Of a stretch of DNA of 36,588 nucleotides, positions 1 through 36,588 are shown one piece after another. The position numbers were made by a program, and so were the translations under genes. The stretch is from a virus. The stretch's first letter is position 1. Each line of letters opens with the position of its first letter. The notes under the pieces were generated by a model, which saw only the letters and a list, made by a program, of their open reading frames with translations, had not been told where the DNA came from and made no database searches. The stretch spans positions 1 to 36,588 of IMG/VR virus record IMGVR_UViG_3300027969_000014; one strand, written 5' to 3'.

Positions 1-228
1 GCCCCTAAAAATCCTAATACTGCACTAATAGGCATATCAATCCCCTTTAATCAAAATCTCATCCACTTTAGACAAGTCTTTCTCGTCTGTGGCATGAATA
101 CAAAACCAAACACAATCAGTAATCGCTTTAACGCCGTGAATCAATCCAGCCTTAATCTCTAAACAAGCAGGGGCAGTCACAATATCAATCTCGTCACCAC
201 GCAAAACAGCAACCTTACCTTCAGCCAA
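1..228. repeat. Left copy of 228-bp terminal direct repeat
   Basis: These 228 bases are identical to 36361-36588, so the window is a circularly closing contig with a unit of about 36,360 bp. The repeat lies inside genes: it holds the first codons of the internal virion protein at 35214-36395 and the last part of the cupin gene. That position fits a circular or circularly permuted genome better than a dedicated packaging repeat, but a real short terminal repeat cannot be excluded from sequence alone. Confidence 0.95.
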
Positions 229-333
229 GATAGACAGGTGACTGAAATTATGAGTATGCTTCAAGATGGCTGTGCCAGCAGGAAACCTAGCTTCCTTTGC
301 ATACAGTCCATCAGAAAAGTGGTGAGTAATCAT
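37..333 (-). CDS. Small cupin-fold protein
   Basis: This 98-residue protein has the size of a single cupin barrel. Cupin motif 1 is recognisable as G-x5-HTH followed by a third His (residues about 20-32), and motif 2 as a G-x2-H near residue 66 (GLIHG). The usual motif 1 Glu is not obvious, so metal binding would have to be by histidines. It sits between the S74-ended fibre gene (6-bp gap) and, across the genome closure, the internal virion protein that starts at 36395, so it is probably transcribed with the virion genes. Whether it is a virion part or an enzyme cannot be told. The C-terminal part is duplicated at the right end of the window only because the contig closes there. Confidence 0.75.
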   Translation of the reverse strand: MITHHFSDGLYAKEARFPAGTAILKHTHNFSHLSILAEGKVAVLRGDEIDIVTAPACLEIKAGLIHGVKAITDCVWFCIHATDEKDLSKVDEILIKGD

Positions 334-339
334 GTGATT

Positions 340-1140
340 TTATTTGGCCTCAAGTGCGGCAATACGCACTGCTTGTGCATCAACCAATGCTTTAAGTTCT
401 TGAATTGCTTTAATCAAACGAGAATCATTTTTACTCAAGCCACCCAAAGTTAAATAACCATCTTTTGTTTCACCTATCAAGTCAGGATAAATTTCTCTTA
501 CCTCTTGAGCAATAAAACCAATTTGATGGGCTTTTTCTAATTTATAGTCAAACTCAACAGGGCGCAACGCCATGATGTTTGCAAGTTGGGGCGCTAAATC
601 TACGATGTTTTCTTTTAATCGAATGTCTGAATTAGCAGTAAATTGTGCTGCACCAACACCAGCACCAGTAATTGTGCCATTCCCATTTGATCCAGAGTTG
701 TACGCAAATGAAGCATAGACTTGGGAACTACTAGCTGTTGCGCCAAACTTAATAAGGTCTAAAAGAGAAGTTGAGTCTGCCGATACGCTACTTCCAAGAA
801 TAAGGGCGGCTTTGGCAGAAGCAACAGTAAAGGTACTAGCATTGTTGGTTGCGGCAGTAGTACCCACTAAAAGATTCCCATTGGCATCTTTTCCTAGTTG
901 TCCAGATCCAATACTAATAACACCTGTACCACCAGTTAATGTACCTGTATAAGAAAAGTTTGTAGCGGATAGCGTGGTGGTTGATATAGTGCTGGTTGTA
1001 GAGTCGTATTTCGTTGCAACCGCAGTCGCAATGTTGTTGAACTCGGTATCAATCTCTGTGCCTTTAACAATTTTGTTAGCATCACCCGTTGAGAGTGAGT
1101 CTTTGGCTGCGAAATTGACTGTTTTTGTATAGTTTGACAT
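340..1140 (-). CDS. Tail fibre/spike with C-terminal S74 auto-cleaving chaperone
   Basis: This 266-residue protein starts with a conserved phage adhesin head (TKTVNFAAKDSL to about residue 45). It has a Ser/Thr/Gly/Ala-rich beta-type middle and ends in an intramolecular chaperone domain of the peptidase S74 type. The domain begins at Ser171 in SDIRLKENI, the usual self-cleavage site, and continues through DYKLEKAHQIGFIAQEV to a C-terminal helix. In this family the chaperone trimerises the fibre and then cuts itself off, here releasing about 96 residues. It follows the tail-tube genes on the same strand. It is short for a receptor-binding fibre, so it may be one of two adhesins, the other being the product of 10413-12491. 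Confidence 0.85.
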   Translation of the reverse strand: MSNYTKTVNFAAKDSLSTGDANKIVKGTEIDTEFNNIATAVATKYDSTTSTISTTTLSATNFSYTGTLTGGTGVISIGSGQLGKDANGNLLVGTTAATNNASTFTVASAKAALILGSSVSADSTSLLDLIKFGATASSSQVYASFAYNSGSNGNGTITGAGVGAAQFTANSDIRLKENIVDLAPQLANIMALRPVEFDYKLEKAHQIGFIAQEVREIYPDLIGETKDGYLTLGGLSKNDSRLIKAIQELKALVDAQAVRIAALEAK

Positions 1141-1149
1141 GGTTGCTCC

Positions 1150-2784
1150 TTATGCAAGTTTGCCTGTTTTGGTTTGAATTTCAATCTTTTGGAATGAAAT
1201 TGGTGACCCGTTAATGTTAATCTCAAATCCCGTTTGAACGACTTTTCCTGAACCGCTTCCATATGCAGTCAATTCTTCCAAAATGATGCCTGTTGCATAT
1301 TCAGCAATGTTGTATTCACCAATACCATACTCAGAAACGGCCTGAGTTGGTATAGTAACTGTCTGCGATTGGTAACTTGATGAAAAATCATAGCCCCAAA
1401 ATATAGATATTGCTTGGTTACTGCCGCCCACAACAAGAATCTTAATTTTCTTGATGATTGAGGTTTGCCCATCATTACCCAAGTCAGCATTATTTGTGTA
1501 ATATTGCATTCGGTAAGATGAACTATCGTCTTGGTAACCTGTGTATTTTGTTATAAAACCAGTTTTACCAATGAGCAAATCCCCGTTTCTACGGGAGCAA
1601 AAACTTTGTGGAGCAATGTTGTCCCATATCGTGACACGATAAGCCCCATCTTCTAAAGTTACCTTAGTGTCAAAGCAGAAAACTTTTCCTGCTGTGGGGC
1701 AAGTTAAGAGGTAAAAACCATTCTGTTCGGAATAGACCGACCTTAACTGCTTGTCTGATTCACTTGCAATAGTGGTTAAGAAGTCATTTCTAATGTTCTT
1801 GGACAAGTCACCTATTGGCGCAGACTTCTCTTGCACTGTTCGCAAAACTGAACGCAAACCACTGCCACTCAAGAAAACAACATCCTTGCCTGTGTTTTGA
1901 ATCGAATCTCTTGCTATGCAGCCAACACTTGAGATCGTGTCGGAAAGCGTCATAGTTGATGGTGATGTAGCGCCTGCATAAATTAAGATTTGTCGTCTAC
2001 CAAAGATAAACAAAAATCCGTTATGCGCCGCAAGACCCGTTACCTCATCTGCGCCATTAGGCCAGACACGAGAAACATCTAATGATCCTGCTGTACCAGT
2101 AGACCAAACATGACCCGCTAATAAATCGCTGAAATATACTGTTGTGTTATTAGTCTCTGTATTAGCCGCCCAAATACGACCATATGCAGAGATAGCTACG
2201 TTTGCTTTTGGCACAGTAGCTGCATAACCTGTTTTCTCAGACACTCTGCGATAAGTGGTGGTGGATACCGCAGGGTCGTAAATGATTGGATCATTATCTA
2301 TCTGAAAGAAATATACGATGCCATTAAGACTTGCAGCTTGCCAGTTTCCTGCGTTGAAAGTTGGAGCAGTACCCCCACCCCCATACGTCAATTCAAGAAT
2401 AGTACCCAACCCTGCCACGCCTTGCGTGTATTCGGCAAGAGGTGAGCCGTTAGCGCCATATTCAGCAATGTTGTATTCGGCTACAGCGCCAGCCGTTGCC
2501 AAACCCAGTTTAAACAGTTTGCCGTTACCAAAAAATAATACAGTAAGTGTGCCATCAGTTTGGATCAACTCATGGATAACTGTAATTTGATTTGCGCCTA
2601 ACGTGCCACTAGATGTGTTGACCTTTTTATATCCTTGTCTAGCACCTAATCGACCAAACTTGTCAATCACGCAGTTAAGCGCAATACCAGCAAACCCGCT
2701 GGATATTTCTAGCGAGGGGTCTTGTGTATTCAACCCCAAAAAAGCTGGTGCTGATACGCTAGAAACTTGGAGGGCTTTGCTCAT
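1150..2784 (-). CDS. Tail tubular protein B / nozzle-type protein
   Basis: This 544-residue protein lies directly downstream of the tail-tube A-type gene and overlaps it by four bases (ATGA). Length, position and the N-terminal style (LGLNTQDPSLEIS, then an RLGARQGYKKV strand) match podovirus nozzle or tail stabilisation proteins, which are beta-propellers closing the tail tube. The middle (residues about 150-400) is beta-rich with aromatic strands. A tyrosine-acid motif, EYNIAEY, occurs near residue 103 and again near residue 490, encoded by an exact 22-bp direct repeat. I see no frameshift. The family assignment rests mainly on synteny and overall character. Confidence 0.8.
   Translation of the reverse strand: MSKALQVSSVSAPAFLGLNTQDPSLEISSGFAGIALNCVIDKFGRLGARQGYKKVNTSSGTLGANQITVIHELIQTDGTLTVLFFGNGKLFKLGLATAGAVAEYNIAEYGANGSPLAEYTQGVAGLGTILELTYGGGGTAPTFNAGNWQAASLNGIVYFFQIDNDPIIYDPAVSTTTYRRVSEKTGYAATVPKANVAISAYGRIWAANTETNNTTVYFSDLLAGHVWSTGTAGSLDVSRVWPNGADEVTGLAAHNGFLFIFGRRQILIYAGATSPSTMTLSDTISSVGCIARDSIQNTGKDVVFLSGSGLRSVLRTVQEKSAPIGDLSKNIRNDFLTTIASESDKQLRSVYSEQNGFYLLTCPTAGKVFCFDTKVTLEDGAYRVTIWDNIAPQSFCSRRNGDLLIGKTGFITKYTGYQDDSSSYRMQYYTNNADLGNDGQTSIIKKIKILVVGGSNQAISIFWGYDFSSSYQSQTVTIPTQAVSEYGIGEYNIAEYATGIILEELTAYGSGSGKVVQTGFEININGSPISFQKIEIQTKTGKLA
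1296..1317 (-). repeat. 22-bp direct repeat, copy 1, in nozzle gene
   Basis: This is an exact copy of 2457-2478 and encodes the EYNIAEY motif near residue 490 of the nozzle-like protein. The two copies sit in the same reading frame, about 390 codons apart. Confidence 0.9.
2457..2478 (-). repeat. 22-bp direct repeat, copy 2, in nozzle gene
   Basis: Exact partner of 1296-1317. It encodes EYNIAEY near residue 103, followed by another LAEYT about ten residues later. Confidence 0.9.
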
Positions 2785-3428
2785 ACCGCAACAAACTCCT
2801 GATTCTCAGGATAACGAGTGCCTTCCAAAGCAATGTAATCAGACAACATAGATTTGTACAACTGATATGCCTCAGAAGAACTCAAGCCACCATCTTCGCC
2901 ACGCTCTACCAAAGCACGAGCATAGGCATTCTGAACCACCAAAGAGTCAGCAACAGCCACAATAGTTGAATCTGATGTCAAGGTAGCCTGTGGCACTGTT
3001 AAGCTAAATGGGATGCTATACACACCATCAGGGCGAGGATAAAGAGTTACCTTAGTGTCGTATCCTGCACTTACTCCATCAAACGCATATTCTGATGGAA
3101 TACCACTAACGGGAGTAGAGAAATTCTGCTTACGATTCATTGAAGCAAAATCAATATTCCTCATACTAAGATTGCTTGTTGAATTGATAACATCAATAAC
3201 TTGGAACTTCTGACCAGCACCAGTTAAAGCATATTCGTATGTGCCAGAAGTAGTAGACAGAGTAATAGTTCTGCCTAGAACATTCCAAGCAAAAGCATCT
3301 TCAATTTGACGTTTGGCATCATTGACAAACTTGCCAATTAGTGTGGAATAAGAATTGAGAGTAACAGTAGTAACTGTTGGCTCACGCAACCTTATGAGGA
3401 CATCGTTTACAAGTTCTAAATAGGTCAT
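2781..3428 (-). CDS. Tail tubular protein A / tail adaptor
   Basis: This 215-residue protein opens with MTYLELVNDVLIRLREP followed by a helix with FVNDAKRQIEDAFAWN, the helical opening typical of gp11-like tail tubular A and head-tail adaptor proteins. A beta-rich middle and a helical C-terminus follow. The family forms the ring that joins the portal to the nozzle. It precedes the nozzle-type gene with an ATGA overlap and follows a small basic protein, also with an ATGA overlap, so the three are translationally coupled. Confidence 0.8.
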   Translation of the reverse strand: MTYLELVNDVLIRLREPTVTTVTLNSYSTLIGKFVNDAKRQIEDAFAWNVLGRTITLSTTSGTYEYALTGAGQKFQVIDVINSTSNLSMRNIDFASMNRKQNFSTPVSGIPSEYAFDGVSAGYDTKVTLYPRPDGVYSIPFSLTVPQATLTSDSTIVAVADSLVVQNAYARALVERGEDGGLSSSEAYQLYKSMLSDYIALEGTRYPENQEFVAV

Positions 3429-3736
3429 CTGCTTCCAGCCTTTGCTTTGTTCCTTGCGGAGATAGCTTTAGCTTTTGCCTTTGCGTCAGCCTTTGAGGAT
3501 GCACCCCATGCCTTGAGCGAAAGAAGCAGTCTTGTTGGTTCACCTTTCTTGTCGTACTCAGGGCCATCATTGCCCCCCATACGAGCCAAGAAACTTGCTC
3601 TGCGAGGGTTATCCCCCGACTTTACTGGAGGCTTCAGATTACCACCAGTTTCTGCATTATAAGATGATCTACCCTTGGCATTCAAGCCGCCTTTTGGATT
3701 TTGACCAGCTTTTGTTTGCCAAGTGGGTGTTTTCAT
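3425..3736 (-). CDS. Small basic conserved phage protein
   Basis: This 103-residue, strongly basic protein has a GQNPKGGLNAKGR segment near the N-terminus, a SFLARMGG segment in the middle and a Lys/Ala-rich tail. I recall near-identical small proteins beside tail or capsid genes of many environmental podoviruses, but no function is known to me. The charge suggests nucleic acid or capsid-interior binding, which is inference. It overlaps the tail tubular A gene by four bases and begins right after the stop of the 52-codon gene upstream. Confidence 0.75.
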   Translation of the reverse strand: MKTPTWQTKAGQNPKGGLNAKGRSSYNAETGGNLKPPVKSGDNPRRASFLARMGGNDGPEYDKKGEPTRLLLSLKAWGASSKADAKAKAKAISARNKAKAGSR

Positions 3737-3895
3737 CTACTTCACCTTTTTAGGCTTCTTTGCGGTCTTTGCCGCTTGTTTAAAAGCTTCAGCAGTAGGC
3801 GCACCCTTGCTACCAACTTTGCGCATCTTTTCGCCAGAGCCTTCCGCTATGCGCTTTTTCTTTGCGGCGATGTTGGCGTACAAACCCTGTTTCAT
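3737..3895 (-). CDS. 52-residue basic conserved protein
   Basis: A short gene of 52 codons reads MKQGLYANIAAKKKRIAEGS and ends in a Lys/Ala-rich helix. It is flanked tightly: its stop abuts the ATG of the 103-residue protein and its ATG overlaps the preceding gene by four bases. Short Lys-rich proteins with this GLYANI...GSGEKMRK...GAPTA pattern recur in related phages beside structural genes, as I recall. Function unknown; the basic composition suggests nucleic acid contact. Confidence 0.75.
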   Translation of the reverse strand: MKQGLYANIAAKKKRIAEGSGEKMRKVGSKGAPTAEAFKQAAKTAKKPKKVK

Positions 3896-4065
3896 TTCAT
3901 CTTCCTTTTAGGCTTGGACATACCAGCCTCAGACAAAGCAATGGCAACTGCCTGTTTTGGGTTCTTGACAACCTTGCCCATTTTTGAGCCTGAATGCAAA
4001 GTACCTTCCTTGTATTCACGCATTACCTTGCCAACTTTTTTCTGAGCAATTGTGGGCTTTTTCAT
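3892..4065 (-). CDS. 57-residue basic protein, DUF6496-like
   Basis: The chosen start is the ATG at 4065 because AAGGAG lies just upstream; the open frame extends to 4125 but the extra N-terminal residues look non-coding. The protein reads MKKPTIAQKKVGKVMREYK, then LHSGSK and a helix containing KQAVAIALSEAG. This resembles the family I know as DUF6496, a small phage and bacterial protein of unknown role. It is the third in a row of small basic proteins coupled by ATGA overlaps. Confidence 0.7.
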   Translation of the reverse strand: MKKPTIAQKKVGKVMREYKEGTLHSGSKMGKVVKNPKQAVAIALSEAGMSKPKRKMK

Positions 4066-4076
4066 AGGGTTTCTCC

Positions 4077-4361
4077 TTAGTACATTATCTTGGCAGTAAT
4101 AGTGCCTGTGACAAAAACTGTGCAATTTGCTCGCAAATATGTTGGTGCATTAGCTACAGTAATGATGCCATTAGCAGTCAATGCAGTGCCAATAGTTGAC
4201 CAGTTAGTACCATCAAGACTGCCTTGCAATGCAACAGTAGCTGATGTAATACCAGAAACTTGTAAGAACGCTGGTTGACCAGAATCAACTTGAACGGCTG
4301 TTGATGCGCCAACAGCGCCAACTCCATTCAATAGGGTAATAGGTGATGTTAATGATGCCAT
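4077..4361 (-). CDS. Small beta-rich structural-region protein
   Basis: This 94-residue protein has few charged residues, is rich in Thr, Val, Ala and Gly, and contains a SLDGTNWSTIG loop in the middle. The composition is like that of small phage decoration or adhesin-type beta-sandwich proteins. Its position between tail and capsid genes supports a virion role, but I recognise no family. The start overlaps the upstream stop by one base (TAATG). Confidence 0.6.
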   Translation of the reverse strand: MASLTSPITLLNGVGAVGASTAVQVDSGQPAFLQVSGITSATVALQGSLDGTNWSTIGTALTANGIITVANAPTYLRANCTVFVTGTITAKIMY

Positions 4362-4531
4362 TACTTGCCTCTTGAGGATTTCTTCATGAAGTTAGTAGCA
4401 GTTCTGCTACCTTTCATGGGCAGACCTTTGGGCTTGCCAATAGCTACCATAATAGTCACAGGAACGCCCTTTTTTACACTTTTCTTAGGGGTCTTTGAAC
4501 TATCCATCTTGGGTGCTTTTCCATACATCAT
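4361..4531 (-). CDS. 56-residue basic protein, unknown
   Basis: The start was placed at 4531 because it has an AAGGA-type ribosome site and an ATGA overlap with the preceding gene; the frame stays open to 4567. The product is Lys-rich (KTPKKSVKKG, then KPKGLPMKGSRTATNFMKKS) and belongs by position and character with the three basic proteins downstream. No family recognised. Confidence 0.6.
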   Translation of the reverse strand: MMYGKAPKMDSSKTPKKSVKKGVPVTIMVAIGKPKGLPMKGSRTATNFMKKSSRGK

Positions 4532-4944
4532 TTTGTATCCTTTGTAATTGAACCACCAGATTTCCAAGCATCACAAGTCCTAGCTGCGGCACAAGTAAAG
4601 TGGAATAACTCACAAAAACCTAGATCAGCAGCATCAATGAATTGCTGGTCATAGTCAATTTCATTCTCTGAATTCTTGCCTTTTTCTAAGCCACCCTTGA
4701 TACATTCCATCATTTTGGGTGTTTGAATAAAAGCCGCACAGTTGCCGCAACGCATGGTTTTAACGACATTGGTAGGTGCGTTATACATCTTGGCTTTAGT
4801 TAGCCAAAAAGCCTCATTAGGCTCGTCTGGATTAGGTGGGCCATAACCAAACTTCTTGAAAGCATTGTTCCTGTTTTTCAGGTTTACAACAATGTCTTGT
4901 GTGGGAAGTGGGCAAACTTGGCCTGAAAGCATTCCATCTTTCAT
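4528..4944 (-). CDS. Cysteine-rich protein, possible metal or Fe-S site
   Basis: In this 138-residue protein the second half carries a cysteine pattern: C66-x2-C69 (RCGNCAAF), C81, C111, C118 and C124, ending CAAARTCDAW. The spacing, with a tryptophan after the last Cys, is reminiscent of small Fe-S proteins such as HiPIPs, but this is weak. I chose the ATG at 4944 for its ATGA overlap with the upstream gene; a GTG two codons earlier (4950) is possible. It lies among virion genes. Confidence 0.65.
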   Translation of the reverse strand: MKDGMLSGQVCPLPTQDIVVNLKNRNNAFKKFGYGPPNPDEPNEAFWLTKAKMYNAPTNVVKTMRCGNCAAFIQTPKMMECIKGGLEKGKNSENEIDYDQQFIDAADLGFCELFHFTCAAARTCDAWKSGGSITKDTK

Positions 4945-5144
4945 TTCCACAACCTATCGGCTATAAATGTAAAGACTCCACCAGCAATACTAGCGATAGT
5001 CATCCCCATCCAAAAACCGCCTTTAGACTTGTTTGCCAACTCTAAAAGACACTTAACGTCTGCACTAAGATTGTGCATTTCATTCTGTAGAGCTTCTACT
5101 TGAGCCTCTAACTTACCGAAATCTCGTGCGTCAACTTCAGACAT
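4941..5144 (-). CDS. Small coiled-coil plus one-TM protein, XhlA/holin-like
   Basis: This 67-residue protein starts at the ATG at 5144 with GAAAGG upstream. The N-terminal 40 residues form an amphipathic helix (KLEAQVEALQNEMHNLSADV). A short linker and one hydrophobic segment (GFWMGMTIASIAGGVFTFIA) follow, with a charged end. This is the architecture of haemolysin XhlA-type phage membrane proteins, which act with holins. A second holin candidate exists at 29407-29733, so its role is open. Confidence 0.6.
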   Translation of the reverse strand: MSEVDARDFGKLEAQVEALQNEMHNLSADVKCLLELANKSKGGFWMGMTIASIAGGVFTFIADRLWK

Positions 5145-5352
5145 TTGCAACCTTTCTTGGTCTTCCCATACGCTTAATTGATGGAATTACAGGCGCAAAT
5201 GCGGTATCTGTGCGTTCAGAATCATCAGATTCTATGGTTACTTCTTGTTCATCTACTCTAACATAACCTTGATGACCCTTCATAGAGTCAATATCATGCT
5301 GAAGCGTAAAAGTTACACAATTACCCGATTGTAAACAACGAAAAGTAGCCAT
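5137..5352 (-). CDS. 71-residue conserved hypothetical protein
   Basis: The product starts MATFRCLQSGNCVTFTLQHD and ends in a basic GRPRK-type patch. The start has AAAGGG upstream. The N-terminal half looks like a small beta domain, and similar short proteins occur near phage structural genes in my recollection. It overlaps the next gene by 8 bp and lies just downstream of a hairpin that may end transcripts from the capsid side. Function unknown. Confidence 0.65.
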   Translation of the reverse strand: MATFRCLQSGNCVTFTLQHDIDSMKGHQGYVRVDEQEVTIESDDSERTDTAFAPVIPSIKRMGRPRKVANV

Positions 5353-5372
5353 AAAACCCTTTAAATGAGAAA

Positions 5373-5390
5373 GGGGGGACTAGCCCCCCC
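5373..5390 (-). terminator. GC hairpin after the capsid-side gene
   Basis: Six G (5373-5378) and seven C (5384-5390) form a 6-bp stem with a five-base loop. On the minus strand the stem is followed by TTTCTCATTT. It lies between the stop of the gene at 5402-5725 and the next start, so it could end or attenuate leftward transcripts. Confidence 0.6.
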
Positions 5391-5401
5391 ATCTATCCTG
5401 A

Positions 5402-5725
5402 TTAAACAGGGCGACCAATGACAAGTTTCAATGTTGTTGAAGCCAAGTCAATAGAACTTGCTGTTGGGTTAACAGTTACGATAGTCACTGTGTTAGCGGC
5501 TGAAACGTATGCTCTACGCATCAATCCAGCTTCGCTAACGCCAACAGACATACCAATAACCATATCACCCAAAGCTACTCCTGCAACAGTTACTGTGTCT
5601 GTAGCTGTAGCTGTAGTAGCGACTGATGCGCTATCTAAAGTACAAGAAACATTCCAAGTATCTGAAAATAAACCACGAAATTGGTCATTTCCACGGCGGG
5701 AAGTGACTGCTGTTGCTGCTGCCAT
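5402..5725 (-). CDS. Small capsid-adjacent protein, possible decoration protein
   Basis: This 107-residue protein lies immediately downstream of the major capsid gene and is bracketed by two terminator-like hairpins, which suggests separate control of its dose. It begins MAAATAVTSRRGNDQFRGLF, then becomes Thr/Val/Ala-rich with alternating strands. Composition and position fit a capsid decoration or head-completion protein. I recognise no family motif. A TAGGAG ribosome site precedes the ATG. Confidence 0.6.
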   Translation of the reverse strand: MAAATAVTSRRGNDQFRGLFSDTWNVSCTLDSASVATTATATDTVTVAGVALGDMVIGMSVGVSEAGLMRRAYVSAANTVTIVTVNPTASSIDLASTTLKLVIGRPV

Positions 5726-5747
5726 TTTGATTTCTCCTAAATAAGTT

Positions 5748-5779
5748 AAAAAATCCCCCCACCATCAAGGCGAGGGGAA
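5748..5779 (-). terminator. Terminator after the major capsid gene
   Basis: On the minus strand, just past the capsid stop, a CCCC...GGGG imperfect stem with a short AT loop is followed by ATTTTTT (six A at 5748-5753 on the plus strand). This is the clearest intrinsic-terminator form in the late block and may lower expression of downstream genes relative to the capsid. Confidence 0.65.
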
Positions 5780-5786
5780 ACTGTTA

Positions 5787-6770
5787 TTAGCTAGGAACAA
5801 CCAAAGCAAACATAGCAGAAGACTTAGCTGCACCAACTGTAGCGGCACTACGCAAAGCAGCAACGCCATACAAAGTGTCAGATGTAAACAGAGTAGCCAA
5901 ATACTCTTGTTTGTACTGAACTTGTGAGCGAACACCAACTTGCTCAACCAAGACCATAGCATCTTTGTGACCCATCAAGCAAACACGGGCAATTGCAGAA
6001 CCACTTGTTGGGTAAGCGGCTGTTGCAGATGCTGAGTCAGCATTGCTAGAGGTGAACACGGGGATGCCATACAGGTTACCGATTTCACCATTGCGGATAG
6101 CATCGCCATTACCAACAAATGCTTGTTCGGTGTAGCGAGCCAGACCCATCAAAGTGTTACGGCTTGAGGGAGGAATTAGGAAGAAACGATTGTCCATAGG
6201 AGTATCGTTGTCATCCAAACGCTGAATAGTGCGGCGAATAGACGCATCAGTCAGAGCAGAAGCATTACCAGTGTTGGTGTTTGCTGTGTAGTCAAAGGTT
6301 GTTGTACCATCACCGCCGATAAAAGCAGAGCCGTACTGAGCGCCAGTAGTGCCGCCGTTAGCAACACGACCCAACTGCACCAAGTCTGTATCAACTTGAC
6401 GAGCCAAAGCGTAACCAGCGTCAGCAGTGTAGAACTGGCGCATAGAGTTCAATGCTTGGGCTTCAACAATATCTTCAATCAAACGGCTATATTCATAGTG
6501 TTTGTTGATAGAAATGTCAACAATTGACTCTGTTGCTGCAATCAAAGTGACTGCTGTCTCTAAGACCTTTGCAGAAGCATTACCTCGTGTAGGAGTAGGA
6601 ATGTGAACAGTGTCACCTTTCTTACCCTTGAAGTTCATCTTCATAACCAAGTTAGCTAAAACAAGGTTCTTCTTATAAGACGCAACGATTTCGTCTGACC
6701 AAATTTCAGGGATGAAATTGGCTGCTGTGGTAGTAGTTACCGAGTTTGTGGGGGAAAATGATGTTGCCAT
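5787..6770 (-). CDS. Major capsid protein
   Basis: This 327-residue protein lies directly after the scaffold gene. It opens with a flexible Ser/Thr-rich arm (about residues 1-20), then FIPEIWSDEIVASYKKN, and contains the HK97-type progression of a KGDTVHIP strand, a long helix region (RLIEDIVEAQA) and a DLVQLGRVA segment. The terminal region has VGVRSQVQYKQEYLATLF. The length matches podovirus coat proteins. An ATG with GGAG upstream supports the start. Assignment rests on synteny (portal, scaffold, capsid order) and these segments. Confidence 0.85.
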   Translation of the reverse strand: MATSFSPTNSVTTTTAANFIPEIWSDEIVASYKKNLVLANLVMKMNFKGKKGDTVHIPTPTRGNASAKVLETAVTLIAATESIVDISINKHYEYSRLIEDIVEAQALNSMRQFYTADAGYALARQVDTDLVQLGRVANGGTTGAQYGSAFIGGDGTTTFDYTANTNTGNASALTDASIRRTIQRLDDNDTPMDNRFFLIPPSSRNTLMGLARYTEQAFVGNGDAIRNGEIGNLYGIPVFTSSNADSASATAAYPTSGSAIARVCLMGHKDAMVLVEQVGVRSQVQYKQEYLATLFTSDTLYGVAALRSAATVGAAKSSAMFALVVPS

Positions 6771-6800
6771 TTGTGTACTCCAATAAAATCAAAAGTTAAG

Positions 6801-7562
6801 TTATTTGACCCGTCCCTCTTGATACGCTTGCATGATCTCGTCACTCAAGGCATCGTAGCGGTTTGGATCAGTCATCTTCAGCCGAATAAGGTCTGCCCTG
6901 CGATAGACCCTCTTTCCAGATTCACCACTGCCACCTACATCAACTGTCGCTGCTTTAAGACTAGACTTGCGCTGAGTTTCCCCTGCTTCATTAGTCTGTT
7001 TAGCCTTAACACCACGCAACTGTTTGTAGGTACTCAGCAATTCATTAGCACTATCATAATCAAACTCACCATCAGCTTTTGCATACAAACCAATCCTAAT
7101 AGGTGAAGATTTCACCCAATTTACAAAGTCTGCATCTTGAGCAATCTGACCGAAATCAGGATGCTCTGCCGCCAGCTTTTGCTGAATTTGCATCTTTTTG
7201 AACTCTTGACCAGCTTGTCTAGCCGCAAGTACATCAGGATGGTTATCAACAGTCTTACGAACCGCTGCCTGTGGATTCTCAAAGAAATCTACTTCAGGTT
7301 CTTCCTCTTTAATATGTTGGGGTTTACCCGCAAGGTTTTGCTTGATGAGTTCATCTGCTAATTTGCGTACTTCGCCAACTTCTTGTGCTTGCTTTCCAAT
7401 CAGCTTTTCTGCCTCTTGGTGCATTTTGATGATGTCTGACAACTCTTTACCCCGATACTTGTCGGGAATGTCATTACTCATCGGCTCAACAGTTGATTCA
7501 AGTTTCTGCTTTTCAACAGTCTCTAACTCGCCTAACATCTCGTCTGGGTTATCTACTAACAT
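6801..7562 (-). CDS. Capsid scaffolding protein
   Basis: This 253-residue, highly charged and mostly helical protein lies directly upstream of the capsid gene. Acidic N-terminus, then KYRGKELSDIIKMHQEAEKL, a long coiled-coil-prone middle (about 45-80), an EEEPEVDFFENPQ segment and a C-terminal part (GKRVYRRADLIRLKMTDP) with basic residues, as expected for the coat-binding end of scaffolds. Scaffolds assemble the procapsid and then leave. Ribosome site GGAAAAGG precedes the ATG. Confidence 0.8.
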   Translation of the reverse strand: MLVDNPDEMLGELETVEKQKLESTVEPMSNDIPDKYRGKELSDIIKMHQEAEKLIGKQAQEVGEVRKLADELIKQNLAGKPQHIKEEEPEVDFFENPQAAVRKTVDNHPDVLAARQAGQEFKKMQIQQKLAAEHPDFGQIAQDADFVNWVKSSPIRIGLYAKADGEFDYDSANELLSTYKQLRGVKAKQTNEAGETQRKSSLKAATVDVGGSGESGKRVYRRADLIRLKMTDPNRYDALSDEIMQAYQEGRVK

Positions 7563-7617
7563 ATTTTTCCTTTTCCTGCCACTTTTGGGTTCTAGGATGA
7601 CACAACGGCATTAATGC

Positions 7618-7845
7618 TTATGTTGTGGTTTTTTGCTCATGCGCTAACTTATCACGATGTTTCTTCTCAAATTTCATCCATGAAGATGGAAAATGACCCG
7701 ACCACCCTTCCAAGTTAATGCTTGGAGCAGAAATTGTGCGATTGGCTGAACCACCGCACTCACACTGAGTTGTTTGTGCCTCATAATCACAAAGTCTCTC
7801 AATTCTGTGTCCACTTTCGCAGACAAATTCATAAATTCTTTTCAT
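7618..7845 (-). CDS. FmdB-like zinc-ribbon small protein
   Basis: This 75-residue protein begins MKRIYEFVCESGHRIE and has QCECGGSANRTIS next, the layout of FmdB-type zinc ribbons; the first knuckle has one Cys replaced (CESGH rather than CxxCG), with another Cys at residue 19. The C-terminal half is basic. Similar small proteins are common near terminase or capsid genes in environmental phages. Role unknown, possibly regulation or nucleic acid binding. Its start overlaps the end of the upstream gene by 17 bp. Confidence 0.6.
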   Translation of the reverse strand: MKRIYEFVCESGHRIERLCDYEAQTTQCECGGSANRTISAPSINLEGWSGHFPSSWMKFEKKHRDKLAHEQKTTT

Positions 7846-8068
7846 TCAATTCCTCGTAGGCTCGTTCACTGACCTCTTTCAAGGTTTTCAGCCAAGTCAA
7901 GATGGAAAGTTCACCTTTTTTGAACATTAAGGTCTTTTCATCAGGAATAACGCTCAGATTATTAAGCGACTCTATCATATTGTCAATATCAATAGTTAAA
8001 TCCTTCCAACCCTCTGTTGACATCATGTCAAAGCGGCTTTCATAGTATTTCTGAAGTTCTGGGTTCAT
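7829..8068 (-). CDS. 79-residue conserved helical protein
   Basis: The ATG at 8068 is preceded by TAGGA and is preferred over the longer open frame to 8107. The product reads MNPELQKYYESRFDMMSTEG and continues as two to three helices (WKDLTIDIDNMIESLNNL, then KKGELSILTWLKTL). The N-terminal YYExRFDMMxxEGWKD pattern is one I recall from many phages between terminase/portal and capsid genes, with no known function. It starts 7 bp after the APS kinase stop. Confidence 0.65.
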   Translation of the reverse strand: MNPELQKYYESRFDMMSTEGWKDLTIDIDNMIESLNNLSVIPDEKTLMFKKGELSILTWLKTLKEVSERAYEELNEKNL

Positions 8069-8075
8069 GGTGATC

Positions 8076-8510
8076 CTAAAATGCAAACTTCTTCTTTTTT
8101 GGTGCAATCATCTTGGCAATTTCTTCTGCGTAATATTGCATACCAAACTTGCCATCAACCCGTACATCGTGATTTTCTGGGGGTACAAATAACTTGTTTG
8201 TGTCCTCAAACGGGCTTTCTTTGATTCGGTCTACCCAAACAATGAAGTGAGCGCCAAAGGCTTCCCGTGTTTCAGGGGTAGGACAAACAAAATCAGCAAT
8301 CACATGAGCCCCATATCTAGATGCTATATCGCACAAAACACCCATACGCCTAGCCTGTTCAATGCGGTCTTTTACAGAGAATCCAAGGTCTTTGTTGATT
8401 TCCTTGCGTATTTCATCAGCATTAAAGTGAACGCAGGAAAGTTCCCTTGCCAAAGCTGTAGCCAAGGTGGTCTTACCCGAACTAGGCAAACCCATGATTA
8501 GTATTTTCAT
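8076..8510 (-). CDS. Adenylylsulfate (APS) kinase, CysC-like
   Basis: The family phosphorylates APS with ATP to give PAPS, the universal sulfate donor. The sequence shows a P-loop at residues 7-15 (GLPSSGKTT), the family-specific NKDLGFS at 39-45 with DRIEQARRMG just after, and a FVCPTPETRE strand at 74-83 that corresponds to the substrate-side loop of CysC. At 144 residues it is shorter than cellular CysC (about 200) but contains the core. It overlaps the sulfotransferase gene by four bases (ATGA), so the PAPS maker and a PAPS user are coupled. It could be a different nucleotide kinase, but the NKDLGFS match makes APS kinase the best reading. Confidence 0.85.
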   Translation of the reverse strand: MKILIMGLPSSGKTTLATALARELSCVHFNADEIRKEINKDLGFSVKDRIEQARRMGVLCDIASRYGAHVIADFVCPTPETREAFGAHFIVWVDRIKESPFEDTNKLFVPPENHDVRVDGKFGMQYYAEEIAKMIAPKKKKFAF

Positions 8511-9328
8511 CCCTTGACCTTATACAGTTGTTTTACGGCAAAGTCTGGTGCTGGTGTACGCCAAAAGTCTTTTCCTGCGTACTTCTCCCACACCGATTTA
8601 GGCAGGATAGATGGGCGCTCTTGCCAAGTTACTTCTTTCCTAACTGTGTGTAGGCTTTTCATGTTTAGTGCTTTGTCAAACACTTCGTTCTCGTACTCCA
8701 CGTTCTTAAAGTCGTGGTCAAAGTACTGCTTGCCGATGAACTGGTACAACTCGCGCATTACGCTCTCAGGCTGTTTGCAAAGCATCTCGTACTCCACCAA
8801 CATAATCATGTCGGGATTTAACAACAATCCTTCTTCCAAGAAATAGTATGGCTTAACAACTTGGCCTTCTTTCTTTACATCCATCAAGGCATCGCACCTT
8901 GTGGTGACTGTCTGCCGTGACTCATCATCTGTCAGGGTTGCGCCGTACAAAGAATTCTTGGCTGATATACGCTCAAAGCTATCCAATATCCAAGGCAAGT
9001 CCCGCACACAACAAATGATCTTAGTCTGTGGATATAGGTCTTTAAGGAGTGATGTCTTAGCAGTCCAGCCCCTGCTGGTGTCAAACACTGTGTTTGGTGT
9101 GACTGCTTTGTAGTAAGCCTCAAATACGTCTTTTAGTATTTGTTTGCGCCTGTCTTCATCTATCAAATGATTGCTCTCACTGCCCGTAATGACGTTGATG
9201 GTTGATGTAACAAATCCTTGCACGGGCGATGAGATGTCTGCATAAAACTCAGGGTTCTGGCGCAAGATAGCCGACAACAATGTCGAGCCTGATCGTGGCA
9301 AACCAGAGATGAAGAAAAACTCTTTCAT
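8507..9328 (-). CDS. PAPS-dependent sulfotransferase
   Basis: This 273-residue protein starts at the ATG at 9328, chosen because it forms an ATGA overlap with the upstream gene. The PAPS 5'-phosphosulfate loop is plain: SGLPRSGSTLLSAIL at residues 8-22. A TKIICCVRDLPW strand with its Arg matches the 3'-phosphate site region, and the C-terminal WQERPSILPKSVWEKY region is typical of sulfotransferase family 3-like enzymes. It transfers sulfate to a hydroxyl or amine, often on glycans. Its place between a fibre-associated gene and the capsid block suggests virion, tail-fibre or host-surface sulfation, which is inference. Confidence 0.85.
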   Translation of the reverse strand: MKEFFFISGLPRSGSTLLSAILRQNPEFYADISSPVQGFVTSTINVITGSESNHLIDEDRRKQILKDVFEAYYKAVTPNTVFDTSRGWTAKTSLLKDLYPQTKIICCVRDLPWILDSFERISAKNSLYGATLTDDESRQTVTTRCDALMDVKKEGQVVKPYYFLEEGLLLNPDMIMLVEYEMLCKQPESVMRELYQFIGKQYFDHDFKNVEYENEVFDKALNMKSLHTVRKEVTWQERPSILPKSVWEKYAGKDFWRTPAPDFAVKQLYKVKG

Positions 9329-9759
9329 GCTGCTGGAGTCTGGGCAACCCAATTAACTGTAGCCTCATCCCACTGATAACGCACATTGCCGCCGTTAATA
9401 ACGGCATCTGCTGGCCTTGCTACAGGTGCAGCCCATGTCATTGTGTCTGAGTAGCCAATCCATGATGGATAAGGTCTACGGGCTTCATGTTCTGCAGTTT
9501 TAGCCGTGTTGTACTCTGCCTCGGTCAAGACCTGTAACACACCAGCGATGGTAGTGTCGGCATCGTCATCGCAAGTGCCGTAATATTTTGGGGCTCTTAG
9601 GTATGTGCCATCGGATGCCACTTCAACAGGCCATGTTGAGCTATCGTGCCATAAATGCGTCCAACCCTTGACAGCAGGCATGGATGGGCCTGTGCGTTGT
9701 GGCTCGGCTGTGCAAACTATTTTGGTTACTGCGTCTACTTCGGTGATGCAAATGTACAT
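9325..9759 (-). CDS. Tail fibre-associated / fibre-assembly-like protein
   Basis: This 144-residue protein contains Trp/Pro-rich short repeats near the C-terminus (YPSWIGYSDTMTWAAPVARP, then RYQWDEATVNWVA) of a kind common in small phage tail-fibre partners and assembly chaperones. The N-terminal half holds aromatic strands (GWTHLWHDSSTWP). It follows the lectin-like gene and precedes the sulfotransferase with an ATGA overlap. The GGAG ribosome site supports the start. Assignment is by motif style and position. Confidence 0.55.
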   Translation of the reverse strand: MYICITEVDAVTKIVCTAEPQRTGPSMPAVKGWTHLWHDSSTWPVEVASDGTYLRAPKYYGTCDDDADTTIAGVLQVLTEAEYNTAKTAEHEARRPYPSWIGYSDTMTWAAPVARPADAVINGGNVRYQWDEATVNWVAQTPAA

Positions 9760-9777
9760 TGGGATGCTCCTGATAAA

Positions 9778-10416
9778 TTAAACTGCGACTCTGCGGATGG
9801 CGCGGACAGCGTAGGTGTAATCTTTATTAACACCGCCTTGAAAACCGCTGTTAAAGCTCTGCCTCCAGCCTTGCGTAGCAGAATTTTCAGTGCTTGACCA
9901 GTAAGGGTCAGTAGCAAACGCCTGTACGCCGCCGGATTGAAAGTCTGTTGCGGAGGTTTGAGCAGGTGTGCCACTTGTGTAATTGCTGCCGCGACTTGGA
10001 ACGGCATTGGTATTTGTGCCTGACGATGTGTTGTTGTTTACTGTACTAGGCTTTAAATTATAGTAACAAACCTCTAGCTCATTTTTAGCTGGCATATACC
10101 AGTCAGAAAAACCACCGATAGTTAAGCCTTCGCAAAATTGAGCAGCAGGATGGGTGACATCATTCATTGCCGCGCTGTTAGATGGGCCATCAATAACAGA
10201 TGTAGTTCCAGCGGTTGTCGTGTTTACTAGCTTCCATGCTTTAGCGGAGTTGTAAGCAGTAGATACTGGCCCAACCACAAGGTTGTGAGTTGCTACACCA
10301 GACACGCCAATTTGACCTGCATAAAAACCACCACCAAAAGCCTCACCAATTACTGTTGGGCCAGCAGGGGCAAAACTTCTTTGGTTTTGAAAAACAGCTT
10401 GTAGAGCACCACTCAT
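9778..10416 (-). CDS. C-type-lectin-like (DUF1566-style) tail protein, DGR-target-like
   Basis: This 212-residue protein begins MSGALQAVFQNQRSFAP, a frequent opening of phage virion proteins. From about residue 100 it carries a lectin-fold signature: GGFSDWYMPAKNELEV, then YWSSTENSATQGW and a terminal YAVRAIRRV. This is the layout of DUF1566 or formylglycine-type domains and of variable proteins diversified by DGRs (diversity-generating retroelements). A low-complexity Asn/Ser/Thr stretch sits at 125-155. No reverse transcriptase or template repeat was found in the genome. The start at 10416 gives an ATGA overlap with the fibre gene. Likely binds a receptor at the fibre tip. Confidence 0.75.
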   Translation of the reverse strand: MSGALQAVFQNQRSFAPAGPTVIGEAFGGGFYAGQIGVSGVATHNLVVGPVSTAYNSAKAWKLVNTTTAGTTSVIDGPSNSAAMNDVTHPAAQFCEGLTIGGFSDWYMPAKNELEVCYYNLKPSTVNNNTSSGTNTNAVPSRGSNYTSGTPAQTSATDFQSGGVQAFATDPYWSSTENSATQGWRQSFNSGFQGGVNKDYTYAVRAIRRVAV

Positions 10417-12491
10417 GTCAATCCACTCCCTGAAATAAGCCAAGTTGTTGAAGTCATTTTGATTGCAGTAGCTGAACCATATTGCGCCAAACTGCGTGAA
10501 CCAGTTGTACCAGCAGCACTTAAATACATTGTGTCTGTATTGATTGCAATAGTTACCACTTGACTTGTCATGTTTACAAATGTAATTGCAGTGCCAATTG
10601 GATAGGCTACAGACGAATTTGCAGGGATTGTAAATGTCCGAGCATTTGCATCGGTTGATGGATGAAAGATGTGCTTGCCAGCATCAGAAAGAACTAGCGT
10701 GTAAGCTGCGCTTTGGCTATTTTGAGGAATGTTTTTAAATCCGACTTCATTTGTACCATCAACTGTGCATGAAGATAAAGTGCCGCTTGATGGTGTACCT
10801 AAAGCAGGAGTTACAAAAGTAGGTGAATTAGCAAATACCAAAGCACCAGTACCAGTTTCATCTGTTACAGCACTAGCTAAATTTGCGCTTGAAGGAGTAC
10901 CTAAAAAAGTAGCTATTCCAGTGCCAAATGACGTAATTCCAGTACCACCATTAGCTACAGGCAACGTACCAGTAACACCCGTAGATAAAGGTAAACCTGT
11001 AGCATTAGTCAAAGTAACACTAGTTGGTGTACCCAAAATAGGAGTAACAAGTGTTGGGCTTGTGGAAAATACTAAGTTAGTAGATGTTGTTCCAGTTGCA
11101 CCAGATGCCGTATATCCAGTAATATTGTTAAAAGAAGTGATGCTTGCTGTAGAAGCACCAGTACCACCTCTATTTACTGCAACTGCTGTTCCATTCCATG
11201 TGGCACTGGTAATTGATCCAGCATAATCAAAAGTATTTGTTGACCAAGATACATTAGATGGGGCAATGTCATGCCTATCCCATGATCCAGCAGATATTGC
11301 ATTTGACAACAATGTCAATTGAACATAACCACCTGATGGTACAGAAACAATAAGCGATCCTGATGCGTTATTGACTGTTATAGCGCCACTGCTTTGGTTA
11401 TTATTAAAAAGGTATTGCACTCCATTTGCCAATGTAGTTGCATTTGGCAATTGGAATGTATGTCCACCAGAACCCGTAACAACATGAGAGTAAGCAGATG
11501 AAACTGTTAATGTTGTTGTTGTTCCAGCTGCCGCTGTTGATAAAAATGATGCAAGGAAAGTATTAGCTGTAACATTCTGACTTGAATCACGCAGAACAAC
11601 ACTGCTTGCACCTGAAGAAGTTGTAACACCCGTACCACCATTAGCAACAGGCAGTGCAGTACCTGACAAACTAATAGCTAATGTGCCACTGCTTGTAATT
11701 GGTGAGCCAGTAACTGATAAGAATGCAGGAACTGTTGCCGCAACACTGGTAACTGTGCCAGATCCACCACCTCCAGATGCTGTAATTGTCTGATTAGGCC
11801 AAGTGCCACTTACTGTAATATTTGTTCCTGCGACAATGCTAGGAGAAGCTGTACCAGTTCCTCCATTAGCTACAGCAAGAGTTCCACCTAATGTGATTGT
11901 CCCAGATGTTGTAATTGGGCCACCAGATGTAGTCAGTCCAGTTGAACCACCAGAAATAGCAACACTTGAAACTGTTCCACTACCACCACCACCACCAGCA
12001 CCACCACTGGTAATAACTTTAATGCGGTCTTGCAGATCTGTAGAAACAACTTCACCTACATTGATCTCTTGACCACTAGACAAAGCAATGATTAAAGAAC
12101 CATCAAAGTCGATGTTTGCGTTGACAACAGATACGCCATCAATACCATCTACACCATCTTTACCTTTTGGGCCTTGTGGCCCTTGAGCACCATCTTTACC
12201 ATCCCGACCAGCCTTACCATCTTTACCATCACGCCCGTCTTTACCATTAATACCATCACGACCATCTTTGATAGTGATGATGCGCTTTTCAAGGGTGCTG
12301 GTTACGTTGTCAAACTTTTGGCGAATGTCTGTGTCAATCTTCTTGAGTGATTGAACAACCATTTGAGCATTCTCAGCCGCCTTACGCTGCTGCATTTGCT
12401 TAACTTCTGACACAGAGTTGTTTACCGCATTAAAGATATTATCTGCAATGCCATCTACATTCCCATCATTGAAGATTTTATCTATTGCCAT
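10413..12491 (-). CDS. Long tail fibre with collagen-like stalk
   Basis: This is a 692-residue protein. Residues 1-75 are helical and probably bind the virion. Residues about 77-119 form a collagen-type G-X-Y stretch (DGRDGINGKDGRDGKDGKAG and onward). The rest is beta-rich and repetitive, with several GGTG units (LAVANGGTG, ALPVANGGTG, TLPVANGGTG) and repeated LGTPSS-type segments typical of trimeric phage fibres. The C-terminus (ANARTFTIPANSS onward) resembles a small beta domain. It overlaps the portal gene by 14 bp and has AGGAG upstream. It probably works with the lectin-like protein encoded next. Confidence 0.85.
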   Translation of the reverse strand: MAIDKIFNDGNVDGIADNIFNAVNNSVSEVKQMQQRKAAENAQMVVQSLKKIDTDIRQKFDNVTSTLEKRIITIKDGRDGINGKDGRDGKDGKAGRDGKDGAQGPQGPKGKDGVDGIDGVSVVNANIDFDGSLIIALSSGQEINVGEVVSTDLQDRIKVITSGGAGGGGGSGTVSSVAISGGSTGLTTSGGPITTSGTITLGGTLAVANGGTGTASPSIVAGTNITVSGTWPNQTITASGGGGSGTVTSVAATVPAFLSVTGSPITSSGTLAISLSGTALPVANGGTGVTTSSGASSVVLRDSSQNVTANTFLASFLSTAAAGTTTTLTVSSAYSHVVTGSGGHTFQLPNATTLANGVQYLFNNNQSSGAITVNNASGSLIVSVPSGGYVQLTLLSNAISAGSWDRHDIAPSNVSWSTNTFDYAGSITSATWNGTAVAVNRGGTGASTASITSFNNITGYTASGATGTTSTNLVFSTSPTLVTPILGTPTSVTLTNATGLPLSTGVTGTLPVANGGTGITSFGTGIATFLGTPSSANLASAVTDETGTGALVFANSPTFVTPALGTPSSGTLSSCTVDGTNEVGFKNIPQNSQSAAYTLVLSDAGKHIFHPSTDANARTFTIPANSSVAYPIGTAITFVNMTSQVVTIAINTDTMYLSAAGTTGSRSLAQYGSATAIKMTSTTWLISGSGLT

Positions 12492-14544
12492 TTGCCAACT
12501 CCTGATTTAAGTTTTGTAAAAACTCGTTTTCCATGTCTACTACAGTGCTTTTAGCATTATTCATCTGTAACTCGACAATTTTAGACTTGTTTTTAATGTC
12601 TGCTTCCTTGAGCATCAACTCGGCAATACGAACCCGCTTGTCAAACTCTCTAGATGCTTGGTCATCTTCATTGGGAAGGTTCTTAGTCATCGCCGCCATG
12701 TTCTTTGCCTGTACTTCTTGTGGCAATAACTGCGCTTCAACAGACAATTTGATAGCTTCTGCTTTGTTTTGCTCTGCTTGGCTAGTCTGAACAGCAATAT
12801 TTGCCTGTGCAGCTTGCATTGCTAACTCTGCTTGCATCTGTTGCATCTGCTGTGCTTCAGGATTGGGCTTACTCATCTCATCCAAAGCCGCCATCATCTC
12901 GTATCTGTTGCTTAAACTTGAGTTAGCGATGATTCCTTTGAGAATTACAGGCAAAACAGGTGTATTTGGGCCAAGAGTCTGCAACAAACCAATGAATTGC
13001 TGCTGTTCATACTCTCGAGCAATGATTCCAAGGGTTGCAGTAGGGATGAAGTTCATGTCTACAGAGGGATAACGCTCTGGATCGAACTGCATGAACCTGA
13101 AAGCCGCCTTTTTGATGAACGGCACAAGGAAATCTTCTTGGAAGTTGACCAATGTACGCTTGTACTTCTTGATGATGGAGGCCACAGCCATCGACATACC
13201 GCCACCATCACGGCTTGACTGAGAAACCATGCCGTTTGAGTCCAATGTCCCAGTAGCTTGCAACAACATACGCTCAAAATCTTTGGCAGTTGCTAGGTTA
13301 TTGGGGTCACTCTGACCAAACTTGAATGGATACAGGATTTCATTGGGGTTGCCATTAGTGAGAATAGCTTTACCAGCCTTAATCTCAAACTTCATGCCAC
13401 GGGGCAGTCTAGTTGCATCCATCGCAACCATAGGGGCAGTGGTCAAAGCGAGTGAATCCAAGTGAGCCCGAGTCTGAGCATCAATAGCTTTCTGCATATT
13501 GAAGGCTTTTTCCACTGTACCTCGCCCCAACAAGCGATTAGGCACTGTATCGTCTTGGTACGACAACACTGGCCTGTCTTTCATCATGTATGGGTTTTCT
13601 TCAGCCTTGAGCAACATACCATCGTTGGCAATTACGACAATAGCCTCGACCATATCTGAGTAATCTTCAGCAGCAGAGTTCTCAGGGAACAACTCAACAA
13701 TGTCTTTGTTCTCAGCCATGTTGTTTAAATACTCACGGGGTACTAACCCATAGTATGTCAACAACAGAACCTTCTCATCTTGGTACTGGCTTACCTCTTG
13801 GGTAGGCTCTAAATCAGTATCTTCATAGGTGGGCGTGATGTCTACCTTGCGATAGATGCCTTTTTCGATTCCCTCTACAACCTTGTGAATTGAGACGTAT
13901 TTCTCAATAGCCACGCCCATACAGTCATCAATGGAAGTACCATTTGGGTCAAACAAGAAGTTCTTGGGATTGATAGGCATGATCTTGACAGCAATCCTGT
14001 CTCTCTCCATCACGCCAATAGCAGCTTGTCCCTGTTGATTAGGGATAGGCTGAGTAGAAGGAATATATTCTTTCTCAGTCTTGACGATGATCTCGCCAAT
14101 GCCTGTTCCATAGATTTCAGCCATCAACTCGATCTGGTCGATAGATTTTCTGATCTTGTCTTTCTTGAAGTCTTCCATCAACTGATTCTTGATTTGCTCA
14201 ACATCTATAGGGTTTCCACCTATATCTTGAATGTTGTCTTCAATATCAAAGAAGTCGCCTTGACCAAAGATAGCTTCCATGATCTCAGCATGGCGAGTCT
14301 CTACGGCTTGTTGTGTGGCAGGGGTAACAATGCGGCTACGCTCAGACTCACGGGTCTTGTCTTCAGAAGCCCACTGACCACGGAAGATGCGCTCATACTC
14401 AAGCCAGTCAGGAAGAAAGTTGGTGTCTCTATAGTCACGCCACTTAGTGCAATGGTCAGTAACAAAAGCCGTCAGTTCTTTGTCAGCTTCAGTCGGCTGA
14501 TAAAACTCGTTTTGCTTTAACTTGACTTCTTTGTCTGTTGCCAT
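12478..14544 (-). CDS. Portal (head-tail connector) protein
   Basis: This 688-residue protein lies directly downstream of the large terminase. The N-terminal part has WLEYERIFRGQWASEDKTRE and a SRIVTPATQQAVETRHAEI segment common to large podovirus portals. The middle includes RDRIAVKIMPINPKNFLFDP and a DRPVLSYQDD loop, and the C-terminal 120 residues are Gln/Ala-rich helices (QQMQQMQAELAMQAAQAN), fitting the barrel or crown. Portals form the dodecameric DNA entry ring. The size is at the upper end of the family. The ATG is preceded by AAAGGG. Confidence 0.85.
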   Translation of the reverse strand: MATDKEVKLKQNEFYQPTEADKELTAFVTDHCTKWRDYRDTNFLPDWLEYERIFRGQWASEDKTRESERSRIVTPATQQAVETRHAEIMEAIFGQGDFFDIEDNIQDIGGNPIDVEQIKNQLMEDFKKDKIRKSIDQIELMAEIYGTGIGEIIVKTEKEYIPSTQPIPNQQGQAAIGVMERDRIAVKIMPINPKNFLFDPNGTSIDDCMGVAIEKYVSIHKVVEGIEKGIYRKVDITPTYEDTDLEPTQEVSQYQDEKVLLLTYYGLVPREYLNNMAENKDIVELFPENSAAEDYSDMVEAIVVIANDGMLLKAEENPYMMKDRPVLSYQDDTVPNRLLGRGTVEKAFNMQKAIDAQTRAHLDSLALTTAPMVAMDATRLPRGMKFEIKAGKAILTNGNPNEILYPFKFGQSDPNNLATAKDFERMLLQATGTLDSNGMVSQSSRDGGGMSMAVASIIKKYKRTLVNFQEDFLVPFIKKAAFRFMQFDPERYPSVDMNFIPTATLGIIAREYEQQQFIGLLQTLGPNTPVLPVILKGIIANSSLSNRYEMMAALDEMSKPNPEAQQMQQMQAELAMQAAQANIAVQTSQAEQNKAEAIKLSVEAQLLPQEVQAKNMAAMTKNLPNEDDQASREFDKRVRIAELMLKEADIKNKSKIVELQMNNAKSTVVDMENEFLQNLNQELANGNR

Positions 14545-14554
14545 TTATATCCCT

Positions 14555-15814
14555 TTAAATGCCACTTATTATGTCAAGAGGCTCCCACTCATCTTCTTGG
14601 TCATCAACAAAGTATGAGGTCACAGCCAGTTGGTCAATGTAGGAAAGAGCATCGGGCAAGTCATCGTGAACACCTTGGGCAGGAAACATTAAGATTTGAT
14701 CCTTAAATTCTGTCCAATCTTCCTCAGAGTTCAGCACAATACGCCCATGCTCAAACCTTCCTTGGAGACTCCAGATAATCCTGTCAGTCTTTTTCCTGTT
14801 GCCATGCGTTAAGTCAACTATATGCGAATATACATTATTTTTCCGCATTAAGTCTGACAAATATGGCAAAACTGCATTTTTTAATGCTCCACGCTCAATT
14901 CCAACGCTCAAAGGTCGGTATTCCCGCATCTTTAGCAAAATCGTGGCAGCAGTCTCCCTGATGTCCCACCTACCAAAAGCAATCTCTTTTACAAACCATT
15001 TGCCATCATCAGTCACCTTAACCACAGCAATGGCAGTCTGATCTAGCCTTTTCTTTGAGTTAGCCGCCTGTCTAGCTACTTCCTCAAATCCAGCCAAGTC
15101 ACAGGCTATGAAGTAAGAACCATACTCAGGCTCAGTCCCGTATTTAATCCACTCTTCTTTAAAGACATCGCTACCCGCATTGTCAAAAGATGCCATATAC
15201 TCTTGCTTAAAAGCGAAGCTTGATAGGGATTTCTTTGCGCTCTCGATTTCAGCAGGGTCGATTAAAGGGTTGTCTTTGGTGGTGAAATGCCAACTTTTCC
15301 AGTCTGAGTCTTCTTCTGACATTCCGAGTTTAAATACGTCATAGAAGAAATTGCGACCCTTGGGAGTGCCGATGAACATAGCTCGGCCTTTCTTATCAGA
15401 CAAAGACGCACGAATAACCTGTTCCCATGCTTCAGGTTTGATGTCTGCAACCTCGTCAAGCACAGCGTAGGTGAGCGACACTCCTCGCAAAGTATCTGGT
15501 CGGTCTGCTCCTCGGACATAGATCTTTGCTCCGTTTATCAAGGTAATGTCCATATTATTGATGTGGCTGGCTTGGATAACCTCCCTGCCCAACTCCATCA
15601 ATACATCCCAAATAATCTGTCTAGCCTGACCATTGGTAGGCGCAACATAAAGCACAGCAGAACCAGCAGTACACTGCAAACCCTCAATCAACAGGGTAAT
15701 GGCTGAGAGTCTTGACTTACCGCAACGCCGACCAGCAGCAATAACTTTAAACCTTGTTTTATCAGCAAAAACCTCTTGTTGCCAAGGGAGGAGGCTAAAG
15801 TTCAGATCAGACAT
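14555..15814 (-). CDS. Terminase large subunit
   Basis: This 419-residue packaging ATPase and nuclease has a Walker A at 26-34 (AAGRRCGKS), a Walker B at about 115-121 (TYAVLDE), a coupling motif near 146 (MFIGTPKGR) and the nuclease acid in YFIACDLAG with a second acid in DQTAIAVV downstream. A final DDLPDALSYIDQL matches the third nuclease acid region. This is a Terminase_6-type protein. It overlaps the small-subunit candidate upstream by 8 bp and stands 10 bp from the portal start. Confidence 0.9.
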   Translation of the reverse strand: MSDLNFSLLPWQQEVFADKTRFKVIAAGRRCGKSRLSAITLLIEGLQCTAGSAVLYVAPTNGQARQIIWDVLMELGREVIQASHINNMDITLINGAKIYVRGADRPDTLRGVSLTYAVLDEVADIKPEAWEQVIRASLSDKKGRAMFIGTPKGRNFFYDVFKLGMSEEDSDWKSWHFTTKDNPLIDPAEIESAKKSLSSFAFKQEYMASFDNAGSDVFKEEWIKYGTEPEYGSYFIACDLAGFEEVARQAANSKKRLDQTAIAVVKVTDDGKWFVKEIAFGRWDIRETAATILLKMREYRPLSVGIERGALKNAVLPYLSDLMRKNNVYSHIVDLTHGNRKKTDRIIWSLQGRFEHGRIVLNSEEDWTEFKDQILMFPAQGVHDDLPDALSYIDQLAVTSYFVDDQEDEWEPLDIISGI

Positions 15815-16202
15815 CTTTACTTTCTATATCTTCAGCTTCTACTGTGTTTTCACCAATGGTGACACCACCAATGCCTGAGATCGTAATGTTTACAGCACTT
15901 CTCTGATTCTTCTCTTTTTCAAACAGAGTAACGGGAAGCATCCTATCCATGCACAGTTTCAGTGCAGCCATCTGTGCAGGGTGGTCATCATCAAGGGCAA
16001 TCTGAACAGTCTTTTGGACAACATTGACTCCAGCACTGTTTATCAACAAATCCTTGAGTTCTTTGACCCTTTGATTCTCAGTCTTGGGCAACATAGCTAT
16101 TGGCTTGGAATCAGCATACTTTGCCATAGTCAACTTACCAGAACCCTTGGGTCGACCCTTGGTTTTCTTTAGGTTATCAGGGAGTGCATCTACTACGTTC
16201 AT
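15807..16202 (-). CDS. Putative terminase small subunit
   Basis: This 131-residue protein is the first gene of the leftward late block, overlapping the large terminase by 8 bp. The N-terminus is basic (LKKTKGRPKGSGK), residues about 40-90 are helical (VKELKDLLINSAGVNVVQK and DDHPAQMAALKLCMDRML) and the C-terminus is acidic. This fits DNA-recognition proteins of podovirus packaging, but I see no decisive motif and name it by position. The ribosome site before the ATG is weak. Confidence 0.6.
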   Translation of the reverse strand: MNVVDALPDNLKKTKGRPKGSGKLTMAKYADSKPIAMLPKTENQRVKELKDLLINSAGVNVVQKTVQIALDDDHPAQMAALKLCMDRMLPVTLFEKEKNQRSAVNITISGIGGVTIGENTVEAEDIESKDV

Positions 16203-16382
16203 CTTTTATCCAGTGAAGGGAAGTTAGTGCGTACTTTACATGAGAATTGTTTTCTTGTATAGTGACATCAAACGGGGGCATCACCCACCCCTCTATGCGG
16301 TTGAGCCGACCAAGTAGGATAAACGTAGTGAACCATGTGGTACTCCAGTAAAGAGTAATCTTGAACAGGGCCTGTAGCGTGG

Positions 16383-16462
16383 AGTGATCGATCTGACAGT
16401 CATCACTAACTTAGTATAAACGAGAGGCTCTCCTTTAAAAGGATCACCCCCACTCACGGGTG
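16383..16462. other. Cluster of four small palindromes, possible leader RNA or promoter
   Basis: AGTGAT (16383-16388) pairs with ATCACT (16402-16407). GAGAG-G-CTCTC (16422-16432) and CCTTT-A-AAAGG (16432-16442) follow, then CACCC (16445) pairs with GGGTG (16458). On the minus strand TATACT (plus 16413-16418) could be a -10 element for the late genes, though its -35 is poor. Promoter and RNA-structure readings are both tentative. Confidence 0.3.
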
Positions 16463-16583
16463 TCTACTCTTGTTCGTCAACTAATCGAAGTAAGCATTTA
16501 CTTGTTAACGCTACGATTGGCTTTTCCAGTGTGGAGGAGGGTACACAAATATTTACACACAGCACACTACCCCTCCCCCCCAT

Positions 16584-16623
16584 AGTAAGCACTAACTAAC
16601 CTATGAAGTAAGCGCTAGCTAAC
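16584..16623. repeat. 17-bp imperfect direct repeat pair
   Basis: AGTAAGCACTAACTAAC at 16584-16600 recurs as AGTAAGCGCTAGCTAAC at 16607-16623, with two mismatches and a 23-bp period. A partial third copy (AGTAAGCA) occurs near 16489. The near-helical-turn period suggests protein binding sites. Confidence 0.6.
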
Positions 16624-16639
16624 ATAGCACCAAGGGATG

Positions 16640-16680
16640 ATGCACTATAATGCATGAGGGTTTGATGCACCATATTGCAT
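16640..16680. promoter_or_regulatory. Tandem ATGCA-N6-TGCAT operator-like sites
   Basis: Two inverted repeats with perfect 5-bp arms lie at 16640-16655 and 16665-16680, exactly 25 bp apart. The first contains a perfect TATAAT (16646-16651), so a bound protein would cover a possible -10 element; the matching -35 is not clear. A weaker rightward promoter, TTGATG (16662) with TAGACT (16686), also overlaps the second site. Confidence 0.5.
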
Positions 16681-16688
16681 ACACCTAG

Positions 16689-16704
16689 ACTGGTACTGAC
16701 CAGT
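16689..16704. promoter_or_regulatory. ACTGGT-N4-ACCAGT palindrome
   Basis: A perfect 6-bp inverted repeat with a four-base spacer (ACTG) lies just right of the tandem sites. Size and spacing fit a small dimeric repressor site. Confidence 0.4.
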
Positions 16705-16718
16705 CAGTCATTAAATAC

Positions 16719-16762
16719 ATTCCACAATACGAAATGTAAATAATTGTTTCACATTATGGAAT
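16719..16762. promoter_or_regulatory. 18-bp-arm imperfect inverted repeat in AT-rich DNA
   Basis: ATTCCACAATACGAAATG (16719-16736) matches the reverse complement of 16745-16762 at 13 of 18 positions. On the minus strand a promoter-like TTTACA (plus 16735-16740) and TATTTA (plus 16712-16717) with 17-bp spacing overlaps the left arm. Could be an operator or a DNA-unwinding element. Confidence 0.4.
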
Positions 16763-16783
16763 TGCACCATGTTGGTGAATAGC

Positions 16784-16840
16784 GTGTACTAACATCCCTG
16801 ATTTGGTGCAGAGTGTTTACTAACATCACCTTTTTGGTGC
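16784..16840. repeat. Direct repeat pair with TTGGTGC ends
   Basis: GTGTACTAACATC (16784) and GTGTTTACTAACATC (16813) each continue through an AT-rich spacer to TTGGTGC (16809 and 16840). The shared units TACTAACATC and TTTGGTGC with a 29-31 bp period resemble iterons. Confidence 0.5.
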
Positions 16841-16956
16841 GCTCTGTTAGTGAGTACTATCATTGATTAGCTTGATTTTGCTGGAAGTGTAAAACTGGCA
16901 TGGTATGTGCATTAGTAAATTGTCCGATGTTGGACTGCTGATTAAAAGGTTTCAAG

Positions 16957-17247
16957 ATGAAAGCATACAAACACTTAGTTAAATTCGCTTTAAAGCATGG
17001 TCATACAGTCTCTGTATATGATGGCGAATCATGGGACGTGCGTAGGTCTACTGCTTACAAGGCGATCATAGCCAGCATTGAATCAGTCGAAATAGCATCG
17101 CTGCGAATCAGAAACGCTGCGGGAGATGTTATTGGTTGGGCATCAGTTATGCCATTTGGCTTAGATGATGATGAAACTGTTGTTGACCATACAATGAATC
17201 CCTTTATGGACTCATGGAGCGAGTCCTACGATCTGACTCAGGTCTGA
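16957..17247 (+). CDS. 96-residue conserved hypothetical, first rightward gene
   Basis: This gene follows the control region and has an AAAAGG site with the leader AAAGGTTTCAAG before its ATG, a variant of a leader found at two other genes. The product opens MKAYKHLVKFALKHGHTVSV, has a DGESWDVRRST turn, a GWASVMPFGLDDDETV loop and an acidic, aromatic end. I recall this overall pattern from other environmental phages, without function. Predicted soluble, mixed alpha/beta. Probably an early gene because it is the first one facing away from the late block. Confidence 0.7.
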   Translation: MKAYKHLVKFALKHGHTVSVYDGESWDVRRSTAYKAIIASIESVEIASLRIRNAAGDVIGWASVMPFGLDDDETVVDHTMNPFMDSWSESYDLTQV

Positions 17248-17258
17248 CAGTTTAGCGG

Positions 17259-17276
17259 TAAGCCCGAAAGGGCTTA
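17259..17276 (+). terminator. Hairpin with GAAA tetraloop
   Basis: TAAGCCC-GAAA-GGGCTTA forms a perfect 7-bp stem just after the stop of the 96-residue gene. There is no T run, so it could be an attenuator, a processing site or an mRNA stabiliser as readily as a terminator. Confidence 0.5.
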
Positions 17277-17311
17277 TCAGTGCACTGTCGCACTATTTGA
17301 AAGGCTTCAAT

Positions 17312-17497
17312 ATGAAAATCACTGAGCAAAAAAACGGAAATTGGACAGTTTTTGAGAGAACGCAAAGCGGATACTATTTAGTCAAACTCTACAAAAGCTC
17401 GGGCGAATTATTAGACAAAATACTTTGCGACAATAGAAGCAATGCCCTTGCATATTTGCGTAGCTTTAACGCCATAGCTAAGAATCAAGGGGCTTAA
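17312..17497 (+). CDS. 61-residue hypothetical protein
   Basis: The start is the ATG at 17312, preceded by the leader GAAAGGCTTCAAT (the frame is open five codons further, from a TTG). The product, MKITEQKNGNWTVFERTQSG and onward, looks like a small beta-sheet plus C-terminal helix (NALAYLRSFNAIAKNQ). No family recognised. Confidence 0.6.
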   Translation: MKITEQKNGNWTVFERTQSGYYLVKLYKSSGELLDKILCDNRSNALAYLRSFNAIAKNQGA

Positions 17498-17498
17498 C

Positions 17499-17582
17499 AT
17501 GGATAAATCAGAGATTCTTTGGGCTATTGCCTGCGTTGCTGTCTTTGCCTATATCGGCGTTTTACTGGCATGGAGGGGCTAA
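17499..17582 (+). CDS. 27-residue single-TM microprotein
   Basis: A short frame starts at ATG 17499 with AAGGGG seven bases upstream. The product is MDKSEILWAIACVAVFAYIG plus LLAWRG, nearly all one hydrophobic helix with an acidic start and basic end. It fills the gap between two genes exactly. Coding is supported by the ribosome site and packing only. Confidence 0.5.
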   Translation: MDKSEILWAIACVAVFAYIGVLLAWRG

Positions 17583-17584
17583 GT

Positions 17585-17782
17585 ATGAACAAAGCATTTC
17601 CACGCTACCAATCAGCACAAATTGCTGCAAATTGGGGTTGTCATGGTTGCTGTCAAAAGCCTGACCCTCAAACAATCCAAATGACAGAATACCCACCAAA
17701 TAGAGGGCAATATGCTTTTAAATGCACAAATTGCCAAGCATGGACATTTTTTGACTTACAAAATACAGAGGTGACATTATGA
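17585..17782 (+). CDS. 65-residue Cys-rich zinc-finger-like protein
   Basis: The ATG at 17585 has GAGGGG upstream and follows the preceding stop by two bases; upstream codons in the frame belong to other genes. Cysteines pair as CHGCC near residue 19 and CTNC near residue 47 (FKCTNCQAW), with an aromatic C-terminus, a likely zinc ribbon. It overlaps the next gene by four bases (ATGA). Possible nucleic acid or regulatory role. Confidence 0.55.
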   Translation: MNKAFPRYQSAQIAANWGCHGCCQKPDPQTIQMTEYPPNRGQYAFKCTNCQAWTFFDLQNTEVTL

Positions 17783-18045
17783 GCGAAAAACTAGAATGGG
17801 AAGCCCTTTGGAATGCAATGGAAGCAAACCCTACAGAATGGATACCAACTACAGAAGCAATGTATTGGGAAATGTTGGAAGTTGTGCCACCTAGATCGCA
17901 GAAAAAAAGTGCTTTTTTAGTTGGTGAAGCTGACTACGACAATGCAGAGGGTTATCCAGTTTATTCAGCGTTTAAACGTGTCGGTGACAATTTTTATGCA
18001 AAAAGCATGACATTTGAACAATTTACATCGGAGTTTGTAGCATGA
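17779..18045 (+). CDS. 88-residue conserved hypothetical (DUF1419-like)
   Basis: The product has WNAMEANPTEWIPTTEAMYW followed by EMLEVVPP, an AFLVGEADYDNAEGYPVYSAF segment and a FYAKSMTFEQF end. The MLEVVPP / AFLVGE / GYPVY order is what I remember for DUF1419, a protein of unknown function carried on plasmids and phages; this is from memory. It is coupled to both neighbours by ATGA overlaps. Confidence 0.6.
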   Translation: MSEKLEWEALWNAMEANPTEWIPTTEAMYWEMLEVVPPRSQKKSAFLVGEADYDNAEGYPVYSAFKRVGDNFYAKSMTFEQFTSEFVA

Positions 18046-18272
18046 AGCACACAATGGTTTGGTTTGGTCACATGACACATGGCACATTCAGAATCGGGGA
18101 AGATGAAAACCCAATAGTTATTGTCAACTCAATAGATGAAAAGGCAATAATGAATCCTGATGACGTTGAAGAATACATGGAAAGCCAAGGGTTTGACAGT
18201 TATCTAGCGCTGGATGAATTCCAAGGCGATATCGTTTTCTCGCAGACTTTTTTAAAAGGTTTGACAGAATGA
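18042..18272 (+). CDS. 76-residue acidic hypothetical protein
   Basis: Starts within the previous stop (ATGA). The product is acidic (VNSIDEKAIMNPDDVEEYME, then LDEFQGDIVF) with an N-terminal strand MVWFGHMTHGTFRIG. No family recognised. It belongs to the small rightward operon 16957-18319. Confidence 0.55.
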   Translation: MKHTMVWFGHMTHGTFRIGEDENPIVIVNSIDEKAIMNPDDVEEYMESQGFDSYLALDEFQGDIVFSQTFLKGLTE

Positions 18273-18319
18273 TATACGCCACAATTGCACTACTTCTAAA
18301 AATAATCCTCAAAAAGTAA
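18269..18319 (+). CDS. Possible 16-residue hydrophobic leader peptide
   Basis: An ATG overlaps the previous stop (ATGA) and the frame encodes MIYATIALLLKIILKK before a TAA that is followed two bases later by a terminator. It is too short to judge by itself, and the overlap may be chance. Confidence 0.25.
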   Translation: MIYATIALLLKIILKK

Positions 18320-18321
18320 TT

Positions 18322-18341
18322 AAGCCCTTCGGGGCTTTTTT
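18322..18341 (+). terminator. Intrinsic terminator of the small rightward operon
   Basis: AAGCCC-TTCG-GGGCTT followed by TTTT: a 6-bp stem with the very stable UUCG loop and a U run. It ends the rightward genes before the convergent leftward block. Confidence 0.85.
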
Positions 18342-18402
18342 CTTGCCTACTGCCACCTTAGTATTCCCATGCCCTAAATAATCGCTTCTATGGCCTTCTA
18401 AA

Positions 18403-18415
18403 GCCCTCGCAAGGG
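18403..18415 (-). terminator. Weak hairpin at end of leftward block
   Basis: On the minus strand CCCT-TGCG-AGGG, directly after the stop of the 65-residue gene, is followed by CTTTAG. The stem is only 4 bp, so the call is tentative. The 74 bases between this and the rightward terminator show nothing else. Confidence 0.3.
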
Positions 18416-18613
18416 TTAATCTGCCACTGTGCAAAGCCCAATATAGTTCAAATCATCATCAGACCTTAAACCTATGCTATGGAAATGCACTGCCCAACGT
18501 AAGCAAACCCTAAACCCTTCGCTTATGTTTCCGTCACCAATGCCTCGGAGAGCTTCGTATTCAACAGGGTCAAACTTGATAACTACACCCTTTTTTTCTT
18601 CAACCTCAGACAT
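18416..18613 (-). CDS. 65-residue hypothetical protein
   Basis: The ATG at 18613 has GGAGG at good distance, so it is preferred to the longer frame. The product reads MSEVEEKKGVVIKFDPVEYE followed by ALRGIGDGNISEGFRVCLRW. The IKFDPVEYEALRGIG...SEGFRVCLRWA pattern hints at a small ribbon-helix-helix-like fold, but this is not decisive. It overlaps the RuvC-like gene by 8 bp. Confidence 0.55.
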   Translation of the reverse strand: MSEVEEKKGVVIKFDPVEYEALRGIGDGNISEGFRVCLRWAVHFHSIGLRSDDDLNYIGLCTVAD

Positions 18614-19064
18614 TGCATTGCCTCCAATACTCAGCAATTAATAGGGCTTCTGCCCTGTTTATGTCCTTTTTGAGCTTTAATTTGGCCTTTGGGAATAACT
18701 CTCTAGCCTTGTCCAATGCCTCGTTTTTGTCAGCAGTTAACCCGAAATGCTTTTTCCACTTTTGAGGTGTGACCAAGTGAAAAGGGTAGTTTGTAAGCTC
18801 ACAAACCGCACTAATTACGCCTACAGCACGCCCAAATGAAAAGGTAGAGCTAACCCCTTGGTTTGGCATTGAATGCACCTGTTCCATGCATATCTCTGCG
18901 CCCTCTTTGGGGTCAACAATTCCTAGTATTCGACTCTTGAACACAAATGCACGAATGTGCTTGTCTTGATGCTCAATGTTAAAGCTGTCAATGTATTCGC
19001 CATTGTGGTTAATTGCACCTAATGCGCCGTTGACACTTCCAGGATCGATACCTATGTAAACCAT
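18606..19064 (-). CDS. RuvC-like Holliday junction resolvase
   Basis: This 152-residue protein starts at ATG 19064 (GGAG upstream). The RNase H-fold acids are in place: D7 in YIGIDPGS, E61 in ICMEQVHSMPNQG with the SFGRAVG helix after it, and D134/E139 in DINRAEALLIAEYW. This is the usual RuvC-type phage resolvase, which cuts branched DNA before packaging or during recombination. The usual Ala-Asp near the third motif is Ala-Glu here (RAEALL), a small deviation. It follows the PP-loop gene by one base. Confidence 0.85.
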   Translation of the reverse strand: MVYIGIDPGSVNGALGAINHNGEYIDSFNIEHQDKHIRAFVFKSRILGIVDPKEGAEICMEQVHSMPNQGVSSTFSFGRAVGVISAVCELTNYPFHLVTPQKWKKHFGLTADKNEALDKARELFPKAKLKLKKDINRAEALLIAEYWRQCNV

Positions 19065-19065
19065 A

Positions 19066-19893
19066 TTAATCTCCACAGAAACAAGCAATTGTCTCTTCGT
19101 TAGGGTCGAACATATCGGTTTGTTCCGATGAGAATTTAATCATAGAAGCATAAGACGGGCGATCGGAGCGGAATACAGCACCGCTTGACTTACTTGCCAC
19201 CGATAGTGCTACTTCCTCCATTTTTGCCCACCAAATGCCTCGTTCTGGCTTTTCAGCAATTAGAGATAACACTTGAGAGCCACCTTTAAGAAAACAAAGA
19301 TCACAATTTCCGTGATAAGTAACGCCATTGATGTTCGGTAATTCAAGATCAAAAGATTGTTTGCGCCAAAACTCGCCAACAGTTTCTTTTGTAACTCCAG
19401 CAGTTACAAGAGGAATTCTAGATTTATCAGCAATTTTGGCAGCTCGGCGCTGCTCATCAGCCCTCATGCCAATCCAATCCATTGTTTCATTATGGTCATT
19501 CCACCCAAGAGATTTAAGATATTTATGGATTGTTCTAATTTTTAATTCTGATGTGCAAAATCTAGTTACAGGGTTTGGTAAATATTGGCGTTTGCGGATA
19601 AGTGCTTCAAATGGCTCTCCGTTTCGACTAGCAGTTTCAAATGTAACTCTTTCAAATGCTGGGTCGGCATTTCTATATTCCAACCAATGAATTTCAACAT
19701 TCCAATTGTCAGAACAGGCTTTAACAAATCTTAAAGTCGCCTCATCTTCCTTGCCTGTGTTGGCAAAACAGACAATAGCCTCACTTGGCAAGCTCATTTG
19801 GTGAGCTTCTAGCACCTTGTAAAGCATATAAGCAGATGTTCTGCCACCTGAAAAACTGATGCAAGTTGCTTCTTTTATCTCAAACGGGTTCAT
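19066..19893 (-). CDS. PP-loop PAPS-reductase-family protein
   Basis: This 275-residue protein has an ATP-pyrophosphatase loop at 13-20 (SFSGGRTS), FANTGKEDE at 43-51, RFCTSELKIRTIHKYL with Cys113, and a GMRADEQRR loop near 142. A GNCDLC pair (C197, C200) and a terminal CFCGD follow. Family members activate or reduce sulfur nucleotides or catalyse adenylation chemistry, and DndC-type relatives act in DNA phosphorothioation. Which reaction applies here is unknown. The extra cysteines could hold zinc or an Fe-S cluster. It lies between a resolvase and DNA methylase genes, so a DNA-related role is possible. Confidence 0.75.
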   Translation of the reverse strand: MNPFEIKEATCISFSGGRTSAYMLYKVLEAHQMSLPSEAIVCFANTGKEDEATLRFVKACSDNWNVEIHWLEYRNADPAFERVTFETASRNGEPFEALIRKRQYLPNPVTRFCTSELKIRTIHKYLKSLGWNDHNETMDWIGMRADEQRRAAKIADKSRIPLVTAGVTKETVGEFWRKQSFDLELPNINGVTYHGNCDLCFLKGGSQVLSLIAEKPERGIWWAKMEEVALSVASKSSGAVFRSDRPSYASMIKFSSEQTDMFDPNEETIACFCGD

Positions 19894-20071
19894 TTTTAAG
19901 CCTTTTTATGATGTTCATTCGCCTACGCAGATCATTGGTCGCTGCCAACCCTCGTTTTTTCTCGATATCTTGCAATGTCTGCCACCACCATGAAGAAGCG
20001 CCCTGCGTCCCAGTCTCTTGAAACTTCCGTTTGTACCTCGTTATCCATTCCTTCGCTTCCATATTCTTCAT
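19880..20071 (-). CDS. 63-residue basic protein, overlapping the next ORF
   Basis: The frame is open to a TTG at 20143 but a better start is the ATG at 20071, preceded by GGAG. The product, MKNMEAKEWITRYKRKFQET followed by GASSWWWQTLQDIEKKRGL and LRRRMNIIKRLKN, resembles small phage proteins with a WW-x-DIE-KKRG core that I recall near replication genes. It overlaps 19932-20171 by about 140 bp in another frame. The stop overlaps the PP-loop gene start by 14 bp. Confidence 0.55.
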   Translation of the reverse strand: MKNMEAKEWITRYKRKFQETGTQGASSWWWQTLQDIEKKRGLAATNDLRRRMNIIKRLKNEPV

Positions 20072-20171
20072 AGTCTCCAGTAACTGTGAGCGCTCGGGTT
20101 GTGTCAGCGTAGCTAAGTTTGCGTGTTTCTTTGTGTTTGTCAAGGATTTGGTTTGCCTCTTCTCTAGTCAT
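19932..20171 (-). CDS. 79-residue acidic hypothetical protein
   Basis: The ATG at 20171 has GGAG upstream and overlaps the end of the methyltransferase. The product begins MTREEANQILDKHKETRKLS and ends VVADIARYREKTRVG. The N-terminal helix looks protein-like, while the C-terminal half shares DNA with the 63-residue gene in another frame. Either both are real or this one is a start-region remnant. Confidence 0.45.
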   Translation of the reverse strand: MTREEANQILDKHKETRKLSYADTTRALTVTGDYEEYGSEGMDNEVQTEVSRDWDAGRFFMVVADIARYREKTRVGSDQ

Positions 20172-20913
20172 TTAGGATTCTCCATGCGGTTGCCGCACAA
20201 AGTGGGACTTGTCCATTTCCAATGGCTTTAAGTCTGTCCACCCCAGAGGCCAACCCATTAGCCACTCGACCCACATTGGGTTCAGTTTGCCACCAATGCC
20301 TTGTTCCGAATCCCGTACTGCTTGATTTATCGAATATTGAGCTTGGTGTCCTGATTTCCTCTTTGGTGTCCAATTTGGCTGTGTTCCCCTCATTCCACAA
20401 TTCGCATCGGGCGTTGGCCAAGTTTTTTCCAACGATCCAAATCCTGTCCCTCTGATGGTTTGCTCCAATGTCAGCTGCTCCCAACACTCCCCATTTCGCA
20501 TCAAACCCCATTGAGGCCAAGTCTGCAAGAACTCTTCCAAGTCCCCTAGAAGTGAGCATTGGTGAGTTTTCCACAAAGACGAACTTAGGTCGAACTTCAC
20601 AAATGATCCGCGCCATTTCTCCCCACATTCCGCTTCGTTCTCCATCAATTCCTGCGCCTTTTCCAGCTGCGCTGATGTCTTGGCATGGAAACCCTCCAGA
20701 TACAACGTCAACAATTCCTCGCCAAGGTTTTCCGTCAAAGGTTTGAACGTCATCCCAAATCGGGAAATTTTCAAGAAGTCCATCATTTTGTCTAGCGGCA
20801 AGTACGCTTGCTGGATAGGCTTCCCATTCAACGGCGCAGACTGTTCGCCATCCGAGAAGTTTTCCCCCAAGTATTCCTCCACCAGCGCCTGCGAAAAGAG
20901 CCAACTCATTCAT
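20164..20913 (-). CDS. DNA (cytosine-5) methyltransferase
   Basis: This 249-residue C5 methyltransferase has all key motifs: I (LFAGAGGG, 6-13), IV with the catalytic Cys77 (SGGFPCQDIS), VI (ENSP, 115-118), VIII (HQRDRIWIVG, 153-162) and X (IGNGQVP, 231-237). The target-recognition part (about 165-215) is very short. It transfers methyl from SAM to cytosine C5, probably to protect phage DNA or control genes. The start at 20913 is in an ATGA overlap with the initiator-like gene and has AAAGG upstream. Nearly its whole length is also open in a second frame (20172-20909). Confidence 0.9.
   Translation of the reverse strand: MNELALFAGAGGGILGGKLLGWRTVCAVEWEAYPASVLAARQNDGLLENFPIWDDVQTFDGKPWRGIVDVVSGGFPCQDISAAGKGAGIDGERSGMWGEMARIICEVRPKFVFVENSPMLTSRGLGRVLADLASMGFDAKWGVLGAADIGANHQRDRIWIVGKNLANARCELWNEGNTAKLDTKEEIRTPSSIFDKSSSTGFGTRHWWQTEPNVGRVANGLASGVDRLKAIGNGQVPLCAATAWRILND
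20172..20909 (-). CDS. 245-residue protein coextensive with the methyltransferase in another frame
   Basis: Four bases inside the methylase start a second ATG opens a frame of 245 codons without a stop, ending eight bases before the methylase stop. The product has MSWLFSQALVEEYL, SRFGMTFKPLTEN, EGFHAKTSAQLEK, WPQWGLMRNGECW, WPTPDANCG and GGKLNPMWVEWLMGWPLGWT. I recall these blocks, in this order, as a protein type common in phage and metagenome annotations, including copies with their own WPTP-type inserts. Much of it mirrors conserved methylase codons read out of frame, so conservation alone does not prove translation. Both ATGs could share one ribosome site. Confidence 0.6.
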   Translation of the reverse strand: MSWLFSQALVEEYLGENFSDGEQSAPLNGKPIQQAYLPLDKMMDFLKISRFGMTFKPLTENLGEELLTLYLEGFHAKTSAQLEKAQELMENEAECGEKWRGSFVKFDLSSSLWKTHQCSLLGDLEEFLQTWPQWGLMRNGECWEQLTLEQTIRGTGFGSLEKTWPTPDANCGMRGTQPNWTPKRKSGHQAQYSINQAVRDSEQGIGGKLNPMWVEWLMGWPLGWTDLKPLEMDKSHFVRQPHGES

Positions 20914-21692
20914 GCCACCTTTCCTTTCAATGCTTCTTTGATTTTGGCGAGAATCTCAGGATTTGGCTTGGCATTCTTCATGTCTTCATCAAGTTTAGCA
21001 AGGGCAGGATCACGTTCTGAGCTTGATGGTACTGTGACATGAGCAATGTCAAACTTGTTGACCAGCTTGGGCTTTTCAGCAACCCATTCAGCTTTGAAAG
21101 CCTGCCAACCACGAACACAACACTCGGACATGGCCTGCTCAAGTGTCCAGCCTGCAATTTCAGCCTGTTCTTGCATTCCATCAATGACTCGTTGCGTGAT
21201 AGGTGCTTTCTTGGCTTTCCGTAAATTCTTGAAATCTTGCCAAACAGATTGTGAAACGCCTTCAGGCGTAATATCGGTTTTAGTTTCTGTTTTAGTTTCG
21301 GTTACGGTTACGGTTAAAGGTACATCTGTATGCGACTTGCATACACTTGTATGCAGTTGTATATCATTGTATTCAGGTGTAGGGAACTTGCTTTCCTGCG
21401 CTCTAGGTTTGTTGTCCCACTTGCACATTTGCAGGTATTGCTTGCCATCTGACTCATAAACATGAATCAAACCGACTTCTTTGAGTTCGCTTACCAAATC
21501 CTTACACTTGTTTAAGGTGACTGATTCCTTTATTGGAAAACAGTTAGCTTTAATCATGGCTGGTCTTGCGTCAAAACGACCAAAATCATCTACTGTGACC
21601 AGCAAACGATAAAAGAGTGTTTCGGCTAAAGGGGAGAGTTTGTCGATGGATTCGCTGTCACGAACCCCCGATTTTAAATATCGAGTAGGCAT
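20910..21692 (-). CDS. Replication initiator-like / helicase-loader-type protein
   Basis: This 260-residue protein opens MPTRYLKSGVRDSESIDKLS and continues SPLAETLFYRLLVTVDDFGRFD, a winged-helix domain found at the N-terminus of many phage replication proteins. A Thr/Glu-rich linker (TVTVTETKTETKTD, about 127-140) leads to a C-terminal helical domain with SVWQDFKNLRKAKKAPIT and GWQAFKAEW. As no polymerase or helicase is encoded, this protein probably recruits host replication factors at an origin. AAGGA precedes the start. Confidence 0.7.
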   Translation of the reverse strand: MPTRYLKSGVRDSESIDKLSPLAETLFYRLLVTVDDFGRFDARPAMIKANCFPIKESVTLNKCKDLVSELKEVGLIHVYESDGKQYLQMCKWDNKPRAQESKFPTPEYNDIQLHTSVCKSHTDVPLTVTVTETKTETKTDITPEGVSQSVWQDFKNLRKAKKAPITQRVIDGMQEQAEIAGWTLEQAMSECCVRGWQAFKAEWVAEKPKLVNKFDIAHVTVPSSSERDPALAKLDEDMKNAKPNPEILAKIKEALKGKVA

Positions 21693-21795
21693 TTTTTTCC
21701 TTCGCTGTCCTCCTGAGACAAAGAAACAAACGGCAGGCGGGGAGGCTCGCTTTTCGACAAGGGGATCAATCCGTGTCTATCCGTGTTTCAAATCA

Positions 21796-21951
21796 TTATA
21801 CTGGTTTCTTCTGCTTTTCAATTGATTCGGCTAAGAATTGGCGTAACCATTTAGTCCCTCCCAGTCGTTTAAACTCATTCCACTCATTTAAGGTGGCTCG
21901 TACAGCAATGGTCTTGCCGCTTTTGGTCATTTCAGTTTTAGGTCTTGGCAT
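21796..21951 (-). CDS. 51-residue ribbon-helix-helix-like regulator
   Basis: The start chosen is ATG 21951: the product MPRPKTEMTKSGKTIAVRAT plus LNEWNEFKRLGGTKWLRQFL has the strand (TIAVRATL), helix (EWNEFKRLG) and helix (KWLRQFLAESIE) order of small RHH DNA-binding proteins. No Shine-Dalgarno is visible, so a leaderless or different start is possible; the frame is open to 22014. Palindromic sites with TAGTGT arms lie right upstream (21967-22033), consistent with autoregulation of a divergent promoter pair. Confidence 0.6.
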   Translation of the reverse strand: MPRPKTEMTKSGKTIAVRATLNEWNEFKRLGGTKWLRQFLAESIEKQKKPV

Positions 21952-21966
21952 AGAGCGTGGATTGTG

Positions 21967-22033
21967 TAGTGTTAAACAAATACCACAATTAGGGTTTATC
22001 CTAGTGTACAACACTAAGAAGCGTGTAACACTA
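21967..22033. promoter_or_regulatory. Palindromic operator cluster in divergent promoter region
   Basis: TAGTGT-ACA-ACACTA (22002-22016) is a perfect inverted repeat with 6-bp arms. Half sites TAGTGTTA (21967-21974) and GTGTAACACTA (22023-22033) flank it. They lie between the leftward RHH-like gene and the rightward operon at 22068, where two promoters must start. The sites probably bind the RHH-like protein. Confidence 0.55.
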
Positions 22034-22067
22034 CAGGCTCTTTACCAACACATTGAAAGGCTTCAAC

Positions 22068-22295
22068 ATGGAATTCGATATAGATTTTTGCGATCTTGAG
22101 TTAGACATCAAGACTTGGGTCGAATGGGAATATGACCCTGAATATGCTCCTGAAGATGGAGTCTACGATAAATACATTTGGACAGCTTACTTAGAAGTAG
22201 GTTATACAAGAATTGATATAACCGATCAACTCTCTGCCAAGGAGTGCAAATCAATTGAAAAGAAGATTGAGGAGTCTATCGATGACAGCCTTTAA
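22068..22295 (+). CDS. 75-residue acidic hypothetical protein
   Basis: The start is ATG 22068, with the leader GAAAGGCTTCAAC before it; five extra codons upstream from a TTG are that leader. The product is acidic and aromatic (MEFDIDFCDLELDIKTWVEW, then DKYIWTAYLEVGYTRIDITD) and likely folds as a small beta sheet plus a helix. Unknown family. First gene of the rightward recombination operon. Confidence 0.6.
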   Translation: MEFDIDFCDLELDIKTWVEWEYDPEYAPEDGVYDKYIWTAYLEVGYTRIDITDQLSAKECKSIEKKIEESIDDSL

Positions 22296-22572
22296 TAAAG
22301 CCAAATGGGAAGCCTACCAATGGCTAAATGATGATGACATCATGGATGCCATCCAAGGCTCTGTAGCTATCCCTCTCGCCATTAAATCAGGAGACTGGGA
22401 GTATGCCTTCCAATTCATCAAAGAACGCATTGACAACAAGATGCAGCGCAGGGCTGAGTTTTACTTGTACAGCATGACAAAGACTGCATCAATTAATGAT
22501 GACGATGAACTACGCACCTTGCGTACCCTTTGGTTGAAAAACGAGTACAGGGGAGAGAAAGATGAAACTTAA
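22282..22572 (+). CDS. 96-residue helical hypothetical protein
   Basis: GAGGAG precedes ATG 22282; the first 14 bases overlap the previous gene. The product is helical with MTAFNKAKWEAYQWLNDDDI, a DWEYAFQFIKERID helix and a terminal TLWLKNEYRGEKDET. No family recognised. Confidence 0.6.
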   Translation: MTAFNKAKWEAYQWLNDDDIMDAIQGSVAIPLAIKSGDWEYAFQFIKERIDNKMQRRAEFYLYSMTKTASINDDDELRTLRTLWLKNEYRGEKDET

Positions 22573-22777
22573 AAACACCATTGCAACAATCTTAGAGGAA
22601 AGCCAAGATGAATATTTTTGCCAGTTTTGCACGAAACCTAAAGTTGCGACTCTTCCGATTTGCTCCTGCTCAGGCAATTGGTTCAGACTTTCCGACTTTG
22701 ACTTTGATACCCAATTCTCCATTGCCCAACAAATCTTTAACTCACAGAAAGGTGTACCCAACAAAGAGAGTGACTGA
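22562..22777 (+). CDS. 71-residue Cys-rich protein
   Basis: Starts inside the previous gene with GAGAAAG upstream. The product contains CQFC near residue 20 and a CSCSGNW near residue 34, which may form a zinc site, followed by an acidic, aromatic stretch. It shares about 170 bp with the frame starting at 22608, so one of the two may be wrong; the cysteine spacing makes this the better one. Confidence 0.5.
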   Translation: MKLKNTIATILEESQDEYFCQFCTKPKVATLPICSCSGNWFRLSDFDFDTQFSIAQQIFNSQKGVPNKESD

Positions 22778-22850
22778 CCCTGAGTTTGTATATACAGACT
22801 CAACCAAAACAAACATTTTTAAAACATTTCAAAAGTTTAAACAGGAGTGA
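22608..22850 (+). CDS. Overlapping ORF, likely real only at its C-terminus
   Basis: An 80-codon frame whose N-terminal half overlaps the Cys-rich gene. The C-terminal end (RVTDPEFVYTDSTKTN, then IFKTFQKFK) resembles a short phage protein type I recall with VTDPxFxY and a KTxxKF end. The true start may be a GTG near 22750 or 22771 rather than the ATG at 22608. It ends two bases before the ERF gene start. Confidence 0.4.
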   Translation: MNIFASFARNLKLRLFRFAPAQAIGSDFPTLTLIPNSPLPNKSLTHRKVYPTKRVTDPEFVYTDSTKTNIFKTFQKFKQE

Positions 22851-22852
22851 AT

Positions 22853-23434
22853 ATGAAAGAACAAAGCAAAGAAAATCTAGAGGTATATGTAAAGTTGGCT
22901 GTGGCACGATCAAAGCTACGATCAAAGGTTCTTAAGAAGTCAGGACAAAATAAGTTTGCTGGATACAACTACTTTGAACTTGGCGACTTCCTACACCCAA
23001 TCATGGAGATATTTGATGAAGTTGGCTTGATCGGCATAGTGTCGTTTACTAAAGAACAAGCTGAACTTCGCATTGTAGATACCGAAATTGGAGGTGAGAT
23101 TGTGATTACTTCACCTTTTGGGTCTGCGGCTCTCAAAGGTTGCCATGAAGTGCAAAACATTGGGGCAGTTGAAACCTACCAAAGACGCTATCTTTGGGTG
23201 ACAGCAATGGAGATTGTTGAGCATGATGCCCTTGATTCAACAACAGGGTCAGGCAACATTGAAACAGTAGATGTAGGCTTGATGATTGACCACTTGGCGG
23301 CTATTGAAGCTGCATCAACTTTAGAGGAACTCAAGAATGTATACGGCACTGCTTACGCTGCTTGCGATGGTGATAAGGGCTGGCAAAAGAAAGTGATTGA
23401 TGCCAAAGAAAAGCGTAAAGGAGCATTGAAATGA
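22853..23434 (+). CDS. ERF-family single-strand annealing protein
   Basis: This 193-residue protein starts at ATG 22853 with AGGAG upstream. The core, KSGQNKFAGYNYFELGDFLH then PIMEIFDEVGL, SPFGSAALKGCHEVQNIG and AVETYQRRYLWVTAMEI, is the ERF pattern of phage recombinases that anneal complementary single strands. A helical acidic C-terminus follows. It overlaps the YqaJ exonuclease by four bases, the usual exonuclease/annealase pairing. Confidence 0.85.
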   Translation: MKEQSKENLEVYVKLAVARSKLRSKVLKKSGQNKFAGYNYFELGDFLHPIMEIFDEVGLIGIVSFTKEQAELRIVDTEIGGEIVITSPFGSAALKGCHEVQNIGAVETYQRRYLWVTAMEIVEHDALDSTTGSGNIETVDVGLMIDHLAAIEAASTLEELKNVYGTAYAACDGDKGWQKKVIDAKEKRKGALK

Positions 23435-24051
23435 GTGAAGTAGAACAAGGCTCTCCCGAATGGTTTGCACAGCGTTGTGGCAAAGCCACTGCCTCTCGTA
23501 TCTCTGACATTGTTGCCAAAACAAAGACAGGCTACAGCACCAGCAGGGCTAACTACATGGCTCAACTGGTAGTCGAGCGTATGACAAACCAAGTGGCAGA
23601 GTCATACACCAATGCGGCTATGGAGTGGGGAATCGAGCAGGAAGTTTTTGCTCGTGCCGCATACGAGGCTAAAACAGGCAATATGGTAGATCAGGTAGGT
23701 GCTATTGACCATCCACGCATTACCCTGTCTGCTGCCTCTCCTGATGGCTTGGTGGGCGATGATGGGTGCTTAGAGATCAAGTGTCCCAACACTGCTACTC
23801 ACATTGACACAATCCTTGGCGATGAGCCAGCAAAGAAGTATTACGACCAAATGCAATGGCAGATGGCGTGTGCGAACAGAAGTTGGTGCGACTTTGTGAG
23901 TTTCGACCCACGAATGCCCGAACACCTACAACTGTTCATCAAAAGAATCGAGCGCAATGATATGTATATTGCAGAACTCGAACAAGAGGTTATCCAGTTC
24001 CTTTCAGAAGTGGATGACAAAGTTAAAAAACTCAATGAAATAAAGGTTTAA
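23431..24051 (+). CDS. YqaJ/lambda-type recombination exonuclease
   Basis: This 206-residue protein opens with GSPEWFAQRCGKATASRI, the YqaJ signature. E70 in MEWGIEQE, D106 in SAASPDGLVG and E116/K118 in CLEIKCP give the PD-(D/E)xK-like catalytic set; YYDQMQWQMACA follows. It chews 5' ends so the ERF protein can anneal. It is coupled to ERF by an ATGA overlap. Confidence 0.9.
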   Translation: MSEVEQGSPEWFAQRCGKATASRISDIVAKTKTGYSTSRANYMAQLVVERMTNQVAESYTNAAMEWGIEQEVFARAAYEAKTGNMVDQVGAIDHPRITLSAASPDGLVGDDGCLEIKCPNTATHIDTILGDEPAKKYYDQMQWQMACANRSWCDFVSFDPRMPEHLQLFIKRIERNDMYIAELEQEVIQFLSEVDDKVKKLNEIKV

Positions 24052-24053
24052 AC

Positions 24054-24305
24054 ATGAAAGATGCTTTTTTTAGATTACCGCAGATTATTGGAGATGCTAA
24101 AGCCAATCCACCAATTCCAGCCCTTATTCCTGTTTCCAAAACAACTTGGTATGCGGGTATTAACAGCGGAATTTTTCCAAAAGGCATAAAGTTATCTCCA
24201 AGAGTTTGCGTTTGGAGAGAATCTGACATTCAAAATGTAATTAAAAATTTTGAACAAAATAACACAACAAGTAATGTCGTAAATTTCAAAAAAATGAAGG
24301 TGTAA
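24054..24305 (+). CDS. AlpA-like helix-turn-helix protein
   Basis: This 83-residue protein has VSKTTWYAGINSGIFPKGIK followed by LSPRVCVWRESDIQNVI, the AlpA/excisionase-type MerR-like helix-turn-helix with the WRESDI wing. These proteins regulate excision or transcription. No integrase is present, so a transcription role in the operon is more likely. It starts two bases after the exonuclease stop. Confidence 0.75.
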   Translation: MKDAFFRLPQIIGDAKANPPIPALIPVSKTTWYAGINSGIFPKGIKLSPRVCVWRESDIQNVIKNFEQNNTTSNVVNFKKMKV

Positions 24306-24307
24306 AT

Positions 24308-24550
24308 ATGGAACAGCGTGATAACTCAGGTGTATTGTTTAAGAACGACAAGAAAGAATCAGGCAACCAACCTGACTACAAGGGCAACATCACAGTTGAT
24401 GGTCAACCCTATTGGCTATCGGCTTGGATTAAAGATGGGAAAACAGGCAAATTTATGGGTCTTGCGGTAAGCCCTAAAGAAGAAGCCAACACTTCCTCAC
24501 CAAAGAAGAAGTCTTCCATTGAAGACATGGATGAAGACCTGCCTTTCTGA
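24308..24550 (+). CDS. Small SSB-like protein with acidic tail
   Basis: This 80-residue protein has GVLFKNDKKESGNQPDYKGN, YWLSAWIKDGKTGKFMGLAV and a final DMDEDLPF, an acidic tail with a terminal Phe like that of bacterial SSB. Similar small OB-like phage proteins (DUF736-type, from memory) occur beside recombinase genes. It probably covers single-stranded DNA in recombination or binds host partners through its tail. Encoded two bases after the AlpA-like gene. Confidence 0.65.
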   Translation: MEQRDNSGVLFKNDKKESGNQPDYKGNITVDGQPYWLSAWIKDGKTGKFMGLAVSPKEEANTSSPKKKSSIEDMDEDLPF

Positions 24551-24572
24551 TGTAAACCAACGGGGAAAACGT

Positions 24573-24592
24573 AAGTGAGTACCCACTAACTT
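24573..24592 (+). promoter_or_regulatory. AAGTGAGT/ACTAACTT inverted repeat before the transglycosylase
   Basis: A 7-of-8-bp inverted repeat (spacer ACCC) lies 14 bases before the next ATG, in the only appreciable gap of the operon. It may be an operator or an RNA hairpin near the ribosome site. Confidence 0.3.
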
Positions 24593-24605
24593 GATAGGAG
24601 TGAAT

Positions 24606-25343
24606 ATGATCCATTACCATGGACTTCCAATAACACCAACGCCTGTTGCTAACTATGCAGTTCAAGCTGGTCATGCGTTTGTTTCGTATGCCCATCCTGA
24701 GCAGATAGCAACCGCTATTGATGTAGCTCAGTCTTTTGCTATTGATAATGGGGCATTTAGCGCATGGAAATCAGGTGAGCCAGTAACAGATTGGCAACCC
24801 TTTTATGAATGGGCATTAAATCTCAAAAAAGTACCCTCCTGCGACTTTGCTGTTTTGCCTGATGTTATTGATGGCACAGAAGAAGATAACGATGCCTTGT
24901 TGCGTGATAACCCATTGCCGTTGTGGTTTGGCGCACCTGTTTGGCATATGCACGAATCCCTTGAGAGACTTGAACAATTAGCCAACACCTATGTTCGGGT
25001 TTGCATTGGTAGTTCAGGTGAATACGCAACCATAGGAACTTTTCAATGGTGGTCAAAGATGGGTCAAGCCATGCGGGTAATCTGTGATGATTTAGGCAGA
25101 CCATCTTGCAAATTGCATGGATTGAGGATGTTAGACCCTGCAATATTTACAAAACTGCCATTTTGCTCTGCTGATTCCACAAACATTGCTAGAAATGTTG
25201 GTATGGATGGTAAATGGAGAAGCGGAAATTATCCCCCACCAACAAAAGAGGCAAGAGCGCAAGTCATGAGAAGTAGGATTGAGGCACACAATGCCCCGCC
25301 AGTTTGGGGTTTTCATCAAGTTGAACAAGGAGTATTACTATGA
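24606..25343 (+). CDS. TGT/DpdA-like transglycosylase (7-deazaguanine base exchange)
   Basis: This 245-residue protein starts at ATG 24606 (AGGAG upstream). Key segments are HGLPITP, SFAIDNGAFSAWKSG (DNGAFS 47-52, comparable to the DSGGFQ active-site loop of queuine tRNA-ribosyltransferase), LPDVIDG (84-90) and PVWHMHES (111-118). They continue with GSSGEY (135-140), HGLRMLDP (171-178) and SADSTN (188-193). TGT-family enzymes swap guanine for a 7-deazaguanine; phage DpdA relatives do this in DNA. The zinc-binding Cys set of tRNA TGT is absent, as expected for a diverged phage type. The neighbouring transporter gene fits import of the precursor. Substrate and target (DNA or tRNA) are inferred. 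Confidence 0.7.
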   Translation: MIHYHGLPITPTPVANYAVQAGHAFVSYAHPEQIATAIDVAQSFAIDNGAFSAWKSGEPVTDWQPFYEWALNLKKVPSCDFAVLPDVIDGTEEDNDALLRDNPLPLWFGAPVWHMHESLERLEQLANTYVRVCIGSSGEYATIGTFQWWSKMGQAMRVICDDLGRPSCKLHGLRMLDPAIFTKLPFCSADSTNIARNVGMDGKWRSGNYPPPTKEARAQVMRSRIEAHNAPPVWGFHQVEQGVLL

Positions 25344-25816
25344 TTTATGCAGGAATTTACATTGCCGCATTGGTTGCCGCCAACCTTTTGGTCGCTTGGT
25401 TAGGGGTTTGGTTTAGTCTAGTCAATGCCTTTGTCTTGATTGGATTGGACTTATCTCTGCGAGACAAACTGCATGATTTATGGCAAGGCGACAAATTGCC
25501 CATAAAAATGGGCGGTTTGATTGCAACGGCAAGCATTGTTTCTTATGCCATAAATCCAGCCACAGGCATGATTGCATTTGCTTCCTTGGCGGCTTTCAGC
25601 TTATCAATGGTAGCTGATTCACTGGTCTACCAATACCTCAAGCATAAAGAATGGATGATTCGTGTTAATGGGTCAAATGTTGCTGGCTCTGCTGTTGATT
25701 CAGTAGTTTTCCCAACAATAGCTTTTGGTGGGTTGATGCCTGAAATTGTCGCATTGCAATTTGTAGCAAAAGTTGGTGGTGGTTTTGTTTGGAGTAAATT
25801 TTTAAATAGGAGTTGA
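25340..25816 (+). CDS. YhhQ/VUT-like queuosine-precursor transporter
   Basis: This 158-residue protein is hydrophobic, with about five to six membrane helices. LIGLDLSLRDKL (33-44) and NVAGSAVDSVVFPTIAFG (113-130), then PEIVALQFVAKVGGGFVW, are the VUT family hallmarks. The E. coli member YhhQ imports preQ0 and preQ1. At 158 residues it is shorter than cellular YhhQ (about 220), missing mainly the N-terminal helices. Coupled to the transglycosylase by an ATGA overlap. Confidence 0.8.
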   Translation: MIYAGIYIAALVAANLLVAWLGVWFSLVNAFVLIGLDLSLRDKLHDLWQGDKLPIKMGGLIATASIVSYAINPATGMIAFASLAAFSLSMVADSLVYQYLKHKEWMIRVNGSNVAGSAVDSVVFPTIAFGGLMPEIVALQFVAKVGGGFVWSKFLNRS

Positions 25817-25817
25817 T

Positions 25818-26150
25818 ATGAGTTTAGATGACACACATTTTGGTGGCGGTGTAAAGAAGTTCTTTGACTTGCCAATATTCAATCGGGTAAGGAATTCCGA
25901 CCCAGTAACCAGCCATGAAGCTGCTGATGCCGCCAAGGACTTAGCTGCCAAGCATTTCAGTGTCATTGTGGACTGTTTAAAGGCTCATGGAGCGCTTGGA
26001 AAAGACGGGATAGCTAGACATAGCGGGTTAGAGAGAAGTCAAGTCTCACGCCGTTTAAACGAGCTGGAGAAAATGAATCTAATCCAGTTGACAGGCAGAA
26101 CAGTCAAGTCTTCAGCAGGGCGTAATGAACGTGAGTGGAGGGCAGTCTAA
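25818..26150 (+). CDS. Winged-helix DNA-binding protein
   Basis: This 110-residue protein has RVRNSDPVTSHEAADAAKDL then KHFSVIVDCLKAHGALGKDG, followed by IARHSGLERSQVSRRLNELE: a helix-turn-helix with recognition helix and LIQLTGRTVKS wing. This MarR-like form is common in phage small regulators. It may control the operon, possibly at one of the palindromes reported. It begins one base after the transporter stop. Confidence 0.7.
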   Translation: MSLDDTHFGGGVKKFFDLPIFNRVRNSDPVTSHEAADAAKDLAAKHFSVIVDCLKAHGALGKDGIARHSGLERSQVSRRLNELEKMNLIQLTGRTVKSSAGRNEREWRAV

Positions 26151-26269
26151 TGTGGGATGTTCTTGTAACTTTTATGCTGATGCTGTTTGGCGCATTTGTG
26201 GTGGTTGTCTTTGGTGCAATCCTGATTTGGACACTTTATTTGCTACAAAACGAGGCTGATAATGACTGA
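26150..26269 (+). CDS. 39-residue single-TM protein
   Basis: An ATG overlaps the previous stop (TAATG) with GGAGGG upstream. The product is MWDVLVTFMLMLFGAFVVVV plus FGAILIWTLYLL and a short acidic tail: one strong membrane helix. Packing and the ribosome site support it; role unknown. Confidence 0.55.
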   Translation: MWDVLVTFMLMLFGAFVVVVFGAILIWTLYLLQNEADND

Positions 26270-26486
26270 AGAAGATGAAGCATTCAACGACATTGAGCGA
26301 CAAGCCAACCAGCGTAAGGAATCTGTCAAAGCAAACTTTCTACAGCCCAAGTCTGCACAAGAGTTCTACGATGAACTACGCAATAACGTCATTGAAGAAG
26401 TGGCTAGAGAGATTAGGAAGCTAACTGGCTTTGGTAAAGACACCATAGATGGTTTAGCTATTTACATTGAGGGAATGAAGAAATGA
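26262..26486 (+). CDS. 74-residue charged helical protein
   Basis: The product begins MTEEDEAFNDIERQANQRKE and continues with a helix FYDELRNNVIEEVAREIRKL. The N-terminal EDEAFNDIERQxNQRKE looks like a type I recall near phage recombination genes; function unknown. It overlaps the TM protein by 8 bp and the next gene by four. Confidence 0.6.
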   Translation: MTEEDEAFNDIERQANQRKESVKANFLQPKSAQEFYDELRNNVIEEVAREIRKLTGFGKDTIDGLAIYIEGMKK

Positions 26487-26659
26487 GTAAAGAAAAGAGC
26501 GTATTTGATTGGAGAGGCGAGCCTAGTATTTGGCTAAAAGACAAACAGCTAAAACAGATTGCAGCAGGTCAGATACTTGGTAAAAATGCTAGGCAACGAG
26601 AAGCCTTGAAAGAAAATAAGGAATTCTTCATTTATTCAAAAGCTAAACTAAGTAAATGA
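26483..26659 (+). CDS. 58-residue basic hypothetical protein
   Basis: A short gene with ATGA overlaps at both ends. The product, MSKEKSVFDWRGEPSIWLKD then KQLKQIAAGQILGKNARQRE, is basic and helical. The packing makes coding likely although it is short. Confidence 0.55.
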   Translation: MSKEKSVFDWRGEPSIWLKDKQLKQIAAGQILGKNARQREALKENKEFFIYSKAKLSK

Positions 26660-26859
26660 TTCGTAAGATCAGAACCTTTTACGGCAGGAGAAATGGTCAA
26701 CGTGGGAACAAAGTAACCACTATTGACCGAGGTGAAGCATGGCTATGTGAGAAGTGCGGGGATGTGATGTTCTTTGAACACCTAGTCCCCAAACACTTCT
26801 GCAAGAGGCTAATTAAGCCTGTAGTCCATTCAGATACTGGGTCTTCCCTGCCACCTTGA
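26656..26859 (+). CDS. 67-residue zinc-finger-like protein
   Basis: The product has a CEKCG knuckle near residue 31 and an HLVPKHFC segment near residue 42, a likely C-x2-C...H/C zinc site in a basic context. Its last 47 bp run into the convergent endolysin gene. It closes the rightward recombination operon. Confidence 0.6.
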   Translation: MIRKIRTFYGRRNGQRGNKVTTIDRGEAWLCEKCGDVMFFEHLVPKHFCKRLIKPVVHSDTGSSLPP

Positions 26860-27277
26860 CAGCAGTCAATTCCTGCTTCTTGAGGTTATTAGGGTCATAG
26901 GACACATGAACCCAACCTGAATCAGGCACACCCTGTGTGTAGAATTCAAGGATTAGTTGTGTATAGTCCAAATTATCCATAATCCATTGGGCGAGATCAG
27001 CATTGGCAACACCAGCAATCTCAATATCGGCTGCCTGACCTTTGCAATGGTCTGAAGTCTTAGAGCCACCAACAGCAGCATTGGACTCAGGACTGCGATA
27101 GGCTGAGTTCACAGTTACAGACTTGCCAAAGTGGTCACGAACAGGCTGAAGCACCTTGTCGCACAAAGTCTTCAGATTGTCAATAGCTTCATCATCGGGC
27201 GTGTTATCTATACCAAGACGGGTAGCCGTATCTGATTTCGTTAGTTCTTTCAAAGAAAAATTGGCTGATAAATTCAT
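26813..27277 (-). CDS. Endolysin, peptidase M15A (D-Ala-D-Ala endopeptidase type)
   Basis: This 154-residue protein has the M15A zinc site: SAYRSPESNAAVGGSKTSDH with H77, AADIE with D84, and GWVHVSY with H124, with E111 a candidate catalytic acid. It cuts peptide cross-links in peptidoglycan. It has no signal or membrane segment, so it needs a holin; candidates are encoded at 29407-29733 and 4941-5144. It is a lone leftward gene; a promoter-like TTGTTA-N16-TAAAAT lies upstream (plus 27344-27371). Confidence 0.9.
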   Translation of the reverse strand: MNLSANFSLKELTKSDTATRLGIDNTPDDEAIDNLKTLCDKVLQPVRDHFGKSVTVNSAYRSPESNAAVGGSKTSDHCKGQAADIEIAGVANADLAQWIMDNLDYTQLILEFYTQGVPDSGWVHVSYDPNNLKKQELTAVKVAGKTQYLNGLQA

Positions 27278-27343
27278 TTCTTTAACCTTTCGTTGTAAAA
27301 ATTGATGGATTATTGCTGGTCTCTGTCACAAATTAGAGATAGC

Positions 27344-27371
27344 ATTTTACTTGGCGATCATGCCATAACAA
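27344..27371 (-). promoter_or_regulatory. Candidate promoter for the endolysin gene
   Basis: On the minus strand TTGTTA (plus 27366-27371) and TAAAAT (plus 27344-27349) are 16 bp apart, matching the sigma-70 consensus at 4 and 5 of 6 positions. It lies in the divergent gap between the endolysin and the acidic small gene. Confidence 0.4.
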
Positions 27372-27381
27372 GGGGAACATC

Positions 27382-27663
27382 ATGTACAAGATTGAGATTG
27401 ACATTGCAGATTGGGATTTCGGTTCAGACAAAGTGACTGTTGAGACAATGGATTTCGACAAGATCGCTATCATTCAAGAATTCATCGAATTTCAAAAGAA
27501 CCACGACTGGTTGGTTGACTATGACGTGACCGATGACTGGGTTTACCAGTGTGACGAAGAAGTCATGGAAGACGAAAGCGCCGAAGACGAAGAATACGAA
27601 GAATACGAAATCGGAGAGACTGTAGAAGACGAAGATGGCATTGTGTGGGAACGTGTGGCATAA
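27382..27663 (+). CDS. 93-residue very acidic protein
   Basis: Of 93 residues 34 are Asp or Glu and only 5 are Lys or Arg. The N-terminus looks structured (MYKIEIDIADWDFG, KIAIIQEFIEFQKNHDWLV), and the C-terminal third is a run of Asp/Glu/Tyr. The charge resembles DNA-mimic anti-restriction proteins such as Ocr or Gam-type inhibitors, but no motif links it to one. It is a single-gene rightward unit with AAGGGG upstream and a strong terminator after it. Confidence 0.6.
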   Translation: MYKIEIDIADWDFGSDKVTVETMDFDKIAIIQEFIEFQKNHDWLVDYDVTDDWVYQCDEEVMEDESAEDEEYEEYEIGETVEDEDGIVWERVA

Positions 27664-27686
27664 TTCAGTCGCAGTTGTTATTGACA

Positions 27687-27713
27687 GGGGGGTCTTAGGA
27701 CTCCCCTTTTTTT
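27687..27713 (+). terminator. Intrinsic terminator
   Basis: GGGGGGTC-TTAG-GACTCCCC (one G-T pair) followed by seven T at 27707-27713. It ends the acidic gene and touches the stop of the convergent gene at 27712, separating the two units. Confidence 0.85.
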
Positions 27714-27924
27714 ATTCAATATCGTGATCTGCTTCAATGTCTCTAGCCAACTGTCGCCAGTCCAAACTACGTCTATACAGGGTATAGATACGCTCCTCGC
27801 TTAAAGGCTCAGAACGCCTATTAAGCCTGTCATTGGCCTGAGCCAAAGAAAGCTGCGTTTCATGCAGAATGTGATGCAGTTCTTTTATTTCTGCTCTGAG
27901 ATAAGCCACAAGGTCATACGTCAT
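27712..27924 (-). CDS. 70-residue helical hypothetical protein
   Basis: ATG 27924 has TAAGG upstream and is preferred to a TTG seven codons earlier. The product is a coiled-coil-like helix (VAYLRAEIKELHHILHETQL) ending in LDWRQLARDIEADHDIE, an end I associate with small phage proteins of unknown role. It is the last gene of the leftward late block and overlaps the phosphoesterase gene by 11 bp. Confidence 0.6.
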   Translation of the reverse strand: MTYDLVAYLRAEIKELHHILHETQLSLAQANDRLNRRSEPLSEERIYTLYRRSLDWRQLARDIEADHDIE

Positions 27925-28870
27925 ATACCTTACCCCTAAACTCAACTTGACCTTCAGCCCACTTATGGACTAACTCAGGCCAAAGCAATTTCCCATTGTG
28001 AAATGTCAGTACAGCAAACCCTGACCGCCAATTGGTAGGCGAATCCTCAAGATAATTGACAAACTGAGCCCCATCAGTGTCAGCCAAAGTGCCTGTATCA
28101 ACGCCAAATCGGTTGCCATTATAGTCAGCATAAGGAGTGACTTTAAGGCTGTGTAGATGCCCCGTACAAATTGAGACCCCCGCACCGACCGTGTTATTGT
28201 GAGTAGCATGAATTCCACCCTTCCAACGGTGCTTGACAACTACTTCCTCTGTAGGCCAGCAAGACCAGCAAGGATGCCAAGCAGGGAAATGGTCTTTCAA
28301 GGAAAAGCCCTTGACTTGCTCATACTGGGGTGCATTGGCAGCTAGGCGGTTCTCAAACCTAGCATCATGGTTGCCAAGTGTCCACACTAGGTTGACATTG
28401 TGTCTTGCTTTCTTAGCAGCTTCCTCAATCTCACCCATTGCCAATTCACAGGCCTTCAACTCCTGTATCACACTAGGTGTAGAGTCCCATCCAATACGAG
28501 GATAGCGAGAGATAGAAGCGCCATCAAATATGTCTCCATTGGCAATGACAGCCTTTGGCTGAAACTCTTTAATCGCCCAAAGAAGACCTTTATACGCCGT
28601 TGTATGGATGCTAGGCCAGAAGTGAGCATCACTAAAAACCAGAACAATGCCATTCTCAATCCCCAATTCTTTGCGGACTGAATTTTCCTTGATAGTTTGC
28701 TGTTTGCTGTTCTTTGACTTTAGTGGCTCGCCGTATCTAGCCTCTAGGTTGTTTTTGCGCCTAATGATATTACGCATATCCATGCCAACGGCTTTAGCAA
28801 ATGCACTGGCAGATTCATACGTTTTCCAAAGTTCAATAAACTCTTGATCGCTGTAAACAGTTTTGCCCAT
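27914..28870 (-). CDS. Calcineurin-like metallophosphoesterase with N-terminal HTH
   Basis: This 318-residue protein shows the metal-binding motifs of the family: FSDAHFWP (D81, H83), NGDIFDG (D113), GNHD (166-169), H221/H224 in GIHATHN and GHLH (237-240). Residues 8-50 form a helical, DNA-binding-like domain (FIELWKTYESASAFAKAV, then MRNIIRRKNNLE). Such phage enzymes hydrolyse phosphodiesters in DNA or nucleotides; the N-terminal domain suggests a DNA substrate. Located with the lysis genes. Confidence 0.85.
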   Translation of the reverse strand: MGKTVYSDQEFIELWKTYESASAFAKAVGMDMRNIIRRKNNLEARYGEPLKSKNSKQQTIKENSVRKELGIENGIVLVFSDAHFWPSIHTTAYKGLLWAIKEFQPKAVIANGDIFDGASISRYPRIGWDSTPSVIQELKACELAMGEIEEAAKKARHNVNLVWTLGNHDARFENRLAANAPQYEQVKGFSLKDHFPAWHPCWSCWPTEEVVVKHRWKGGIHATHNNTVGAGVSICTGHLHSLKVTPYADYNGNRFGVDTGTLADTDGAQFVNYLEDSPTNWRSGFAVLTFHNGKLLWPELVHKWAEGQVEFRGKVYDV

Positions 28871-28927
28871 GACAACTCCAGTGAAGTTGTCTGAAATTAA
28901 ACTAAATCAATGACAACAGCATGAATC

Positions 28928-29410
28928 TTAACGTGATTTGTTCAATGTTTCATAAACAGTGTTGTAAGCATCAATGCAAGCATTCAATTGCCTGATGGCT
29001 TTGTCTCCATCGTCTGTAATGGCGACAAGAGATTTAGCAGTCTCTCCGTCAAGTTCGGCACTTGTTTGAACGCTATCTCCGCTGGCAACGGGGGTATCTG
29101 CGGTGGCTTGTACGGGGCAGACGGGGGCTTTGACAGGGAGCCGCAACCGCAAAGCACCAGAGTCAATATCCAAATTACGTTTTTGTTGAGCAAGTTTTGC
29201 ATCTTGATTTGCCTTTTGCAGTTTGGTGGATTGGGTCTGAACAACAGTTATAAGGGCTTGTTCCTTTACCCTTGCTTCAGCATTTAGGGTAGCAATCTCA
29301 AGTTGTTGACGAGCATTCTCATCCTCACCACCCTTGTAATAACCGCTACCAAAAGAACCAACTACTGCCATCAGGATGCCCAACAGCACCCAAGGATTAA
29401 ATAAACTCAT
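28928..29410 (-). CDS. Rz-like inner-membrane spanin
   Basis: This 160-residue protein has one N-terminal membrane helix (PWVLLGILMAVVGSFGSGYY) and a long periplasmic coiled coil (NARQQLEIATLNAEARVKEQ onward to about 85), the i-spanin layout. A second frame (28984-29202) nested inside encodes the matching lipoprotein. Spanins fuse inner and outer membranes at lysis of Gram-negative hosts. ATGA overlap with the holin-like gene upstream. Confidence 0.75.
   Translation of the reverse strand: MSLFNPWVLLGILMAVVGSFGSGYYKGGEDENARQQLEIATLNAEARVKEQALITVVQTQSTKLQKANQDAKLAQQKRNLDIDSGALRLRLPVKAPVCPVQATADTPVASGDSVQTSAELDGETAKSLVAITDDGDKAIRQLNACIDAYNTVYETLNKSR
28984..29202 (-). CDS. Rz1-like outer-membrane spanin lipoprotein (nested)
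   Basis: The start at ATG 29202 gives 72 residues: MQNLLNKNVIWILTLVLCGC, with a lipobox-like LCGC, then a Pro-rich stretch (KPPSAPYKPPQIPPLP). This is the Rz1 form: a short Pro-rich lipoprotein entirely embedded in the i-spanin gene in another frame. It confirms a Gram-negative host and a genuine overlapping gene. Confidence 0.8.
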   Translation of the reverse strand: MQNLLNKNVIWILTLVLCGCGSLSKPPSAPYKPPQIPPLPAEIAFKQVPNLTERLLNLLSPLQTMETKPSGN

Positions 29411-29733
29411 GGCTTTGGGGGCTCATCGTTGTCAGTGGCCTCTGCCTTAGCTGATGCTGTGGCTATTGCCTTAACACCAGACCTACCAGCTACACCACCA
29501 AGTACACCAGTAATGAACACCATGATGGTGCTAATCTGCTGTGTGTACACCTTATCAATAGCCGCCATACTGCCGTTCATGGGCTGTTGTACAAAAGAAA
29601 CAGAGTACAGGAACATACCCATAGAAGCTAACAAAATGCTCACCAATACTACGATAACGAATGCCCATACTCTGACCTCAATCTCATCAGCAGTCAGGCG
29701 ATTATTAGGTTTATATCCAATGGTAGCCATCAT
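29407..29733 (-). CDS. Holin-like two-TM protein
   Basis: This 108-residue protein has two membrane helices (VWAFVIVVLVSILLASMGMF, and STIMVFITGVLGGVAGRSG) separated by a short loop, an N-terminal polar part and an acidic C-terminus. It lies beside the spanin genes, so a holin or a lysis helper is likely. Two ATGs are adjacent at 29733 and 29730; the first gives the ATGA overlap with the lipoprotein gene. Confidence 0.6.
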   Translation of the reverse strand: MMATIGYKPNNRLTADEIEVRVWAFVIVVLVSILLASMGMFLYSVSFVQQPMNGSMAAIDKVYTQQISTIMVFITGVLGGVAGRSGVKAIATASAKAEATDNDEPPKP

Positions 29734-29915
29734 TTCTTCTCCTGTTCGGGTTTAACTAACATCTCTGGGCAAGTGCCAGAAGCGGTACAAATTGGGGGTT
29801 TGCATTCAACATTAGACCAATTTAATGGGTCTTGGCAAGGATAGCGGTAGCGGTCATCACAGCCAACTAACAGCACCAAAAGGATAGATAAGCCCCAAAT
29901 ACAATAAATGTTCAT
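29730..29915 (-). CDS. Small phage lipoprotein
   Basis: This 61-residue protein starts MNIYCIWGLSILLVLLVGC, a signal peptide with a lipobox (LVGC), followed by a Cys-rich tail: DRYRYPCQDPLNWSNVECKP then CTASGTC. The tail pattern is one I recall widely in environmental phages near lysis genes; function unknown. It is probably anchored in a membrane facing the periplasm. Confidence 0.7.
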   Translation of the reverse strand: MNIYCIWGLSILLVLLVGCDDRYRYPCQDPLNWSNVECKPPICTASGTCPEMLVKPEQEKK

Positions 29916-30190
29916 TTTTGCCTCTCTCTTTCAAGTTCTTTAATCACCTTTTGCACTTTTTCCTGCTGTTGTTTTGCTTCATGCTTTGCTTGCAATACAT
30001 CCATGTAAAGCATACCTAAAACAGGTAACAACAATACGACAAGAACACAAGCAGCAATCCATCCCACTACGTTCTCCCAATCTTGCTTACCAGACCTATT
30101 ACCATCCATAGGTATATTAGGAATAGGAAAGCTACCAACAGGTATGCTTGTTTTTCTGCTAGGAGTCGCTCCCTTTCCTTTCGTAGCCAT
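29912..30190 (-). CDS. One-TM protein with C-terminal coiled coil
   Basis: One membrane helix (GWIAACVLVVLLLPVLGMLY) is followed by a charged coiled coil (VLQAKHEAKQQQEKVQKVIK). The start is uncertain: the first ATG (30190) and one at 30109 both lack a clear ribosome site. The 5' part overlaps the preceding gene by about 120 bp. Position suggests a lysis or superinfection-type membrane role. Confidence 0.55.
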   Translation of the reverse strand: MATKGKGATPSRKTSIPVGSFPIPNIPMDGNRSGKQDWENVVGWIAACVLVVLLLPVLGMLYMDVLQAKHEAKQQQEKVQKVIKELERERQK

Positions 30191-30756
30191 GATTCTGCAT
30201 CCCGCATCTTCCTTGCTTTTGCTTGCTCTGCAGCAATGATGTCTCTCATGCTGAACACTTCTGAATACAACGCACCCATCTCAGGTGGAGATTGATAGAC
30301 CATGCACTCTCTGATCTGAACTACCAACCTCTCCATCTCTTGCTGTGCCAAAACCCTGTTCAGGGCTTCTTCCATCAAGTTCACATCATCAGAGAAAACT
30401 ACAGTCCTAGCCTTCTCCTCTGACTCCCTAATGTGTGCTTCTAACTGTTCCTGTAACTTAAAGAACTCACTCAGGTTCTTAACGATTTCAGCTTTGACTT
30501 GAGTTTCGTCAACAGCAACATAGTCAGACTTTTTAGCCCTTGCCACAGACTTTGCAGTTTCAGGCTTGGGACTACCGCCAAATAGTTTACGCAACGTACC
30601 CCAAAATCCTTTAACCTCTTTGCCAATGGCAATAACTTCATTAGCAGTGTTCCTGATCTCGACAAAAGATTCTTTAGCTTGCTTATAGAGGTCACAGCCA
30701 GCTTGGATGTTTTTGACCAAACCAGCCGCAAGAAGACAAATAGATATTGGATCAAT
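30067..30756 (-). CDS. Coiled-coil protein with C-terminal TM, apparent ATT start
   Basis: The frame reads from ATT at 30756, giving 229 residues: a short hydrophobic start (IDPISICLLAAGLVKNIQAG), then a long helical charged region (residues about 60-200) and a C-terminal membrane helix (AYLLVAFLFLIYLWMVIGLV). AGGAG stands six bases before the ATT, whereas the first conventional start is a TTG 36 bases downstream without a site. Related phage proteins, as I recall, begin MIDP or MDPI, supporting the longer form. Function unknown. Confidence 0.6.
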   Translation of the reverse strand: MDPISICLLAAGLVKNIQAGCDLYKQAKESFVEIRNTANEVIAIGKEVKGFWGTLRKLFGGSPKPETAKSVARAKKSDYVAVDETQVKAEIVKNLSEFFKLQEQLEAHIRESEEKARTVVFSDDVNLMEEALNRVLAQQEMERLVVQIRECMVYQSPPEMGALYSEVFSMRDIIAAEQAKARKMRDAESWLRKERERLLAEKQAYLLVAFLFLIYLWMVIGLVSKIGRT

Positions 30757-30765
30757 TTTGTACTC

Positions 30766-33700
30766 CTATCCAACAATTGCGGCAACATACTTTTGTGTTT
30801 CAGCAAAGTTTGGTACTTTGTTTCCAGCTTTTCTAACATTTCCTGCGCCAGCGTTGTAAGCCGCTGTTGCCAACTTGACATCGCCATTAAATGCTTTCAA
30901 TTGTTGCGCCCAATATCTAACTCCACCACGAACATTTTGGTCAAAGTTGTAAGGATCAACATTCAATTCTTTTGCAGTTGCTGGCATGAGTTGCATTACA
31001 CCAATAGCACCTTTGTTAGACAAGGCAACCTGTCTAAAATTAGACTCTTGTTTAGCAAGTTTTATTAAAAGAGGAATGTGTTCAGTAATGCCTAACTTTG
31101 TTGCTTCATCTTCAATAAGAGAGGAAACACGTTCTTTTTGAGGTTCTTTGTTAAATAAATTCTGTAACTCTTGAAACTCTTGCTCAGATAAACCTTCTGT
31201 TGGTTGTACTTGTTCAGGAGTTTGTTGAGTTTCAGGAGATGGAATAGTCTGTTCAGGAATTTGTTGATTCTCCTGAGTTCCTTCAGACTCCAAAATTCCA
31301 TTTGCAATCATTACTTGTTTCAAAGAACCAGTAGCTTTATCAATTGCTTCTTGTCTTCCAGAGGCCAATGAAGAGCGAGCCTTGTTTACGTTTGTAAGCA
31401 AGCTCTTAACTGTGTCTGGATTGGTAAACGCATTCATAAATGAAGCATTGTCAAGACGCTCTTTTCTGTTTCGCAAAAAACGGGCGGCAAGAGACAATGT
31501 TGCATATGTAGCAGAAAAAATTGGAGAAACAAAACTTGTAGCCGCAGTTATTCCAACATCTGTAGCCACACCTCCAAAGCCTCTTGCTTTTTTAGACAGT
31601 TCAAGTTCAATCTTGTCGCCCAAAAGATTAGTAGCTTTAATTAGCTTTTCAGCATTTTCTATTTCTGTCTTACCAAATGCCTTCTCAAATGCAGATTTAT
31701 TTTTATTGATAAATCCTAAAGAGTCATCTTGTTTAAACGCTGTGTCCAACATTGCCCGTTGAACACCTTTCATTTCACTACCTGTTGTATCTTTTTTGGC
31801 AACAGAAAGCAATTTGTTGAGCATTTCAGGTTTAGAAAAAGCACCTGATTCATTTGTGTTGAACACATCTTCTAAACGTGTTTTGCGAATCAATGTGTTT
31901 GTAGATGCGTCTGCCAAATCAGCCACTGCTTGTTCTGCATTGGCTCTTGTCTTTCCGTAGGCCTCAAGATTTATAGATAATTTCTCAAATTTATTTTTTA
32001 TTTCAGGAACAATCCTAAATACATCTTGATTTCCACGAATGAAACTCTTAACAGCATTAGGATTAATTGTTCCATCTGGCTTAACAGAACTTTCTTTATT
32101 CAAGAAAATATGAGTTATTGCATCAGTTAATGCGTTAATAGACTCTGGGGTTCTTCCATTGATGTTGATGTACTGGTTTACAACTTCTGGACTGTCAAAT
32201 TTCTTAAAAACATCTTCATTCTTGATGACATCGCCAAAACGATTCTTTCTTGAAAGCTGACCACCAATCCCTTCATAGAAAGGATTCATAAACTCTTTGC
32301 CGTACTCTTGCTTTAGCTGTATGTAGCGGTCACCAAAGTCTCCACCAATGCTCTTGATTTGTTTATCAAGAACATCTTTTGCAGATTCAAGTTGACGCAA
32401 ACCAATTCGTGCATTGGCATCACCAGCAGTAGAGGCACGATAACGTATCCCAACTTCTTTGTTTAACTCTCTTGAATACTGGTCAATCAATGAGAAAGGT
32501 GAGCCAGATTGGTCGCTTACGTTATTACGAAATCCTTCAATTGCTTTTTGCAAAACAGGTGGTAATGTTTGGAATAAATTATCATCAATGGCTTGAGTTG
32601 CATTAAAGACTTTTTGAACACCATCTTGACTCAAACTTATGTTGTTTATATCAGCTTCTTTGTTCAAGTATTCAAATGCAGTTTCGTAATAACCCTTTTT
32701 TGCATTCTTTTGAACTTCAATTGCTTTTCTAATGTTCTCACCAAGAACATCTTGGAACTTGCCAGAACTAGACAAGAATTTTTCTGACATATTTTTGATG
32801 GCATCATCAGCATATGCGCTTAAACCTTGCAATGTTTTGAGTTTTTGAACATTCTCAGAACCAAACGATTGCAACACGCTGTTAGATGTTGGGAACAATT
32901 GATCAATTTTGCTTTGAAGTGCATTTTCAGAAGCATTACGATTTGTTCTAACAGTATTGATTGCCTCAATATTGTTTGCGCCAGCTTCTTTAGCCAACTG
33001 AGCAATACTCAATTCTTTAGTAATTTCAGCCAAATTAGGGTTGTAATCTTTACCAAGGAATGATTTCAAGTCAGCAGCATCTTGAAACTTTTGTGCAATT
33101 ACTGGGTCTTTTGAAACCAAGTCTGACAATGTTCTAGGAATTGGCTCTTTGGCTGGCATCAAAATGTCACCAGCAATCTTAAACGGCGCAGCAACTGCTT
33201 TGAATGGGGCGGTAACAATCTTTCCTGCAACTGGCACTGCTCCACTAATAAGGCCACTTGTTGCGGCTTCTTCTGCGGCTTGCTCTACATCAAAAGCACC
33301 TTGACCAAATGTTCTTGCACCAGAGGTTACTCCACCAGCCAATGTGCCGCCAGCAGTTGTTCTAGCAACATTTGTCAACAAACTTGCGCCTCTAACTGGC
33401 GCTAAAACTCCACCTAAAGCTAATGCTGTAGGGTCAGCTAATCCAGAAACCATCTGTGAACTAAACAGTTTTGGCTCTTGTGTTGCATATCTAGCAACAT
33501 TTGAAACAGATTCAGCAACTCGTGGAATAAAGTCTGTTGATCTTCCTTCCATAGCGGCAATTTGATTCTGTATGTCTTTTTCTCGATCTGCTTTTGATTG
33601 TGCTATATCAAGTTCTCTTTGAGACTGCTCAGAACCTAATGCCGCCGACAAACGAGTAAGCCCACCAACAACAAGGTTAGACGCAATATTGCCTTCACCT

Positions 33701-33966
33701 CGACCAGTAAGAGTCTCTAAGGCTCTACGACCTGTATATCCAGCATAGCCTTCTTTCTCTAATTGAGCTTTTTGTTTTGCCAATTGCTGTTGTTGCTCTG
33801 CGGCTCTTCGTGCGGCGATGTATTGAAGTGGGCTTGTAATTCCAGTTAAAGCCATTCCTCTGCCGCCACCAGCACTTTGTTGTGTAACAGGCGCTTCTTG
33901 AGGGGCTTGTTCTCTAACGCCAAGTAAAGATTTTAGTTCTTCAAACTCTTGTTCTGACAATGCCAT
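30766..33966 (-). CDS. Large internal virion protein with C-terminal transglycosylase domain
   Basis: This 1066-residue protein is largely helical, with an Ala/Gly-rich region at about 180-260 and long charged helices to about 900. The final 117 residues are a lytic transglycosylase (SLT) domain: AKQESNFR with catalytic Glu974, GAIGVMQLMP (987-996) and ATAAYNAGAGNV (about 1033-1044). Such ejected proteins open the cell wall and form the DNA conduit in podoviruses. In T7 the SLT domain is at the N-terminus of gp16; here it is at the C-terminus. Confidence 0.85.
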   Translation of the reverse strand: MALSEQEFEELKSLLGVREQAPQEAPVTQQSAGGGRGMALTGITSPLQYIAARRAAEQQQQLAKQKAQLEKEGYAGYTGRRALETLTGRGEGNIASNLVVGGLTRLSAALGSEQSQRELDIAQSKADREKDIQNQIAAMEGRSTDFIPRVAESVSNVARYATQEPKLFSSQMVSGLADPTALALGGVLAPVRGASLLTNVARTTAGGTLAGGVTSGARTFGQGAFDVEQAAEEAATSGLISGAVPVAGKIVTAPFKAVAAPFKIAGDILMPAKEPIPRTLSDLVSKDPVIAQKFQDAADLKSFLGKDYNPNLAEITKELSIAQLAKEAGANNIEAINTVRTNRNASENALQSKIDQLFPTSNSVLQSFGSENVQKLKTLQGLSAYADDAIKNMSEKFLSSSGKFQDVLGENIRKAIEVQKNAKKGYYETAFEYLNKEADINNISLSQDGVQKVFNATQAIDDNLFQTLPPVLQKAIEGFRNNVSDQSGSPFSLIDQYSRELNKEVGIRYRASTAGDANARIGLRQLESAKDVLDKQIKSIGGDFGDRYIQLKQEYGKEFMNPFYEGIGGQLSRKNRFGDVIKNEDVFKKFDSPEVVNQYININGRTPESINALTDAITHIFLNKESSVKPDGTINPNAVKSFIRGNQDVFRIVPEIKNKFEKLSINLEAYGKTRANAEQAVADLADASTNTLIRKTRLEDVFNTNESGAFSKPEMLNKLLSVAKKDTTGSEMKGVQRAMLDTAFKQDDSLGFINKNKSAFEKAFGKTEIENAEKLIKATNLLGDKIELELSKKARGFGGVATDVGITAATSFVSPIFSATYATLSLAARFLRNRKERLDNASFMNAFTNPDTVKSLLTNVNKARSSLASGRQEAIDKATGSLKQVMIANGILESEGTQENQQIPEQTIPSPETQQTPEQVQPTEGLSEQEFQELQNLFNKEPQKERVSSLIEDEATKLGITEHIPLLIKLAKQESNFRQVALSNKGAIGVMQLMPATAKELNVDPYNFDQNVRGGVRYWAQQLKAFNGDVKLATAAYNAGAGNVRKAGNKVPNFAETQKYVAAIVG

Positions 33967-33974
33967 GATTTTGT

Positions 33975-35204
33975 TTACTTTCCAAGAAGTTTTCTTTGCT
34001 CAGGACTTGCTTTATTTAGTAATTCTTGCGCTCTAGATGTTGGAGTTGTACCTGCTGCTGGCGCTGCTTTTGATGCTGGAGTTGCACCTGTTGTTGGACT
34101 TGTACCAGATTGTGGTTGATTTGGAACATTTCTGACACGAGATTGTAGATAAACTTCATTTGACTTCAAAACCTCTGCTTGACCTTGTTTTAAACGATTT
34201 AACGCCTGTGCTGCACCAGTGTTTGTGTTCAGCTTTAAATATCCTTCAATTTGTTTTTGCGCTCTGATTGCATCATCTTTTGCTTGAACACCTTTAGCAG
34301 CATTAAGAATTGTTTGAACACCCTCATCTATGTAAGACCGAATATCATCTTGAACTCTTGTGTTTTCTGATGGTTCTCCAAACATACCAGTAGCTTCAGC
34401 CGCTGCTTTAATGTTACTGAAAACTCCAAAAGTAACTTTAGGATTTTTACCAGTTACCAACTTTAAATAATCGTCAGTTTTTGTAAGTTTTCCTTGCAAA
34501 AGAGAACTTGCTTGTTTTACTTCAGCAATGTCTTTTATTTCCGCATCAGTTGGTGGCTTTGCTCCAGCTTTTACTTGTTCAACATATTGATATTGAGCAA
34601 CTGAATCATTTGGATAAAGAATATTTGCTTGTGAATACAAGGCTTTTTCTGCTTTAGCGGCAGGAGTAAGTTTGCTTAATCCCATAGCTTCTGCAAATGC
34701 ACCTTCATTAGAAGCAATAGCCCTAGCTTCATTTTCATTAGCAACAACATTAGCCTCCATAAGTGCTTTAACTCGTGACGCTATAACAGTTTGTTTTTCA
34801 GTTGCTGAACGCTCTCTTTCAGCTTGAACGCCTTTATATTCGGCAATCTGTGCTCCTTCTTTTTCAATCTTCATACCTTCTTGTGCAAGAAGAATAGCAA
34901 ATTGAGGGTCGCCACTTGAGGCGGCAATCCTTGCCAATGATCTATAAGAATTAGGATCGGTTTGGTCAAGTTGACTAGCCAACTGTTGACGTTGTGAAAT
35001 TAACTTTAACTGTGGGTCTTGACCACCCAAAGCACCGCCAACAGTTTCTCCCAACTGTTGTCCAGCACGATAGAATCCATAACTAGCTTTTTCCTTTGGG
35101 TCTAATTTAGAATAAGACAGCGCACGTTCTCTTGCCGCCGTATCTTGGTTTAATTGATACTGCTCAGGAGAGGTAAATAAACCGAGAATGTCTGAAGTTG
35201 CCAT
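33975..35204 (-). CDS. Internal virion / ejection protein
   Basis: This 409-residue, mostly helical protein is Ala/Gln/Lys-rich, with DPKEKASYGFYRAGQQLGET near residue 35, coiled-coil-prone middle segments and a low-complexity Pro/Thr/Ala tail (about 360-395). It sits between two other putative ejection proteins. Length and composition match the second of the three podovirus core proteins. AAGGA lies upstream of the ATG. Confidence 0.65.
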   Translation of the reverse strand: MATSDILGLFTSPEQYQLNQDTAARERALSYSKLDPKEKASYGFYRAGQQLGETVGGALGGQDPQLKLISQRQQLASQLDQTDPNSYRSLARIAASSGDPQFAILLAQEGMKIEKEGAQIAEYKGVQAERERSATEKQTVIASRVKALMEANVVANENEARAIASNEGAFAEAMGLSKLTPAAKAEKALYSQANILYPNDSVAQYQYVEQVKAGAKPPTDAEIKDIAEVKQASSLLQGKLTKTDDYLKLVTGKNPKVTFGVFSNIKAAAEATGMFGEPSENTRVQDDIRSYIDEGVQTILNAAKGVQAKDDAIRAQKQIEGYLKLNTNTGAAQALNRLKQGQAEVLKSNEVYLQSRVRNVPNQPQSGTSPTTGATPASKAAPAAGTTPTSRAQELLNKASPEQRKLLGK

Positions 35205-35213
35205 GATTATTCC

Positions 35214-36395
35214 TTAAGGGCCGTATGAGCCATCATATGAAAATGAAGATTGTGGTTGGTTATAGTATGTACCTTGCTGGGCTAAAAGCGTATTTTGATC
35301 TGGACTCATAAATGGACTACCTGTATATCCAGTTTGTACTGGTTGACCACCACCAAACAATCGTTCAAATCCAGTTGATAATTTTTTAGTATCTAATCCT
35401 CCAGCAATAACATCGCTAATGGGACTTTGTCCTGAGCCCATTTGTCGACTTAATGCCGCATTTGCACCACCCCTAAATAAGAATTCACCAACATTAGCAC
35501 CAGCAGTAGAGGACTTACCCCCTAACTCTGAGCCTAATCTTAATGGTTCTTGACCAAGCCCCTCAATTGCTTGACCAGCACCCAAATAACCTGTAAATGG
35601 GCTCAATGCGCCAACCTGACCAGCTTGATACTGACCTAACATCCCTGCACCAGTACCAAACAAACCAGCACCAAACGCAACATTACGCTGTCCTTCAGCC
35701 TGTGCCTGTGCAGCCAACTGAGCATCCTGTTGAGCAATAGCGTTGTAATAGGCTTCTAACTCAGGTGTAGTAGCACCCAATCCAGCCATACCGCTAGGGC
35801 GCATACCTGTAGCGCCTACAGACAGTCCACTACGACCTTGTTGGAACAACTGGTTCTGCAACTGTGCCATCTGACGCTCACGGCTAGGGGCAAGCAAATC
35901 CTGTTGCTGTTGAATGTATTTAGCCGCAACATCTTGAGGGCTCTGTGCAAGATACTGCTGACCCAAGCCAAACAATCCACCAGCCGCCTGAGACAAGGGC
36001 TGAAACTGTTGTTGAGCAAGTTCTGCTTGCGTTAAAGCACCGCCTGTAAGACCCATTAAACGATCTTGATAGGCTTTTAGTTCAGGGCTAAGTTCATAAC
36101 CAGCACCAGTTAAGTAGCCTTCAGATGCCGCCCGTATTTGATAATCCCTTTGTGCAGCCGCAAATTCTTCAGGCGTTGCATAGTCAGTTGCGACAGGTGG
36201 GTTAACACCTTTTATTCCATACTGAAAATTAGATTTACCAAATCGTGTGGTGATTCCAACAGGGCGAAACTTAGCCGCTTCAGCCGCTAACCTAGCTGAT
36301 TCAAGTTGAGCGTTGGCAGATGTATTTGCCGCTGACTCTGTAGCAGAAGCCTGTTCACTTGCCCCTAAAAATCCTAATACTGCACTAATAGGCAT
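35214..36395 (-). CDS. Ala/Gln-rich internal virion protein
   Basis: This 393-residue protein starts MPISAVLGFLGASEQASATE and has a long Ala/Gln-rich helical region with QQQDLLAPSRERQMAQLQNQ and a Gly-rich segment (GAGLFGTGAGMLGQYQ), as in podovirus internal head proteins that leave the capsid with DNA. The tail is Gly/Tyr/Pro-rich. It starts one base from the cupin stop when the genome is closed; its first codons lie inside the 228-bp repeat. Confidence 0.65.
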   Translation of the reverse strand: MPISAVLGFLGASEQASATESAANTSANAQLESARLAAEAAKFRPVGITTRFGKSNFQYGIKGVNPPVATDYATPEEFAAAQRDYQIRAASEGYLTGAGYELSPELKAYQDRLMGLTGGALTQAELAQQQFQPLSQAAGGLFGLGQQYLAQSPQDVAAKYIQQQQDLLAPSRERQMAQLQNQLFQQGRSGLSVGATGMRPSGMAGLGATTPELEAYYNAIAQQDAQLAAQAQAEGQRNVAFGAGLFGTGAGMLGQYQAGQVGALSPFTGYLGAGQAIEGLGQEPLRLGSELGGKSSTAGANVGEFLFRGGANAALSRQMGSGQSPISDVIAGGLDTKKLSTGFERLFGGGQPVQTGYTGSPFMSPDQNTLLAQQGTYYNQPQSSFSYDGSYGP

Positions 36396-36588
36396 ATCAA
36401 TCCCCTTTAATCAAAATCTCATCCACTTTAGACAAGTCTTTCTCGTCTGTGGCATGAATACAAAACCAAACACAATCAGTAATCGCTTTAACGCCGTGAA
36501 TCAATCCAGCCTTAATCTCTAAACAAGCAGGGGCAGTCACAATATCAATCTCGTCACCACGCAAAACAGCAACCTTACCTTCAGCCAA
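36361..36588. repeat. Right copy of the 228-bp terminal repeat
   Basis: Identical to 1-228. Closing the contig here restores the cupin gene and makes the leftward late block continuous across the junction. Confidence 0.95.
36397..36588 (-). CDS. Cupin gene, partial copy at contig end
   Basis: This is the 3' part of the gene at 37-333, cut by the end of the window (the 5' codons are missing). It is not a second gene. Confidence 0.9.
   Translation of the reverse strand: MAEGKVAVLRGDEIDIVTAPACLEIKAGLIHGVKAITDCVWFCIHATDEKDLSKVDEILIKGD

Follow-up and report, generated by a model that had tools for sequence, protein, structure and literature searches.

The DNA analyzed here (the window) is the whole of a 36,588-base virus contig from a small freshwater phage. 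An exact direct repeat of 228 bp occupies both of its ends (window 1-228 and 36361-36588), so the record is very probably a complete genome. On the plus strand, a gene for a DpdA-type transglycosylase is followed by a gene for a putative precursor transporter, and the two are joined by a stop/start overlap (Table 1). The initial annotation, which was made from the sequence without database searches, had described two genes overlapping by four bases; the overlap was confirmed and the start that it had chosen for the first gene proved right. The program-called reading frame of the transglycosylase begins earlier, at TTG 24591, but the AGGAG ribosome-binding site favors the ATG listed in Table 1, and AAGGAG likewise lies upstream of the ATG of the transporter. 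Upstream of the pair and in the same direction are genes for four recombination- and replication-related proteins which, to judge from their spacing, probably belong to the same early operon. Both genes of the pair are under purifying selection, with dN/dS of 0.04-0.11 where this could be estimated.

Table 1. Features of the locus and partner genes at related loci. Positions refer to the window unless a related locus (L number) is given.
Feature	Position	Strand	Description and basis
DpdA-type (TGT superfamily) transglycosylase	24606..25343	+	245 aa, ATG; phrog_887, BLAST, AlphaFold model
Compact VUT/YhhQ-type precursor transporter, putative	25340..25816	+	158 aa, ATG; Vut_1, phrog_4899, model
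ATGA stop/start overlap joining both genes	25340..25343	+	Four bases; sequence
Shine-Dalgarno-like AGGAG before ATG 24606	24596..24600	+	Sequence
Erf-like annealing protein, RecE/YqaJ-like exonuclease, excisionase-like protein, ssDNA-binding protein	22847..24550	+	PHROGs matches
QueD-like protein beside DpdA-type gene	L036 6735-7100; L062 6699-7106; L189 3097-3498; others		
phrog_37496 protein overlapping DpdA-type gene	L004 6735-6974; L057 6699-6983; L072 4307-4549; L181 3253-3498; ~30 others		80 aa

Two further regions of the window, both on the minus strand, were noted in passing. At 19066-20913, a PAPS-reductase-like protein (PADLOC SspD E 3.6e-16, phrog_424) adjoins a C5-cytosine methyltransferase, and this region is possibly a second DNA modification. 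At 8076-9352, among the structural genes, a P-loop kinase-like protein (phrog_10255) has as its neighbor a protein with the sulfotransferase-like motif LPRSGST (phrog_27463).

When searched against PHROGs, the transglycosylase matched phrog_887 (E 1.5e-69), a family that is named 'queuine tRNA-ribosyltransferase' there and that also contains the DpdA proteins of CAjan, MED16, 7-11, and Dp-1. BLAST aligned it with DpdA of MED16 (40% identity, E 5e-52), 7-11 (34%, E 3e-34), and CAjan (28%, E 1.7e-10). The profile alignment with CAjan DpdA by hhalign (probability 97.5) paired IDNGAFSAW, KLHGL, and SADST of the window protein with LDSGAFSAH, KLHAF, and SCDSS of CAjan, and placed D47, H171, and D190 in register with D63, H187, and D206, respectively. 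The motifs DNGAFS and SADSTN, to which the initial annotation had drawn attention together with the missing zinc cysteines of Tgt, begin at residues 47 and 188; the zinc motif CxCxxC, represented in E. coli Tgt by CDCYTC at 302, was not found in the protein. Four residues, D47, D86, H171, and D190, are invariant across 50 relatives. D47 would, by its motif, be the counterpart of D89, the aspartate of DSGGF in E. coli Tgt, and D190 is likely to be the nucleophile, to judge from its motif and from the corresponding residue of the CAjan enzyme; together they are the likely catalytic aspartates. H171, which aligns to the histidine within LHAF of CAjan, we infer to be equivalent to the published His196 of 9g, a histidine that is absent from DpdA2. 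The protein has 245 residues compared with 375 in E. coli Tgt, and it matched no Pfam family, TGT (PF01702) included. Its homology to characterized DpdAs places it in the phage DpdA family, and insertion of a 7-deazaguanine into DNA is its predicted activity.

The AlphaFold model of the transglycosylase was of high confidence (pLDDT 89.7, pTM 0.88). Foldseek by itself placed TIM barrels such as tryptophan synthase alpha above TGT; re-ranking with VIA-align reversed this order. The first row was then Cap10 (9ntn_A), with a Z-score of 15.9 and 226 residues superimposing at 3.6 Å; rows 2-50 were all TGTs of the same superfamily (Z 13.9-15.7, 210-229 residues), among them archaeosine TGT (arcTGT, 1j2b) at 15.7 and the bacterial and human enzymes at 14-15 (bacterial TGT, 14.8). 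The modeled fold is a TGT-type TIM barrel, settled at the level of the superfamily. This assignment rests on predicted models because no PDB chain was matched by a sequence profile of either family, enzyme or transporter. Since Cap10 is tied with arcTGT, the fold does not discriminate among DNA, tRNA, and protein as the target.

The transporter matched Pfam Vut_1 (E 1e-14) with 55.6 bits against a gathering score of 27.2, and it belongs to phrog_4899 (E 5.7e-38), as does gp41 of CAjan, annotated as a putative preQ0 transporter. Both of the VUT signatures that had been read from it, NVAGSAVDS and PEIVALQF, are present, and N15, R41, A81-S82, D120, and F124 are kept in the alignment with E. coli YhhQ. 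Its scores lie below the NCBIfam equivalog cut-offs (33.7 vs 50.95 bits for TIGR00697; 26.3 vs 252 for PRK11212), and it is therefore filed here as a member of the Vut_1 family and not as a YhhQ equivalog; it probably works like YhhQ. Six transmembrane helices are predicted in its model (pLDDT 92.4). The top nine rows by VIA-align were ECF S-components or CbiM, with Z-scores of 8.4-11.9, a range in which helical bundles may match by chance, although no unrelated fold scored as high; the top row by Foldseek was also an S-component, with a weak E of 0.79. The transporter as modeled is compact, with an ECF S-component-like fold. We considered whether it is a truncated YhhQ and rejected this, as the model holds six complete helices. 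Profile search and structure prediction, the two computational checks that the initial annotation had proposed, thus bear out its TGT/DpdA-like and VUT/YhhQ-like assignments.

Pfam searches of the whole record matched no FolE, PTPS/QueD, radical-SAM/QueE, or QueC, in agreement with what had been read from the sequence. The genome of CAjan served as the positive control for these searches, and all four of its biosynthesis genes were matched, with a radical-SAM score that fell short of the curated cut-off.

The pair, which the initial annotation had described as a salvage-only modification system of a 36-kb genome, is not peculiar to that genome. In IMG/VR, relatives of the transporter, mostly close ones, adjoin a relative of the transglycosylase at 52 of 53 loci, the sole exception being a contig that ends inside the transporter gene. 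Isolate phages lend independent support: the pair is adjacent in all eight that were checked, which represent at least four lineages and have E. coli, Enterobacter, Acinetobacter, and Pectobacterium as hosts. Both gene orders occur among them, with the enzyme first in Acinetobacter phage AB3P2 and the transporter first in PEAT2, Flyfo Tbat1_6, Opt-719, Phc, RCIP0319, Lg3, and the unannotated ECO111 5-P. The six annotated enzyme partners that were tested belong to phrog_887; that of Lg3 was identified by alignment and that of ECO111 by tblastn. A match to QueC, FolE, PTPS, or radical SAM was obtained in none of the eight by the same Pfam searches. The same four-base overlap is found in most related loci, and this recurrent ATGA coupling, together with the purifying selection on the transporter, argues that the transporter contributes when it is present.

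Three other observations were made among the relatives. One phage contig (L008) carries two divergent enzyme-transporter pairs approximately 3 kb apart, at 1652-2814 on the minus strand and 5986-7214 on the plus strand. In Acidovorax delafieldii, a DpdA-type gene is broken into two ORFs (L221 3995-4750), perhaps as a decayed prophage copy. A 1.7-kb record labeled Staphylococcus phage (OR850331.1) gave a match equal to those of Salmonella phages (53%), and its label may be wrong.

Relatives of the window that lack the VUT gene often have, in the same slot beside the enzyme, a PTPS/QueD-like protein (Pfam E 4e-23) or a small protein of phrog_37496, and at some loci phrog_37496 and VUT stand in series. 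Genes in this slot lie downstream or upstream of the enzyme, mostly with the same four-base overlap, and the same partners are found on bacterial contigs, including those of Acidovorax, Variovorax, Achromobacter, and Pseudomonas. By parsimony, the slot states VUT, QueD-like, and phrog_37496 require 18 changes over a tree of 64 enzymes. Roughly half of the rows in this tree have no such partner at all, from which it follows that import is not generally required. That the slot is shared with a QueD-like gene ties the enzyme to 7-deazaguanine chemistry and, along with the recurrence across phage lineages, lends weight to the functional coupling proposed in the initial annotation. In each of the three QueD-like carriers checked, Pfam searches found QueD alone, with no other biosynthesis gene. 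The QueD-like slot proteins retain the zinc ligands and D70-H71, and in 25 of the 27 a serine stands at the position of Cys27, the catalytic residue in E. coli QueD. This replacement weakens the reading of these proteins as precursor suppliers; for the same reason they may differ from ordinary QueD, and their activity is uncertain. Members of phrog_37496, found in phages and on bacterial contigs on either side of the enzyme, have the pattern CPxN...FHE...HHGV. Inspection by eye suggested a mini QueF from the CP...FHE portion, an identification that is unproven: there was no match to QueF in the PDB, and the profile gave a probability of 3% against E. coli QueF plus the QueF-like protein of Dp-1, and 20% against that of Dp-1 alone.

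With an enzyme gene and an importer gene but no base-making genes, the phage probably armors its DNA with a scavenged base. Salvage-only 7-deazaguanine modification of phage DNA by the pair is, in our judgment, the best explanation and a reasonably probable one. By this mechanism, the pair would be transcribed with the recombination and replication genes, and the VUT protein would be placed in the host membrane, where it would import a 7-deazaguanine base, either preQ0 or preQ1. The DpdA-type enzyme would then swap guanines of the phage DNA for the imported base by TGT chemistry, with an aspartate nucleophile, a covalent intermediate, and base exchange, and the DNA so modified would be shielded from host restriction enzymes.

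Published work on related phages bears on this proposal. The dpdA gene of CAjan is essential for dPreQ0 in the phage DNA and for protection, and the same study listed 76 phages with DpdA only, left the source of their base open with host supply or uptake as suggestions, and found no correlation of phage YhhQ homologs with any group (Hutinet 2019, PMC6884629). The nucleoside dADG was detected in the DNA of 7-11, which is without biosynthesis genes (0.02% of G; PMC6884629), and in that of MED16 with dpdA alone (0.13% of G; PMC8306585), low levels that were not linked to the gene by deletion (PMC8306585, PMC6884629). Orion, a DpdA-only phage of a host without the pathway, had no modification (PMC6884629).

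The enzyme could instead be a DpdA that uses host-made preQ0, with modification independent of import and the transporter a mere aid, for example when preQ0 is scarce in the host or in a given phase. The enzyme does occur without an adjoining transporter in lambdoid and Vibrio relatives, among others, and MED16 is modified with no transporter gene reported (PMC8306585), but the recurrent ATGA coupling and the selection on the transporter speak against a merely auxiliary role, and we consider this account unlikely. Also doubtful, and to be taken as speculation, is the idea that the partner slot works as an exchangeable module for specificity or supply, filled by the VUT importer, a QueD-like T-fold protein lacking the catalytic cysteine, or the phrog_37496 protein. 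The module would set which 7-deazapurine arrives or hand the base to the enzyme, and the resulting modular modification system would need no biosynthesis genes and might serve a target other than DNA. A third account has the enzyme modify tRNA and so raise the queuosine of host tRNA in the course of infection, while the transporter would also supply host Tgt; the TGT superfamily fold and the PHROGs family name are in keeping with it, but the loss of the zinc site, the short length, and the failure to match Pfam TGT argue otherwise, as do the characterized phage relatives, which target DNA (PMC6884629), and we find it very improbable. It is just as hard to credit that the enzyme puts or handles 7-deazaguanine on protein, or disturbs such a system, like Cap10 of type IV CBASS, a TGT-like enzyme that works on a protein together with a Cap9/CD-NTase partner and that binds the N-terminus of a protein to which 7-amido-7-deazaguanine is linked (PMC11996544): Cap10 is the top structural match, but by a score tied with that of arcTGT, no PADLOC model was matched by the transglycosylase, the genome has no gene of the QueC/Cap9 family, and the closest characterized sequences are DpdAs.

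Salvage-only modification by the pair would bear on the question, raised by Hutinet 2019 (PMC6884629), of where DpdA phages without a preQ0 pathway obtain their base. With a compact VUT gene beside DpdA and no biosynthesis genes in every isolate checked, the scavenging route becomes directly testable with que and yhhQ mutants of E. coli and with E. coli phages already in culture, Lg3 among them; the sensitivity of such phages to restriction could change when preQ0 or preQ1 is supplied from outside. DpdA-only phages, phage YhhQ homologs, and the salvage hypothesis itself are already published (2018-2021; PMC6266253, PMC6884629, PMC8306585). We found no published description of a two-gene, biosynthesis-free cassette in a search outside which lay a 2024 review (PMC10966956) and Cui 2023 (PMC10516641), and the tight, recurrent cassette and its swapping partner slot appear to be undescribed.

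Among known systems, the DpdA-only phages 7-11 (Salmonella) and MED16 (Pantoea), group 3 of Hutinet 2019, share with the window the PHROG of the enzyme, 34-40% identity, the motifs, and the lack of preQ0 biosynthesis genes; they have no adjacent VUT gene, whereas in the window the genes for enzyme and transporter overlap. Escherichia phage CAjan (DpdA gp35, putative preQ0 transporter gp41) has both proteins in the same PHROGs as the window pair but also carries genes for FolE, QueD, QueE, and QueC, and the genes for its transporter and DpdA are not neighbors. In Streptococcus phage Dp-1, as in the window, the gene for a 7-deazaguanine transporter (QueT) overlaps that for DpdA; QueT, however, is an ECF S-component from a different family, and Dp-1 has genes for the complete pathway and for a QueF-like protein. 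The transporter of Pantoea phage Vid5, reported as the first preQ0/preQ1 transporter in a phage and the basis of a salvage proposal in 2018 (PMC6266253), is of the VUT family like that of the window, but lies within a cluster that includes three of the four genes for preQ0 biosynthesis; in EC151, a transporter occurs together with the full pathway (PMC8310023). Some bacterial proteins combine TGT and QPTR in a single fusion (PMC11130926). E. coli YhhQ (QPTR, COG1738) has 221 residues against the 158 of the compact window transporter, and the two align over nearly their full length with common N, R, D, and F positions.
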